NCBI GenBank assembly: GCA_019654215.1
Contig: BPDI01000010.1
Location: forward strand, 1-64,000
Source of the DNA: Gammaproteobacteria bacterium
GTDB lineage: Bacteria > Pseudomonadota > Gammaproteobacteria > Pseudomonadales > Pseudohongiellaceae
DNA: 64,000 nucleotides
Direction of reading: 5' to 3'
Part shown: positions 1 to 64,000 of the stretch, piece by piece
Layout: every line of letters begins with the position of its first letter
Position numbering within the stretch: the stretch's first letter is position 1
Translations under genes and position numbers: made by a program
Notes under the pieces: model-generated
Database searches by the model: none
Told to the model about the DNA's origin: nothing
The model's input: the letters and a program-made list of their open reading frames with translations, nothing else

Positions 1-1915
1 TGGCTTCCCCCCCAGCGCGTAATGCGATAAGCACACTTGCAAGAACAACAAAAGCAACGACTACTCCAGCGGTGTAAGCGATCCCATCCATCCGCTGCTT
101 AAACTGAGTCTCACCAATGTTCTTCGCAAAACTAAGCGCCTTAATTGAAAGCACTGGGAAAACACAAGGCATCAAGTTGAGAATCATGCCGCCCAAAAAG
201 GCAAACAACATATAAACCAGAATACCGCCACTACCTTGACCACTGCTGCTATCGCTATTTGCCGCAGCTAATGGTGTTATAGTTGTGAGGTTTGCATCTT
301 CAGCCGGATTTACAAAATCATAAGCTGTGCGTGCTCCGGCTACGTCTTCTAAAACTAATACGCCATACACTTCACTAAGATCTGACAACATTCGTCGGGT
401 TGCTGATGTGTTATCTGCAGTAAATTCTGCTGAATGGTGACATCGCGTAATGGTCCGGGTTTGATGACACGGCGCTGTTCAGGAAAGAACCACGCATCAG
501 TATAGTTTGCAAACAATGGCTCAGGGGAATCAAAACCAAGGCTTACTCGCTCACCCGCAACCGCAATAATAGATTTAATATCGTGATCAGCGCCCGGTAA
601 TTTCTCGCGGGTGGCGTTAAACATTTCTGCAGCAACCGCATCGTATTCAGCAACCTCTGCAACAGGCAAGCTGAGACTTAATCTTTGCTCACCCGGAATA
701 CAAATCTGTTCACAAACATTCCAGTACGCCAGCGCACTTAGCTCTACTGTATCGCCTATATAGTTTTCGGGAATGGTTATCGAAATTGGTAGCAGTATTT
801 CTTCTTCGTAACCGAAATTCACCAAATCGGTTTCGTAGAATGGCAGCCATTAGGTGTGGGGAAAATTTCAACTCACCTATTTGAGTTCCTTCCGGCGCTT
901 CCCATTCGCTCAAGTTGGTAGGTTCACCACTATCCCCACCCATCTTCCAATAGGTATGCCAGTGTTCTGCAGGATCGAGACGCAGCCCTAACCAAGTGGT
1001 CTTGCCGGGAACGATGTTTGTTGTTTCCGCAATAAACTCAACTTCGATACTGTGATCCCAGGCAACGTTAGTTAAACGTGATGCAATATCATATGCGCGC
1101 CAGGAACCGTCATCATCGATAAGTTTTAAAGTTCCAACTAATTCATTTAATCCTGCAGGGTATCGACGGTGTTGTTCAGTGGATATTTGAATTCTGTCAC
1201 CATCAATCATCACTTCGCGATAAGGCGCATACTTCATTATGCGCCTTTCAGTTGGAAAGAAGTAAGCTTCGTCGACGTTTTCAAACTCGCCATTAAAGGC
1301 CTGAGTCATGACATTCACTTTATCGTCATGCGCATTAAACTGAGTTAAAAGACTATGTTGATCTAATGAAGCAGGAGTTAATTCTCTGCTTTCTGCAAAA
1401 CCCACTACCCATCTCTCATCAATTTCCAACGCTTCACCAACAGGAAGCGAAAGGGAAAATATCGCATCTCCAGGTATGCAGATTTCTTCACAGACCTGCC
1501 AATCAATTTTCATGGTTAGATCAAAAGTAGATTGATCATAATCCCCAGGAACACTAATAGGTAAGGGTAAAAATACTTCACGCTCGTAGGTGAAGGTAAC
1601 CAGTTCGCTGCCAAGGAATGGAGTCCATTCTGGAATAGGCCAGACTATGTCGCCTACTACAGTTCCTTCTGGAATATCCCACTCGCTGGTGAAGGTTTCG
1701 ACACCACTATCACCGCCAAATTTCCAATAGGTATGCCAGTGTTCGATCGGGTCCAGTCGGACGCCCAGCCAGAAGGTTTCTCCAGGAACGACATTCATCG
1801 TTTCCGAAACCAGCTCAACTTCTATCTGATCAGTACTATGAACTTGCCCGTAGCTGTTCGTAGCTAAGACAATAAAGCTCATAAATATCAGTATGTTATG
1901 CAAAGCTTTCAACAT
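1..1915 (-). CDS. DsbD/ScsB-like thiol:disulfide interchange protein, 3' part beyond window, frameshifted
   Basis: Membrane thiol-disulfide reductase that would pass electrons from the cytoplasm to periplasmic partners. A signal peptide (MLKALHNILIFMSF...) is followed by two successive copies of the DsbD N-terminal beta domain: each has EHWHTYWK, GGDSG, then a Cys pair in CEEICIPGD (copy 1) or CEQICIPGE (copy 2). After copy 2 the reading frame enters the DsbD membrane domain with NLMPCVFPVLSIKALSF near base 190; the rest lies beyond base 1. Frame changes occur near 835 and 415, both short indels. It lies downstream of recJ on the same strand. Family assignment is firm; the duplicated N-domain is seen directly; the substrate is unknown. 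ScsB-type proteins (copper or redox stress) are an alternative name. Confidence 0.85.
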
Positions 1916-2145
1916 GTTGGATTCCTGTTGAACTAGGGCAAATTTTACTCGCTACCGCAGGTTCAGACTGTGCCAAAAGGTAACAAATTATGCATATTAC
2001 TGTCATGCCAATTCATAGACAGTTTCGGCATTTCCATGGTTTCTCTGAAGGGAATTTAAGTCGAAGAAGCCACGCCATTCATAGCATTAAAAGAGCTAAT
2101 CCAAGGAAATTTCGTGTAACGATTTAGCTGACTTAATGCGAGCGT

Positions 2146-3905
2146 TTAGGTACTTGCCAATATTTGTTCCACCATTAACTGCAAGTTAACTACTCCGCGA
2201 AATTCGTTCACTGACATCCGATAGGCAATTTCTATTTCGCTTACTGATTTCGCGGGCCAATCTTCGTTGGAAACATTAAATGCAATCGCATCAATAGATC
2301 GCTGGGAATCTTGCATTGGGCTTAACACCATTTTTAAATGGCGCTCACCGACTCTTCTTTGTTGAACTAGGTTAAATCGACCATCAAAAAGTGGTTCTGG
2401 AAATTCCTGACCCCATGGCCCTGCCTCATCGATAGCAGCGGCAGTTTCTAAGGTAAACCACTCAGACTTAACCCTACCGTCACTGAGAATCTTTGCCTGT
2501 AGTTGATCATCAGAAAGTAAAGCAGCTGCCTCTGCAGCAAAAGCCTTCTGAAATTCTTCGAAGTTATTCAAGTCAAGACTAAGACCCGCCGCCATGGAGT
2601 GACCACCAAACTTAGTGATTAATCCTGGATTCTTAGTGGCAACAGCATCCAGCGCATCACGAATATGAAAACCTTGCACCGAACGAGCCGAGCCTTTTAA
2701 TTCAATCGATTCTCCCAAATTTTCATCAAGTCGTGCGAAAGCGATAACCGGACGGTAATACTTGTCTTTAATTCTCGATGCCACAATACCAACTACACCT
2801 TGATGCCAGCGTTCATCGTATAAACAGATGGCAGCAGGTAGTGATGCCTCTTCTAAAGATAGCTCGTTAAGCACTGCAAATGCCTGATCACGCATCTCAG
2901 CTTCAATCTGTTTTCGATCCTGGTTCATTCCATCTAGTTTCAGTGCCAGTGGATGAGCTCGGCTGGCGGATTCTGCTAATAAACACTCAATACCAGTGGA
3001 CATATCTTCCAATCGCCCGGCTGCGTTGAGTCTCGGGCCAAGACTAAAACCAAGGTCGCTAGCACTAAGACGATTTGGCTGTCGATTGGCCACCTGTAAC
3101 AAGGCAAATATGCCTGGGCGAGCAACTCCGATGCGTATTCGCTTCAATCCCTCATCAATCAAAATACGATTATTTCGGTCCAAGGCAACTACATCTGCCA
3201 CAGTGCCAAGAGCAACCAGATCTAATTGCAATGCAAGATTGGGCTCTTCGATATTATTTTCTTCAAACCAATTTATTTCTCGCAGTTGTGATCGTAATGC
3301 CAACATCACGTAGAAGATAACGCCGACGCCGGCTATACATTTACTAGCGAAAGCACAATCAGCTTGATTAGGGTTAACAATTGCCTGAGCTTCCGGCAAT
3401 TGGTCTGGCGCAATATGATGATCCGTAATTATGACTTCGATACCTGACCCATTTGCTGCCCTTACCCCTTCGATACTGGAAATCCCATTATCGACTGTTA
3501 TAAGCAAGTCGGGCTCTTTATGTTTGGCGAGCTCAACTATTTCGGGAGTTAATCCGTAACCGAACTGAAAACGATTAGGCACGATGTAATCGACATGACT
3601 AGCACCCATCTGGCGTAATGCATTCATAGCCAACACGCAACCGGTTGCTCCATCAGCGTCAAAGTCTGAAACGATTACAATGCGTTTTTTATTCTGAAGA
3701 CAATCGAGTAACAAACCGACCGCCTTATTCATGTCCTTAAAACCATCGGGTGGTAAGAGATTGGATAAACCCAGTTCAAGTTCATCTGGGGATTGAATGG
3801 AACGTTTTCTATAAATTGTTGCAGTAAGGGATGAACGGAATCAGCGAAACTGAGATCTGGATTTCTTACTCTGCGCTGATCAGCATGGACTTTGGGAATC
3901 AGACC
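2146..3905 (-). CDS. recJ: Single-stranded-DNA-specific exonuclease RecJ
   Basis: 5'-3' exonuclease on single-stranded DNA, acting in RecF-pathway recombination and mismatch repair. The DHH phosphoesterase signature is complete: DFDADGATG, VDNGISS, ITDHH, then a DHHA1 half with GGHSMAAGLSL and the OB-fold end (FDGRFNLVQQRRVGERHLK). It aligns with E. coli RecJ along its length. The first 50 or so codons (VHADQRRVRNPDLSFAD...) are in another frame, joined by a shift near 3780. No ATG is visible in the upstream frame; the start is probably a non-ATG codon overlapping the thrC stop around 3899-3905. The hom-thrC-recJ order is the usual gammaproteobacterial one. Confidence 0.93.
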
Positions 3906-5291
3906 TTTGCTTTTATAATATCTGTTACTTCACTGAGATCATTGGCAACGACGGTGTAGCATTCTTCCCGCTCAAACAAGTCCGCTAGATGTTGTGGAAG
4001 CTCTGGATTATCTAGTCCGGGTGCAGTAATGGCTTCGACAAATTTAGCTGGGTGCGCTGTAGCTAAAGTAATCATTGGTATTTCTGTGTTGTCTTTAATC
4101 TCACTGCATATTCGCGCAGCCTTTAAACCTACCGCTGTATGAGGATCTAACAGTTTGCCATGATCGTCGAATACTTCAGCAATGATAGAACAGGTAACCT
4201 CATCGTCAACACTGGCGCTATCAAAGCAATCCTTAACAGATTGCCACTGTTTTTTAGACACACTCAAGGTTTCTTTACCAAAACGAGACATGAATGTTGC
4301 AAGTACAGCACCATCACGATTGAACAGATCGAACAAATACCGTTCGAAATTCGAAGAAACCAGAATATCCATCTTGGAGAAAATGTTTTAGTAAGGTCCG
4401 CTATTGAATATTCGTTGTTACTAATAAACCGGTGAAGAATGTCATTCTTATTAGTGGCAACAATTAGCCTATCTACTGGAAGCCCCATACTTTTTGCGAG
4501 ATATCCTGCATAAATGTCTCCGAAATTTCCGGTAGGCACAGAAAAAGAAACTTTCCGTCGTGGACTACCTATTTTAAGGCTGCATAAAAATAGTAAACGA
4601 TCTGCATGAGTATGCGGGCCCAGTTAATGGAATTAACTGCCACTAATTGCCGATCATCTGGTAAGAAAGACTGATCTGCGAACGCTGCTTTTACGAACGT
4701 TGACAATCATCAAAGTTTCCTTTCACAGCCAAGTTAAAAACATTATCACCCGGTACCGTGGTCATCTGCTTGCGCTGCACATCAGACACTCTCTGATAAG
4801 GGTGCAAGATAAATATGTCGACATAATCAGAGTGCCGCAGCCTTCTAAAGCAGCCGAACCTGTATCGCCGGAAGTGCACCTAGGATTACAAATTTTTGTT
4901 GATTCTTCTTTAATACACAGTCCAACATTCTACCCAACACTTGCAAGGCAAAATCTTTAAACGCTAGAGTTGGACCGTGAAATAGTTCAAGCACATACTC
5001 GTTTTCGCCTAGTTGAGAAATAGGAGCTACATCAGGATGATCGAACTCTTGATAACTGGCATCGATAATGTCTTTTAGTTCCTGTTTAGGAATCGCGCCA
5101 TCAATGAAAGGAGTAATTATCTCAAACGCCAGGTCTGAGTAGCTTAAAATCCTTCCACCGCTCCATTTGTTCAATGGAGAAGAAGGTAGACTTTGTGGCA
5201 CATACAGTCCACCGTCAGGAGCCAGTCCAGTCAGCAAGACTTCTTCGAAGCTTTGGGGGTCACAACTACCGCGCGTGCTTACATATTTCAT
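3899..5291 (-). CDS. thrC: Threonine synthase, frameshifted
   Basis: PLP enzyme converting O-phosphohomoserine to threonine, last step of threonine synthesis. The N-terminus MKYVSTRG and GLAPDGGLYVP are typical, as is LFHGPTLAFKDFALQ (PLP lysine in AFKDFA). The phosphate-binding motif GATSGDTGSAA is present only if one base is restored near 4875. The later segment PTGNFGDIYAGYLAKSMGLP is in a second frame and the C-terminal domain in a third. These shifts would destroy an essential biosynthetic gene, so I read them as sequencing errors. It starts 15 bases after hom, so the two are one transcriptional unit. Confidence 0.92.
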
Positions 5292-5306
5292 GGTTTGTTC
5301 TTAGCG

Positions 5307-6629
5307 CTAAGTCGCCTCACCGTGAAATGGTTCTACCCGAATGCGATTTATCTTACCAGTTACGTCATCTAATACTTCAATCCCCGCTATGGCCTGGTTT
5401 AGCTGTTTCTCTTCCGCTGTATGGGTAAGAATTATTATTGGAATGGTTTCACTAATTGCTTCTTTCTGAATAACTGCCTCAATACTTATGTCATGATCTT
5501 GAAGAATGGAAGATATCTTCGCCATCACGCCTACCCGACCCAACAGCTGGAATTCTTAGATAGTATTCTGCTTCAATATCTTCAATATCTAGACTGGAAT
5601 TTCCTCATCCATCTCCCAATAGCCTAAAGCGGGATAAACTGGAACTTGAGCACCACTTTTTAAATGGCGAGAAAGATCCATTAGATCTGCGACAACGGGT
5701 GAAGCAGTGGCTTCGGCCCCGCACCCGCCCGTTATAAAGCGTTGCACCGACTTTGTTGCCGTGGAAATAGGATTGCATTACCCACTCCACCGACGCTTGG
5801 GCCCAAAAAACGAGATTTAGTAAGCAGCGTAGGATGTACTCGCATCTCAATACCTTTATCGGAGCGGCGAGCAATACCTAAGTGCTTTATACAATAACCC
5901 AGTTCATCAGCATAACTAATGTCCTCTGCTGTAATTGGTTTATTCCTTCGGGGTAAGTTTTATCAAATTGAAGGGGAATGCCAAACGCTATGGACCCCAT
6001 GATAGTTAGCTTATGAGCAGCATCTATGCCTTCGACATCGAAAGTAGGATCCGCCTCGGCATAACCCAGTTTTTTGGGGTTCTGCTAACACATCTTCGAA
6101 CTGGCGTTGCTTTGACGCCATCTCTGTCATAATGAAGTTGCCAGTGCCATTAATGATTCCTGCCAACCAGTTAATGCTATTTGCTGCCAACCCTTCCCGT
6201 AGTGCTTTAATAATTGGTATGCCTCCGGCAACACTCTTTCATAAGCAAGCACGACATTATTGTGTTGGGCGATCTCGAAAAGCTCATTGCCATGTTCAGC
6301 AATTAATGCCTTTTTGCAGTCACTACATGTTTGCCGTTGGAAAGAGCCTGTTTTATGACTTCTAATGCAGGGTCATAACCACCGATGGTCTCAATAAGGA
6401 TATCGATGTCGGCATCTTTACTACATCGAATACATCGGTGCTTACTGTCTCAATTCCATGCAGGTCTTTGCCATGAGAGTTCTGTGGCAATACGAGTGAC
6501 TTTAATATCACTGCCAAGCCGTCTTCTAATTTCGTCTCCATTATCAGTGAGCAAAGCGAGGGTGCCTGCGCCGACTGTTCCCAATCCACAAATACCAATG
6601 TTTAAAGTTTTATTGGCTACTTCGCTCAA
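5307..6629 (-). CDS. hom: Homoserine dehydrogenase, frameshifted
   Basis: NAD(P)-dependent reduction of aspartate semialdehyde to homoserine, shared by threonine and methionine synthesis. The N-terminal Rossmann motif [13 protein letters not shown] is seen at the start. The C-terminus is an ACT domain ([20 protein letters not shown]), the usual site of threonine feedback in this family. The proposed start is TTG at 6629-6627, eight or so bases after a GAGG-type ribosome binding site. At least five frame changes lie between. It is the first gene of hom-thrC-recJ, with a strong terminator separating it from dsbC upstream. Confidence 0.9.
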
Positions 6630-6760
6630 CTGCCTCTTCCTTTAAATGACTGAGTTCAAAACAACCTTGCTGAACAAACCGCGAATTATACTGGAATTAG
6701 CCTATAAACCCAGTGACTCCAACCCCCTAACCCCGGGCATCACAAGAGTATAGTGGGAAT

Positions 6761-6789
6761 AAAAAAGCCCGCTAGTTGCGGGCTTTTTT
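6761..6789. terminator. Rho-independent terminator between dsbC and hom
   Basis: Stem AAGCCCGC / GCGGGCTT around a TAGT-type loop, flanked by A6 on one side and T6 on the other, so it can work in both directions. It begins 15 bases after the dsbC stop and lies 130 bases before the hom start, which makes hom-thrC a separate transcript. Confidence 0.9.
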
Positions 6790-6804
6790 GAATCTTGCGT
6801 AGAG

Positions 6805-7546
6805 TTAGTTGATATTGAGCATAGCTACTAATCTCTCTACTCCATTAGCCCGGTATCACTCTGCCATCAGGAAAAATTAAAGCTGGGGTTCCGGAGATGC
6901 CTATCTGATTGCCTAGCTCATAATGATCATAACCGGTGTTTCGCATTCTCGTGCAGGCAGATTTTGACCGTTCTTTGCTTGAGTCAAAGACCTGTGACGA
7001 TCGTCGGAGCACCAAACAGAAATCATCTTGTCATAAGATCCCGCTGTTCACCACCCGCGGATAGGCCAAGTAACGAATCTGAATTCCTCTCGCCAATAAG
7101 TCTTCCATGTCACGATGCAGCGCCCGACAATAAGTGCAATCCACATCAGTAAAAAAGTTAGAGTAGCCTGCACTTCAACATCAGGACTAAAGATAATCAT
7201 TTGGTCTTCCGGAATATTGGCAACACGCTCCATGGTTCGAATTTGGCGTGTACGGAAGACAAATTCATTAACCGGCGTCAGTGGTTTGATACATATCACC
7301 AGCAAAGAGAAAATCGCCGGAAACATCACTGTAGAGTAACTCGCCGGTGTTTAATTCCACTTCAAAGATTTTTCAAGCTGAGTCCTTTTATTCCTAAAAT
7401 TTCCAACTGCCCTTGAGACGCAGTCACGATAGCTGCCTCAAGTTTGTCGTGCAAAGTCTGCGGACCCGCATAGTCCTGCGCCTGATAGCGAGGGGAGCGG
7501 AGCCATTACAAATTTAAAGGAGTAATCGAGTAGCGAGTGTTTTCAT
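6805..7546 (-). CDS. dsbC: Periplasmic disulfide isomerase DsbC, frameshifted
   Basis: Periplasmic disulfide isomerase that reshuffles wrong disulfides and is kept reduced by DsbD. The active site is CTYC (VDCTYCRALHRDM), followed by the thioredoxin cis-Pro segment GISGTPALIFPDGRVIPG. The ATG at 7546 begins MKTLATRLLL, a signal peptide start preceded by a GGAG box. Frame changes lie near 7515, 7340, 7160, 7000 and 6840; in the last repaired frame the protein ends VERLVAMLNIN. dsbC upstream of hom is also the Pseudomonas order. A DsbD-like gene lies at the other end of this block. Confidence 0.87.
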
Positions 7547-7736
7547 CTTAGTCTCCAGGAACTGATTTGTGAGTCTATTGCGTTTTACCATCGAAAAAAA
7601 AAACCGGGTAGGAGTCAAAGCAATTCACTTTTGTCATAAATTGTGACGATTGAGCCCAGCTTTAGAGGGATTTCCGGAACTATGGAATCATTTTTCTGAA
7701 GGATAAGAACAGAAGAAAGCGCAGAATGCTGCTTTC

Positions 7737-8127
7737 TAGAGAATTAATGAACAAATCAGATTACGTTTTTGATTTTTTATCCAACTTTTCGAAATTCTGG
7801 CAGCTCGGCCAGTAAGTTCGCGCAGATAATAAAGCTTAGCCTGACGAACATCACCCCGACGCTTCAGCTGAACGCTATCTACCAATGGGCTGTGATATGA
7901 AAGGTTCGTTCAACACCAACACCGTGGGAAATTTTTCGCACAGTAAAAGAAGAGTTCAGACCTCGGTTTCTTCTTCCGATGACAACACCTTCGAATGCCT
8001 GCAGCCCTTCGCGCTCACCTTCTTTAATCTTTACTTGCACAACTACAGTGTCACCCGGACCGAAGTCTGGCAGATCTTTTGTCATCTGCTCTTCTTCAAT
8101 CTTCTGGATGATTTTATTCTTGCTCAT
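7737..8127 (-). CDS. rplS: 50S ribosomal protein L19, frameshifted near the C-terminus
   Basis: Large-subunit ribosomal protein at the 30S/50S interface. The sequence from [15 protein letters not shown] through [16 protein letters not shown] and [23 protein letters not shown] is diagnostic. After GVERTFH the frame shifts near 7880; the next frame gives [16 protein letters not shown] then GRAARISKS, the usual L19 end, with a slightly long tail before the stop. It is the last gene of the ffh-rpsP-rimM-trmD-rplS block, 34 bases after trmD. Confidence 0.95.
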
Positions 8128-8160
8128 CTTTCTACTCCTGAATTCACCACACTCTTTAAG

Positions 8161-8919
8161 TCAATCGTGTGCCTGATATTCCTTTATAAACTGTTCGAGT
8201 AATTCTTCTGTTCCTGATTCAATTTATTTTTATTAATTAAATCAGGTCGCTTTATCCAGGTCGCCCCCAAACTCTGCTTGAGAGACCAGATTTCAATTGC
8301 TCATGGTCCCCGCTTAAGAGAACTTCAGGTACTTCCAGGCCTCATATTCCTGCGGCCTGGTGTACTCAGGACAGTGCAGCAACCATTGGTAAAACTGTCT
8401 TGTTGAACTGAATCCTCATCACCGAGCACGCCCGGTTGAAAACGGATCATGGCATCAATTAATGCCATCGCAGCCAACTCTCCGCCGCTTAATACGAAAT
8501 CACCAATAGAAATTTCTTCATCGATTTCACTTTCAATAACTCTGTTATCGATTCCCTGATAACGCCCACAGACTAGAACCATGCTCTGTCTTGTAGCTAA
8601 CTCAACAACGTCATCATGCTGAATTAGTCTGCCTTGGGGAGACAGATAGACTACTTTGCTACTCCCTTTTCGCCTCCTAGCCCTTGCTTCGCTGCTTGAA
8701 TCGCAGCAATCAATGGCTCCGTCTTCATAGCATGCCCGGTCCACCACCGAATGGTTTATCGTCTACAGAGCGATGTTTATCTTTTGCATAGCCTCTCGGA
8801 TTAAAGTAATTCAGTACTACTATCCCTTCTTTTACTGCTCTACCGCTAATTCCCCAATCCGTTAACGCAGAAAACATTTCTGGAAACAGGGTGACTACAC
8901 TGAGTTTCATTGCGTTCAC
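8161..8919 (-). CDS. trmD: tRNA (guanine37-N1)-methyltransferase, frameshifted
   Basis: SPOUT-fold enzyme that makes m1G37 in tRNA and prevents frameshifting. [26 protein letters not shown] and FGGGPGM open the protein; the SAM-binding knot is [14 protein letters not shown] and [19 protein letters not shown]. Frame changes lie near 8730 and 8385 and again near 8200, where the repaired frame ends [15 protein letters not shown] at 8161. A start at the second Met (MKLSVV) is as likely as the first. It lies between rimM and rplS as in most gammaproteobacteria. Confidence 0.94.
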
Positions 8920-8943
8920 CTCTGAGTAAGGGTATAGCTCTCC

Positions 8944-9481
8944 CTATTCCAAATAGTCTGCTTCCCAATTAACCAAAATCTTCCCTGCCATGGTATCGAT
9001 TTTCTTAATTACTTCTTCCTTGATGTAGGGAATCAGTCTTTCTCTTTTATCAATACTTTCACCGGTGGGCTGAACTACTAATACATCGTTGGCACCAGTC
9101 TCGAGAAGTCTCTCTAGTTTTCCAAAAAGCTGTCCTTCTTCATTTATTACTTCCATGCCTTCCAATTCATGCCAGTAAAAACTTCCAGCTTCTAAACTTG
9201 GTAAGTCTTCAGAATTTACCGTTAGTTCGATCCCGGTCAGCTTCTTTGCACTTCAGGATCATCGTATCCCCGGAAATGTACTATCAGACTGTTTGCTTGT
9301 TGCTTGTGCTGATCGATTTCCAACATCTGCCAGGCTTCTTCGATTTCTGCAAAAAATTGAGAGTAGTCGAGAATATTTTCTGGTGGTGTAGTAAAGGAAT
9401 TTAATTTGAGCCAGCCTTTAATCCGTGAACCTTGCCAATCTGACCCAGCACCACCCGCATTGTTTCTATCTCCGCGCTCAT
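8944..9481 (-). CDS. rimM: 16S rRNA processing protein RimM, frameshifted
   Basis: Ribosome maturation factor that binds S19 during 30S head assembly. The ATG at 9481 begins [22 protein letters not shown], the usual RimM opening; one missing A in an A-run near 9420 then shifts the frame to [19 protein letters not shown] second shift near 9237 leads to the PRC-barrel half ([19 protein letters not shown]... NWEADYL). It sits between rpsP and trmD. Confidence 0.9.
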
Positions 9482-9508
9482 TGAAAGTCGCAGTTTTAGA
9501 TGGAACTG

Positions 9509-9767
9509 TTAAGTTCTCAGTAGTAGCGGCGGCAGCATCTTTGGCAAGGTTTGAAACGCGAGGGCTAACTTGTGCGCCCTGATTTTGCCAATAGGCCATA
9601 CGCTCGAGATCTAATCGCAATCGCTCTTCCTGACCACGGGCCATTGGGTTAAAAAATCCAATGCGCTCAATGAAACGGCCATCTCTAGGCTTGCGACTGT
9701 CACTCACAGTGATGTGATAAAAAGGCTTCTTTTTAGCACCACCACGCGATAAGCGAATCGTCACCAT
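9509..9767 (-). CDS. rpsP: 30S ribosomal protein S16
   Basis: Small-subunit ribosomal protein. From [19 protein letters not shown] through [13 protein letters not shown] the match is full. In the given sequence the frame has no stop and runs into rimM; S16 is normally 80-90 residues, and both other frames have stops at 9509-9519 just after KDAAAA, so a one-base error there probably removed the stop. The end coordinate is therefore an estimate. The start at 9767 is chosen on the conserved MVTIRL. Confidence 0.93.
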
Positions 9768-9982
9768 AAATAAATTCCTAAATAAATTTCGAGTCTCTAC
9801 TAGGTTCGGACCCTTTAAGTGCCTTAGCCCCGAGTATTTGAGCCCCGACATAAAAAGGCGGGTATCATAAGGCAATTAGCCGCTTATTGGAAGTGAAATG
9901 GCAGCTATTTCGAAACGGGAAATACCCGAGCTATGCGGGTTACAAGCAATGTTCAAAGGAAGCGAGACCGTCTAATTTTTAG

Positions 9983-11373
9983 CTAGAATCTAGGTGGTTT
10001 TCCTTTAGGAAATGGCGGCATTACGCCAACGCCGGGACCCTGCCTACTCCAAGTCCCCGCATCATGTTCGCCATATTGCCACCCTTTATCTTTTTCATAA
10101 GCTTTTGCATCTGTTTGTGCTGTTTTAGTAGTCGATTCAAATCCTGAATCTGGGTTCCGGAACCCTCCGTTATCGGCGTTTGCGGGAACCGTTAAGGATA
10201 TCCGGATTCACCCGCTCCCGCATGGTCATGGAATTAATGATGGCTTCCATGCAGCTGAATTGAGAATCGTCCACCTCCCGGCTGCATTGGTGTCAAGGCT
10301 CCCATCCCGGCATCTTATCCATGATCTGGCAACTCCTCCCATGTTTTTCATCTGGGTAAGCTGTTCTTTGAAATCTTCCAGATCAAATCCGCGACCTTTT
10401 TTTAAATTTTTTTGGCGAGTCGCTCCGCCTTTTGCTTATCAACTTTCTTCTCGGCTTCTTCGATCAGGGATAACACATCTCCCATTCCGAGAATCCGCGA
10501 AGCGATTCTATCGGGGTAAAAAGGCTCCAGTGCGTCAGTCTTCTCACCCACACCCATAAACTTAATTGGCTTGCCGGTAATATGCCGAACTGAAAGTGCG
10601 GCACCACCTCTAGCATCACCGTCTGCCTTGGTCAGCACAACACCGGTGAGCGGCAATACATTGTTAAAGGCTTTAGCGGTATTGGCTGCATCCTGACCAG
10701 TCATGGCGTCAACAACAAACAAAGTTTCAATAGGATTCAATTGGTCATGCAACGCCCGAATCTCATTCATCATTTCTTCATCGATGGCGAGTCGACCTGC
10801 AGTATCAACAATTAACACATCGACTAATTTACGCTTGGCCTCCGCCTGCGCTGCCGCAGTTATCTCAGTTGGTGATTGTGCGTTATCACTTGCAAAGAAC
10901 TCAACGCCTACATCTTTAGCCAAAGTTTCCAATTGCTGAATGGCTGCCGGTCTATACACGTCAGCAGAAACAACCATTACGGATTTCTTAGCTTGCTCTT
11001 GCAGAAACTTGGAGAGCTTTGCTACGGTGGTCGTTTTACCAGCACCTTGTAAACCGGCCATCAAGATAATTGCCGGTGGGGTTGTTTTTAGATCCAGTTC
11101 TGCGTTGGCTGAACCCATAATTGCTTCGAGTTCTGCCTGTACGACTTTGATAAAAGCCTGGCTGGGAGTAAGACTCTTGGTAACTTCCTGTCCAACTGCA
11201 CGCAGGCTTACGCGATCTAAAAATTCTTTGACTACAGGAAGAGCGACATCAGCTTCCAATAATCCACGCCGGACTTCCCGTAACGCTTCCTCAATATTGT
11301 TTTCGGTGAGGGTCGCCTTGCCGGCTATCTTGCGAAAGGTTCCCGCTAGCCTTTCTGTTAAGTTATCAAACAC
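9983..11373 (-). CDS. ffh: Signal recognition particle protein Ffh, frameshifted in the M domain
   Basis: GTPase that, with 4.5S RNA, targets nascent membrane proteins to FtsY. MFDNLTERLAGTFRKIAGKA begins the N domain; G-domain motifs are GLQGAGKTTT, DTAGRL, TKADGDARGG. After ERLAKKI near 10402 the Met-rich M domain (DLEDFKEQLTQMKNMGG, MPGMG, MKKIKGGNMANMMRGLG) continues in several frames. Repaired, it ends with a PFPKGKPPRF tail at 9983. First gene of the block, divergent from the ypjD-like gene, as in many gammaproteobacteria. Confidence 0.94.
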
Positions 11374-11547
11374 GATTTAATTCTACCTGATGCAATAAGC
11401 GGCGAATTATAGCCAATTCAGAGAGCCTAAACCATTTGCTACAATTCTGAATTTATTGCCTACTGAAGCAGGTAAAATTGAATAAAATATCGCTTCAACC
11501 GATAGTAGGTATATGCGAAACTCAATAGTCTAACTCGCTTAGTTCTT

Positions 11548-12343
11548 ATGCCAGTCACTGTAATTTCAGGATTATTTGCTGTTTTCTGCTACTTGATGGG
11601 CTCTGTCTTTCAAGGCTTGAATTTCACCTCAAATAAAGATACTAAATCCAAGGTTTTTGCTTTCGGTGCTGTCGCTGTAATTGCCCATGCTATTAGTGCG
11701 TATGGAGTAATTCGCACAACCAATGGTTATCACTTCGGCTTTTTTGAAATTTCTACTTTAATTGCCGTTTCCATCTCACTATTAGTTTTACTCAGCAGCA
11801 TTAGAAAACCCTTAGACAATTTGTTTCTCGGTCTTTTTCCACTGGCAATAATTACCATTATTGCTTCGCTAACTATTCGTAGTGATTCTCCAACAACAAG
11901 CCTCGGTTTAGGTCTGGCCATCCACGTATTAATTTCTATATTGGCCTACAGCTTTATTACTATTGCGGCGGTGCAAGCCGGATTTCTTGCTTACCAAAAT
12001 CATCAGCTGAAGAATCATCAAGCAGGGGGCTTAATTTCTAAGTTCCCTCCTCTGCAAGACATGGAAGCATTTTTGTTTGAGCTATTGTGGGCAGGTCAAT
12101 TATTACTCAGCTTAGGAATTGTTGCGGGATTAGTTTTTATGGACGACATTTGGGGCATAGATGGCGTTATTCATAAAACATTTTTCTCAGTGTTGGCCTG
12201 GATTGTTTTCGCAGTCTTACTCTGGGGACGGCATCAACAAGGTTGGCGCGGAATTACTGCTATTCGTGGCACTCTGAAGGTTCGGCCTGCTTATCATCGG
12301 GTTTTACGGTTCAAAATTCGTGCTCGAATACATCATTGGCTAA
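11548..12343 (+). CDS. ypjD: YpjD/CcsA-type inner-membrane protein (cytochrome c assembly family)
   Basis: Polytopic membrane protein of the CcmC/CcsA cytochrome-assembly family. About eight hydrophobic segments are seen, with GYHFGFFEISTLIAVSIS near residue 65, SILAYSFITIAAVQAGFLAYQN near 145 and the conserved LWAGQLLLSLGI near 190. A one-base shift near 12283 leads to FGLLIIGFYGSKFVLEYIIG and a stop at 12343; without the repair a spurious 329-residue reading results. Its position divergent from ffh supports the YpjD name. The exact biochemical role of YpjD is not established. Confidence 0.85.
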
Positions 12344-12462
12344 CACTCACAATCGCTTGTATTTTTCCATCCAACCTATTAAGGCGCTTATTTCAATTTT
12401 CCCTAAGCGTAAAAATCGCAAGCAACAGTTATCTGCAGAGTAAAGATGCGCGAATCTGTCAT

Positions 12463-13233
12463 TTAATGGTCTCGCAAAATTTTAGTATCCATGCTCATCA
12501 CTTCATCCAGTGCCAAAAACCTTCTAGAGTGAATTGAATCTACTGCCGCATTCCCGCTCTTAACAGCAAGAGCCATTTTAGATGGGCCGCTCACTTCAAT
12601 TTGCCAACATTGCCAAAGTGACGCATCGTCATTATGACCCTCGGCAAAATTTATCAGCACTCTGTATTCGGAAGGAAAACTGTAACTGAACTGCCGCAGA
12701 GGAATCGCTAAACCTAAACCACAAGCCTTAATATAAGCTTCCTTTAAGGTCCACAATTCATAAAAACGTGTGAGCTGATCGGCTTCCGGTAAAGCCAGTA
12801 ACTCTTCCGCTTCTGTAGGTGAAAAATAACGGTCGGCAATCTTAACCACACGCCGTGGTTTATTGCTGGATTCGATATCTACACCGATACCTGCATGGGC
12901 TGAAATTGCCAAGACTAATCGTTCACTGGAATGCGACAAGTTAAAAAACAGAGGTTGTGCTTGTTGCGATGAAACTATGGCAGGTTTTCCGTATTCATTT
13001 TCTTCAAATTTCCAGTCCTGCGGTTCAATCTCTGCATATTTACTTAAACTATTGCGAATCAACATTCGGCCTAATAGAAATTGCTTGCGATGATAATCAT
13101 AGGTATAGCGATGGTAGCGTTTAGTTTCGGACTCTGTCAGCCAAGATAGACAATTCGATTCCAACTCAGGACCATCAAACTCAGCCTGATTTGCATGCCA
13201 GAGATGAATTTCGTTTTGGGGCAAGCTCAACAT
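12463..13233 (-). CDS. 4'-phosphopantetheinyl transferase (Sfp type)
   Basis: Transfers 4'-phosphopantetheine from CoA to a serine of acyl, peptidyl or aryl carrier proteins. Length (256 residues) and the two family motifs, GVDIES (Mg/CoA binding) near residue 115 and FYELWTLKEAYIKACGLGL near 158, place it in the Sfp/AcpT group. The upstream motif KPAIVSSQQAQPLFFNLSHS is also typical. No carrier-protein or polyketide gene is in the window, so its client is unknown. Its ATG follows directly after the stop of the metallophosphoesterase gene with no spacing, which implies translational coupling. Confidence 0.92.
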   Translation of the reverse strand: MLSLPQNEIHLWHANQAEFDGPELESNCLSWLTESETKRYHRYTYDYHRKQFLLGRMLIRNSLSKYAEIEPQDWKFEENEYGKPAIVSSQQAQPLFFNLSHSSERLVLAISAHAGIGVDIESSNKPRRVVKIADRYFSPTEAEELLALPEADQLTRFYELWTLKEAYIKACGLGLAIPLRQFSYSFPSEYRVLINFAEGHNDDASLWQCWQIEVSGPSKMALAVKSGNAAVDSIHSRRFLALDEVMSMDTKILRDH

Positions 13234-14001
13234 CTAAGAATCCAACTCTAAAACACAATGAAGTTGCTTACGTGCAATTTGATGTTCAGTGGGGCGAGCG
13301 AAAGCATTGTTTACATAACGAATGTTTTCTAATTCTACTGATTGATTGACATGGCTGTGGCCATAAATATGAATATCAGGATTTAATTGTTTTACCTGCT
13401 CACCTAACAAATCGCTGCCTAGTACCGGATAAATTCGCCTGCGATCCTCAGGGATATAAGAAGGCATAACGTCTATTCTCGGGAGAAAATGTGAATAACT
13501 AATTACTACTTCGTTTGAAATATCTAGTTGTTCTCGATTCAAATTTAGAAAATGATCATTAACATCTGCACAGCTTTCCAGATGGGCCGGCCATGAGCAG
13601 GCTCTGAAATCGCGCCAGGCTAATGTAAGATGTCTATCTGGCTGACCAAAGGAAAAGTCATACCAGCTGAATAATGGCACAACACTGAGCTGTTCGTAAT
13701 GCACCGTCCTTAATTCAACATCGAGGGAGTCACAAAGCCCCCTCACCGCCTCGAATTTTTCGAGAGAACAGTTTAGTTTGTCCTTCTCTACCCAGAGCTC
13801 ATGGTTACCAGGAATGAAATGCACTGCCTTGAATTTAGATTTGAGAGAATTGAACACCCGAATAAGATCCTCAAGATCATTACTGACATCGCCAGCTAGA
13901 ACCAAGATATCCTCGAGATATGCAGTAGAATTAAGTGACAATATCCAGTCCATGTTTTCTGGATAATCCACGTGCAAATCGGAAACCGTATAAACTTTCA
14001 T
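13234..14001 (-). CDS. Calcineurin-like metallophosphoesterase, PptH-like
   Basis: Two-metal phosphoesterase with the complete ligand set: SDLH (D-x-H), LAGDVSND (GD), PGNHELW (GNHE), a later SHFLPR histidine and YGHSHVN (GHxH). I chose ATG at 14001 (MKVYTVSDLH), because the motif block starts there; an upstream TTG would add 15 unconvincing residues. It is coupled to the phosphopantetheinyl transferase. In Mycobacterium tuberculosis the neighbours PptT and PptH have the same pairing, PptH removing phosphopantetheine from carrier proteins. Its WVEKDK and PLFSWYDFSFG segments fit that subfamily as I recall it. The activity here is inference. Confidence 0.82.
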   Translation of the reverse strand: MKVYTVSDLHVDYPENMDWILSLNSTAYLEDILVLAGDVSNDLEDLIRVFNSLKSKFKAVHFIPGNHELWVEKDKLNCSLEKFEAVRGLCDSLDVELRTVHYEQLSVVPLFSWYDFSFGQPDRHLTLAWRDFRACSWPAHLESCADVNDHFLNLNREQLDISNEVVISYSHFLPRIDVMPSYIPEDRRRIYPVLGSDLLGEQVKQLNPDIHIYGHSHVNQSVELENIRYVNNAFARPTEHQIARKQLHCVLELDS

Positions 14002-14122
14002 TACTGAATTTAATCCAAACTTAGTCTCTATTTCTGCATGACCCAAATAGTAGCATTTGATCAGGCTTTAATAGCAGCTTTGTTTTACCAGAAAACTTGT
14101 AGCTGAAATAAGGAGAAATGAG

Positions 14123-14512
14123 GTGGGGCCAATTACTAAATGGCATGAGGTAGTAAGCAGTAAGAATTATCAACTACTAGAAGAGATACTGGATGATACT
14201 GTGATTTTTTATTCGCCTGTGGTGTTTACGCCTCAAAAAGGGAAAGAAATTACCAAAATATATTTATCAGCAGCGGCAGAGATTTTTGAAGGTAATTCTT
14301 TTTCTTATGTCAGGGAACTCATCAAAGAAAACGAAGCTTCACTGGAGTTTGAATTAGAATTGGATGGAATAAAAGTTAATGGAGTGGATTTGATAACATG
14401 GAATCGTGATAAAAAAATAACCGAGTTCAAAGTATTTATAAGACCTTTACAGGGTGTGAATGCTTTACATCAGAAAATGGGAGCCATGCTAGAAAACATG
14501 AAAATTAAGTGA
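14123..14512 (+). CDS. NTF2-like / SnoaL-like small protein
   Basis: A 129-residue protein with the cone-fold pattern of the NTF2-like superfamily: WHEVVSSKNYQLLEEILDDTVIFYSPVV, then YLSAAAEIF, and a final FKVFIRPLQGVNALHQKMG. Such proteins are enzymes or ligand binders; nothing fixes the substrate here. The start is GTG at 14123, eight bases after an AGGAG at 14111; an ATG at 14119 is in another frame. The gene is divergent from the metallophosphoesterase and 116 bases upstream of katG on the same strand. Confidence 0.75.
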   Translation: MGPITKWHEVVSSKNYQLLEEILDDTVIFYSPVVFTPQKGKEITKIYLSAAAEIFEGNSFSYVRELIKENEASLEFELELDGIKVNGVDLITWNRDKKITEFKVFIRPLQGVNALHQKMGAMLENMKIK

Positions 14513-14616
14513 GGGTAACAATTGTCTGCTCAGACTTTTTGAGCAAATCAATCTCTCAACTAGTCTGGTTGCAAATTTTGAAAATTAAATCTAAATTGAG
14601 GTACTCGTAGTGGTAG

Positions 14617-16767
<2,151 letters not shown>

Positions 16768-16802
16768 TCTTCTTTTTGATTAAGTCTTATAAATACGCAT
16801 GC

Positions 16803-16844
16803 GGGTATTGGCTTGGATGATCTTAAATCTCCATGCCAATACTC
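16803..16844. terminator. Hairpin between convergent katG and CDGSH gene
   Basis: Inverted repeat GGGTATTGGCTTGGA / TCCATGCCAATACTC (13 of 15 paired) with a 12-base loop, between two genes that converge. The T-tract is weak, so it may be a weak bidirectional terminator. Confidence 0.5.
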
Positions 16845-16850
16845 TATTAT

Positions 16851-17087
16851 TTATAACTTTGAATGACTTCCATCACAAAATGGCTTTGTCGACGAGTGCT
16901 TGCACCCACAGAAGTAAACCGTTTTAGTATCTTCTGCTTCAAATTTGATGGGAACAAATGTTGAATCTTTATGCGAACCATCGCAGAAAGGTTGATTGGC
17001 GCTTTTGCCACAAGAGCACCAATAGTAGGATGAGCCACTTTCGACTTCTATAGCATATGGTGATTTTTGAACAATTATTGCTTCCAT
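16851..17087 (-). CDS. CDGSH iron-sulfur domain protein
   Basis: Small protein with two CDGSH-type 2Fe-2S binding motifs: WCSCGKSANQPFCDGSH and FCGCKHSSTKPFCDGSH, each C-x-C-x(n)-C-D-G-S-H. The start is taken at MEAIIVQKSPYAIEVESG (17087), which leaves 78 residues, the usual length of the double-motif bacterial form; an upstream Met would add a poor leader. Family members carry redox-labile clusters. It converges on katG, so a link with oxidative stress is possible but not shown. Confidence 0.9.
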   Translation of the reverse strand: MEAIIVQKSPYAIEVESGSSYYWCSCGKSANQPFCDGSHKDSTFVPIKFEAEDTKTVYFCGCKHSSTKPFCDGSHSKL

Positions 17088-17417
17088 TATTTTTTTCCTA
17101 TTAGTTTCTAAGTATAGAACCTTATCAAGAACCAATGTTTCACCTAGAATGAAAAACCAGCAAACGAAATTTTTTTGGATAACTGCAATTGTTATATAGC
17201 ATGAAAAAGATGTTTGCGGATGCTGGATTTTGTATTTTTATAAAAAAAACAGAAGTTTCAGACGCTTTGTAGGCTCAGATTTGAGAATTAGACAATTAGT
17301 GCTAGAAGCTAAAGAGAGAAATCAATTAGCCTCACAGATCTGTGAAGTATTTGACCTAGAAATAGCTTTTTTTGATCCTCGGATTATCCATTTCGGTATC
17401 AAGCTAGCTGAGTACTT

Positions 17418-18000
17418 ATGAAGTTTTGCCATCACTGTGCTGCGCCATTGATTGTTCGCGTTCCTGAAGGCGATGATAAACCTCGCCATTGTTGCGATGA
17501 CTGTGATGTTATTTTTTATCAAAACCCTAAGAATGTGGTCGGAACCTTGACTATACACGATGAAAAGTTTTGCTTTGTAAACGAGCTATTCAACCCAGAG
17601 TTGGAAAGTGGACTTTGCCCGCTGGCTTCATGGAAAATGGAGAATCCAGTCTCAATGGCGCAATCAGGGAGACTAAAGAAGAAGCCGGCGCAAATGTCAT
17701 CCTAACTAACAATAGCCTGTATACTCTTTTCAATCTGCCAAGTATTAATCAGGTGTACATGTTTTTTCGCCAGAGTTAGCAGACTTGGAATTTCATCCTG
17801 GCCCAGAATCCGAAGAGGTTGCTCTGTTCTCAGAGGCAGAAATTCCATGGACTGAAATCGCGTTTCCGGTGGTTAAGATCACTCTGGACCACTATTTTCA
17901 GGATTTGAAAACCAACCGCTTTCCAGTGCGCATGTTCGATGTTCATCATGCAGAAGATCGAACCATTACCACCCGACTCATAAGTCTTAGTAGCTCATAA
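17418..18000 (+). CDS. Nudix hydrolase with N-terminal zinc ribbon, frameshifted
   Basis: Hydrolase of nucleoside diphosphates linked to another group. The N-terminal ribbon is CHHCAAPL ... CCDDCDVIFYQNPK. The Nudix box GFMENGESSLNGAIRETKEEAG fits G-x5-E-x7-R-E-x2-E-E-x-G. Three frames are needed, with shifts near 17570 and 17770; the last ends with PGPESEEVALFSEAEIPWTEIAFPVV, conserved in Pseudomonas homologues of this domain order. Substrate unknown. Confidence 0.88.
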
Positions 18001-18335
18001 AATTAGAGTTCGCTTTTTTGTTAGCCTTAGCCTGTCGAAAAACACTAGGCAGTTTGATTGGCCTCACAATTTCATGGAAATACTATTCAGAACTGTAGGA
18101 ATACCTTCTACAAAAAGGAAAGATCATTTTATTACTTTCTAGAATAAGCATTAAGAATTGAATTTGGTTTTTAAAAGGCATTAAAAAATTTGCATTCCGA
18201 ATTGCACATATAGAAGTAATTCAGGTTTTCTTTTTTTATGCAACGGAAGTGCATATTTGATGGTTCAAAGGCAACTGTTTCCAGAATATCTCCAGCGGCT
18301 AATGTTCGCGATTAAGAAAAGCCAGTTCCCCGCGC
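18001..18335. other. Gene-free interval between convergent genes
   Basis: A 335-base, A+T-rich stretch between the convergent Nudix and YqfO-like genes. I see no coding frame of any length with recognisable protein, no repeat and no clear terminator. Confidence 0.6.
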
Positions 18336-18662
18336 CTACGCTACCGATTCCATGCGAATCACAAAATAAGCCACTTCTTCATAAGGGTGAGAGGCCTTCA
18401 TAGCCTCGACTACAGCCTCTAAGAATTGTTCTGCGCAAACCAATTCAACTTTATATTCCGTAACGGTCTCAATTTTGTCTTTTGTTCCTATAAATGGCTG
18501 ACTGCCTTCCAAGGGTCGGTACTGTCCTTGCCCTAAAGTTTGCCAGGCACAGGCATCATAATCGCCAACTCGCCCGGCACCAGCATCAAGCATGGCAAGT
18601 TTGACCTGTTCGAGATGAGACTCTGGTATGTAAATCTCAATTTTGAATAAAGCGTCACTCAT
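18336..18662 (-). CDS. YqfO/NIF3-like small domain protein
   Basis: A 108-residue stand-alone version of the domain inserted in YqfO/NIF3 proteins (PII-like fold). Diagnostic segments are FKIEIYIPESHLEQVKLAM, DAGAGRVGDYDACAW, GQYRPLEGSQPFIG and the end SHPYEEVAYFV. Stand-alone members are common in gammaproteobacteria and are of unknown role. It lies immediately upstream of, or within a few bases of, the end of purL on the same strand. Confidence 0.85.
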   Translation of the reverse strand: MSDALFKIEIYIPESHLEQVKLAMLDAGAGRVGDYDACAWQTLGQGQYRPLEGSQPFIGTKDKIETVTEYKVELVCAEQFLEAVVEAMKASHPYEEVAYFVIRMESVA

Positions 18663-18665
18663 TTA

Positions 18666-21600
18666 TCAATCCAACCACTTGCGGGCGTTTCGAAACAAGC
18701 GAATACTCGGTGCGTCTTCATTCCAATCCGCGGGATACCAGGAATTCTGACTGGCGCGAAATACTCGCTCTGGATGAGGCATCATAATAGTAACTTTTCC
18801 ATCTTTGCTGCAGAGACCAGCGATTCCTTCCGGTGAGCCGTTCGGTTAGCTGGTAATTGATGCCACATTACCGTGATTATCGACGTAGCGAACACTAATT
18901 AGGCCGCCTTCATTAATACTGCTTGATCTTCTGCGCTCGCAAACAATGCGCGCCCCTCTCCATGAGCTACAGCAATTGGAAATTGTGCGCCAGCCATATC
19001 AGTAAAAAATAAGAAGGGGAGTTTTCCACTTTCACAGCGACAAACGACCTTCAAACTGTCAAACGATTTCTTACAAACGGGGCCAATTTTCTGCTCCTGG
19101 AATCAAATCCTTTAGCAGAGATACCATCTGACAACCGTTGCACACACCAAGCGTGAGAGTATTGGGATTTTCAAAAAACTTGAAAAGTTTCGCCGTACTG
19201 CATTAAATAAAATCGATTTAGCCCAACCCCCTCCAGCTCCCAATACATCACCGTAGGAAAACCGCCACAGGCAGCTACAACATTAAATTTCTCCAGCGTG
19301 ACTCGCCCGCTTATATATCGGTCATATGACATCAATAGCAGTAAAACGAGCCCGATCAAAAGCTGCCGCCATTTCTATCTGGCCATTTACTCCCTGCTCT
19401 CTTTGCACGCAACTTTTGGTTGGGCACCCACGTTTATGTAGGGAGTTGTTATGTCATCGTTTAAATCAAAGCTGAGAACAACATTCATCCAGGATCATCG
19501 GTCTGTAATATTTGTCAAAATCTTCTTTCGCCAATCAGAATTATCACGTATGCTTTGCATGTGGTAAGTGGGTTTTCCCACCAGATCGCTGCAACTCGAC
19601 GCGCTACTACTAAAAAATTGTTCTTCACCAATACTGATATTAATTAAAACAGATTGATTCAACTTTCCAATAACATGGAAAAGGTTTTAGATGATGCTCT
19701 ACCCCAAAGCAGTAACAGCTTTCCCAAAGTTTGTCTTAACTTGAATCACAAAACCGAGTTCTTCGCAAACAAACTGGAAAAAAATGAAGATCTTCAGCCA
19801 ACCCCTGTAATTGCAGTCACGCCCAATGACCCGCGAAACACATCTCTGCAAAGTGTAACAAACCCCATCGGAGCGATCGTGATAAGCGAGGATTAAATCG
19901 TCTTGGCGACAACGCTGAATGAATGCAAACAGATTTTTTAAATCCATAGCATCATCAAGATCGGGTACTTCTGCATTTAATTGGCGATAAACTTGTGCCA
20001 GTGCCGATCCACCTAATCGGTTTTTGCTATGGCCAAGATCGATAAATAACAAAGTGGACTGATCGCTGTTTTTCTGCAATTGCGGCGTCGAGGTTTTTCT
20101 TATGTCGCTTACCGGAGCGAAAGCAGAAACGATTAGAGATAGAGGGGGCTGTATTACTGCGCCTTTTATCACCATCATTCCAGACTGTTCGCATAGACAT
20201 GGAATCTTTTCCAACCGGAATGCAGATACCTAGTTGAGGACAGAGTTCCATACCCACAGCTTCTACTGTGGCATAAAGTTTGGCGTCTTCATGGCCATGC
20301 CCCGCGGCCACCATCCAGTTAGCAGACAGTTTTATGTCACCTATTTTGTCGATTGCGCTGGAAGCGATATTGGTAATGGCTTCGGCAATGGCCATTCGAC
20401 CAGAAGCTGCAGCATTAAACAAAGCCAATGGAGTTCTCTCCCCCATGGACATAGCTTCACCGGTATAGTAATTGTAAGAAGTAGAAGTGACTGCCGCGTC
20501 TGCAACCGGAACTTGCCAGGGTCCAATCATTTGATCACGGTGAACCAATCCGGTAATCGTTCTATCACCGATAGTTATCAGAAAAGTTTTGTTCGCCACG
20601 GTTGGTAAAGACAAAACTCGACGCACAGCCTCGTTTATGTCGATTCCACTGCTATCAAACACTGCTGGGTTAACCTGACCAGACTTCACATCACGATGCA
20701 TCTTCGGTGGCTTTCCGAATAATAATTCCATGGGTATATCGATTGGATCGTTGTCGAAATGTTTATCATGTAAGCGAATATGTTTTTCTGCGCTTGTTTC
20801 GCCTACTACGGCATAAGGGCAACGCTCTCTTTGACACATAGCATCGAATCGCTGGATATCATCGGCAGCAACTGCAAGCACGTAGCGTTCTTGAGCTTCG
20901 TTACACCAGATCTCTAATGGCGACATTTGCGATTCAGCATTAGGAATCCTGCGCAACTCAAACAATCCACCACAGCCACCATCTTTCACCAGTTCAGGTA
21001 ATGCGTTGGATAAACCTCCAGCGCCTACATCATGAATAAAAACAATTGGATTTGCTTCGCCTAGTTGCCAACATTGATCGATAACTTCCTGACAACGTCG
21101 TTCCATTTCTGCGTTATCTCTTTGCACAGAAGCAAAATCTAAATCTTCATTGCCAGCGCCGGATGCCATTGAAGAGGCAGCTCCACCACCCAATCCAATC
21201 AACATGGCAGGGCCGCCAAGCACTACTAATTTCGAACCAACTGGAATATCGCCTTTATGCACATGGGGCTCACGAATATTGCCTATACCACCGGCAATCA
21301 TTATTGGTTTGTGATAACCCCGGGTTTCTAACTCACCGATTTCATTGAGCACATTCTCTTCGAAACTGCGAAAGTAACCGCACAAATTCGGCCTACCATA
21401 TTCATTATTAAATGCAGCACCGCCTATGGGACCTTCGATCATGATATCGAGAGCTGAAGCTATATGAGCCGGCTTTCCTAAATCTTCTTCCCAGGGCTGG
21501 GGCAAATCAGGAATACGCAAGTTGGAAACACTGAATCCGGTTAACCTGCCTTTGGTTTTGCACCTCTGCCGGTGGCGCCTTCATCACGAATTTCACCGCC

Positions 21601-22542
21601 AGACCCAGTTGATGCACCGGGGAAAGGAGCAATAGCAGTTGGATGATTATGGGTTTCAACTTTCATTAATATATGGACGGGCTCATCCACAAAACCATAT
21701 TGCTTGGATTCACCATCGGGAAAAAATCTGGCGCTTTCATGGCCACACATTACTGCCGCGTTGTCAGCGTATGCGGATAGAACATTTCCCGGAGACTGTT
21801 CGTGAGTATGACGAATCATTGAGAATAGTGATCTACTTTTCTCTTCGCCGTCGACAGCCCAATCCGCATTAAAAATCTTGTGGCGACAATGTTCAGAATT
21901 GGCCTGCGCAAACATCATCAGCTCAATATCATTTGGCGCCCGACCCAGGCTCTTAAACTGCTCAAACAAATAATCAATTTCATCTTCTGCCAATGCTAAC
22001 CCCATGGTTGAGTTCGCTTCTTCCAAGGCCGTTTTCCCTAGGGATAAGTCGACAGATTTGAAAGGCTGAGGCTCAGACGAAGTGAATAACTTGGCCGCAT
22101 CCGGTAGCTCAGCAATTACAACCTGAGTCATGCGGTCGTGGAGATTCTGGTCTAGTAAACTTAACTCCGTCTCGCTAAGAGAATTTTTTACACCGATAGC
22201 GAAGAGAGTGCCTCTCTCAATACGACGAATTTGCGTTAAACCACAATTGTGCAAGATATCGGTGGCTTTACTGGACCAAGGGGATATTGTTCCTGGACGT
22301 GGGATTACTAATCGCTTAACAGCACTTTGTTGGCCTTCCTCTATCGGGTCAGCTGGATTTCCGTACTTAAGCAACAGGTTGAGTTGCGCTGATTCGGCTG
22401 CCACGAAACCATCGTCACAATCGACGAAGTGGACAAATTGCGCGTGCAGATCGCTTACGTTTGAATTAGAGGCTTGTAGAGTGCAGAGTAATTTTGAAGA
22501 TTTGAAAGCAGATAGAGCTGCTGCTCCAAACAATGCTTGCAT
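18666..22542 (-). CDS. purL: Phosphoribosylformylglycinamidine synthase PurL, large form, frameshifted
   Basis: Fourth step of purine synthesis: FGAR plus glutamine and ATP to FGAM. This is the long proteobacterial form (about 1290 residues). N-terminal domain with [20 protein letters not shown] synthase core with [39 protein letters not shown] and [19 protein letters not shown]-terminal glutamine amidotransferase with GVCNGCQM (catalytic Cys) and the end [16 protein letters not shown]. Many frame changes occur, densest between 18800 and 20100, the amidotransferase part. Positioned near guaBA and tadA as in Pseudomonas. Confidence 0.96.
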
Positions 22543-22793
22543 CTAGATCTAGTCCAAAAATACGAGTCCGGGTTACACCGGAGTTACTGAGAAATAGCGC
22601 TCCGTGAACGTGGCGTTATGATAATCCATTTGACAAAGGAATTCAGAAAAAACTACTGAAATTTTAAAAAACCGAGACTTAGATCGGAGCGAGACCACGC
22701 TTCCTCCCTAACCTCGATAAAAGTAACCAGTTATGTCCTGGACCAGGCACGTTCCCTAAGTTATAAGTGCTGTTCTTTATTATCGATCTTTTG

Positions 22794-23279
22794 TTATCGC
22801 TTGGACTTAAAAAAGTCTTGCATTATCTCGCTACACTCTTTCTCTAATATTCCTTCCATAAATGTCAGGCGGTGATTAAAAAATTCCGCCTCTGCCAGCT
22901 GCAGCTGACTTACCAAGCACCCGCCCGAGGCTCTCTAACGCCGAAAACTACTGCTTCAATCCTCGCTTTCATGAGCGCACCAACACACATCGTGCAAGGC
23001 TCAATAGTGACATAAAGCACTGTTCCCGGCAGTCGATAGTTGTTGCGAGACAGTGAAGCCTGCCGTAGACAACAATTTCCGCATGCCCTGTCGGATCTTT
23101 CTCCTTATAGGTCGTTATTTCCTGAAGCAATTAGATCTTGGCTTTTCGTGTCCACCAATACGGCGCCAACTGGCACCTCATCATTCGGGGCCCGCCTCTT
23201 CAGCCTGCTTTAATGCGAGACGCATCCCCCTCTCATGGAGCTCTAAACTTGTTTCTTCAAATAAGCGGTCATGACTCAC
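22794..23279 (-). CDS. tadA: tRNA-specific adenosine deaminase TadA, frameshifted
   Basis: Makes inosine at the wobble base of tRNA-Arg(ACG). Zinc ligands are visible in separate frames: GHAEIV (His-Ala-Glu) near 23080 and [15 protein letters not shown] near 22980. The C-terminus [23 protein letters not shown] is typical. The likely start is GTG at 23279 (SHDRLFEE...), overlapping the TGA of the upstream membrane gene. Frame changes lie near 23170, 23060 and 22920. In Pseudomonas this gene follows guaA closely; here the cassette island lies between them. Confidence 0.9.
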
Positions 23280-23872
23280 ATTACGTTTTTGAAAGTTTTT
23301 AACAGTATAAAAACCAACCGAAACCGCCGGACCTATTCCCAGAGCGAACATTAGAGTTCCCAATCCTACTGTGCCACCCAACAGCCAACCGAGCGCCACT
23401 ACGGGTTTAAATCAATAGACATACGTACCCAGGCAATTGGGAATCCGGTTACTCTTTGTAGGCCTGTCATCAAACCATCTCTGGGTCCCGGCCCCAGATG
23501 AGCGACCAAGTAAAGTCCACTTCCGAACCCAAACCCTTAATATACCAATTGCTGATTCTACTATTTTCAATCCTAACTCTCCGGAACAGGTAAATAGGGA
23601 AGAAAAAGTTCAATGGGGCAGCAATAATCACTGCATTTGCAATGGTGCCTATTCCTGGAATCTGCTTTAAAGGAATCCAAGTAAGAAGTACTGCGATACC
23701 GACTGAGAAAGTTGCCCAGCCAATGGATAATCCAGTTGCGAGCCCAATCCCTTGAGCAAGGACTGTCCAAGGACTGACTCCTGCCCCAGCGGCAATTAAT
23801 AGCGCTTCTCCGATACCGAATATAATTAAACCCCCACAAAGAATGAGAGGGTTAATATTCTCGGCTTAAAGT
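23276..23872 (-). CDS. YczE/YitT-like integral membrane protein, frameshifted
   Basis: Polytopic membrane protein. Segments INPLILCGGLIIFGIGEALL, AGAGVSPWTVLAQGIGL, SIGWATFSVGIAVLL, IPGIGTIANAVII and LGGTVGLGTLMFALGIGPAVS follow the YczE family pattern (SPW, GIGT-NA, GIGP). Function of the family is unknown. The end is repaired as LLKTFKNVM with a TGA at 23276 that overlaps the tadA start, implying coupling. The start is uncertain (about 23860-23890). Frame changes lie near 23600 and 23420. Confidence 0.65.
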
Positions 23873-23976
23873 TAAGAGGATGTTCGGAGCTCCACGAAAC
23901 TCTCGGAACAGCTTTTACAGACAACAATTTCACTATATTTTAAACGGCAAATATATTTACTTTTTCCCAGTTATAA

Positions 23977-24573
23977 CTAAAGTTCCTGCCCAATTTTCTC
24001 TTTATTCGATCGCCAACTTTCAACTTCATTTAATCCAGCTATTTTGAAAATTTGAATCCATTTGACTTCTTTTAGCATAAGCATTTTAGTACCCAATTTT
24101 TCCTGCCAAGAATGGGAATCTATATTTTCATAATAATGATCTATACCAATAATCAATCTTCCTCCATCATTTAGCCATGAATCGGAAATTCTTTTTAACA
24201 ATTCTGAAGGATCATCTAAGTAATACAGAACTTCCATCGAATGAACTACATCGTATTTCTCTGAAGGATGGAAAGAATTAATATCCGCAAGAATATATTT
24301 GGCGCCACCGCCTTTTGACTCAGCATTAACGATCATTTGTTTAGCACCATCAATACCTACCGCTTTGTTACATAGTTTACTTCTCGCAACCTTCCGGACC
24401 ACCCATCCGTTTCCACATCCTAAATCGAAAAAGCTAAAGCGCTCACCAATATTTGCTCTTTCTTCCAAGGCAAAATCTATCATTTCATTGACAGATATTT
24501 CATGGGCTTTTTCCATACCCACATCCCTGCCTTCTTTGGCCCATTCTCCGAAAATATCTATTGCTTTAAGCAC
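23977..24573 (-). CDS. Class I SAM-dependent methyltransferase
   Basis: A 198-residue protein with motif I FFDLGCGNGWVVRKVA, motif II-type VGIDGAKQMIVNAESKG, YDVVHSMEVLYYLDDPSELLKRI and GGRLIIGIDHYYENI. This is the small-molecule type 11/25 methyltransferase pattern; the substrate cannot be told. It is the last gene of the cassette island on the tadA side, with the degenerate core (24713) on its upstream side, same orientation as guaA. Open and undamaged. Confidence 0.82.
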   Translation of the reverse strand: MLKAIDIFGEWAKEGRDVGMEKAHEISVNEMIDFALEERANIGERFSFFDLGCGNGWVVRKVARSKLCNKAVGIDGAKQMIVNAESKGGGAKYILADINSFHPSEKYDVVHSMEVLYYLDDPSELLKRISDSWLNDGGRLIIGIDHYYENIDSHSWQEKLGTKMLMLKEVKWIQIFKIAGLNEVESWRSNKEKIGQEL

Positions 24574-24712
24574 TTTTAAAGCGTTCTCATCTTTATAGGG
24601 TCAACCTTTACTTATTAGGCCTGAAAGTGTTTGGTGGGTATTGCCAACGGCATTAATAGTCCCATTTATATTTTGGTGGAACAGAAAAACCCTGATTAAA
24701 GGCTAAATTACC

Positions 24713-24730
24713 GCTTACTTCCACTCAATG
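24713..24730 (-). repeat. Degenerate copy of the guaA-end core (R0)
   Basis: On the minus strand it reads CATTGAGTGGAAGTAAG, against TATTGAGTGGGAGTAAT in the core at 29213: one internal mismatch over ATTGAGTGG-AGTAA. It overlaps the stop codon of the membrane-protein gene that ends at 24725, just as the original core overlaps the guaA stop. Confidence 0.55.
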
Positions 24731-25225
24731 TACTCTAAAAAATAACGTCCTGATAAACGCCACTGAGCTTTGAATTAAATAAAGGACCAAACAAGTTATA
24801 TATATCTGAGATGGCTCATAAAAATTGCTGGTTATCATTAATAATGAAAGAATAAATATGGTTGATAAGATTCCTGTTTGAAATAGATACAGTTTAATTG
24901 GAAAAATATCTTCATGCCCTAATCTTCTCAGATGAATCATTCTCCTGGGAAATATTATCAACCCTATTGCCCAATAAAGGCTCATAATCCAGAAACAAAC
25001 TAACCAAGCAAATTCGAAATTTTTATCACCGAATACAGCAAAAGGAACAATTGATCCAAACATAGCGCCGAAGGCAGAATAAGTTAACAGCTGTATCCTA
25101 AAGTTGTCTGGATCTGAAAACCCATCTGAGCTTCTACTCAAACCAATTAATATTGCTGAAAAACCTATAATGCCTAGAGCTATTTCTCCCATTAACTGAA
25201 ATGCATCAAAATTCGGCTCCATCAC
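24725..25225 (-). CDS. Four-helix integral membrane protein, unknown function
   Basis: 166 residues beginning MEPNFDAFQLMGEIALGIIGF with about four hydrophobic helices (roughly residues 12-30, 45-65, 75-95, 115-160) and a short basic loop PRRMIHLRRLGHED. I do not recognise a family with confidence; it resembles small uncharacterised membrane proteins of marine bacteria. ATG at 25222 is preferred to the GTG just before it. It forms one cassette with a possible small reading frame before it. Confidence 0.65.
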   Translation of the reverse strand: MMEPNFDAFQLMGEIALGIIGFSAILIGLSRSSDGFSDPDNFRIQLLTYSAFGAMFGSIVPFAVFGDKNFEFAWLVCFWIMSLYWAIGLIIFPRRMIHLRRLGHEDIFPIKLYLFQTGILSTIFILSLLMITSNFYEPSQIYITCLVLYLIQSSVAFIRTLFFRVH

Positions 25226-25358
25226 TACACCCCACTAAGAAAAATACCAAAAGGGAAAAAAAAAACAAGTCGCCAATCCCTCCAATAATAATTATTGTCC
25301 AGAACAATCTCGGATTTTCAAAACACCAATCTATGAGACTGTCAAACATCAGGGGCAT
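25206..25358 (-). CDS. Possible small membrane protein starting inside a core repeat
   Basis: ATG at 25358 lies in the core at 25357, followed by PLMFDSLIDWCFENPRLFWT and a hydrophobic IIIIGGIGDLFFF. As given it ends after 50 residues, overlapping the start of the next gene. A run of ten T at about 25255-25264 makes the C-terminus uncertain: one base more gives a 45-residue protein ending near the next start. No family recognised. Confidence 0.35.
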   Translation of the reverse strand: MPLMFDSLIDWCFENPRLFWTIIIIGGIGDLFFFSLLVFFLVGCSDGAEF

Positions 25359-25440
25359 TACTCCTACTCAATAGTATACATAAAAATACCTTATTATTCA
25401 AACATTTACAAGGGTATTTTTCTACTATGTAGTGAATTTC
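25357..25440 (-). repeat. Core plus type B arm (R1)
   Basis: Core ATTACTCCTACTCAATAGT on the plus strand, then an arm with TACAAGGGTATTTTTC and the inverted repeat TACTATGTAGT. Same arm as at 29213 and 30682. It divides the RidA cassette from the membrane-protein cassette. Confidence 0.8.
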
Positions 25441-25489
25441 TCTTTTTTCTTTCGTTCCTTCAATCGTGTATAAAAAGTAAATTGTTGTA

Positions 25490-25930
25490 TTAGTCTTTGA
25501 CCGCAATCCCCTGCATCTCAAATCGCAGACCAAATAGAAGTGGTCCTGAACCAATAAATGCTCTGGGAGGAAAATCCTTTGAAAAGTAGCTTCTATAAAC
25601 CTCGTTGAAATCCGAGTACAAGTTCAAGTCCGTACAGTAAATGGTCACATAAACCAAATCATCCATTGTCATTTCCACTCGTTCTAGCGTCGTTTTAAAA
25701 TCCTCCATTAGTAAACGAGCTTCTTCTTTCGGGTCTTCAGGAACCGTCCGAGTGCCCGGCAAAACACCCCCTTTACCAGAAACATATAAAGTGTTTCCAA
25801 CCAAAGCAGCATCACTGAACGGAAGATCTTGTCCAGCAACTTCACTCTTAAAGTAGGTTGTCCCTTCTCCTGCAAATGCGCAACCAAAAAGCGTAAGTAC
25901 TAAGATAAAAAGTATTGTGGGTTTATTCAT
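25490..25930 (-). CDS. RidA-family protein with lipoprotein-like signal
   Basis: YjgF/RidA family, normally a cytosolic enamine/imine deaminase. The body matches (LPFSDAALVGNTLYVSGKGGV, EEARLLMEDFKTTLERVEMTMDDLVYVTIYCTDL, FPPRAFIGSGPLL with the family arginine). The first 22 residues MNKPTILFILVLTLFGCAFAG form a signal peptide with an LFGC lipobox, so it is probably exported and lipidated. That is unusual but known for some members. Single gene of its cassette, bounded by the cores at 25986 and 25357. Confidence 0.85.
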   Translation of the reverse strand: MNKPTILFILVLTLFGCAFAGEGTTYFKSEVAGQDLPFSDAALVGNTLYVSGKGGVLPGTRTVPEDPKEEARLLMEDFKTTLERVEMTMDDLVYVTIYCTDLNLYSDFNEVYRSYFSKDFPPRAFIGSGPLLFGLRFEMQGIAVKD

Positions 25931-25985
25931 AGCATTCTCCTTTGTTTCTTAAATTATCGTTAGCCTTTGTGTCTCTATTTCTATC

Positions 25986-26090
25986 ATTCCCACTCAATAA
26001 TTACCTTATCTAGAACCTCAGTATAATCATTGGTTTCAAGGCAAGTTATTATTTTTTGTGTGACTTTTGTGTAACTTCTTATCTACCATG
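25986..26090 (-). repeat. Core plus type A arm (R2)
   Basis: Core ATTCCCACTCAATAAT followed by TACCTTATCTAGAACC, then CAAGGCAAGTTATTAT and two near-direct repeats GTGTGACTTTT and GTGTAACTTCTT, ending TTATCTACC. Nearly the same arm is found at 27397 and 28677, beside unrelated genes. Confidence 0.88.
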
Positions 26091-26150
26091 ATCAAAATCT
26101 TCTCTTAAAAATTTACTTATCAAGGGAACCCTATGACTTTAAGACACAAC

Positions 26151-26183
26151 AAAAAAAAGGTGAGTCTAATGACTCACCTTTTT
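26151..26183. terminator. Rho-independent terminator after the tandem membrane-protein genes
   Basis: Stem AAGGTGAGT / ACTCACCTT with loop CTAATG, A8 on the left and T5 on the right, so active both ways. It lies 16 bases after the stop of the second paralogue (26199). Confidence 0.88.
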
Positions 26184-26198
26184 AACGTACGGATACTT

Positions 26199-26576
26199 CT
26201 AATCAGCTGTAATTCGTGATTTTAGGTCAATGATCAGCGCGGCAATTGCATAACCTGCTATGGCAATGGCTAATTGATCAACGAATTGGTTGAGGTACAT
26301 TCCAATGGCGGGGATCGACTCCAAGGTATTCGCCAATCTGGGGAATCCAAATGCGGCTATTATTATGAAGGCTATTGAAGCCGGTTCTGTAACTGGACTC
26401 ATTAATCCGTGTACCAACCCAATCAACAGAAGTACCAATATGAACCACTGGGCATTTCCATCAAGGACATAGCCCCCAACTCCGTCAAACGGTATGCGTT
26501 CAACACCTCCAACAACGAATACTGCTATAGCAGCCACAATCACGGCTGCGATAGGGGCAAGTTTATCTATATTCAT
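26199..26576 (-). CDS. Small membrane protein, second tandem paralogue
   Basis: 125 residues: MNIDKLAPIAAVIVAAIAVF (helix 1), GNAQWFILVLLLIGLVHGLM (helix 2), ASIAFIIIAAFGFPRLA (helix 3), then an amphipathic or fourth helix QLAIAIAGYAIAALI and a charged end. About three quarters of positions are identical to the gene at 26663. The GGYVLDGNAQW segment between helices is kept in both. No family recognised. AAGGAAAT precedes the ATG. Followed by a strong terminator. Confidence 0.75.
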   Translation of the reverse strand: MNIDKLAPIAAVIVAAIAVFVVGGVERIPFDGVGGYVLDGNAQWFILVLLLIGLVHGLMSPVTEPASIAFIIIAAFGFPRLANTLESIPAIGMYLNQFVDQLAIAIAGYAIAALIIDLKSRITAD

Positions 26577-26662
26577 AGTTATTTCCTTAGTTAGTATCTT
26601 AATAAAAGCAACTTCATGCCTAAGGCAAGTCCTGGGATTAGCCTTTTAGCGAATGAGAGCTT

Positions 26663-27040
26663 TTAATCAGCCATAATGCGTGATTTGGTTTCATTGATTA
26701 GGGCAGCAATTGCATAACCTGCTATGGCAATGGCTAAGTGATCAATGAATTGATCGAGGTACATCCCAACTACGGGGATTGAGTCCAACGCATCCGATAA
26801 CCTGGGGAACGCAAATGCAGCCACTATAACCATAGCCTGTGAGGCATGATCTGTAACCGGACTCATTAATCCGTGTACCAACCCAATCAACATAAGTACC
26901 AGAACGAACCATTGGGCACTTCCGTCAAGGACGTAACCACCCCCCTCCGCGAACGGTATAAATTCAACATCTCCAACAACGAATACTGCTATAACAGCCA
27001 CAACCACCGCAGCGATAGGGGCGAGTTTATCTATATTCAT
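26663..27040 (-). CDS. Small membrane protein, first tandem paralogue
   Basis: Same architecture as the gene at 26199: MNIDKLAPIAAVVVAVIAVFV, GGYVLDGSAQWFVLVLMLIG, VIVAAFAFPRL, HLAIAIAGYAIAALI. I start at MNIDK (27040) because it is the shared start; an in-frame ATG two codons earlier is not kept in the paralogue. The pair lies in one cassette with no core between them, so they arose by local duplication rather than by two insertions. Unknown function. Confidence 0.75.
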   Translation of the reverse strand: MNIDKLAPIAAVVVAVIAVFVVGDVEFIPFAEGGGYVLDGSAQWFVLVLMLIGLVHGLMSPVTDHASQAMVIVAAFAFPRLSDALDSIPVVGMYLDQFIDHLAIAIAGYAIAALINETKSRIMAD

Positions 27041-27046
27041 AGTCAT

Positions 27047-27396
27047 TTCCTTAGTTAGTATTATTTTGGCAGCAACTTACTATGCAACTTATACGTGCGA
27101 CCTTTCTGTATCTAAGCATTTTAAGAACAGCTTCTCAAGCTCTAAGACTAACAATGTTTTTATGACAGATAGAAGCGTAATTGCAGACTAATTAGTTTGT
27201 AAATTTAATGCATTTGGTGTCGGTGCAAGAGCGCCTGCATTATTTCACAGAGGGGACATTAGGTCGGATTCAGACCTATGCAGCCGGGTTAAGAAAACGA
27301 CTGTGAAGCCTCGCATAGGAACTTAAATTTAGGGTGAACAGCAACTTTTGCGATAGCTTTCTTAGCTTAGTCGCTTTGGGGTATGTTATTGATTTT
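27047..27396 (-). other. 350-base leader without a gene upstream of the tandem pair
   Basis: No convincing reading frame. Its middle part (about 27220-27310) is richer in G+C than the neighbourhood and has several short stems, for example AGGTC-TGAATCC-GACCT on the minus strand. It may hold the promoter and a structured leader RNA for the paralogue pair, or a decayed gene. No known RNA family recognised. Confidence 0.35.
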
Positions 27397-27486
27397 ATTC
27401 CCACTCAATAATTACCTTATCTAGAACCTCAGTATAATCAATGGTTATAAGGCAAGTTATTATTTTTGTATAACTCTCTTACCATG
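27397..27486 (-). repeat. Core plus type A arm (R3)
   Basis: Core ATTCCCACTCAATAAT then TACCTTATCTAGAACC and AAGGCAAGTTATTATT, shared with R2 and R4; one of the two GTGTAACTT-like repeats is missing. The arm ends against the stop codon of the amine oxidase gene (27488). Confidence 0.88.
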
Positions 27487-27487
27487 A

Positions 27488-28678
27488 CTACAGATTCGTC
27501 AGAAGCTTATCAATAGAGTGATATCCAGAGACTATAGCTCCAGGAACACCTAGTTGATGGTTCAAATCATTAACTTCCCCTGCAAAAAACACTTTACCAT
27601 TTAATGGTTCATTTAGAGTTTGAATTAATGATTGGTTATATTGAAATGATTCTATCCAAGTTCCTAGAGTAAACTCATGTCGTCCCCAATCTTCTAAAGC
27701 ATATTCTCCGGTAAATGCTTTAGATGCTTTTCCTTCGTAAATTTGATCTAGCTCTTCCAGTGCTTTTAAAACTATATGTTCTTCAGATTCTAAACAGTAA
27801 AAATCTTCAACAGAGCTTCCTTGAACAAGTAAACCTAAAATATGGGTTTCAGTCTCTTTCTTGAAAGCCATATCATAATATTCCTTCTCTCCTGTTTTAG
27901 CCTTGCACATAATAATATCTGGATAGAATTTTTCTGAAAATTTCATAACCAACTTAAAACCGGGCATAAAGACAATAGATTCAATTGCATCTTTCTTTTC
28001 TTTACTGATATCTGGAATGAAACTGATATAGTCAGATTTCAAGATTCCAATCGATACAGTAACCAGTACTTTATCCGCTTTATAAACCTTCCCTGATCTA
28101 GTTATTACATCCACTTTATCTTCAGAGTAGTTAATTTTTGTAACAGGGGAGTTAAATTCGATCTTGTGTTTCACTTCTTCCGCAAAATTTCTATCTAAAA
28201 AATTAAACCATGAAGAATTCTTAAACTTAAATTCAGGAAAAAATTTAAACCTAAAGAAAAAAAGCAGTCTCAATAAGGAAGAATTTATCCAGGTGAAAAT
28301 TTTTCCATATGAACTATAACCAAAGTCTTTGTCAAACTTGTAAAAAGCGTTATAAGGAACGGTTTCCTCTTCAACTAGATCTCCTGATTTACCTTTAAGG
28401 CGATTTAAAACGGCAGGCAGATGATGTATCCATTCTGCCCCCAAGTCGATTGGGAAATCAGCCAAAGTTTTGTTTTCTTTCAATCTTCCGCCATATCTGT
28501 TGGAAGCTTCAAGTACAAGATAGTCAATGTTATTTGTTTGTAATATTTTTGCTGCAGCTAACCCTGAAGCTCCAGCGCCTATAACGATAACTTTTCCCTC
28601 ATAGCTATATGTTTTATGCAGAGCAGTATCCTCTGGAAACATGTCCAAAGCTCTTGAGCCCCATCTAAAAACTTTCAT
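27488..28678 (-). CDS. Flavin-containing amine oxidase family protein
   Basis: FAD enzyme of the monoamine/polyamine oxidase family, oxidising an amine with a flavin. FAD site VIGAGASGLAAAKIL and LEASNRYGGRL at the N-terminus, IDLGAEWIH, the middle VDVITRSGKVYKADKVLVTVSIGILK, and the C-terminal KVFFAGEVNDLNHQLGVPGAIVSG. About 397 residues, complete. ATG at 28678 lies inside the core repeat at 28677; a GTG two codons earlier is also inside it. The stop abuts the arm of R3, so the cassette is almost all coding. Substrate unknown. Confidence 0.88.
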   Translation of the reverse strand: MKVFRWGSRALDMFPEDTALHKTYSYEGKVIVIGAGASGLAAAKILQTNNIDYLVLEASNRYGGRLKENKTLADFPIDLGAEWIHHLPAVLNRLKGKSGDLVEEETVPYNAFYKFDKDFGYSSYGKIFTWINSSLLRLLFFFRFKFFPEFKFKNSSWFNFLDRNFAEEVKHKIEFNSPVTKINYSEDKVDVITRSGKVYKADKVLVTVSIGILKSDYISFIPDISKEKKDAIESIVFMPGFKLVMKFSEKFYPDIIMCKAKTGEKEYYDMAFKKETETHILGLLVQGSSVEDFYCLESEEHIVLKALEELDQIYEGKASKAFTGEYALEDWGRHEFTLGTWIESFQYNQSLIQTLNEPLNGKVFFAGEVNDLNHQLGVPGAIVSGYHSIDKLLTNL

Positions 28679-28776
28679 TCCCACTCAATAATTACCTTAT
28701 CTAAAACCCCAGTAAAATCAATTGTTTTAAGGCAAGTGATTATTTTTGTGGGACTTTTGTGTAACTTTTTATCTAC
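28677..28776 (-). repeat. Core plus type A arm (R4)
   Basis: Core ATTCCCACTCAATAAT, TACCTTATCTAAAACC, AAGGCAAGTGATTATT, then GGGACTTTTGTGTAAC and TTTATCTAC. It contains the start codon of the amine oxidase at one end and the stop codon of the acetyltransferase at the other. Confidence 0.88.
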
Positions 28777-29210
28777 AGAGATTGCCTCATCTCTTCACCA
28801 ATTTTAACAAAACCATATTTTTCATAAAAAGGTTGGTTGTGTTTTGTAGATTCAAGTATATAAAGTCCAAATTCTTTGCAACCCCTTTTCTTGGCTAATA
28901 TAAGAGTTTCTTCGATTAACAGCCCTCCGACATTCTTCCCTCTAGCATCTTGATCAACAACTAATTCCTCTAGTTGACAGTATTCTCCGTTATATCTCAG
29001 CGCAAGATTAAAAGAAATGGATGCCATTCCTAGAATTTTTTTATTTTCCTCCGCAACAACTAGACTACCTCTCTCGTTGGAAATTAGTTTATTAAAAGTA
29101 TCTGAATCAAAAGTTTCATATTGATCAGATGTAGCCTTAGACAAAACGTTAAGTAATTCCGAGCATCGCGGCTGATCTTCTGATTTAGCAAGTCTTATCT
29201 TTACGCTCAT
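28773..29210 (-). CDS. GNAT-family N-acetyltransferase
   Basis: 145 residues with the GNAT fold: N-terminal SVKIRLAKSEDQPRCSELL, beta strands KKILGMASISFNLAL and CQLEELVVDQDARGKNVGGLLI, where the R-x-x-x-G-G acetyl-CoA loop is RGKNVGG, and the end HNQPFYEKYGFVKIGEEM typical of the family. Start at ATG 29210, 8 bases after GAGTGGGAG supplied by the core repeat. The substrate is not known. Single gene of its cassette. Confidence 0.88.
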   Translation of the reverse strand: MSVKIRLAKSEDQPRCSELLNVLSKATSDQYETFDSDTFNKLISNERGSLVVAEENKKILGMASISFNLALRYNGEYCQLEELVVDQDARGKNVGGLLIEETLILAKKRGCKEFGLYILESTKHNQPFYEKYGFVKIGEEMRQSL

Positions 29211-29212
29211 TA

Positions 29213-29296
29213 TTACTCCCACTCAATAATAGACATAAAATATATTGATAGCATTCAATAATTTACAAAGTTATTTTTCTACTATGTAGTAACTTT
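29213..29296 (-). repeat. Core plus type B arm (R5)
   Basis: Core ATTACTCCCACTCAATAAT, AGACATAAAATATATTG, TTCAATAATTTACAAAG, and the inverted repeat TACTATGTAGTA followed by ACTTTTG. Nearly the same as R7 and related to R1. Confidence 0.88.
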
Positions 29297-29429
29297 TGTT
29301 CCCTTCCACCATTATCAATTTAACGTTTTAACATCATTAGTAATGATTTTACTTTTCGATCAATGTAACCTTTACTTCTCTTTCTTTACATGATAAGTTT
29401 ACGTTACATAACTAAGTTAGGCGAAAATT

Positions 29430-29819
29430 ATGACTACCCTAATTCCAATTTTAGGAATACTGACAGGAATCATTATCCCCGTATCGGTATTTATCTGGCT
29501 ATATTATGAAGGAAAGGGCAAGAGAGAAACTGCACTAGAGATAGCTAAACACATGGACGATCCTTCTAAAGTGGAGGAATTACTAGGTATTTTCGACGAA
29601 AGAAAAAAAGAACCGATAGATTATCGAAGAGGAGGAGTAATAACGATTTTTGTAGGTATTGGTATCTATCTTCTTGGTGTTGCTGCGATGGGATCTTTCT
29701 TTGAAGGGGTTGGGCTTTTAGTTGGTGCCATAGGGGTAGGTATTATGATTGCTGGATATCTCTACCCAAATACTAGTGAAGAACTAACCAATGCTGTTGA
29801 GAAATTTGAAGAGAAATAA
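29430..29819 (+). CDS. Membrane protein paired with an XRE regulator (DUF6249-like)
   Basis: 129 residues: N-terminal helix LIPILGILTGIIIPVSVFIWLYY, a cytoplasmic stretch KGKRETALEIAKHMDDPSKVEELLGIF, then two helices (VITIFVGIGIYLLGVAAMG, EGVGLLVGAIGVGIMIAGY). This layout is common in small bacterial membrane proteins found with short XRE regulators. Ends three bases before the regulator gene. It reads against the direction of guaA, so it needs its own promoter in 29297-29429. Confidence 0.75.
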   Translation: MTTLIPILGILTGIIIPVSVFIWLYYEGKGKRETALEIAKHMDDPSKVEELLGIFDERKKEPIDYRRGGVITIFVGIGIYLLGVAAMGSFFEGVGLLVGAIGVGIMIAGYLYPNTSEELTNAVEKFEEK

Positions 29820-29822
29820 AAA

Positions 29823-30035
29823 GTGGGCAAAAACCACAAAAAACTTTTAAACAATCTTGAAGAACTTAGGAAATCTTCTGGTTTAACTCAACAAGAACTT
29901 TCTGAGAGTGCAGAAGTATCAAGAAAAAGTATTAATGCGATTGAAAACGGAATTTATGTGCCCTCCACTGTTCTTGCATTAAAAATTGCTAAAACTCTCA
30001 AATGCTCTGTTGAAGATTTATTTCAATTGCCCTGA
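29823..30035 (+). CDS. XRE-family transcriptional regulator
   Basis: 70 residues, nearly all one helix-turn-helix of the Cro/XRE type: NLEELRKSSGLTQQELSES, AEVSRKSINAIENG, YVPSTVLALKIAKTLKCSVEDLF. GTG start at 29823. It lies three bases after the membrane-protein gene, so the two are co-transcribed; by analogy to such pairs the regulator may control its own operon. The gene ends 20 bases before the core at 30055. Confidence 0.9.
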   Translation: MGKNHKKLLNNLEELRKSSGLTQQELSESAEVSRKSINAIENGIYVPSTVLALKIAKTLKCSVEDLFQLP

Positions 30036-30054
30036 TTTCATCTTTAAACCAGTT

Positions 30055-30085
30055 ATTCCCACTCAATAGTAGACATGAGAAAAAC
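30055..30085 (-). repeat. Core with a divergent arm (R6)
   Basis: Core ATTCCCACTCAATAGT, identical to the guaA end, followed by AGACATGAGAAAAACC; only the first bases of the arm resemble type B. It divides the regulator cassette from the thioesterase cassette. Confidence 0.82.
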
Positions 30086-30144
30086 CCCAATAAAAACAAA
30101 GGTTAGACAACCTTTTATAAAGCCACTATTTAAACCAAAATAAT

Positions 30145-30612
30145 TTATTTAATTTTAAGCTTTGTTTCAAAAGGATAATCACCAGATGATTCATGCTCCT
30201 TTTGCATCTTTACCATAGTCTCAAAGATTTCATCTGATATTTCTGCAGATTTTCTTATAGACATATCAATATGGATTTCAACAGTTTCAACCAGAGCTGC
30301 CACTTCATCTGATTCTTTACAAATTGCACATACGTAGTGGTATAACTTTTTATTTACGTTAAGCATTCTGAATCTAGGTGTTAATTTTTCACCTTTTAAA
30401 CATTCTTTCAGATATCTAATATTTTGTTCAGCTGTAAAAGATGAAAAACCCTTGGCAATATAATCTTCCCCAAAACCAAGACTGTTATAGAAATTGCTAT
30501 CATAATCCATAGGAATAGTTTGGTAGAATCTTACATTCATATGTCCATTCATATCACACATGTCATCAGATACGATCACAGATGCACCTTCGGTTGGAAA
30601 TATATCTTTCAT
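30145..30612 (-). CDS. Hotdog-fold acyl-CoA thioesterase-like protein
   Basis: 155 residues with DDMCDMNGHMNVRFYQTIPM near the N-terminus; the D-x-N/Y-G-H-M-N segment before the long helix is typical of 4HBT thioesterases. The following helix segment (NSLGFGEDYIAKGFSSFTAEQNIRY) and VETVEIHIDMSIRKSA also fit. It probably hydrolyses an acyl-CoA; the substrate is unknown. Start lies 70 bases after the core at 30682. Single gene of its cassette. Confidence 0.75.
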   Translation of the reverse strand: MKDIFPTEGASVIVSDDMCDMNGHMNVRFYQTIPMDYDSNFYNSLGFGEDYIAKGFSSFTAEQNIRYLKECLKGEKLTPRFRMLNVNKKLYHYVCAICKESDEVAALVETVEIHIDMSIRKSAEISDEIFETMVKMQKEHESSGDYPFETKLKIK

Positions 30613-30681
30613 AAAATTATTACGTTAGTTAAAAATGCATCGTTAGTGTTTAATGGTGGGAAATAATTTTAAGCGGGCATC

Positions 30682-30783
30682 ATTCCCACTCAATAATAGA
30701 CATAAAATATATTATTAATATTCAATAATTTACAATGGTATTTCCCTACTATGTAGTAAGTATGTAGTAACTTTTGTGTAAGT
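30682..30783 (-). repeat. Core plus type B arm (R7)
   Basis: Core ATTCCCACTCAATAAT, AGACATAAAATATATT, TTCAATAATTTACAAT, then TACTATGTAGTAAG and a second TATGTAGTAAC, ending TTTTGTGTAAG. The tandem TATGTAGTAA units look like protein-binding repeats. Confidence 0.88.
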
Positions 30784-30851
30784 TCATTTTTAGCACAATT
30801 TGATATTATAAATGTTCTAGAAAAAGCTAAAGCAAAGGAATGAGGGCACCT

Positions 30852-31811
30852 ATGAGTAAATCAATTTTTACATTAGCTTGGAAAAGTAATTGGACTGGAG
30901 CAAAAGATGGTACAGCCCAGGGAGTAGCCAAACAACGCTTGATTGAAACACTATCCAAATCCGATGAACGTATCATAAACGATCCTTACGCCGATAGGTT
31001 TGTAATAGGTCCCTAGCATTATCAAACTGATGGGACATAAGCTCAACGTTTGGTTGGCTCAAAAGTTTGCACCTGGTTTTCACGAACATCTAGTTTCGCG
31101 TACGCGCTTCATCGATGATCTAATTAAAAAAAGTGCTGCCAGTGGGGCAGAGCAATATGTCCTTCGGGGAGCGGGATATGACTCCCGGCTCATCGGCTTG
31201 AACTTCCATCTTCACTAAGAATTTTTGAAGTAGACCAGCCTGAAGTTCAGGCTAGAAAACGCTCTAAACTTCCCAAAGAATTACCCAATTCAGAAAATGT
31301 CACTTATGTGACTGTTGATTTCACTAACCAGTCGTTAACTAAGCAACTTAGGGAAAGCAGGTTTTGATCAAAGCAAGTCCACTGTCTTTACGCTCGAAGG
31401 CGTCTCGCAGTACGTCACTAAAGAGGCTGTCAGTTCAACGATCAAAGAAATGGCTACGCTTACTCAAAAACCCCAGTTAAATTTTTTTTTATATCGTATG
31501 TCAACGAACTTCTCAAAAAAAATCCTGAGGCTTGCTTTGGTAAGGGTTACCCAAAAACCCCTGCAAAACGAGCTAAATTAATAACAAACTTATCAGCGAA
31601 AGCCGGTGAGCCTTGGATATCTTTCTACGGTGCTGAAGAAATAGAAAGCGTACTTTCGCAAAATGGTTATTCAATAAAAGAAAACGTGACTTTGAAGGAT
31701 CTCAACTCTCAGTACTTTGCCCCTGTCGGAAGAACCCTTCCTGAAAATCAATTATTTTACATGGAACATTTTGTGGTAGCTAAATCAATAGGTTACAAAG
31801 AAAGTGTGTAG
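30852..31811 (+). CDS. SAM-dependent methyltransferase, leucine carboxyl methyltransferase family, frameshifted
   Basis: Family of bacterial LCM-type O-methyltransferases. Start MSKSIFTLAWKSNWTGAKDG, then VSRTRFIDDLIKKSAASGAEQYVLRGAGYDSR (the R-T-R-F-I-D-D and G-A-G-Y-D-S-R motifs are diagnostic), FEVDQPEVQARKRS, VFTLEGVSQYV and the end ENQLFYMEHFVVAKSIGYKESV. Shifts lie near 31013, 31200, 31350 and 31490. It converges on the FkbM gene inside the guaA-proximal cassette and runs against guaA. Confidence 0.82.
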
Positions 31812-31979
31812 TAGTTTATAAAAATAGAATTTCTTTTAAAAAAACAAAGATTTAAACTAATGGTATTTGATTATCAGAAAAAAATTTTTTGGTATGAATC
31901 ACCATCCCATGATTCGTTTTCCGATTGTAATTTAGGAAGATTATTTGGTTGTTTTTTGTTCTAGGTACTGCCAGTATAT

Positions 31980-32697
31980 TCATATCTCCGGTCGCTCCAA
32001 AAATATTTTCTTGATGTTTTTTTTCCCGTTATTCTTTCTAAACCAGAAAGCAAAATGCCAATAACAATCCCACCCATTATTCATAAACCATTTAATACAT
32101 TCTCTTGTACTAGATAATTTTTTTTTTGCTTCAAAATATACAACTGGTTTATGTAAGTTAAGAAAAGAATCTGCCCCCTGAATTACCTCCCATTCATGAC
32201 CTTCTACATCAATTTTTATAAAACCACATTCTTTAATCTTAAATTCATTCAAATTTATTGCTTTAACTTGATGACCCCTTTTTCGGCAACACCTACTGAT
32301 CCATACCTTCCTTTTGAACTTAGTTCATCACTATCTAAATAAACCCAACCAGATTTAGATGAAATAGCTAAAGTATATACTTCTATATTTTTTATATTAT
32401 TTATTAATACATTAGCACTCAAACACTGTGACATTATTTGCTGGGGTTCGAATGCATAGACCTTACCAGTCTCTCCCACAGATCTTGATAATGAAATTGC
32501 TGTTGTTCCAATATTTGCACCAATATCTATTACAATGTCACCATTATTTACAAACCGAGACATCACAATATTTTCGCCCTCTGACCATTCCCCATACAAA
32601 GGTAAACCCTTTTTCCAACCACCAGATCATTTCGCGGAAAGATCATATTTCCATAGTGGGACTCGCAAATATTTAGTTCCTTCAAATTTATATTCAT
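31980..32697 (-). CDS. FkbM-family methyltransferase, frameshifted
   Basis: SAM-dependent methyltransferase of the FkbM type, usually acting on sugars or polyketides. MNINLKELNICESHYGN at the start; NNGDIVIDIGANIGTTAISLSR is motif I; KVYAFEPQ is motif II; CGFIKIDVEGHEWEVIQGA is the family's most conserved segment. Shifts near 32600 and 32255. The ATG at 32697 is only 10 bases after the guaA stop, so it is almost certainly on the guaBA transcript. Confidence 0.85.
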
Positions 32698-32707
32698 TTT
32701 GTACCGA

Positions 32708-34301
32708 TCATTCCCACTCAATAGTTGCGGGAAGGGGTTTGGCCCCGGAAATTCCCCCTAAACCAAACTCCAAGAGGAAAGTCAGCGATTTCATTCATAA
32801 TTCGACTAGAAATTGTCTCTAGTAATTCCGAATCAAGCCTCGCCCAGCGTGCCGTCATAAAATCTATAGTTTCGACGGCTCTAAGTGTAATGACATAAGA
32901 ATAGCGCCGTGCATCTCCTACAACGCCTACAGACTTGACCGGTAAAAACACTGCGAACGCTTGGCTTACTTTTGATAGCAATCTGCTTTGTGCAATTCTT
33001 CAATAAATATTGCGTCTGCCAAACGCAAGATGTCACAGTAGTGTTTCTTCACCTCTCCTAATATTCTTACTCCTAATCCAGGACCAGGAAACGGATGACG
33101 GTAAACCATTTCATATGGAAGACCCAACTTAAGACCAATCTTTCTTACTTCATCTTTAAATAATTCCCGCAGAGGTTCTACCAATTCCAGCCTCATATCA
33201 TCAGGTAGACCACCAACGTTATGATGCGACTTGATTACATGTGCTTTACCAGTTTTGGATCCTGCAGATTCAATGACATCGGGGTAAATAGTGCCCTGTG
33301 CTAACCACTTAACATTATCCAGCTTCTCAGCTTCTTCATCGAAAACTTCGATAAAAGTATTGCCAATAATTTTTTCCGCTTATCTTCAGGGTCATCAACA
33401 CCAACTAGATTCCCAAGGAATCGCTCTTCCGCATCTGCTCGGATTACTTTAATCCCCATAGTATTGGCAAAGGTTGCCATTACCGGGGTCCCCTTCATCT
33501 AACCGCAAGAGCCCATTATCAACAAACACACAGGTAAGCTGGTCACCAATCGCTTCATGTAAAGTGCCGCAACAACTGAAGAATCTACACCACCGGACAA
33601 ACCCAACAAGACATTGTGGGGGCCGACTCTTTCTCTCACAGTATGAATTGCATCTTCAATTATACTTACAGGTGTCCAGAGCGATTCACATCCGCAAATA
33701 CCATGGACGAAGCGCTCAAATTTTTTCCTGCCCTTGCAAAGTATGAGTAACTTCAGGATGAAATTGAATGCCGTAAAAATTCCGTGACTCTTTACACATC
33801 GCTGCTATTGGCGCGCTATCAGTTCTGGTAATAAGCGAAAACCATCGGGGGCTTCAGTGACTTTATCGCCGTGACTCATCCAGACGTCGAGCTGCGCTCT
33901 GCCGTCTTCCATGAATCGATCCTCAATACCATCCAGAAGTTTTTTTTCTCAGTAACATTTACCTGAGCAAAACCGAATTCTGATTTAGAGGAAGCTTCAA
34001 CTTTTCCCCAAACTTTTCTGCCATAATTTGCATGCCATAACAAATACCAAGAATCGGTACGCCATAGTTATAGACATGAGAGTTTTGTTTGAGGCGAGAC
34101 TTCGGATTGGCTGACTCAGGCCCCCAGAAAAAATCCCCCCCTTGAGGATCAAATTCCTTGGGGTTTTTTCCCGGCAACTTCATAATCCCAAATTTCACAA
34201 TAGACTCCCGCCTCGCGAACGCGTCGGGCAATTAATTGAGTGTATTGAGAGCCGAAATCCAGAATTAAAATTTTCTGGGAGTGAATGTTGGCTGCTGGCA
34301 T
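32708..34301 (-). CDS. guaA: GMP synthase (glutamine-hydrolysing), frameshifted
   Basis: Converts XMP to GMP using glutamine and ATP. The N-terminal amidotransferase has [22 protein letters not shown] and the catalytic GICYGMQ; later frames show the dimerisation domain with [15 protein letters not shown] and the C-terminal ATIEWE end. Frame changes are frequent. The 3' end (32710-32725) is the core copied throughout the island. ATG at 34301 ([17 protein letters not shown]) is preferred; it lies about 100 bases after guaB. Confidence 0.97.
32710..32725 (-). repeat. Original core (attB-like site) at the guaA 3' end (R8)
   Basis: ATTCCCACTCAATAGT on the plus strand, coding for the last residues TIEWE plus the first bases of the stop on the minus strand. 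Protein sequence forces conservation of this site, which would explain why the copies stay similar. It is identical to the core at 30055. Confidence 0.85.
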
Positions 34302-34398
34302 TTAATAAAAACAAAAATCCGAAAAGATTAAAACTTAATTGGCTATCTAAGGAATTAGAAGTCAACTCATTAAAAATGATTTTCCTTTGCACAAGGCT

Positions 34399-35987
<1,589 letters not shown>

Positions 35988-36013
35988 TCAGAAGTGCCTG
36001 CAGAAGTTGACCT

Positions 36014-36320
36014 TTAATAAATGCGGCGGACTAAAGTGAAGTTTATTCCCAGGGCCGCATTTATAAAACCGGAGATCGACGCATAATTGTTGTTAGTAAT
36101 TATTACATTAAGTGCCGAGGAGAAAGAAAAATCAGGAATATCTTTGGAGGTCTTTAACAATTCTTGAGTGCTTTGAGGAATCTACTCAATACTGATAACC
36201 CGCATGACGAATGCGAAAGCAAACGCTGCATCGACAAAGGTTTCGAAGCGTGCCATGTTGTGGCCCTTCAATAATTTACCTTTATCTCTGCGGCAAAGTT
36301 CCAAAACTATGGAAAAGTTT
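36014..36320 (-). pseudogene. Remnant of a TMEM175/DUF1211-like channel protein
   Basis: Minus-strand frame MARFETFVDAAFAFAFVMRVISIE, then an in-frame TAG, then IPQSTQELLKTSKDIPDF and a decayed tail. The R-x-E-x-F-x-D-A-x-F-A-F-A pattern is that of the TMEM175-like K+ channel family, and ...IPQSTQELL... follows it in normal members. Only the first third of the protein is left. It lies in the guaB upstream region on the same strand. Confidence 0.5.
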
Positions 36321-36457
36321 TTCCATACTATTCCGTAGGTTGCTGATTTAGTAATAGAATCTTATCCTCTAGATGATTGCAATACTTTATACTGAAGGTC
36401 TTGCAACTCAACGGATCTATCTCCAAACTTATCATCCCTTAGCTTGGGTACTTAACA

Positions 36458-37262
36458 ATGAGCGATACAGAACCAACTGAATCTCTGACAGGCAGACTTT
36501 TAAAGGAACCAACTGCCCATTTTTTTGCAATGGCAGCTGTAATCTTTATTGTATATGGTCTGACTCAATTGAGTAATGAGAACATACTGGAACTTGATCA
36601 GCGTGAAATCGATGCTCGGATTTTCATCAGGAGATGACAGCAGGCCAACCTCTAACGAAGAACAGCGTCAACTTGTTGCGACCATCTATGTAGAAGAACA
36701 AATTCTAGTACAAGAAGCCTTAGCTCTGGGATTGGATAACGATGCTCGCATTCACGATATGCTGGCGCAAAAAATGCGGCACGTTTTAAGCGGTAATGTA
36801 ATTCAGCCTACTGAATTAGAGCTAGAATCTTATTACCAGGGAATATCGAGCGCTACACAAGCCTGCCTTTAGTTTCTTTAGACGAATTAGTTTTGAACAC
36901 AAGAGACGAAGTTTCCGAGGATGTTCAGATCTTACTGGACAACGGATCTGAATCAGGAATAATTCTCGCAACTTCGCCAGGCAACAATGCCCCTCTCCCT
37001 AATGTAAACCGAATAGATTTAGCCAACATCTTCAGCCCAGAGTTTAGCGAAGCTGTTTTCAGCTCTGAATTGAATAGTGGGTCGGACCATTTCCAAGTAA
37101 TCGCGGACAACATGGTTAATGGTGATTGAACGGAGTGAAGCAAGACTGCCTCCATTAGAAGAAATCCTTGACCGGGTTCGTCTCGATTGGATTGCTGAAG
37201 AGGAAGAGGGATTGCTTCAGGCAGAAGTGGACGAACTCTGGAGTCAATACACATCATTGTGA
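36458..37262 (+). CDS. Membrane-anchored peptidyl-prolyl isomerase-like protein, frameshifted
   Basis: N-terminal cytoplasmic stretch MSDTEPTESLTGRLLKEPTA, then a transmembrane helix FFAMAAVIFIVYGLTQL, then a SurA/PpiC-like region: RQLVATIYVEEQILVQEALALGLDNDARIHDMLAQKM is the SurA-N type helix pair. The catalytic parvulin core is poorly conserved, so enzymatic activity is uncertain. Shifts near 36610, 36840 and 37105. Its stop is 4 bases before the HupE/UreJ gene, a pairing seen in other marine gammaproteobacteria. Confidence 0.7.
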
Positions 37263-37265
37263 CCG

Positions 37266-38262
37266 ATGGCGAAGAAGAACATTAAAAATAGCATTTGGCT
37301 CACGCTGGCATTCATACTTGCTGGCCACTTGTATCTCAAGGGTCATGATGTTGATGTCACTGGTGTTGCGCGCGTACTTCTGTATGAACAGACAAACAAT
37401 CAATATCAGATGTCATTGTGGATCAACAGGTCCCACCGCTTTTTAATATTGAAAGAGTCCTACCGGAACGCTGGATAGTTTAGAGCCCACAGATTTAGCT
37501 ATAGTTTCAGTGCCAGCCAGCCTTAAATGTCGACGACAAATTACTTTTCCTTTGGGGCTTCGAAGGCGTTGTTGTTATTTCACAATGGATCGATGGCAGC
37601 GATGTCTCAAGTTTCTTTCCGGGTGACGGTAGTTTTGTAGAAGTTCCATTAACTCAATTAAAAGCGGGTGCTGCTTCGATATCGAGTCTAGCGGCACATA
37701 CTTAATCCTCGGTGCAGAACATATCCTATTTGGTATCGACCACTTACTGTTTGTGCTGGGATTGCTATTGTTGCTAACGGGTTTCTGGAAATTAATAAAA
37801 ACTATTACAGCCTTTACCATCGCCCATAGTATCACCCTGGCCTTTGCCGTACTTGGGATTTTTCCTGTTCCCAACGCACCCATAGAAGTACTTATCGCCT
37901 TGTCCATTGTTTTTCTAGCCAGGGAAGTAATTATGGGTCAGAAAGGCGAACTAACTTTGGTGCACTCCAAACCCTGGATTGTGGCATTTGTGTTTGGCCT
38001 TTTTCATGGATTCGGATTTGCTGGCGCGCTGGGAGAGCTGGGCCTAAGTGATGCGGACATACCTCTCGCCCTTCTCTTCTTCAATCTGGGCGTCGAAGGG
38101 GGTCAGGTTGCATTCATATGTATACTTCTCGCTGCAAATGCCTTCTTTAACAGATTTGCGAATGACCTTGTTCCCAGTATGCAACGTGGGCTCGCATATG
38201 GCTTAGGCGGTATTGCTATGTTCTGGTTTTTAGAAAGACTTCCAGCTCTAGTTGTCATTTAA
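37266..38262 (+). CDS. HupE/UreJ-family membrane protein, frameshifted
   Basis: The C-terminal half is the HupE/UreJ_2 domain: GAEHILFGIDHLLFVLGLLL (conserved H-x-x-x-G-x-D-H), then ITAFTIAHSITLAFAVLG, VHSKPWIVAFVFGLFHGFGFAG and FNLGVEGGQVAF. The histidines suggest metal handling, nickel in the named members. The N-terminal soluble part (from MAKKNIKNS, with KGHDVDVTGVARVLLYE) is in other frames. The stop overlaps the next ATG as TAATG. The metal is not known here. Confidence 0.82.
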
Positions 38263-39857
38263 TGAGTCGAAAGAAGCGGCTTGATGTTGTAGTAGTTGGT
38301 GCCGGCTTCGCCGGGATGTATGCACTTCACAAACTTCGCTCTCGCGGTTTAAAAGTGCTTGTATACGAAGCTGGTAGCGGCGTCGGCGGCACTTGGTACT
38401 GGAATCGCTATCCCGGCGCCCGCTGCGATGTAAACAGCCTCGAATACTCTTATCAGTTTTCCGAAGAACTTCAGCAAGAGTGGAACTGGTCAGAAAGATA
38501 CTCGCCTCAGCCTGAAATTCTTGCTTATGCAAACCATGTTGCTGATCGTTTTGATCTAATTAAAGATATTCAGTTCGACACCAAAATCACTAAATTGAAT
38601 TTTAATGAGGATAAACGTCTCTGGTTCGGACTTACGGAACAGGGTGAAAAGTTTTGTGCGCAGTTTTGCATAATGGCAACAGGATGCCTTTCCAAGCACA
38701 ACATTCCAAACTTTGAAGGAATAGATAATTTTCAAGGAGAATTACTGCATACCGGGCAATGGCCTCACCAACCCATAAATTTCAGCGGTAAAAAAGTTGG
38801 CATTATCGGTACCGGCTCATCTGCAATCCAGTCAATTCCAATTATTGCCAAAGATGCTGCTCAGTTAACTGTATTTCAACGCACTGCCACCTTTTCGATT
38901 CCCGCATACAACGCACCAATGGATAGAGGGTATGAGCAACAGATCAAATCCAATTACAAAGAATTCAGAGCGCATAATTCACAAAGGTACGCGGCCCTTA
39001 ACAACAATCCCAGCCATCTCTCCGCAATGGAAGTTTCCGAAGAAGAAAGAGAAGCTATTTACGAAGAGCGTTGGCTAGAAGGAGGCCTACCATTTCTAGC
39101 CAGTTTTAATGACTTAGGAATTAATGAAGAAGCGAACGCAACTGCGATTGATTTTATTCATCGGAAAATTAAATCAGCGGTTGACGATCCCGACATTGCC
39201 GAGTTGCTTTGCCCAAAGACTGTAATAGGATGTAAGCGTCTCTGCGTAGATACTAATTACTACAAAACTTTTAATCTCGAAAACGTTGTCTTAAAAAATT
39301 TAAACCGATCTCCTATTCAACGCATTACAGACAAAGGATTAAAAACAAAAGATGCGGAATATGAATTCGACATTTTAATTCTGGCAACTGGATTCGATGC
39401 AATGACCGGTGCCCTACTCGCAATTGATATTCGCGGTAGGTCAAATAAAACATTATCGGAGCATTGGAAGGACGGACCTGCTAATTATCTTGGATTATCT
39501 ATGAACCGGTTTCCAAATTTATTCATGATTACCGGACCGGGAAGCCCATCGGTGTTAGCAAATATGATGGTCGGAATAGAACAGCATGTAGATTTTATTG
39601 CTGACCTGCTCAGCTTTATGCAAAACAAAGATAAACTTCAAGTTGAAGCAAATGCGGATGCGGAAGAAAACTGGGTTAGGTTGGTAAACCGTATTGCAGA
39701 TCAAACTCTGTTCTCCAAGGGATGTAATTCCTGGTACACCGGCGCAAACATTCCAGGCAAACCTAAAATCTTTATGCCGTATTTGGGTTACCCATCCTAT
39801 GTAGAGAAGTGCAATGAGATTGCCGCGGATGGTTACCGCGGTTTTGAGTTTTTTTAA
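38262..39857 (+). CDS. Flavin-containing monooxygenase, Baeyer-Villiger type
   Basis: FAD/NADPH monooxygenase that inserts oxygen next to a ketone. 531 residues, open throughout. N-terminal FAD site VVGAGFAGMYALHKL, the G-G-T-W-Y-W-N-R-Y-P-G segment, the Baeyer-Villiger fingerprint FQGELLHTGQWP (F-x-G-x3-H-x3-W-P) near residue 160 and the NADPH site GIIGTGSSAIQ. C-terminal ITGPGSPSVLANM is typical of cyclohexanone monooxygenase relatives. Translationally coupled to the HupE gene. Substrate unknown. Confidence 0.93.
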   Translation: MSRKKRLDVVVVGAGFAGMYALHKLRSRGLKVLVYEAGSGVGGTWYWNRYPGARCDVNSLEYSYQFSEELQQEWNWSERYSPQPEILAYANHVADRFDLIKDIQFDTKITKLNFNEDKRLWFGLTEQGEKFCAQFCIMATGCLSKHNIPNFEGIDNFQGELLHTGQWPHQPINFSGKKVGIIGTGSSAIQSIPIIAKDAAQLTVFQRTATFSIPAYNAPMDRGYEQQIKSNYKEFRAHNSQRYAALNNNPSHLSAMEVSEEEREAIYEERWLEGGLPFLASFNDLGINEEANATAIDFIHRKIKSAVDDPDIAELLCPKTVIGCKRLCVDTNYYKTFNLENVVLKNLNRSPIQRITDKGLKTKDAEYEFDILILATGFDAMTGALLAIDIRGRSNKTLSEHWKDGPANYLGLSMNRFPNLFMITGPGSPSVLANMMVGIEQHVDFIADLLSFMQNKDKLQVEANADAEENWVRLVNRIADQTLFSKGCNSWYTGANIPGKPKIFMPYLGYPSYVEKCNEIAADGYRGFEFF

Positions 39858-40033
39858 AGCTTACTCGATCGCACTATTTTGAGGTTTAAGAACTTACATT
39901 TAGCAGACATGTGTGGCTTAATCATCTGAGTAGGACGAGGCAATTGCGTTTGAGAAAACGGGGTGTACACAGCAAGTACTCAGATATTTCTAGAACCAAT
40001 AAACAAAGTATTGAACGATATAGGAGCAACCCC

Positions 40034-40465
40034 TTATTGATTTTGATAGCGCTGGTGGCAAGACTCACAGGGAGGATACAATGAATTATTTCCCGCTTCA
40101 GATAATGCTTCTTCATCTCTAACTTCAACGGCAGCTAATACTTCTCGCGCCGCAGCGATCATCTTATTATTAAATTCTATCCAGTCTGACTCCTGCGCAG
40201 TAGCTTCTTCGCCAGCCGCTGCTCCGCCAAGAGCTAGTAGATTTCCAGCACCGATGACAGCTAAGGCGGCATTCTGAACTTCCAGCCATTCGGCTTCAGA
40301 TTGTAACTGGTAAGCTCCCCAGATTGTGGTGGTTGTTGGAGTAATGATTCCGTTCATTATTTCCTTCACAGTTAATAAAGGTTGTGAAGACTCTTGCGCA
40401 AATGGAGACGTTAGGGCCAACATGTTAATAAAAGCTAAGCTAATGAAAATGTTAATTTTTTTCAT
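40034..40465 (-). CDS. Cytochrome c'/c556-like periplasmic protein
   Basis: 143 residues with a signal peptide (MKKINIFISLAFINMLALTSPFAQ) and a four-helix body with a single C-terminal heme c motif, PCESCHQRYQ, as in the cytochrome c' family. TVKEIMNGIITPTTTTIWG is the usual first helix of the related c556-type group. It may hand electrons on from the quinoproteins nearby. The reading is intact and divergent from the hydrolase gene. Confidence 0.82.
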   Translation of the reverse strand: MKKINIFISLAFINMLALTSPFAQESSQPLLTVKEIMNGIITPTTTTIWGAYQLQSEAEWLEVQNAALAVIGAGNLLALGGAAAGEEATAQESDWIEFNNKMIAAAREVLAAVEVRDEEALSEAGNNSLYPPCESCHQRYQNQ

Positions 40466-40728
40466 GAATTTCGAATCCTGAATTAACTCACCAATTGAGA
40501 TTTTGACAAAAATCTAAACTTTCCTTCTGATCTGCATCAATCATAACCGGTTTCGACAGGATTGATGCAGCGAATCTCTGCTTAGGCCAAGGCCCATAGA
40601 TACTGAATTAATTAAACATTTTGCCGCAAATCTGATTTAATCGTGGCTCGCTTGTACTCCTCAAAAAAGCCACGGAGTTGGTTGTGCTGGGGCAACTTAA
40701 ATGATCTGACTATTTTAGGAATATTGAT

Positions 40729-41658
40729 ATGACATTTATCTCTAGTGCCAGAAATTCTTTAATTGGCTTTCTATTATTCTCCTCATACGCTTTTGCCGAC
40801 CTCTGGGACGAAGTCGAACACGGCTATGCCGACAACAATGGCGTAAAAATCCATTATGCCACCATCGGTGAAGGGCCATTAGTGATAATGATTCATGGAT
40901 TTCCAGATTTTTGGTATAGCTGGCGTCACCAAATGGAAGGACTAAAAGATGACTTTAGAGTTGTTGCTATTGACCAGCGTGGCTATAACTTGAGCGATAA
41001 ACCTGAGGGTGATGAAAACTATAACATGCGTTACCTGGTAGAAGATGTTGCTGCTGTTATTCAACACCTAGATGAAGAAAAAGCAACGATTATCGGCCAC
41101 GATTGGGGTGGCATTGTTTCCTGGCAGTTCGCCTTTAATCTCCCACAAATGGTCGAGAATCTGGTTATTTTAAATCTTCCTCATCCTAATGGTCTCGGAA
41201 GAGAACTTGCTACAAATGTAGAACAACAACAAAACAGTGGGTATGCGCGGACGTTTATCGAAGGATCTCCATCTGACCCTGATATTCTTTTTGGTGGACC
41301 GATGACTGCGGAAACCCTGTCATTTTGGGTGGCGGACCAAGATGCAAGATTGAAATATGTTGAAGCGTTTGAACAATCCAGTTTCGCTGGCATGCTTGCA
41401 TACTATAAGCAGAACTATCCCCGGGCATCGGCAGACACACCTCCCCCACCTCCGGCACCACAGTTAAATATTCCGCTTCTTGTTTTCCATGGTCTACAAG
41501 ATACAGCATTACATTCGGATGGATTGAATAACACCTGGGATTGGAATGATAAGGACACTACGATTGTTTCAGCCCCCACTGCTAATCACTTTGTTCAACA
41601 GGATGCCGCCGATTTGGTAACAACAACAATGAGGTGGTGGCTAAAAGCACGACAATAG
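40729..41658 (+). CDS. Exported alpha/beta hydrolase, epoxide-hydrolase-like
   Basis: 309 residues: a signal peptide ([20 protein letters not shown]), then the alpha/beta fold. [13 protein letters not shown] gives the oxyanion HG-x-P motif, GHDWGG the nucleophile Asp, and NHFVQQD the catalytic His. HGxP with an Asp nucleophile is typical of epoxide hydrolases and haloalkane dehalogenases. Export is unusual for the family. It lies 39 bases upstream of the next gene on the same strand. Confidence 0.87.
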
Positions 41659-41697
41659 AAACACGACGAATCTTCGAAATATCTAATAAGAGGAAAA

Positions 41698-42446
41698 ATG
41701 ATGAAAAAAGTTTTAGTAGCGACTGTTAGTTTATTTGTGAGTTCTCAAGTTATTGCTGCCGATACCGCAGCAACTAGAGCCAAGGTCGAACAGGCTCTAG
41801 GGGGGAGTATTCGCGATGCAGCAGAAGTTGCTCGAGATTCCAACCGGAAGCCAGCTGAAGTTCTAGAGTTCTTTGGACTGGAAGATGACATGAAAGTTCT
41901 GGAAATTTCACCTGCCACCGGCTACTGGTCAAAATTTATTGGACCAACATTATGCGGTAATGGTGGAGAACTCGTATTCTCAGTTAGCGTTAGCGAGAGC
42001 TTTCAAAGTGATGTAATGTCATTAGACGGCCTCGAATGCACATCGGCTATCAACGGTAGTGTGAGACTTCAGGAAATTCCGCCGTTTAGCTTTGATGACG
42101 ATGGATTCGATATAGTTTTAACCTTTTGGAACTTACACAATCCTTCCACTGAAGGTCGCAAGAATATGAATGAAGCGGTATTCGCTGCGCTTAAGCCTGG
42201 CGGAATTTACGGCACGGTTGATCATACCCGTCGCCATATAGAACCCACTTCACGCGAATTGCAAAACGGGCGCAGACTTGATCCAGTGCTAGGGTTTTAA
42301 AAGAAATGATCGATGCAGGATTCGAATTCGTTGATTTTAGCGACATGCATTATCACCCTGAGGATGACCTGACTAAAGAAGTAGGCACTCCAGGTGTTAG
42401 GGGCAATACAGACCGTTGGGTATTAAAGTTCCGAAAGCCTGAATGA
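41698..42446 (+). CDS. Predicted methyltransferase with signal peptide (COG4798 type), frameshifted
   Basis: Signal peptide MMKKVLVATVSLFVSSQVIAAD, then a Rossmann methyltransferase fold: SNRKPAEVLEFFGLEDDMKVLEISPATGYWSKF (motif I), IVLTFWNLHNPSTEGRKNM, LKPGGIYGTVDHTRR. A shift near 42298 leads to EMIDAGFEFVDFSDMHYHPEDD and the end GNTDRWVLKFRKPE. The family is widespread with a Sec signal, which is odd for a SAM enzyme. Function unknown. A terminator follows. Confidence 0.85.
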
Positions 42447-42462
42447 GTATATTTTCAATATC

Positions 42463-42493
42463 AAAGGGAGACGGTGTCTCCCTTTTCCTTTTA
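42463..42493 (+). terminator. Rho-independent terminator after the exported methyltransferase
   Basis: Perfect stem AAAGGGAGAC / GTCTCCCTTT with loop GGT, followed by TTCCTTTT. 17 bases after the stop at 42446 and 27 bases before the aminotransferase start. Confidence 0.85.
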
Positions 42494-42519
42494 AATTAGG
42501 AGCGCAGAAAAACAAAACT

Positions 42520-43868
42520 ATGACCTCGATAATCTATCCCACAACAAATCTGAAACAAGTCGAGCAGTTAAACATTGTTAAAGGTGAAGGAATTTACGTT
42601 TACGATGATGTTGGAAATAAATACTTAGAAGGGTTGGCTGGTCTCTGGTGCGCTTCATTAGGCTATGGCAATGAAGAATTGATTGATGCAATTACCGAGC
42701 AGCTAAAAACTCTATCCTATTCACATATGTTCGGCGGAAGGACCCATAAGATTGTTATGCAGCTGGCGGATAAACTTGGTGAAATTTTGCCTATCGAAAA
42801 TGCTAGAGTCTTTTTCGCCAATTCAGGCAGTGAAGCCAACGACTCACATATGAAAATGTTGCGTTACTACTTTAATGTAACCGGCGAACACAAAAGAAAA
42901 AGATTATTGCCTTAGAACGTGCCTATCACGGAGTAACAGTGGCCTCAGCCGCATTAACCGGATTAGAGGCTAACCATAAACACTTTTCACTGCCCCTTGA
43001 TGCATTGGGAATCTTGCGCACAGATTCACCACATTATTATCGCGGCAGACAAGACGGAGAATCGGAAGGAGAATTCTGTAGCAGGATCCTCAACAATCTA
43101 GAAGAACTCATTGTACGGGAAGGACCAGAAACAATTGCTGCGTTTATTGCGGAACCAGTCGGTGGTGCAAGTGGAGTAGTCGTTGCCCCTGACAGCTATT
43201 TTCCTAGAGTCGAAACCTTGTTAACCAAATACGACATTATGCTGTGGAGCGACGAGGTTATCTGTGGTTTCGGTCGGACCGGCAATGACTTCGGCTGCCA
43301 GACCATGGGGTTCAAACCGCAGCTGATATCTTTGGCAAAACAACTCTCTTCCGCCTACCTTCCAATCAGTGCCAGTGTAATTCCAGAATATATGTATGAA
43401 GCCATGGTAGAACCCAGTGCCGAGGTAGGCGTGTTTGGCCATGGTTATACCTATACCGGACATCCAGCAGCATGTGCAGCAGCATTGAAAACCCTGGAAA
43501 TTTATCAAAGAGATAAACTGTTTGATCACGCAAGAGAAATCGGCGTATATATGCAGCAGCGATTAGCCGAGTTTGCTGATCACCCTATAGTCGGTGAAGT
43601 GCGCGGCCATGGACTACTCGGAGCAATAGAATTAGTCGCGAACAAGAAAACTGGTCAAAGTTTTGAAGGCGGTGCTGTTGGGGCATTTGCCAAACAAGCG
43701 TGCCAGGACAATGGCCTTTTAATTCGTGCAGTGGGTGGAAACTCTATTGCTTTCTGCCCGCCATTGATAATTACCACTGAACAAATTGATGAAATGATTG
43801 AGAGATTTAATCCAGCCTTACAAGCAACTCTTGATCACGTAACTAAAGAAGGCTTACTAAAGTCATAA
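42520..43868 (+). CDS. Class III aminotransferase (omega-amino acid:pyruvate type), frameshifted
   Basis: PLP aminotransferase for omega-amino acids or amines, with pyruvate or similar as acceptor. LEGLAGLWCASLGYGNEELI, FFANSGSEANDSHMKMLRYY, ALERAYHGVTVASAALTG and SDEVICGFGRTG (cofactor Asp) are in place, with the PLP lysine in ISLAKQLSSAYLPI. One shift near 42903, at an A-run. It could transaminate a product of the amine-related enzymes nearby; that is inference. Confidence 0.92.
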
Positions 43869-43891
43869 ATCATTTAAACGAGTGAACTAGC

Positions 43892-45559
43892 ATGAAAGTT
43901 ATTAACAAGTCATTCATTGCACTATTCTGCGCCTTGCTATCGGCCTGTGGTCAGGACGATTCATCTAATACAGCAGGATCCGATGGTCAAAATGTCGATC
44001 TGATTCTTACTAACGGTAAAGTGCTAACTGTTGATGAACAGTTTTCAATTCACAATACCATCGTGGTAAACGACGGACTTATTGTTGCCACCGGTGAAGC
44101 AGACCTCGCCTCTCGTTACCAAAGCGATAATATCTTGGATCTTGGCGGCAAAGTTTTAATGCCGGGATTCAATGATTCTCATACCCATATTCGTGGTCGC
44201 CCCCAACGCTATATCGAATTAGGCAATGTGACATCTATTATAGAAATCCAAGATCTAATTCGCTCCAAAATTGATGAAATTGGTGAGCAAGAGTGGATTA
44301 TTGGATACGGTTGGTCAGAGGACGAGCTGGATGAAGGTCGAAGACCGCTTCGCTATGACTTGGACGATGCAGCGCCAAATAATCCGGTGATATTAACCAG
44401 AGCCGGTGGCCACAGCGCTGTGTCAAATAGTCTCGCTCTGCAATTAGCAGACGTGACATTGGAAACACCTCAACCTGCTGGCGGTGTAATCGAGAGAGGC
44501 GAAGACGAAGAACTTAATGGAGTAATTCGTGAACGCCAAGGAATCGTAAGCCGATTGGTTCCGGATGCAACCTATGACGAACTAATCGCGAGTCTGGAAA
44601 TAAATCTCAATGCTTTACTAAGCATGGGTATTACTTCAATTACCGACGCATCCAAACCTCCCAGCGAGTTCGCAATGTGGGAAGAGCTCTATGAGAACGC
44701 TGAGTTACCTTTACCAAGATCGCAACTTCAATTCCAATGGTTTGATGTAGATGGTATTAACGACGTAAAAGCTCGAGTCGGTGACGGCACAGATTTTCTT
44801 AAAGTTGGACCAATCAAGGTGTTCGCAGATGGAGGCTTTACCGGACCAGCGGCATACACATTGGAACCCTATCGCAATCAGGGTGAATACCGCGGTTATC
44901 TGGATATGCCGGAAGAAGAGCTAGTGGCTCATCTGAATGAAATTCACGATGCAGGCTGGCAAATGGGTATTCACGCAATTGGTGATGCTGCAATCGTCTT
45001 GGTGGTCAATACCCTTGCAGATGCGCTGGAAAGAAACCCACGAGAAGACCATCGTCATTACTTGAACCATTTCTCCATGCGTCCACCGGATCTAACCATG
45101 GAGCTAATGGCAGAACATGGAATTCACATCACTCAGCAACCAAACTTTACTTACACCCTAGAAGGTCGTTACGCAGAAAATCTGGATGGCTGGCGCTTAC
45201 AACACAATAATCCGTTGCGGTCTCCAATGGATCATGGCATTACCGTTGCGATATCTAGCGATATTCTGCCGATTGGACCGATGGTTGGTATTTACGCTGC
45301 CACAACCCGCAAGGGTATGACCGGAACGGTTTATGGTCCTGATGAAATTATCTCCCGTGAAGAAGCGATACGAGCCTATACCGCGACCGGTGCGTTTTTG
45401 AATCGCGAAGAAGGTTTAAAAGGATCATTGGAGCCAGGAAAATTTGCGGACATGATTGTGCTTTCTGCCGATATCCTAACTGTTCCCGAAGACCAGATAA
45501 TGGGTATTGAAGTAGAACAAACTTATGTAGATGGCGAGTTAGTTTTTAATCGCGAATAG
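43892..45559 (+). CDS. Amidohydrolase (YtcJ-like), lipoprotein
   Basis: 555 residues with a lipoprotein signal (lipobox LSAC) and a metal-dependent amidohydrolase body: LTNGKVLTVDEQFSIHNTIVV, MPGFNDSHTHIRGR (H-x-H), IKVFADGGFTGPAA, MGIHAIGDAAIVLV, SSDILPIGP and C-terminal GSLEPGKFADMIVLS. This is the YtcJ-like amidohydrolase_3 group. Substrate unknown. 24 bases after the aminotransferase gene; probable operon. Confidence 0.9.
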   Translation: MKVINKSFIALFCALLSACGQDDSSNTAGSDGQNVDLILTNGKVLTVDEQFSIHNTIVVNDGLIVATGEADLASRYQSDNILDLGGKVLMPGFNDSHTHIRGRPQRYIELGNVTSIIEIQDLIRSKIDEIGEQEWIIGYGWSEDELDEGRRPLRYDLDDAAPNNPVILTRAGGHSAVSNSLALQLADVTLETPQPAGGVIERGEDEELNGVIRERQGIVSRLVPDATYDELIASLEINLNALLSMGITSITDASKPPSEFAMWEELYENAELPLPRSQLQFQWFDVDGINDVKARVGDGTDFLKVGPIKVFADGGFTGPAAYTLEPYRNQGEYRGYLDMPEEELVAHLNEIHDAGWQMGIHAIGDAAIVLVVNTLADALERNPREDHRHYLNHFSMRPPDLTMELMAEHGIHITQQPNFTYTLEGRYAENLDGWRLQHNNPLRSPMDHGITVAISSDILPIGPMVGIYAATTRKGMTGTVYGPDEIISREEAIRAYTATGAFLNREEGLKGSLEPGKFADMIVLSADILTVPEDQIMGIEVEQTYVDGELVFNRE

Positions 45560-45709
45560 ATAACTAGGCAGGGAAAGAAAAAGCAAACAAATCGAATTTA
45601 GTTAATGCTGAAAAAGAAGATCACTTCTTAAACTTCGAGCAAGCATTGCTGCCTGCTGCATAGTGCTAGTCTCTGCTATAATTTCTTCCTTGATTTATCG
45701 ATTCTTACC

Positions 45710-46120
45710 ATGTTGAAACGTTCCCTTTGTCTAGGAATAGAGCTTACTGCTCTTTCTTTGTTTCCATTAATAGCTGCCCTTGGTAGTGAAGATCCTGACT
45801 TTGAATTAGAAGCTGGGAATGATCTTTACTTACACTTGCACAGTCAGCTGCAGCCATTAGTCATAAACCAAATTCATAGTTGGCATCTGGAACTGAGCAA
45901 TGCAGCAGGGGCTGTGCAAGGGGCAAATATTAATCTTAAGGGGGGCATGCCCGAGCACGATCATGGCTTACCAACTCAACCAATGGTTACCGAAGAGATT
46001 AGACCCGGTGTTTATCTGATTGAAGGGATTCGCTTTCACATGCCCGGTGCGTGGCAGATGTTGTTTTCTATTGAGATTAACGGCCAGACTACAAGCACAA
46101 CTTTGGATTTTCGCTTGTGA
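45710..46120 (+). CDS. YtkA/FixH-like exported protein
   Basis: 136 residues, signal peptide (RSLCLGIELTALSLFPLIAALG) and an immunoglobulin-like YtkA domain: LQPLVINQIHSWHLELSNAAG, LKGGMPEHDHGLPTQPMVTEEI, VYLIEGIRFHMPGAWQMLFSI. GMPEHDHG and FHMPG are the conserved, possibly metal-related parts. The stop TGA overlaps the next gene's GTG start, so it is coupled to the peroxidase-like gene, a combination repeatedly seen near MauG-like proteins. Confidence 0.85.
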   Translation: MLKRSLCLGIELTALSLFPLIAALGSEDPDFELEAGNDLYLHLHSQLQPLVINQIHSWHLELSNAAGAVQGANINLKGGMPEHDHGLPTQPMVTEEIRPGVYLIEGIRFHMPGAWQMLFSIEINGQTTSTTLDFRL

Positions 46121-47379
46121 ACAAAAGGATTTTAATTGCCGGCTTGTCAACACTATTTGTCAGTCTAGCTGCCTGGAATTATTTTTCCATACCGCTGCAA
46201 CCTGATTGGACCGATGAACAGCGGCAACTCCTCGCCTCGCTATCTTTAAGCGCCTTACCGGAGTTACCCGCAGATCCGAGCAATACGGTAGCCGATTCAG
46301 AATTAGCAGCGGAACTGGGACACGCGCTGTATTTCGACACGCGGCTTAGCGGCAATGGATCCGTTTCTTGTGCCAGCTGCCATAAGCCAGAATTGATGTT
46401 TACAGATGGTCTATCGCTGGCAGTAGGCACTAATATCGGGCCGAGGCATACTCCAAGCCTGGTAGGAATCGCCTACAGCCCATGGTTTTATTGGGATGGG
46501 CGTAAAGATAGCCAATGGTCTCAAGCTCTGGCCCCAATAGAAACAAGCCACGAACACAACACCGATCGATTAAGCGTTACAAGAATAGTAGCTGAAGACG
46601 ATCGGTACCGAGATCTCTATGAATCTGTCTTTGGGAGTATTCCAACTATTCCCCTGAGACCAGTTTCAGCAACGCCGTTAGGCAATGAGCCACAACGGAC
46701 TGCCTGGTCGGAATTAAGCCCCGCTCAGCAAAAAGATGTAAATCAAGTTTTTAGCAATGTTGGTAAAGCAATTGCTGCCTATCAGCGCAAGATCATTCCC
46801 GGCCGTTCTCGTTTTGATGAATATATCGACACACTTGGTCAATCTAGTTCAAACGAAAATGGAATGTTTTCTTCTTCCGAAGCCGCTGGTTTGGCGCTTT
46901 TTATAGGCGATGCACAATGCGTGACCTGCCATAACGGTCCACTACTGACCAATAATGAGTTTCATAACACTGGTGTGCTGGCTATCAGTGGGCAATTACC
47001 ATCAATGGGTCGTTATGACGGAATTCGTCAGCCAGAGAAGATCCGTTTAATTGTTTAGGACTATATAGCGAGGCGAGTAGAAGTGAATGCATAGAACTGC
47101 GTTTTGCTCGAGATACCAATGAATTAGTAGGCGCACAAAAAACACCAACTCTACGAAAATTGCAGACACAGCGCCTTATATGCATGGTGGCCAGATGACT
47201 ACTCTGGGCCCCAAATTATCGAACACTATAATGAAGCACCGGTGTCAATGCTAAGTCATAACGAAGCGAAACCATTGGAATTAAGGCCGGTGCAATTTCG
47301 TCAATTAGAAGAATTACTTTTAACTCTAAGTGCCCCACTGGCAACTGAAGAACACTGGTTATTGCCGCCGGCTAATTAG
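46117..47379 (+). CDS. Di-heme cytochrome c peroxidase / MauG-like protein, frameshifted
   Basis: Periplasmic di-heme protein, membrane anchored or secreted by its N-terminal helix. Two heme c motifs: VSCASCHKPE near residue 86 and AQCVTCHNGP near 268. PRHTPSLVGIAYSPWFYWDGR is the usual segment after the first heme. A shift near 47035 leads to GLYSEASRSECIELRFARDTNELVGAQKTPTLR, YMHGGQMTTLGQIIEHYN and a stop at 47379. GTG start overlapping the previous stop. Confidence 0.87.
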
Positions 47380-47520
47380 GAGAAAGTCCAGTAACAAATC
47401 GTTATAAGCGTGGATTGAATTTCTCCTTGAACTTCTGTTTACAGAGGTACGGCAACACCCCTGCCAATAACCTGGAGAAGGCATTTTGATAATATAAAGT
47501 GCTCCTTCAGTCCGCGCGCC

Positions 47521-49239
47521 TTATTCTGGAAGGGCGAATACCCAAATAACTCCGCCCTGAGGAACAAAGGTTCGAGTACCTCTAACCTGATCAATTCGTG
47601 CAGTCATTCCAGCAGCATCAACACCCCAACCAGATTGCACGGCTACATATTGTTTGCCATCGACAGAGTAAGTAGAAGGAACCCCGATGATTCCGGAGTT
47701 GGTGCGGAAGCGCCATAGCTCATCACCGTTGCTGGCATCGTGAGCGCGGAAATAGCGATCGCTAGTGCCACCACTGAAGATCAGATTGCCGCTGGTGGTT
47801 AAAATACCACCCCAATTATGCGATTGAAATTCTACCGACCACACTTCTTCACCTGCATTCATATCCCAGGCCTGGATTTCACCAATATTTCCCTCCGGTT
47901 CGCGCAAGGTGAATTCAGTGCGCGCACCAGTATAGGAGCTGCCAGGCATATAAGTAACTTCCCTGCCCTCAATTACTCCACAGTGGTTTTCATTAACCGG
48001 AATATAAACTAGCCCAGTTTCGGGATTGTATGCCGCTGGCGGCCAGTCCTTACCACCCCAAAGAGATGGGCAAAAATCCACTGCTTCCCCAGTTGCAGGT
48101 GTATGATCGGCATCGTAAGTTGGTCGACCGGTTTCCGGATCGATACTTAGGAAAGCGTTCTGATAAACATAAGGTTCAGCATCGACGAAACCAATACGGT
48201 TTGCCTGCCTTTCCAAGGTCCATAGATAACCATTACGACCAGGATGCACCAACGCATTGAATTCTCTTCCGGCTCGTTCCACTGGCATTAAGATTGGCGT
48301 GGAAACTTCATCCCAATCCCAAGAACCATTCCAGTGATATTGGTGATGTGCACGTATATCGCCGTTTTCCACATCCAGGGCTATTACAGAATTGGTATAG
48401 AGGTTGTCGCCAGGACGTTGATCGCCAATCCATGGACCCGGATTGCCAGTACCAAAATAAGCCAGTCCTAATTCTGCATCGTAGTGACCAGGTATCCAGA
48501 CAGCTGCCCCACCAGTTCGCCAGGAATCTCCAGGCCATGTTTCATTGCCAGGTTCTCCGGGGCCGGGCACGGTATAGGTTCGCCAGGCTTCTTCACCTGT
48601 TTCAGAATCCAGTGCCACAACAAATCCACGAATACCTAATTCACCGCCGGAAGTACCCACCATAATTTTTCCATCGACGGCCAAAGGTGCTGTGGTGATG
48701 TAATAACCAAAGTAATTGTCCTGCACTGCGGTATCCCAAATCTTTTCACCCGTAGCCGCATCGAGGGCAACTACTCGGGCATCCAGGGTTGCCATATAAA
48801 CTTTATCGCCGTAAAGGGCTACGCCGCGATTAGTTCGGTGAAACGCAATATAGGTTTGAGGCAGATCGTGCTGATAGCGCCACAGCAAATCTCCACTAGC
48901 AGCGTCGATTGCATAGAGAAGATTTCCCGGCGTAGTAACAAACATAACTCCATCGTTTACTATTGGCGGCGATTCGTGCCCACCTAAAACACCTGTGGAA
49001 AAAGTCCAAACCGGTTCCAGATTGGCAATATTGTCCGTAGTTATTTCATCAAGTGTAGAAAATCCCCATCCTTCAAGATTTCCACGGTAAGACAACCAGT
49101 TGCGTTCTTCAGGATTTATTAAGCGCGCGTCAGTAACGTTGCTGTAGCTATCTATAGTTGCCTGTGCAGAGACAAAAACAGGGACAACTGTCACGAGGCT
49201 GGCGACAACGAGCGTTCTAAACTTTCTTACAGCGATCAT
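47521..49239 (-). CDS. PQQ-dependent alcohol dehydrogenase (quinoprotein)
   Basis: Periplasmic quinoprotein with an eight-bladed propeller. Signal peptide MIAVRKFRTLVVASLVTVVPVFVSA; start at 49239 follows GAGGAATCTTT. WLSYRGNLEGWGFSTLDEI, GNLLYAIDAASGDLLWRYQ, GPGEPGNETWPGDSWRTGG, RPGDNLYTNSVIALD and the metal/catalytic site GSWDWDEVSTPIL are seen. The D-x-D in WDWDE is where lanthanide-type enzymes have their second Asp. No vicinal Cys pair and no heme motif. Open for 572 residues. Adjacent to a second quinoprotein. Confidence 0.9.
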   Translation of the reverse strand: MIAVRKFRTLVVASLVTVVPVFVSAQATIDSYSNVTDARLINPEERNWLSYRGNLEGWGFSTLDEITTDNIANLEPVWTFSTGVLGGHESPPIVNDGVMFVTTPGNLLYAIDAASGDLLWRYQHDLPQTYIAFHRTNRGVALYGDKVYMATLDARVVALDAATGEKIWDTAVQDNYFGYYITTAPLAVDGKIMVGTSGGELGIRGFVVALDSETGEEAWRTYTVPGPGEPGNETWPGDSWRTGGAAVWIPGHYDAELGLAYFGTGNPGPWIGDQRPGDNLYTNSVIALDVENGDIRAHHQYHWNGSWDWDEVSTPILMPVERAGREFNALVHPGRNGYLWTLERQANRIGFVDAEPYVYQNAFLSIDPETGRPTYDADHTPATGEAVDFCPSLWGGKDWPPAAYNPETGLVYIPVNENHCGVIEGREVTYMPGSSYTGARTEFTLREPEGNIGEIQAWDMNAGEEVWSVEFQSHNWGGILTTSGNLIFSGGTSDRYFRAHDASNGDELWRFRTNSGIIGVPSTYSVDGKQYVAVQSGWGVDAAGMTARIDQVRGTRTFVPQGGVIWVFALPE

Positions 49240-49276
49240 AAAGATTCCTCTTCGAAGTATTTCTACGCAGTCTAAG

Positions 49277-51317
49277 TCAAAGTTTGTAAGCAACCAGACG
49301 TCCTGCAACTCCTGTTCCGCTAACTGCGATGACAATATATTGTTCGCCATTCAGTTCATAGGTCATCGGAGATCCAGTTTGTGGTGCAGGTAAACGAATT
49401 GCTCCGACTTCTGCACCGGTACTTTTATCATAAGCCCGCAACATAGCGCGGCGTTCACCATCTTCATTGGTTGTTAATTCCGCTTCACCCGCTATAACCA
49501 GTGTCTTGGTTACCATTGATCCCACCGAAGCGCCCTGTCCTGTTCTCGGTAAATCCATTTCTACCAAGGCCGGATGATTAGCGATGCGATCCGGTGTTTG
49601 GCCGTGGGGTACCTGCCAGGCGATTTCCCCTTCTTCTAAATCTATAGCAGTTAAACGACCATAGGGAGGTTTTAATATTGGCAATCGATCCACTAATAAA
49701 TTTCGCGGAGGATTACCACGAGTTGAAACCGGACGTCCTCTTTGGGTGGCTGAAAATTCGGTGCGCCCACCACCGGCGGAAGATCCTGCACCCCCAGAAG
49801 TTCGTGGACCAGAAATCGCGTTACCCTGGATATACGCCATATCAGACTGACCAGGATAAGGCTCAACCACAGCAAGACTAACAACCGAACTATTCGAAAT
49901 AACATACAACATATTGGTTTCTGGGTCATAGGAACCGCCGGGCCAGTTAGTACCTCCCCCTGTTGCCGGCGCCATTAAGGTGCCAAGTGGCCCATCTATA
50001 TTGCTTACAACCGGTGGCGTAAAAAGCGGACCCATTTTGTGCCAGCTTGCTATCTCAAGAGCACGAGCTCTTAACTGCGGAGTGAAGTCTATTAAATCGT
50101 TTTCTGAACCCCTTGGCCCGGGCATAGGCTGGGGGTTTTGTTGGAATCGGCTGAGTAGGTGAATACCACTCCCCCGGGACGTCACCGATTTCAACTGGTT
50201 TTTCTTCGATTGGCCAGATGGGTTCTCCGGTTTCCCGATCAAACACATAAAGAAAAGCCTGCTTGGTAGGTTGCGCAACTATTTTGCGTACCCGTCCATC
50301 GATGACTATGTCGGGAAGAATTGGAGCACAGGGAATGTCATGGTCCCAGATGCCATGATGAACTAGCTGGAAATGCCATTTGCGTTCACCGGTGTATAGA
50401 TCCACAGCAACTAGCGATTCCGAAAACAAGTTGTCGCCCGGTCGATACGCGCCGTAATAGTCCCCGGTTGCTGCTTCTACTGGCAGGTAAACCGTCTCTA
50501 GTTCTGCATCAACAGAAATTTGTGCCCAGACTCCAGTATTACCAGTGTATGAAGCAGAGTCGTTTAACCAGGATTCATTACCGTATTCACCGGGCAAGGG
50601 AATCGTATGGAAAACCCATAAGCGTTCCCCAGTTCTTACATCGAAACCACGGACATAACCTTTTACATTTTCACGACTGCGTGGATTGCCACCAGTGCGA
50701 TGGGCAGCACCAACGATTACTACATCTTTGGCAACGATAGGGGTTGAATGCAATCCAATTTCCCCTGTTACCAGATCTATTTGTTGGTCAGCGTTTTGCT
50801 TGAGATCGACAATACCATTATTGCCAAATTCACTTACTGGAATTCCTGTAGCGGCATCCAGTGCAACCATCTGGTAACCAGGTGTCACATACACAACTCG
50901 TTCTTCATCACCAGCTCTCCAATAGGCTAAGCCACGCCCAGAAAGTTGACGCGGGGCATTTTGGCCCGCTCTCCTTCGTTAAGATTGTAAAACCAGAGTA
51001 GTTCGCCAGTGGGTGCATCGAGAGAAACCACCGAGCGTCGAGACCCCGCTGTAGAATAAATTTTCCCATTCACCTTTAAAGGTGTAGATTGAAAACGATA
51101 TTCGGGACTGGGGCCGAAATTGGCTGCATTGAATTCCCAGGCAACAGTTAAATCCGAAAAATTGGTAGCATCGATCTGATCCAACCCAGAATAACGCGTA
51201 TGGCCGAGATCGCCACCATAGGTTGGCCACTCCCCATTAGGAGCGCCCTGCTGAGCATTTATTGATGAACTAAGGAAGGCTGCCACGAGAAAAAAAGGCA
51301 GGGAAAATTTTATTCAT
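49277..51317 (-). CDS. PQQ-dependent glucose-dehydrogenase-like quinoprotein, frameshifted
   Basis: ATG at 51317 (MNKIFPAFFLVAAFLSSSINA) gives a signal peptide missed by a later GTG. WPTYGGDLGHTRYSGLDQI opens the propeller; GYVRGFDVRTGERLWVFHTIP, NLFSESLVAVDLYTGERKW and LVHHGIWDHDIPCAPILPDI follow, the last being the pattern of membrane glucose dehydrogenase and its soluble kin. Shifts near 50910 and 50155. C-terminal PGTEQYIVIAV-like end reads NGEQYIVIAVSGTG. It precedes the other quinoprotein by 37 bases on the same strand. Confidence 0.88.
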
Positions 51318-51498
51318 TGTTTTTTTCCCTTTTTTTATAGTGGTCCGGCAATCAGATTTCGATCAGCAGTCTAGCATATTCCGCGGGGGTTCCGAGCCCC
51401 TTACATCGGGCCCGAGAAAGAGACATCCTATTGAAATTGAAGTACTATCTTTGCAAACCCAAAAAAATGCCAAAGAGCTTGGGGAAAAACCGCAAAAG

Positions 51499-52358
51499 AT
51501 GCAATTAAGGGTGAAGACACAAATTTTCTGCTGCTTAGGCCTGGTTTCTCTGCTTGGAAAATCCTCCGCTCAGCAGATCGGGCCTTTAAACCAGCAATCT
51601 TGGTCTGCCGAGGTTATTAAAACCTAGCGGCCAGGCCCTAATCCCCCTCTATGATGGCTGGTATCCCAATAGGGGGTGGGGGAGCAAAAAACCCTCTGTT
51701 TTTTGGGATTTCAAATGAACACTGAAGAGTCTTTCGATATCCCTATTGGAGAAGACAATTACCTCGAAACCGACTATCCAAACCTCGATCTGAGTACTGC
51801 TAATGTTCCAACTCATTTCGATGTTTTCCTCGGGCCTATCGCCATGTTTTCTGCTCTTTTACCGTTAATGTCCCCGAAGGATTTAATTCTACTCACCGCG
51901 TCACCTGGAAAATCTCTAGTAACCCATTTGATTTAAATACCCAGGCAAAGTAAACCCACCTTATGTATTGGATGAGCCAGCGTCCGGGGCCGTGGAGATA
52001 TCGCCCCAATAGTTAAGCTCTCACCAAATGGCGAAGGAGTCCGCGGGAGAACCGGAATTCACGCAACCAATTCTGTGAGCGCCCAAAGGGAGGCGAATCC
52101 ATACAATTACAAGCATGGATCGAACATGCCGATGAAGAAGTATGGGTCGGATGGTCACACCACAGTGGTGCAGGTAAGGTAGAATTCGATAACAAAGAAT
52201 ATGAAATTCAAACCATTAATGGAGTCGCTGAAGTGCAAGCAACTTTTAGCGAGCCTGGTGAGTATGTAGTGCGCATGCAAACCATCGATACAATTGCTGC
52301 ATTTGAATTTTACTGCTGTCATACCAACGCTTATTTTCATATCAACGTGAGCAACTAA
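51499..52358 (+). CDS. Secreted Ig-like protein of quinoprotein clusters, frameshifted
   Basis: Begins MQLRVKTQIFCCLGLVSLLG (signal peptide), then WSAEVIKTSGQALIPLYDGWYPN-like text across frames, DYPNLDLSTANVPTHFD, FDLNTQAKVNPPYVLDEPAS, and a final domain LQAWIEHADEEVWVGWSHHSG ... EYVVRMQTID ... EFYCCHTNAYFHINVSN. At least four shifts. I do not know a named family; similar proteins sit next to c-type cytochrome and copper-monooxygenase-like genes in marine bacteria. It is followed 12 bases later by such a gene. Confidence 0.6.
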
Positions 52359-52369
52359 AGGAGCCGCGC

Positions 52370-53678
52370 ATGATTCAACTTAAAAAAATCGTTCAATTAT
52401 TATTACCTTAGGTGCTTTCGGCCTGCTCTCGGCGCAAGCATAGCGCAGGAATCGCCAACCTATTCCAGATGTTGCACCGATACTTCAGGAAAAATGTGCT
52501 TACTGTCATAATCCTGAAGGCATAGGTCCAATGCCTCTGATGACTTATGATCAAGTAAGACCGTTTGCAACATTAATTCACGATCGCACCTCCAAACGCA
52601 TCATGCCTCCCTGGCATGTGGATCCAGGCATTGGTATTCAGCAGTTTAAGAACGATGCCTCATTAAGTATGTGCAGATTGATACGATTGAAGCCTGGGTT
52701 GAAGCAGGAGCTCCGGAAGGCAATCCTGCAGATCTTCCAGCGCCAATAGAGTTTCCATCCGGCGCAGAATGGCAACTTGCAGACCAGCTTGGTCCACCGG
52801 ATTTAATTGTTAAGTCTAGTCCTTATGACGTTATTGCCAATGGACAGGATCAATGGTGGATGCCAAATGTTCCTTTCGAAGGACTGGATCAGGAACGATT
52901 TTTGAAAGCTGCAGAATTTAAACCTAGTTATCCATTAGGTAAGAAAGTTGTTCACCACGGTCACGCGGTTTTGATGCCAGAAGATGGTGGCCGCACTGTT
53001 GCCCTTGCCCGATATGGGGTTGGTAAGTCATGGGAAATTTTCCCAGAAGGTACTGGTATGCGTGTTCCAACTGACGGCACTATCGCCTGGAACCTGCATT
53101 ACTTCCCGGTTGGTGCTGAGGGAGCTGATGACGTTGTTGAAGTTGGCCTATGGTTTTATCCGGAAGGACAAACACCAGAAAGAGAAACTGTTGGTGAAGT
53201 GCTATTCCGTGTAGACGGCTTGAAAGGTATGGCACGGGGACAAGATATCGTAATCCCGCCTCATGGCTATCAAGTGCTAACTGGAACTCATCGACTGGAT
53301 TCACCAGCAGTTATTCATAGTTATCGACCGCATCTGCATATGCGCGGCAAAGTTATGACGATGGAAGCGATTTTCCCCGATGGCACAAAGGAAGTTTTAA
53401 ACCAAGTGAATAAATACGATCACAATTGGCAGATCGCCTACATCTATGAAGAAGATGCAAAACCATTATTGCCAACTGGCACTATCCTTCAGTTCACTTC
53501 GGTATTCGATAACACCGCGAACAATCCAATTAATCCTGATCCTGAGCAGTGGGTTGTGTTCGGTCGTCGCGGAGTTGATGAAATGAGTCATGCCTGGGTA
53601 GGTATTACCTATATAAATGAAGAGCAGTTTGCCCAAGCTTTAGCTGAAAAACGGTTGCTGCGCTTCAGGAAACTTTGA
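52370..53678 (+). CDS. Cytochrome-c-domain plus ascorbate-dependent monooxygenase-like protein, frameshifted
   Basis: N-terminal heme c motif KCAYCHNPEGIGPMPL within a short cytochrome segment, IMPPWHVDPGIGIQQFKNDASL, then a domain like copper type II ascorbate-dependent monooxygenase C-terminal half: KKVVHHGHAVL, AWNLHYFPVG, SYRPHLHMRGKVMTMEAIFPDG and YDHNWQIAY. The paired H-x-H and H-L-H-M-R-G ligands are kept. Shifts near 52410-52450 and 52675. Substrate unknown. Confidence 0.8.
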
Positions 53679-53700
53679 GACTCGAATAGAGAAGAAAGCT

Positions 53701-55842
53701 ATGCAACCCAGATTGTTATTGCTGATCGCCGTAGTATTTACACCCTTGCTACACGGTCAGCAATTACAGCAGGCGAGCTATACCGATTCACAAGCCCAGT
53801 CCGGGGAATCGCTTTACATCCAAAGCTGCGCTGCATGTCATTTGCCTGATTTAACCGGTTCTTTTGAAGCACCCGCACTTAACGACGCAAATTTTCAAGG
53901 TAACTGGACCAATCGCAATGTTTCGGAGTTGGTGGACTTGTTGCGACAAACCATGCCACCGCAGGCACCCGCATCTCTCACAGAACAGCAGTATATTGAT
54001 ATAACCGCTTACCTACTTAGTGCGAACGACATCGCCAGCGGATCGATGGATTTAATTACTGCAACCAACGCGGTAGTGTTTATTGGTGACGGCAACGATG
54101 ACCAAGTTCCGTTAGTGCAGAGAATTCCAGTGCCTGGCCGTGCTGGCACCATCCCAACACCTGGTACCCGTGATTCTGTACCAGATATAGCTACGGTCTA
54201 TCAAAGCGAGCGAGGCATTACACGTTCTTATGTCGCCATTGAAGGGTTTAAAAACGTAACAACAGAAGAATTAGCTAATCCCGCGCCGGCGGACTGGACT
54301 TACTGGCGTAGAACTCCTCAGAGTCAGGGCTATAGCCCCCTTGATCAGATTAACAAAGAGAATGTTGCCCAATTAAGCCTGGCCTGGGTATGGGGTATGG
54401 AACCCGGCAGAAGTCAACCCGGCCCACTAGTTCGCGACGGCATTATCTATATACCCAACTTCGGCAATGTTATTCAGTCAATAAATGGGCGAGATGGCAC
54501 CTTATTGTGGGAATATCAGAGACAATTTCCTGAAGGTAGTCGGCAAGGTGGTCTATTACGGACATTAGCAATGTGGGAAGACATGATTTACGTCGCCACT
54601 ACCGATGCTCATCTTGTTGCACTTGATGCACGTACTGGCGCAGTGCGTTGGGATGTCGAGATTGCCGATGATACTCTCGGCTATTCCAATACCAGTGGTC
54701 CCATTGTAGCCGACGGCAAGGTCATTAATGGCATTACCGGATGCACACGTTTTTTTGAACAGAGTTGCTTCATAACTGGACACGATGCTCGTACCGGGGC
54801 TGAATTGTGGCGAACTTACACTATTGCGCAACCTGGTGAGTTCGGTGATGACACCTGGGGCAGCCTTCCATTGGAATACCGAGGCGGTGGTGATGTGTGG
54901 ATTACCGGTAGCTGGGATCCTGAAATGGAACTTGTATTCTTCGGTGTAGCTCAAGCCAAACCGTGGATGGCTGCGAGTCGCGGCCTGACAACAGAAGATG
55001 AAACTCTCTACACCAATTCAACTCTGGCTATAGATCCTGACGACGGACGCATAGTCTGGCATCGCCAACATGTGCCGGGAGAATCTCTGGACATGGATGA
55101 GTCTTTCGAGCAGGTACTAGTTGATCTATTTGACGAACCCTATCTATTAACCATTGGTAAAAGCGGTATTTTGTGGAAGCTGAATCGGCGCACAGGTGAA
55201 TTCGAAGGACTGCAGCAAACTGTATTTCAAAACGTGTTTTCTGAAGTCAATTTAGAAACTGGACAATTGCGCTATCGCGAAGATATTCGCAATATGCAGG
55301 TAGGTGAATGGTTATCAGTTTGCCCTTCCACTGCCGGAGGACATAACTGGCAATCCAGCACTTACCATCCACCAACACGACAACTCGTTATTCCGTTGAG
55401 CCAATCCTGTATGGAAATGTCCCCCAGAGAAGTTACCTTCGAAGTTGGCGGCGGCGGCAGCATGGCGGATCGACGCTGGTTCCCGATGCCAGGGACTAAT
55501 GAACAATTCGGAAAGCTTGCTGCTTATGAAGTGGATTCCTTAGATGAGAAATGGAGTGTCGAACAACGAGCACCTTTCTTAACTGCTGCTCTTTCTACAG
55601 CAGGCGGACTAATCTTTATTGGTGATTACGACCGATACGTTCATGCCTACGATGTGGATTCTGGTGAAGAACTCTGGCGCTCGCGACTAGGGACTTCAGT
55701 AGAGGGTTTCCCAGTTACCTTCGCCATCGATGGCGAACAATATGTCGCATTCACTTCCGGCCGTTTAGGTGGAAGTCCCTGGCGCATTGGCAGTTTTCTC
55801 GCACCGGAACTAGTAAGTCCCGATGGTCATAACGCACTTTAG
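53701..55842 (+). CDS. PQQ-dependent dehydrogenase with N-terminal cytochrome c domain
   Basis: 713 residues, intact. Signal peptide MQPRLLLLIAVVFTPLLHG; an N-terminal cytochrome c domain with SCAACHLPDL (C-x-x-C-H) and MPPQAPASLTEQQYIDITAYLL; then the propeller: DWTYWRRTPQSQGYSPLDQI, GITGCTRFFEQSCFITGHDARTG, LYTNSTLAIDPDDGRIVW and the D-x-D site ESLDMDESFEQVL. Heme before rather than after the propeller is the reverse of classic quinohemoprotein alcohol dehydrogenases. It would pass electrons internally from PQQ to heme. 22 bases after the previous gene. Confidence 0.92.
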   Translation: MQPRLLLLIAVVFTPLLHGQQLQQASYTDSQAQSGESLYIQSCAACHLPDLTGSFEAPALNDANFQGNWTNRNVSELVDLLRQTMPPQAPASLTEQQYIDITAYLLSANDIASGSMDLITATNAVVFIGDGNDDQVPLVQRIPVPGRAGTIPTPGTRDSVPDIATVYQSERGITRSYVAIEGFKNVTTEELANPAPADWTYWRRTPQSQGYSPLDQINKENVAQLSLAWVWGMEPGRSQPGPLVRDGIIYIPNFGNVIQSINGRDGTLLWEYQRQFPEGSRQGGLLRTLAMWEDMIYVATTDAHLVALDARTGAVRWDVEIADDTLGYSNTSGPIVADGKVINGITGCTRFFEQSCFITGHDARTGAELWRTYTIAQPGEFGDDTWGSLPLEYRGGGDVWITGSWDPEMELVFFGVAQAKPWMAASRGLTTEDETLYTNSTLAIDPDDGRIVWHRQHVPGESLDMDESFEQVLVDLFDEPYLLTIGKSGILWKLNRRTGEFEGLQQTVFQNVFSEVNLETGQLRYREDIRNMQVGEWLSVCPSTAGGHNWQSSTYHPPTRQLVIPLSQSCMEMSPREVTFEVGGGGSMADRRWFPMPGTNEQFGKLAAYEVDSLDEKWSVEQRAPFLTAALSTAGGLIFIGDYDRYVHAYDVDSGEELWRSRLGTSVEGFPVTFAIDGEQYVAFTSGRLGGSPWRIGSFLAPELVSPDGHNAL

Positions 55843-55893
55843 TGTTTAAACTTAATTAACAAATTCCAAAACAGCTTCAATTAAGGAGCAACC

Positions 55894-57083
55894 ATGTCAC
55901 TAATAAGAAAAATTGTAATCCCTTCTCTGTTCGTAGCATCTTTTTTTTGTCTTAGGTGTTTGGCAGGACCAGCTTAGCAATGAATCCGTTGCTCAAAGCG
56001 GTCGTTCCGTACCCAGATTTGAAGTGGATCCTTTCTGGCCACAACCATTACCTAATCATTGGGTAATGGGTAACACCATCGGTATCGATATCGATGAAAG
56101 AGATCACTTTTTTATCGTTCATCGCGACACTGACGATGTTTTCCATTCCCAGGAATTGTTACTAGATCGAGGCTTTGCCAGCTGTTGTACGCAGCCCGCC
56201 AGTTCTAGAATTCGATCAAGATGGTAGGTTGGTAAACGCCTGGGGTGGCCCTCTCCTAACGGCGAGTATGAATGGCCTGCTTCAAATCACGGATTGGAAG
56301 TGCACCTAAGGCGACATCTGGATCGGCGGTAACGGTGGGGTGATTCTCACGTCGTAGTGTTCACTCGCGACGGTCAATATGTACGCACCATTGGTGAACC
56401 AGGTAACGGCGTAGATAGCAATAGCGAGTTTCATTATTCCCGCGTTGCAGAAATCGCTATCGATCCTGGTGCTAGCGAAGCATACTTGGCCGATGGTTAT
56501 GGCAATAAGCGTGTTGCAGTTGTTGATGTGGGAACTGGCGCTCTTAAACGGTTCTGGGGTGCATACGGTAATACGCCAGACGATGACGCTGATGACTCGT
56601 ACACACCCGGTGAACCACTTCCACAACAATTTCGTGGACCGGTGCACTGTGCAGAACCTTCTAATGATGGTTTGATTTATGTTTGTGACCGTGGCGCGGA
56701 TCGCATCCAGGTTTTCCCTCCTGACGGCACCTTTGTAAAAGAAGGTCAGGTCATGCCAGAAACACTGGGCTCAGGTTCTACTTGGGATATTTCTTTCTCA
56801 CCAGATGAAGACCAGGGAAATTTTTCTACCTTGCTGATGGTTCTAACATGCAAGTACATATTCTTGATCGGGAATCTCTGGAGCACCTTTACAGCTTTGG
56901 TGATGGCGGAAGAATGCCCGGGTTGTTTTTCGGTACTCACAGCATTGCTACGGATTCAGATGGCAATATTACACCACCGAAACTTACGAAGGCAAACGTA
57001 CACAAAAATTTGTATTTCAAGGCATGGCTTCATTGTCGCAGATTCAGGATGGCGCCCCTTGGCCTTCCAGTTCGCGTTTTTAA
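55894..57083 (+). CDS. NHL-repeat propeller protein, secreted, frameshifted
   Basis: ATG at 55894 after AAGGAG; signal MSLIRKIVIPSLFVASFF. Several NHL-type blades: VDPFWPQPLPNHWVMGNTIGIDID, PVLEFDQDGRLVNAWGGP, YVRTIGEPGNGVDSNSEF, AYLADGYGNKRVAVVDVGTG, GLIYVCDRGADRIQVFPPDG. This is like peptidylglycine alpha-amidating lyase-type propellers. Shifts near 55955, 56205, 56250, 56340, 56830, 56985. Followed by a terminator. Confidence 0.78.
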
Positions 57084-57100
57084 AAAAACCAGCCTAACGA

Positions 57101-57130
57101 AAAGGGCGTTCTGAAATGAACGCCCTTTTT
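57101..57130. terminator. Rho-independent terminator between convergent propeller genes
   Basis: Stem AAAGGGCGTT / AACGCCCTTT with loop CTGAAATG and a T5 tail, A-rich on the left. It serves the plus-strand quinoprotein/NHL unit and perhaps the convergent minus-strand gene. Confidence 0.9.
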
Positions 57131-57144
57131 ATGTTGCAGATGAA

Positions 57145-58236
57145 TTAGCGGATCTTATGTACTTTCGCAACTCCTGGGGCGTGGTTCTCCAGCAAAAATA
57201 CTTCCATGACGATCGGCAGTAATCGATTCAGCACCACTACCACCCTGGGTGATTGGGGGGTTGTCGCCGGTATCTAAAATAAAATAATCCACCCAGGCTG
57301 TTTTGACGTCACCGATTCTAATCCTTTTTCCCAGCCAGGATTTTGCGTCATGTCCGACTCAGAATCCGCAACATAAATCCTGCCATCTTCAGAAATCCAA
57401 ATATCGCTGGGCATTCCAAACTGCGTCCAGTGGGAGAGAAAGTTGCCTTCCTGGTCAAAAATAGAAATGCGCTTATTCCATCTGTCCGCAACAAATAATC
57501 TACCGTCCGGTGCCATAGCTAAAGCATGGGGTCCAAGCATCTGGCCTGGACCATAACCAGTCTCGCCAAAGGCCATCTGGTAAGTTCCATCACCTGAATA
57601 TTTAACGATACGGTTATTGCCATCCTGGTTATGCCCGTCGGCAACAAAGATATCGCCATTGGGTGCCGTAATTACGTCACTTGGAGCAGTAAAGTGATTA
57701 GGTCCATTGCCAGAAACCCCAGCTTCACCCAAAGTCATTAACAATTCGCCGGTGGGTGAAAACTTAAATACTTGATGACCGAAAGGCACTCCGGAAGGAG
57801 ATTCTCCGCTACCTGCCTCTGTAACCCAGACATTCCCACCACTGTCTACATGCAAACCATGGGGCCAAGCAAACATGTGGCTACCAAACTCCTCAACCAC
57901 ACTACCTTGAGGATCAAATTTCAGTATCGGATTAAGATCGGAATCATCGCAATAGGTTTGACTGCCACGAGGAGCATCACCACCGCAACGGATAATGGCC
58001 CATAAATGTTCACCATCAGCATCAATGTTTACACCGCCGGGGGAACCCATAGGCCTATTATTTGGTAATGACATCCAGGCATTGCCAATAAGACCTGGAC
58101 CATTTCCCGCCTGCAGACCATCTGCAGGTCGGTAAGGATTCCGCCCGGACTGCGCTTGTAGTTCCGGAGCAATGAGAGTTAGAACCAGCGCTATGCTCAT
58201 TAGCCTGTTATTGATTTTGTATGGGCCTCTGATCAT
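57145..58236 (-). CDS. NHL-repeat propeller protein, secreted, frameshifted at the end
   Basis: Signal peptide near NRLMSIALVLTLIAPELQA. Repeated blades such as LNPILKFDPQGSVVEEFGSHM, WPHGLHVDSGGNVWVTEA, HQVFKFSPTGELLMTLGEAG, NGDIFVADGHNQDGNNRIV and APDGRLFVADRWNKRISIFD. Relation to peptidyl-hydroxyglycine alpha-amidating lyase-like proteins is likely. Shifts near 57290 and 57200; a repaired end NHAPGVAKVHKIR gives the stop at 57145. A different gene from, but related to, the one at 55894. Confidence 0.8.
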
Positions 58237-58470
58237 GTGAAGAACACCTCTTTATTATTTACTCGTTTTTCACAATATATTCTTATCTGATAATTGTATA
58301 TACCCCTTAAATCTCTGGTAAGGCTTTACCGCTATGAAAGAAGCTCTCACCATTGGTATGAGACATTTAGACACATTCGACTGGATTCTTGCCCTCCTCT
58401 TGCATATCAACTTAATAATCACGTATTTTGGCTAGAATAGAACAATCAAAGAATCACAAGAATAAAAGCA

Positions 58471-59697
58471 GTGAAGTTATCTAGCTCTCCAAGAATTCTG
58501 ATTGGCCTGGCCCTGGGCCTGTTTTTTGGAATTGTTTTTTCGTTGATAGAAAACAATTCAATTTCATCTCTTCCAGATTTTGTTGCGCCAATCGGGACGC
58601 TTTGGGTAAATGCAATTCGTATGGTAGTCATCCCGCTATTGATGGCATTGCTAGTCACTTCTATAGCGGGTCAGACGAGCGGAGCTAAAGTTGCACAACT
58701 AGGAGGTAAAACAATCGGACTCTTTATCCTAATCATTCTTTTCTCCTCTCTTTTTGCGTTCGTTGCGGTTCCTCCACTGTTGGCTCTATTAACCATTGAT
58801 CCTCAGGCTAGTGCCAGTCTATTAGAATCAACCGGATACGGCGCTAATGCTACTAATGAGTTGCCGCCCTTCAGTGAATGGTTTGTCTCATTAATCCCTG
58901 ACAATCCGTTTGCCGCCGCAGCCGACGGCGCCATTCTGCCGCTATTAATTTTTACTGGACTATTTGCGATTGCACTTCTCCGAATTGAAGAAAAACAGCG
59001 CAAGGTTATTGTCGAGGTTTTTGATGCAATTAAATCGGCAATGTTCGTAATCATTACATGGATCATGCTATTGGCACCGATTGGAATCTTTGCCTTAGTA
59101 TTTCCACTTACCGCCACCCTCGGTGTCTCCGCCATCACAGTTTTGGGCTCATTCATTGTTATTGTTTGTGGCCTGCTCGCCGTAATGGCATTGATACTTT
59201 ATCCATTGGTTGCAAGCGTCGCTGGAATACCAATGGCTAGATTTGCTCGCACTGCTGCACCTGCGCAGGTGATTGGATTCAGCACTCGCTCATCCTTAGC
59301 CTCAATGCCTGCGACCTATGCGGCAGCTGCTGCTTTAGGAATCCCAGAAAGGGTTACCGGCATCGTTCTACCCATCGCGGTAACACTGTTTAAGTATGCG
59401 TCGCCATTTGCAAGGACAGCAGGCACCTATTTTGTTGCTGCACTATACGGTATCGATCTTTCGGTGTTTGAGTTATTCGTTATAGCTTTATCTATAGGCT
59501 TATTGAGTTTTTATTCTCCCGGTATCCCAAGTGGCGGATTACTAATCATGGCACCGGTTTACTTATCCCTGGGCTTACCGGTAGAAGGCATCGGTATCCT
59601 CATCGCCATTGATCTTATCGTTGACATGTTTATTACCACGGCGAATGTAACTGCCAACATTGCCTGTTCCGCTTTAATCGCCAAATTTCGGCAGTAA
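58471..59697 (+). CDS. Dicarboxylate/amino acid:cation symporter (DAACS family)
   Basis: 408 residues, eight helices and two re-entrant loops typical of GltP/GltPh. RILIGLALGLFFGIVFSLIE, TLWVNAIRMVVIPLLMALLV, the serine-rich TRSSLASMPATYAAAAALGI loop and ITTANVTANIACSALIAKF (N-V-T-A-N as cation/substrate helix) are seen. GTG start at 58471. Probably imports dicarboxylates or acidic amino acids with Na+ or H+. Intact. Own transcript, 234 bases after the divergent propeller gene. Confidence 0.93.
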   Translation: MKLSSSPRILIGLALGLFFGIVFSLIENNSISSLPDFVAPIGTLWVNAIRMVVIPLLMALLVTSIAGQTSGAKVAQLGGKTIGLFILIILFSSLFAFVAVPPLLALLTIDPQASASLLESTGYGANATNELPPFSEWFVSLIPDNPFAAAADGAILPLLIFTGLFAIALLRIEEKQRKVIVEVFDAIKSAMFVIITWIMLLAPIGIFALVFPLTATLGVSAITVLGSFIVIVCGLLAVMALILYPLVASVAGIPMARFARTAAPAQVIGFSTRSSLASMPATYAAAAALGIPERVTGIVLPIAVTLFKYASPFARTAGTYFVAALYGIDLSVFELFVIALSIGLLSFYSPGIPSGGLLIMAPVYLSLGLPVEGIGILIAIDLIVDMFITTANVTANIACSALIAKFRQ

Positions 59698-59972
59698 AAA
59701 AAAATCCAACAAGGTTCCAACCCGGATCAATTCACTGTCTCATTTACTAGAGGATTGATTACTAAAGCCTGCAGCTTGGTATTAGTAAAAGGAACATTTC
59801 CATTAAGGCTAGCCGGAAAACATATCGATGTGACTACATTCAATGTTAATGACTCAACTTAGAAACAGCGAAAGCTTTACCAAACTGAAAGAAGTCGTCT
59901 TAGGCCTCTAATTCCTACAGCAAGTAAACTCAGTAATTATCGGAATCCATTGCCATAGGGTAGACTTAGCTC

Positions 59973-61361
59973 ATGACTTTATTTGACATCGATTTATCCA
60001 ATCCACGTGTAGATCAAAAGGAAGCGGTCCTTTCTGTCAGTAGCCTCAACAAAATGGCTAGAGGATTGCTGGAAAGTAATTTCCCGGCAGTTGCGGTCAA
60101 CGGTGAAATTTCGAATCTGGCCACACCAGCATCGGGCCATTGGTATCTAACTCTTAAAGATAAAAACTCACAGCTTCGTTGTGCCATGTTTGCAGGGCGA
60201 AATCGCTTTGTGCGCTTCAAACCGCAAAACGGTAATCAAATTATCGTATGGGGCAAGTTGAGTATTTATGAAGGTCGTGGCGACTATCAGCTCATCGTTG
60301 ATTCCATGGAAGAAGCGGGTGATGGCGCGCTGCGTCGTGCCTTTGAAGAACTAAAAGAGAAACTGCAGGTCGAAGGATTATTCAGCGAAGAACATAAAAA
60401 GGAAGTCTATTCTTATTACGACCACATCGGCGTAGTCACATCTTCAAGCGGTGCCGCCATACAAGACATTCTTTCTGTATTTGAGCGACGCTTCCCAGCA
60501 ACGAAGATCACTTTGTTTCCCGTAGCAGTACAAGGTGGAGACGCACCAAGTGGAATCATTCGTGCTATCGAGCTGGCCAATCAACATCAACAGAAGCTTG
60601 GCATAGAAGCATTGATTGTGGGTCGCGGCGGCGGATCATTGGAAGATTTGCAGGCATTCAATGAAGAATCAGTTGCACGTGCGATCTTTTCCAGCAAACT
60701 ACCCATTACCAGCGCAATAGGTCATGAAATCGATTTCACTATTGCTGATTTTGTTGCCGACTTGCGCGCCCCAACTCCTTCAGCTGCAGCAGAGCAAATG
60801 AGCCCCGACCAAGCTGAGTACTTCGATACCTTTTCAGCCTATCGAGCGGACCTAACAAGCAGGTTAAAAACGATTCTGCTTCAAGCCAAAAAGAATTTAC
60901 ATTGGCTAGCAAAACAATTAAAAAGACCGGATCGCCGATTACAGGAACATGCGCAAAACCTGGACCGCCTTGAAAATCAGATGCAACTGGCTATTCGTAA
61001 TCAGATCACCATACAAAATGGAGAGTTAAAGCATCTGCAACAGAGTATGCTCAGCAACTCTCCCATCAATAGAGTCAAGATACTATCGATACAGTTACAA
61101 AAAATTACGGAAGATTTTAAACAATTTATTACCAAAGCAGTAAGCCAGACCCAGAGTCAGTTAGCTGAACTTACCCGTAGTCTCTCCGCGGTAAGCCCCC
61201 TTAACACTCTCGCTCGTGGTTATAGCATTACCTATGACGATAACAACCAAGTAATTCGTTCGGCGGAAAATGTTAAGGCAGGCAGCACGGTTGTTTCCAT
61301 TCTGGAAAAAGGCAATATTGAATCAACGGTCAAGTCTATTAACACAGATGATACTAAATAA
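59973..61361 (+). CDS. xseA: Exodeoxyribonuclease VII large subunit
   Basis: Catalytic subunit of exonuclease VII, degrading single-stranded DNA from both ends with XseB. N-terminal OB fold (LSVSSLNKMARGLLESNFPAVAVNGEISN, SGHWYLTLKD), nuclease core VVTSSSGAAIQDI, EALIVGRGGGSLEDLQAFN and GHEIDFTIADFVADLRAPTPS, then coiled coil and the C-terminal ARGYSI. 462 residues, intact. In E. coli and others it is divergent from guaB; here 24 kb lie between them. No xseB in the window. Confidence 0.97.
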   Translation: MTLFDIDLSNPRVDQKEAVLSVSSLNKMARGLLESNFPAVAVNGEISNLATPASGHWYLTLKDKNSQLRCAMFAGRNRFVRFKPQNGNQIIVWGKLSIYEGRGDYQLIVDSMEEAGDGALRRAFEELKEKLQVEGLFSEEHKKEVYSYYDHIGVVTSSSGAAIQDILSVFERRFPATKITLFPVAVQGGDAPSGIIRAIELANQHQQKLGIEALIVGRGGGSLEDLQAFNEESVARAIFSSKLPITSAIGHEIDFTIADFVADLRAPTPSAAAEQMSPDQAEYFDTFSAYRADLTSRLKTILLQAKKNLHWLAKQLKRPDRRLQEHAQNLDRLENQMQLAIRNQITIQNGELKHLQQSMLSNSPINRVKILSIQLQKITEDFKQFITKAVSQTQSQLAELTRSLSAVSPLNTLARGYSITYDDNNQVIRSAENVKAGSTVVSILEKGNIESTVKSINTDDTK

Positions 61362-61712
61362 TTCGCCCAAAATTTGGCTATTCATATTTTATAACCACAA
61401 ATTTCTTGCTATAGAAAAGTTAAATATCGCTAGTTAAAAACTTATTCATGTTGCTGCTCAGCCATGCCCTTGTAAATTTTATTCCACAGCCCGATGCAAT
61501 GGATTTTGGCAAGAACCGTAACGATAAAATTCATGATAAGGAACACAGCCTCAGCACTCTAATCTAAAATTACAATATCCCGACGTCCCTGCAGCCGGAA
61601 GTAAAATCATCCGGAAGAGCTAGCTTGCCTCCTTTTACCTTTGTATAGTATTGACCCTGCACTAATATGGTTGTGCAGTTATTTTATAGCTTAGTAATTA
61701 AAAGAGTTGGTA
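61362..61712. other. Interval without a recognised gene
   Basis: 351 bases between xseA and the thioredoxin-like gene. The minus strand has a short frame ending KIYKGMAEQQHE near 61447, with a hydrophobic VFLIMNFIVTVLAK before it, but nothing upstream extends it and I do not recognise it. The last 60 bases hold the promoter region of the next gene. Confidence 0.5.
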
Positions 61713-62417
61713 ATGAGTAAAAGAGAACAACAGAAGAAGATAAAGGAACAGAAACAGGCTGCCGCGGAGCAGCGAGATCGAGCTAAAAAGATCGGACTGA
61801 AAGTATTTACCTTTGCTATTGCACCCGCGTTGCTTGTGCTCGTGTTGTATACACTATTTACCCAGGGTCCCACCTATTCTCCTGTCGAGATTTCTGACAG
61901 CGATCATATTCGTGGTACGGCCGAAAATTCGGTGACAATCGTAGTATATGCAGATTTTCAATGTCCGGCTTGCGCAACCGAACATCAAGCTATGACTCAA
62001 CTCTGGCCAAGGATCCGCGATCGTGCTCAGTTGATCTTCCGCCACTACCCGATTACTACCCAACACCCAAATTCCTGGACGGCTTCGCTCTATGCCGAAG
62101 CTGCCTCCAGACAGAATAGTTTCTGGGAAATGCATGATTACCTGTTTGCAACCCAACCCATCTGGGCTGGCATGGATAATGTTGAAGGAGAATTCGATAG
62201 CTACGCGCTAGAACTCAACCTCGATATCGATCAGTTGCATGCAGACATCGAATCAGAAGAAGTAATTAGCAAGATTAGGAATGATCAGCGTGGCGGCAAC
62301 TCCGCCGGAGTAAGATCGACTCCAGCCGTGTTTATAAACGGCCGCTTACTCGCCAATCCAAGTCGGGCGCGAATTCTGGAAGTAGTAAACGAGCAATACG
62401 AAACCATCGGCGATTAA
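61713..62417 (+). CDS. DsbA-family membrane-anchored thioredoxin-like protein
   Basis: Start at ATG 61713 (MSKREQQKKIKEQKQ). Charged cytoplasmic N-terminus, one helix (VFTFAIAPALLVLVLYTLF), then a periplasmic thioredoxin fold with C-P-A-C active site (VYADFQCPACATEH) and the cis-Pro loop VRSTPAVFINGRLL. This is the DsbA-like BdbD/thioredoxin_4 type; it may make or reduce disulfides. 232 or so residues, intact. The stop is 3 bases from the end of the convergent amidotransferase gene. Confidence 0.9.
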   Translation: MSKREQQKKIKEQKQAAAEQRDRAKKIGLKVFTFAIAPALLVLVLYTLFTQGPTYSPVEISDSDHIRGTAENSVTIVVYADFQCPACATEHQAMTQLWPRIRDRAQLIFRHYPITTQHPNSWTASLYAEAASRQNSFWEMHDYLFATQPIWAGMDNVEGEFDSYALELNLDIDQLHADIESEEVISKIRNDQRGGNSAGVRSTPAVFINGRLLANPSRARILEVVNEQYETIGD

Positions 62418-62419
62418 AC

Positions 62420-63141
62420 TCAGTCGTCGCCAAATACCAACCCACAAAAAGTTTGTAATACCTCAACACTGTGAGGTGTATCTTTGACTGCATTCAATAG
62501 TAGTTGCGGATCTAATCCTTCTGCTGAAATGGCTTCACTGCGTGCAATGATATATTCTCTCACCACTTCAGCACTAAACTCCGGATGAAATTGTATCCCC
62601 CATGTAGTGTCGCCAATGCGAAAAGCCTGATTAGGTTCAAATTCATTGGCAGCGAGTCTCAGAGCATTTAATGGTAATCGGATTACAGATTGCTGATGAG
62701 ATATTTGGGCGTTGAAATGCTCGGGTATTTCAGAGAACAACGGGTCTTCTCGAGCGGCTTCAGTTAGCGTAATGGGCACCGTGCCAATTTCTCTTCCGGA
62801 AGGATGAAAAGCCACTTCACCATCGAAGGCCCAGGCAACTAGCTGATGACCATAACAAACACCGAGGATAGGAATCTGACGCGCATGGGCTTCTCGCAAA
62901 TAATCAGCGCCAACAAAATTCCATTGCTCTTCGTCGGTGATATAAGAAGGCGACCCCGTAATGATGATCCCTGAAATGGAATCGATAGCGTCGAGCTTTT
63001 CATTTTCATGCAAAGAATTAACCGCGAAGTATTCTTTCCATAACCCGATTCACGCACAAACCAACCCTCAAAATCTTCTCCGCGAGCTAAGAGACTTTCG
63101 ATTGTATTGCCAGTTTTAATAATGAGTATTGGTTTAATCAT
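62420..63141 (-). CDS. Class I glutamine amidotransferase (stand-alone), frameshifted
   Basis: GMP-synthase-like amidotransferase. MIKPILIIKTGNTIESLLARGEDFEGWF at the start, shift near 63035, then IIITGSPSYITDEEQWN, PILGVCYGHQLVAWAFDGEV (nucleophile Cys in GVCYGHQ) and WGIQFHPEFSAEV (catalytic His and Glu). Stand-alone members may act on glutamine-like or gamma-glutamyl compounds. No partner synthase is next to it. Substrate unknown. Confidence 0.88.
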
Positions 63142-63209
63142 TATGCTGCATCTTGCGTTTCTTCCTTTCAGGAAAAAGATGATACCAGCCTAACTTAAAG
63201 AGGGCTGCC
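63142..63209. promoter_or_regulatory. Divergent upstream region of the amidotransferase gene
   Basis: The amidotransferase gene reads leftward from 63141 and the small frame at 63210 reads rightward, so this short, A+T-rich stretch must hold their start signals if both are expressed. No clear -35/-10 pair that I would defend. Confidence 0.25.
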
Positions 63210-63314
63210 ATGATTCATGAATTGAATAATTTCGTTAGAAAAATACGCGAGGATACTGGAGGTTTAGCTCGGCTCTTATTTCGAGTGCTTATGGCGGGTT
63301 TAATCGCTCATTAA
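63210..63314 (+). CDS. Possible 34-residue small protein
   Basis: ATG at 63210 after AAGAGGG, encoding MIHELNNFVRKIREDTGG then LARLLFRVLMAGLIAH and a stop. The profile is an amphipathic/hydrophobic helix after a charged segment. No family recognised; may be chance. The following 63315-63440 has no recognisable gene. Confidence 0.3.
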   Translation: MIHELNNFVRKIREDTGGLARLLFRVLMAGLIAH

Positions 63315-63441
63315 ACCTGGCTTGTCGGTCTTAATAACCGCGAGTTGGCGACGATGAATTTTTCGACGTTTTTTATTGTTTTTTTTGCTGGGCCCGGCAC
63401 AATCAGTTAATCGCTTATAAGAAATGCGGCAGCAGAGAAAG

Positions 63442-63485
63442 CAAGAAAAAAATGGAAGAAGCCAGTTTATAGTGCCGGCTTCTTC
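63442..63485 (-). terminator. Terminator of the M18 aminopeptidase gene
   Basis: Perfect 9-base stem GAAGAAGCC / GGCTTCTTC (loop of 13 bases). On the minus strand it is followed by CATTTTTTTCTTGC, so it serves the gene ending at 63503. Confidence 0.8.
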
Positions 63486-63502
63486 TCGATTTCCGATTAA
63501 AA

Positions 63503-64000
63503 CTATTCCTCAAAGGCATAAAAGGCCAAGGCAGCTCTATATAGGTTATAGACATCAACCTTCGAGCTAACTGCAAACGGTGTGTGTATCGATAACAGTG
63601 GCACACCAAAATCGATTACTTCGATGTCCTGTCGAGAAAATTCTCCGCCTATAGTACCTCCGCCAGCGCTACCAACCCTATAAGTAGCTGTTTGCCAAGG
63701 AATATCGTTATCATCAAGTAGCGCTCGAGTCCAGGCAACAAATTCCGAATTGGCATTATTGCCCTGACCATACAACTTTAGATTCACACCATAGCCAAGC
63801 TTAGGAGCATTGCCAGTTTCCCAGGCACTTGGATTCATCGGATTTATTCCAGGATTGACGTCAAAAGAGATGAATTTAGTATTACGTAGCGCCCTGCGAA
63901 ACAATGGTTCGCGATAATCATCACCCAGTTCTGCATATAACAGTCGTGATAACAAATCAGCGAAATGATCCGACCTCGCACCAGTGTTGTTGCGGTTTCC
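63503..64000 (-). CDS. M18-family aminopeptidase, N-terminal part beyond window
   Basis: Zinc aminopeptidase of the aspartyl aminopeptidase family (cytosolic). The frame stays open to base 64000 (GNRNNTGARSDHFADLL...). FISFDVNPGINPMNPSAWE, PKLGYGVNLKLYG, YRVGSAGGGTIGGEFSRQDIE, VIDFGVPLLSIHTPFAVSSKVDVYNLYRA are the C-terminal M18 motifs, with the metal-ligand histidine in SIHTPFAV. The 5' end lies outside. Terminator downstream at 63442. Confidence 0.9.
   Translation of the reverse strand, partial: GNRNNTGARSDHFADLLSRLLYAELGDDYREPLFRRALRNTKFISFDVNPGINPMNPSAWETGNAPKLGYGVNLKLYGQGNNANSEFVAWTRALLDDNDIPWQTATYRVGSAGGGTIGGEFSRQDIEVIDFGVPLLSIHTPFAVSSKVDVYNLYRAALAFYAFEE

Follow-up and report, generated by a model that had tools for sequence, protein, structure and literature searches.

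The DNA behind guaA in the window (the whole stretch of 64,000 nucleotides analysed here, from a genome of 2.96 Mb that is 73% complete) most probably represents a non-autonomous, guaA-coupled cassette array, built by site-specific recombination and moved in trans by guaA-specific integrases. We give this reading a probability of roughly three in four. A cassette unit would consist of a core corresponding to the end of guaA, one or two genes and an arm of ~100 bp, after which the next core begins. A tyrosine integrase provided in trans by larger guaA-specific elements would recognise arm and core and insert or remove cassettes at the 3' end of guaA, so that the gene is kept whole. The features of the array, starting from guaA, are:

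32718..34301 (-): guaA (GMP synthase), interrupted by frame shifts in the assembly; start read by eye
32710..32726 (-): core 0, the true 3' end of guaA (attB-like)
31980..32599 (-): cassette 1, FkbM-type methyltransferase broken into two pieces, of which only the first was compared with Pfam
30852..31811, approximate bounds (+, opposite strand): LCM-family methyltransferase, broken
30699..30793, approximate (-): arm of cassette 1, beside core 1, with GTTACACAAAAGTTAC-type repeats and then an AT-rich stretch
30682..30698 (-): core 1
30145..30612 (-): cassette 2, 4HBT thioesterase, 94% identical in genomes G016 and G047
30055..30071 (-): core 2
29430..30035 (+, opposite strand): cassette 3, DUF6249 protein and Cro/C1-type HTH protein
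29232..29300, approximate (-): arm beside core 3
29215..29231 (-): core 3, one mismatch
28773..29222 (-): cassette 4, GNAT acetyltransferase, 87% identical in SAR86 AG-365-P19
28694..28776, approximate (-): arm beside core 4, of one family with the arms at cores 5 and 6
28677..28693 (-): core 4, which contains the ATG of the following cassette gene (GGGAATGA)
27488..28684 (-): cassette 5, flavin amine oxidase
27414..27480, approximate (-): arm beside core 5
27397..27413 (-): core 5
26199..27046 (-): cassette 6, two small related proteins in tandem
26003..26086, approximate (-): arm beside core 6
25986..26002 (-): core 6
25490..25930 (-): cassette 7, Rid/L-PSP family protein
25360..25376 (-): core 7, one to two mismatches
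24725..25225 (-): cassette 8, protein without a Pfam match
24717..24733 (-): core 8, decayed and outermost, absent from the initial annotation

The sequence ATTCCCACTCAATART matched ten times in the window when up to three mismatches were allowed; the expectation was 1.15, and 100 shuffles never gave as many as ten. Eight of these matches make up the array, namely the 3' end of guaA and seven copies behind it, and all cores of the array, including the 3' end of guaA and the decayed ninth copy, lie in a single orientation. This confirms the repeated, uniformly oriented core described in the initial annotation; the positions given there as 25357 and 29213 had to be shifted by 2-3 bases to 25360 and 29215. 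In the 73% complete genome the exact 14-mer of the core occurred six times, always within the array, with no match for the controls, and a looser core pattern gave one extra site, on another contig (C34:27874). An origin of the cores as chance matches or as a REP-like repeat is rejected on the basis of the shuffles and of the confinement of the exact 14-mer to the array in this incomplete genome. The remaining two matches of ATTCCCACTCAATART in the window, at 51133 and 56860 (three mismatches each), look like chance.

The longest open reading frame lay on the guaA strand in seven of the eight core-to-core intervals; the HTH/DUF6249 pair and the LCM pieces are on the opposite strand. In G006 and G028 an intact homologue of the LCM methyltransferase was located behind a core, and SAR86 ALOHA_A2.5_132 also has an intact homologue. 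The flavin amine oxidase cassette recurred from core to core in SAR86 HE327 (85%) and SAR86 AG-365-P19 (84%), and a homologue of the cassette 8 protein lay behind the final core of the array in G016 and behind the penultimate one in G047. One of the cassette 6 proteins (26199-26576) had no Pfam match, and no tRNA was found in the window. It is plausible that the FkbM cassette, being nearest to guaA, is the most recent addition.

Across the 104 cassettes compared, 83 were co-directional with guaA. Of these 83, 32 started within 12 nt of a core, where random placement gave 6.6 and never more than 15 in 1000 trials. Ten cassettes start on an ATG inside the core that overlaps the TGA of the core, which makes the first cassette readable as an extension of guaA. 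The placement of the start codons suggests that the cassettes are promoterless, and guaA may drive their expression. A promoter scan found 22 candidates against 31.3 in shuffles, and a terminator scan eight against 5.4.

In many arms, direct repeats at a spacing of 11 bp precede the core. The 81-nt stretch of arm and core at core 3 is 88% like its counterpart at core 1. Of the arms in array context from the same genus, 21 out of 48 contained an 8-bp direct repeat (at least 7 of 8 bp) at a spacing of 11 bp, while each other spacing from 8 to 15 was seen in 0-2 arms; at this threshold 27 of the 48 arms had no 11-bp repeat. In a wider set a repeat at spacing 9-13 occurred in 98 of 158 arms, as against 18% of shuffles, and the spacing was exactly 11 in 78 of the 98. 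Inverted repeats with a score of at least 6 were present in 22 of the 48 arms compared with 21% in shuffles, which hints weakly at a strong hairpin as part of the arm. Most cassettes have no second arm beyond the core; lambda-type integrases usually need arms on both sides of it, which counts against the main reading.

The sequence of core, nearby gene start and a site at the end of the gene is also the layout of integrons, and it might be thought that the locus is a true integron or a CALIN, that is, a set of attC cassettes moved by IntI. Some genomes of the genus moreover encode, elsewhere, PF00589 proteins with ~30 extra residues, which look IntI-like. However, the best match to the core complement within the arm scored 6.69 of 11 compared with 6.58 in shuffles; the arm thus holds no core complement above shuffles and has no attC-type fold, and an attC identity is rejected on this ground. 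Furthermore, the core is the end of guaA rather than GTTRRRY, and the contig of the window (C10) has no PF00589 match, so that the absence of IntI and attC reported initially holds for this contig. We consider an integron or CALIN very improbable.

Related arrays were found in other genomes (in sets with one genome per species). Two or more cores were present in 14 of 84 same-genus genomes, with several on the guaA contig in eight. Scanning 84,980 species genomes yielded 71 stretches, many named SAR86 and others SAR92, SAR11 and SAR116, where names follow the genome records and binning can err. Because the scan was selected for GGTTT it is uninformative on other arm types, and 16 of the 71 stretches lacked, in the part retrieved, both a second core and the end of guaA.

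The alignments of array loci with each other (85 of at least 180 bp, mutually non-independent) had 15 left ends and 18 right ends that fell near a core in both loci (-25 to +40 of the core start), whereas random placement gave a mean of 0.125 and a maximum of 2 in 200 trials; at least 52 of the 85 had one or both ends away from a core. G028 and G115 have 1430 bp in common at 99.5% with cores at both ends. A cassette of SAR11 AG-404-N21 is 94.6% identical over 519 bp to one in SAR86 AG-349-F19, and the guaA end of the same SAR11 genome is 63.3% identical to that of another SAR86. Similarly, a cassette is 95.3% identical over 730 bp between OM182 G016 and SAR86 FRAM_WSC20, the guaA genes of which are 69.6% identical. 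Judged by these identities, shared cassettes are more alike than their hosts. The cross-species maps show variable cassettes, with repeats of the target end, at a fixed guaA locus. Two outcomes had been named in advance as fatal to the view that cassettes were added behind guaA, each restoring the gene end, and neither came about: the exact core 14-mer lies nowhere else in the 73% complete genome, and relatives hold some of the same genes in another order or combination, so that view is supported. As a separate observation, G047 (contig C65) and G113 have 4.8 kb in common at 99.7%, and one of them may be mis-binned.

A candidate for the mobilising enzyme is a long tyrosine integrase of ~425 amino acids. 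Its profile matched in nine of the 84 genus genomes (E 1e-15), in seven of these in the guaA slot, and in six of them (G006, G009, G010, G023, G039 and G043) it is the first sizable gene behind guaA. In G370, from another family, it also lies behind guaA and is convergent with a short recombinase. All eight such elements examined over 180 bp behind the core (the above seven and G011, with G009/G011 and G010/G023 as near copies) possess 11-bp-spaced repeats there; spacing 12 was seen in seven of the eight and every other spacing in 0-2. Two long-integrase loci of G002 have no core nearby, and a weak match lies elsewhere in G105. G006 alone displays the complete layout, in which a core and an arm are followed by the long integrase, the cargo and the short recombinase and then by a further arm and core; its long integrase is broken. 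In G043 and G370 only the left part of this layout is seen. A tyrosine recombinase of the type that the initial annotation proposed to look for is found directly behind guaA in relatives but not in the incomplete genome of the window, which has four PF00589 matches, on C54, C31 (two) and C70. Neither this genome (73% complete) nor most array genomes gave a match to the long-integrase profile. We infer that the long integrase moves the cassettes, which would exist as circles and have some route of entry into the cell.

In G002, G006 and G117 the short recombinase is followed by a core at a distance of 159-191 bp. It is absent from the other genus arrays mapped, left two remnants among the scan loci (L247 and L256) besides L237, which is G117, and matched in six of 390 genomes of the order (E 1e-30). 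This distribution argues against it as the sole mover.

Alternatively, cassettes could be moved without a dedicated integrase, by the XerCD recombinases of the host or by homologous recombination involving arms and cores. In 23 of 44 cassette-bearing scan genomes, which are incomplete, two or fewer PF00589 matches were found; many SAR86 and SAR11 genomes have two, each ~300 amino acids long and, by score, putatively Xer-like. Arms are also repeated within one array. However, where cassettes have unrelated arms, homologous exchange would not place their limits within a short core, and there is a guaA integrase accompanied by like-spaced repeats. We also take the array core to be unlike dif. This alternative is given little credence, and transfer by guaA integrases is preferred.

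The published systems are compared here as presented in excerpts of the papers cited. The integrase of GIsul2 excises and integrates a unit that lies between two of the three guaA-type att sites, and does so in recA- E. coli as well; GIsul2-like islands have the same target and the same core, GAGTGGGA, at the guaA 3' end (PMC9376610). GIsul2, however, is one island of ~15 kb with three att sites and an integrase inside the element. The array described here consists of many single-gene units; the contig of the window has no integrase although G039, G043, G370 and others do, most guaA arrays likewise have none, and cassettes are common to several classes.

CIMEs (defined in PMC5704250) and the ssrA islands of Dehalococcoides, 15 of 31 of which lack an integration module (PMC3146451), are likewise tandem units whose borders repeat the 3' end of a gene. 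With these precedents in mind, the array could be a fossil stack: successive full islands at guaA would have decayed to att-keeping remnants by old accretion and ordinary recombination, leaving units which are singly immobile today. The units of the window are indeed att-bounded, free of integrase and located at a site used by integrases in relatives. The decayed outermost core, the broken genes in the window, the integrase remnants in G006 and G046 and the lack of an integrase in most arrays fit this explanation as well. It does not account for sharp-ended single cassettes that are common to distant taxa at 85-99.5% identity with different flanks, nor would decay be expected to yield start codons at the core beyond chance. 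We regard it as unlikely, though the most serious of the alternatives. The ssrA islands are also larger, restricted to one genus and associated with Ccr-like recombinases, whereas guaA units have a median of 1.1 kb, core-placed starts and cross-class exchange. Ccr-like recombinases belong to the serine class.

The additive flexible genomic islands of streamlined plankton, with tRNA-Lys repeats in Ca. Methylopumilus and tRNA cassettes in Ca. Actinomarinales (PMC10872708, PMC7771536), resemble the guaA array in that small cassettes with end repeats are stacked at one gene end. As far as the excerpts go, the guaA array is set apart by its protein-gene target, its arm format, the occurrence of the same cassettes across classes and the start overlapping the stop of the target. 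Tycheposons are likewise tyrosine-recombinase cargo elements of marine bacteria, but have a tRNA border, a size of 4-200 kb and the recombinase inside (PMC10872708); the window array has guaA as its target and no tRNA. With integrons the guaA arrays share the order of core, gene and site, the growth of the array and co-directional genes starting close behind the core; they are distinguished by a contig without IntI, the lack of an attC-type fold and an essential gene as capture site. In our best reading the array works like an integron without being one, and is tandem att-site accretion in a new form. None of the literature matches listed describes guaA cassettes (guaA with SAR11 included; guaA with OM182 or SAR92 outside the scope).

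No clear viral carrier of guaA cassettes was found in viral contigs. Two arm-core patterns gave no match there and the long-integrase profile found no relative among viral sequences. The bare core occurred in 26 viral contigs, six with the guaA coding end upstream by pattern. Two of these six, L298 and L304, show the usual arrangement of a guaA provirus, with an integrase-like ORF immediately following guaA, and L305 has one ~1.3 kb before its core (all labelled by eye); none was seen in the inspected part of L302, L303 and L308. The latter three of the 26 have 11-bp repeats ~65 nt before the core, and L305 ~110 nt before it, so phage contigs with core and repeats keep a viral carrier conceivable. 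L303 and L308 look alike. The short recombinase matched 426 plasmid records (all below 60% identity, at best 41% among the matches listed) and 55 phage records (all below 60%); the long integrase matched two plasmid records, at 29% and 23%.

Few routes of gene gain are known for streamlined ocean bacteria. The chances seem to us evenly balanced that an ocean cassette economy independent of IntI exists, in which guaA is the shared site of capture and expression in many lineages and guaA integrases acting in trans move single genes that start on its stop codon among classes such as SAR11, SAR86, SAR92 and OM182. A common att site together with a common cassette format would explain the movement of single genes between classes, and it directs the search in any genome to one definite region, the DNA behind guaA. 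Integron-like logic would then have evolved independently, out of an ordinary integrase and coupled to an essential gene.

The core, ATTCCCACTCAATA(A/G)T, which repeats the 3' end of guaA, occurred at eight sites from 25360 to 32710 in the window, all on a single strand, while 1.15 matches to this search pattern would be expected over the entire 64,000 nt. With a decayed ninth copy besides, the recurring core described in the initial annotation is borne out. It was also considered there that the core might turn out to be a dispersed repeat, but within the 2.96-Mb genome its exact 14-mer was found solely in this array. On the guaA strand the order is guaA-core-gene-arm-core-gene-arm-core, the arm being a stretch of about 100 bp that precedes the next core, often with direct repeats. 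The array comprises the following elements:

32710: core at the end of guaA
Interval gene: FkbM-type methyltransferase
Interval gene, opposite strand: pieces of an LCM methyltransferase
Interval gene: 4HBT thioesterase
Interval genes, opposite strand: HTH and DUF6249 pair
Interval gene: GNAT acetyltransferase
Interval gene: flavin amine oxidase
26199-27046: two small related proteins in tandem, copies about 78% identical, one cassette
Interval gene: Rid-family protein
Interval gene: one protein without Pfam match
24717: decayed ninth copy of the core

Frame shifts split the guaA, FkbM and LCM genes (30852-34301), which may be due to sequencing errors rather than decay. A further core variant with arm-like upstream sequence was located on a different contig of the same genome (L186, position 27874 of C34), beside a gene of a family that forms a cassette in two other genomes, G016 and G105.

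Our sample of the genus, which appears to be the OM182 clade, comprised 84 genomes, and the C-terminal domain of guaA was found in 60 of them. Besides the window, 58 guaA flanks were compared; G118, where the match lay at a contig edge, was omitted. The slot is bounded by guaA on one side and by a conserved block ending in purL on the other. A degenerate core gave 71 matches across 39 of the 84 genomes (guaA's own end counted), against 6 for a control pattern, and 14 genomes had at least two. Additional perfect cores were present on the guaA contig of eight genomes (the window's, G006, G016, G031, G046, G113, G114 and G115), and other arrays lay on contigs unjoined to guaA, for example in G105, G116, G117, G028 and G047. 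Eight guaA contigs stop within 150 bp behind the gene, as expected for a repeated site, although other causes are possible. In one genome an IS91-family element, annotated as ISVsa3 on plasmids, directly followed guaA (L069, positions 1-1450 of G054:C64). The entire 1450 bp including the guaA end matched some plasmid records at 94-95%, with coverage of at least 80% in 25 of 4500 matching records, and contamination is possible.

The initial annotation had proposed a comparison of guaA flanks in relatives, and there the 4HBT family (seven loci), the LCM family (five genomes), a small cassette (f71; second position in G113, last in G116) and the window's outermost cassette family recurred in differing positions and combinations. 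In G016 the outermost family followed the final core, in G047 the next-to-last; its position at the outer end in three genomes (the window's, G016 and G047) fits the view that guaA-proximal cassettes are the newest, but is no proof of it. Array loci gave 85 alignments of 180 bp or longer; of their ends, 15 left and 18 right ones lay -25 to +40 from a core start in both loci, while random placement gave a mean of 0.125 and a maximum of 2 in 200 trials. These alignments are not independent of one another, and some of them cover conserved genes beyond the array. One cassette of 1430 bp, with cores at both ends, was shared by G028 and G115 at 99.5% identity, its left neighbour being guaA in one genome and a different arm in the other.

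Shared cassettes were not confined to the genus. A genome scan with the pattern GGTTT-N11/12-AYTATTGAGTGGGA yielded 71 stretches, where about 7.5 were expected (an estimate assuming uniform base composition). Within the sequence examined, 54 had at least two cores (at most one mismatch), 36 had an upstream guaA end and 16 had neither a second core nor a guaA end, including WWE3, Marivirga, a Firmicutes MAG and Tissierella. By record title many were SAR86, with SAR92, SAR11, SAR116, Porticoccaceae, Rhodospirillaceae and Polynucleobacter also represented; binning errors are possible. SAR86 HE327 carried the window's amine-oxidase cassette immediately behind guaA (85.5% over 1308 bp, from one core to the next), and SAR86 AG-365-P19 carried it one position further out (84.4%), together with the window's GNAT gene (87%). 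SAR11 AG-404-N21 and SAR86 AG-349-F19 were 94.6% identical over 519 bp beginning at the core, while the guaA ends of the former and another SAR86 were 63.3% identical. For OM182 G016 and SAR86 FRAM_WSC20 the values were 95.3% over 730 bp and 69.6% for the guaA ends. Ten cassette genes from other taxa searched against Pfam comprised small enzymes (GNAT, methyltransferase, monooxygenase, glyoxalase, metallo-hydrolase), two DUFs and three without match.

Core-to-core intervals of up to 4 kb numbered 104 (65 loci; 37 intervals in the genus, 67 in the scan), and their median length was 1146 bp. The longest open reading frame ran in the direction of guaA in 83 of these intervals and against it in 21. 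Of the 83, 32 started within 12 nt of the core (6.6 at random, maximum 15 in 1000) and ten within it, with an ATG in GGGAATGA (one GTG) overlapping the TGA in the guaA frame. Because starts cluster at the core and the strand is biased toward guaA, the sequences suggest that cassettes are read from guaA, the first being translationally coupled to it.

Of 48 same-genus arms in array context (a set including a few possible chance cores inside genes, in G014, G038 and G107), 21 carried a direct repeat of 8 bp spaced at exactly 11 bp, against 0-2 for spacings of 8-10 and 12-15. In a wider set of 158 arms, repeats concentrated at two positions relative to the core, about -74 to -69 and about -62 to -59. 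Often, 11-12 bp upstream of the core, there was a weakly supported dyad of the type AAACCCTT...AAGGGTTT. Three viral contigs (L302, L303 and L308; phage or provirus) had a guaA core with 11-bp-spaced repeats about 65 nt upstream, like cassette arms.

A search for a tyrosine recombinase with the same core at its own site, also proposed initially, succeeded in relatives but not in the window's incomplete genome. A long integrase (about 410-443 aa, PF00589) matched its profile at E 1e-15 in 9 of the 84 genomes, in seven of them in the guaA slot. It was the first sizable gene there in G006 (broken), G009, G010, G023, G039 and G043, and G046 had a remnant. G002 had two loci without nearby core, G105 a weak match outside the slot, and G011, in the corresponding place behind guaA, 23 matching residues at a contig end. 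In G370, a one-contig genome from another family of the order, guaA stood before a core, the long integrase and a convergent recombinase of about 190 aa. Each of the eight elements of this kind (G006, G009, G010, G011, G023, G039, G043 and G370; two pairs are near copies) carried 8-bp repeats spaced by 11 bp within the 180 bp that follow the core, at 40-55 nt from it; a spacing of 12 occurred in seven and the remaining spacings from 8 to 15 in 0-2. The short recombinase, a Xer-like catalytic domain, lay 159-191 bp upstream of a core in G006, G117 and G002, with remnants behind guaA at L247 and L256. At another locus (L160, G110:C54), repeats spaced about 11 bp and an apparent tRNA 3' end came after the short-recombinase gene, and ARAGORN found no complete tRNA there; the arm format may also be used at other targets. 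Distant relatives of the short recombinase (41%) and long integrase (23%) lie about 14 kb apart on an Azospirillum sp. B510 plasmid (NC_013858.1). Of the four PF00589 matches in the window genome, none lay on the window contig, and the long-integrase profile hit none of them; 23 of the 44 genomes behind the scan loci, which are incomplete, had at most two. True integrons may co-occur in the genus, since PF00589 matches of about 325 aa with about 30 extra residues in several genomes resemble integron integrases.

Most likely, guaA-specific integrases acting in trans would recognise arm and core and so integrate and excise the cassettes. In the case of GIsul2, a guaA integrase could both excise a smaller unit flanked by two guaA-type sites and integrate it, integration was lost on int deletion, and int, judging by the primer layout, lay outside the smaller unit (PMC9376610). 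Earlier work describes tandem accretion at the 3' ends of genes, CIMEs, ssrA islands lacking an integration module and additive islands bearing tRNA repeats (PMC5704250, PMC3146451, PMC10872708, PMC7771536); among the matches listed in literature searches, none dealt with guaA cassettes in these taxa. What sets these arrays apart from the accretion already described is the single-gene units, the arm format, starts on the stop of the target gene and exchange between classes.
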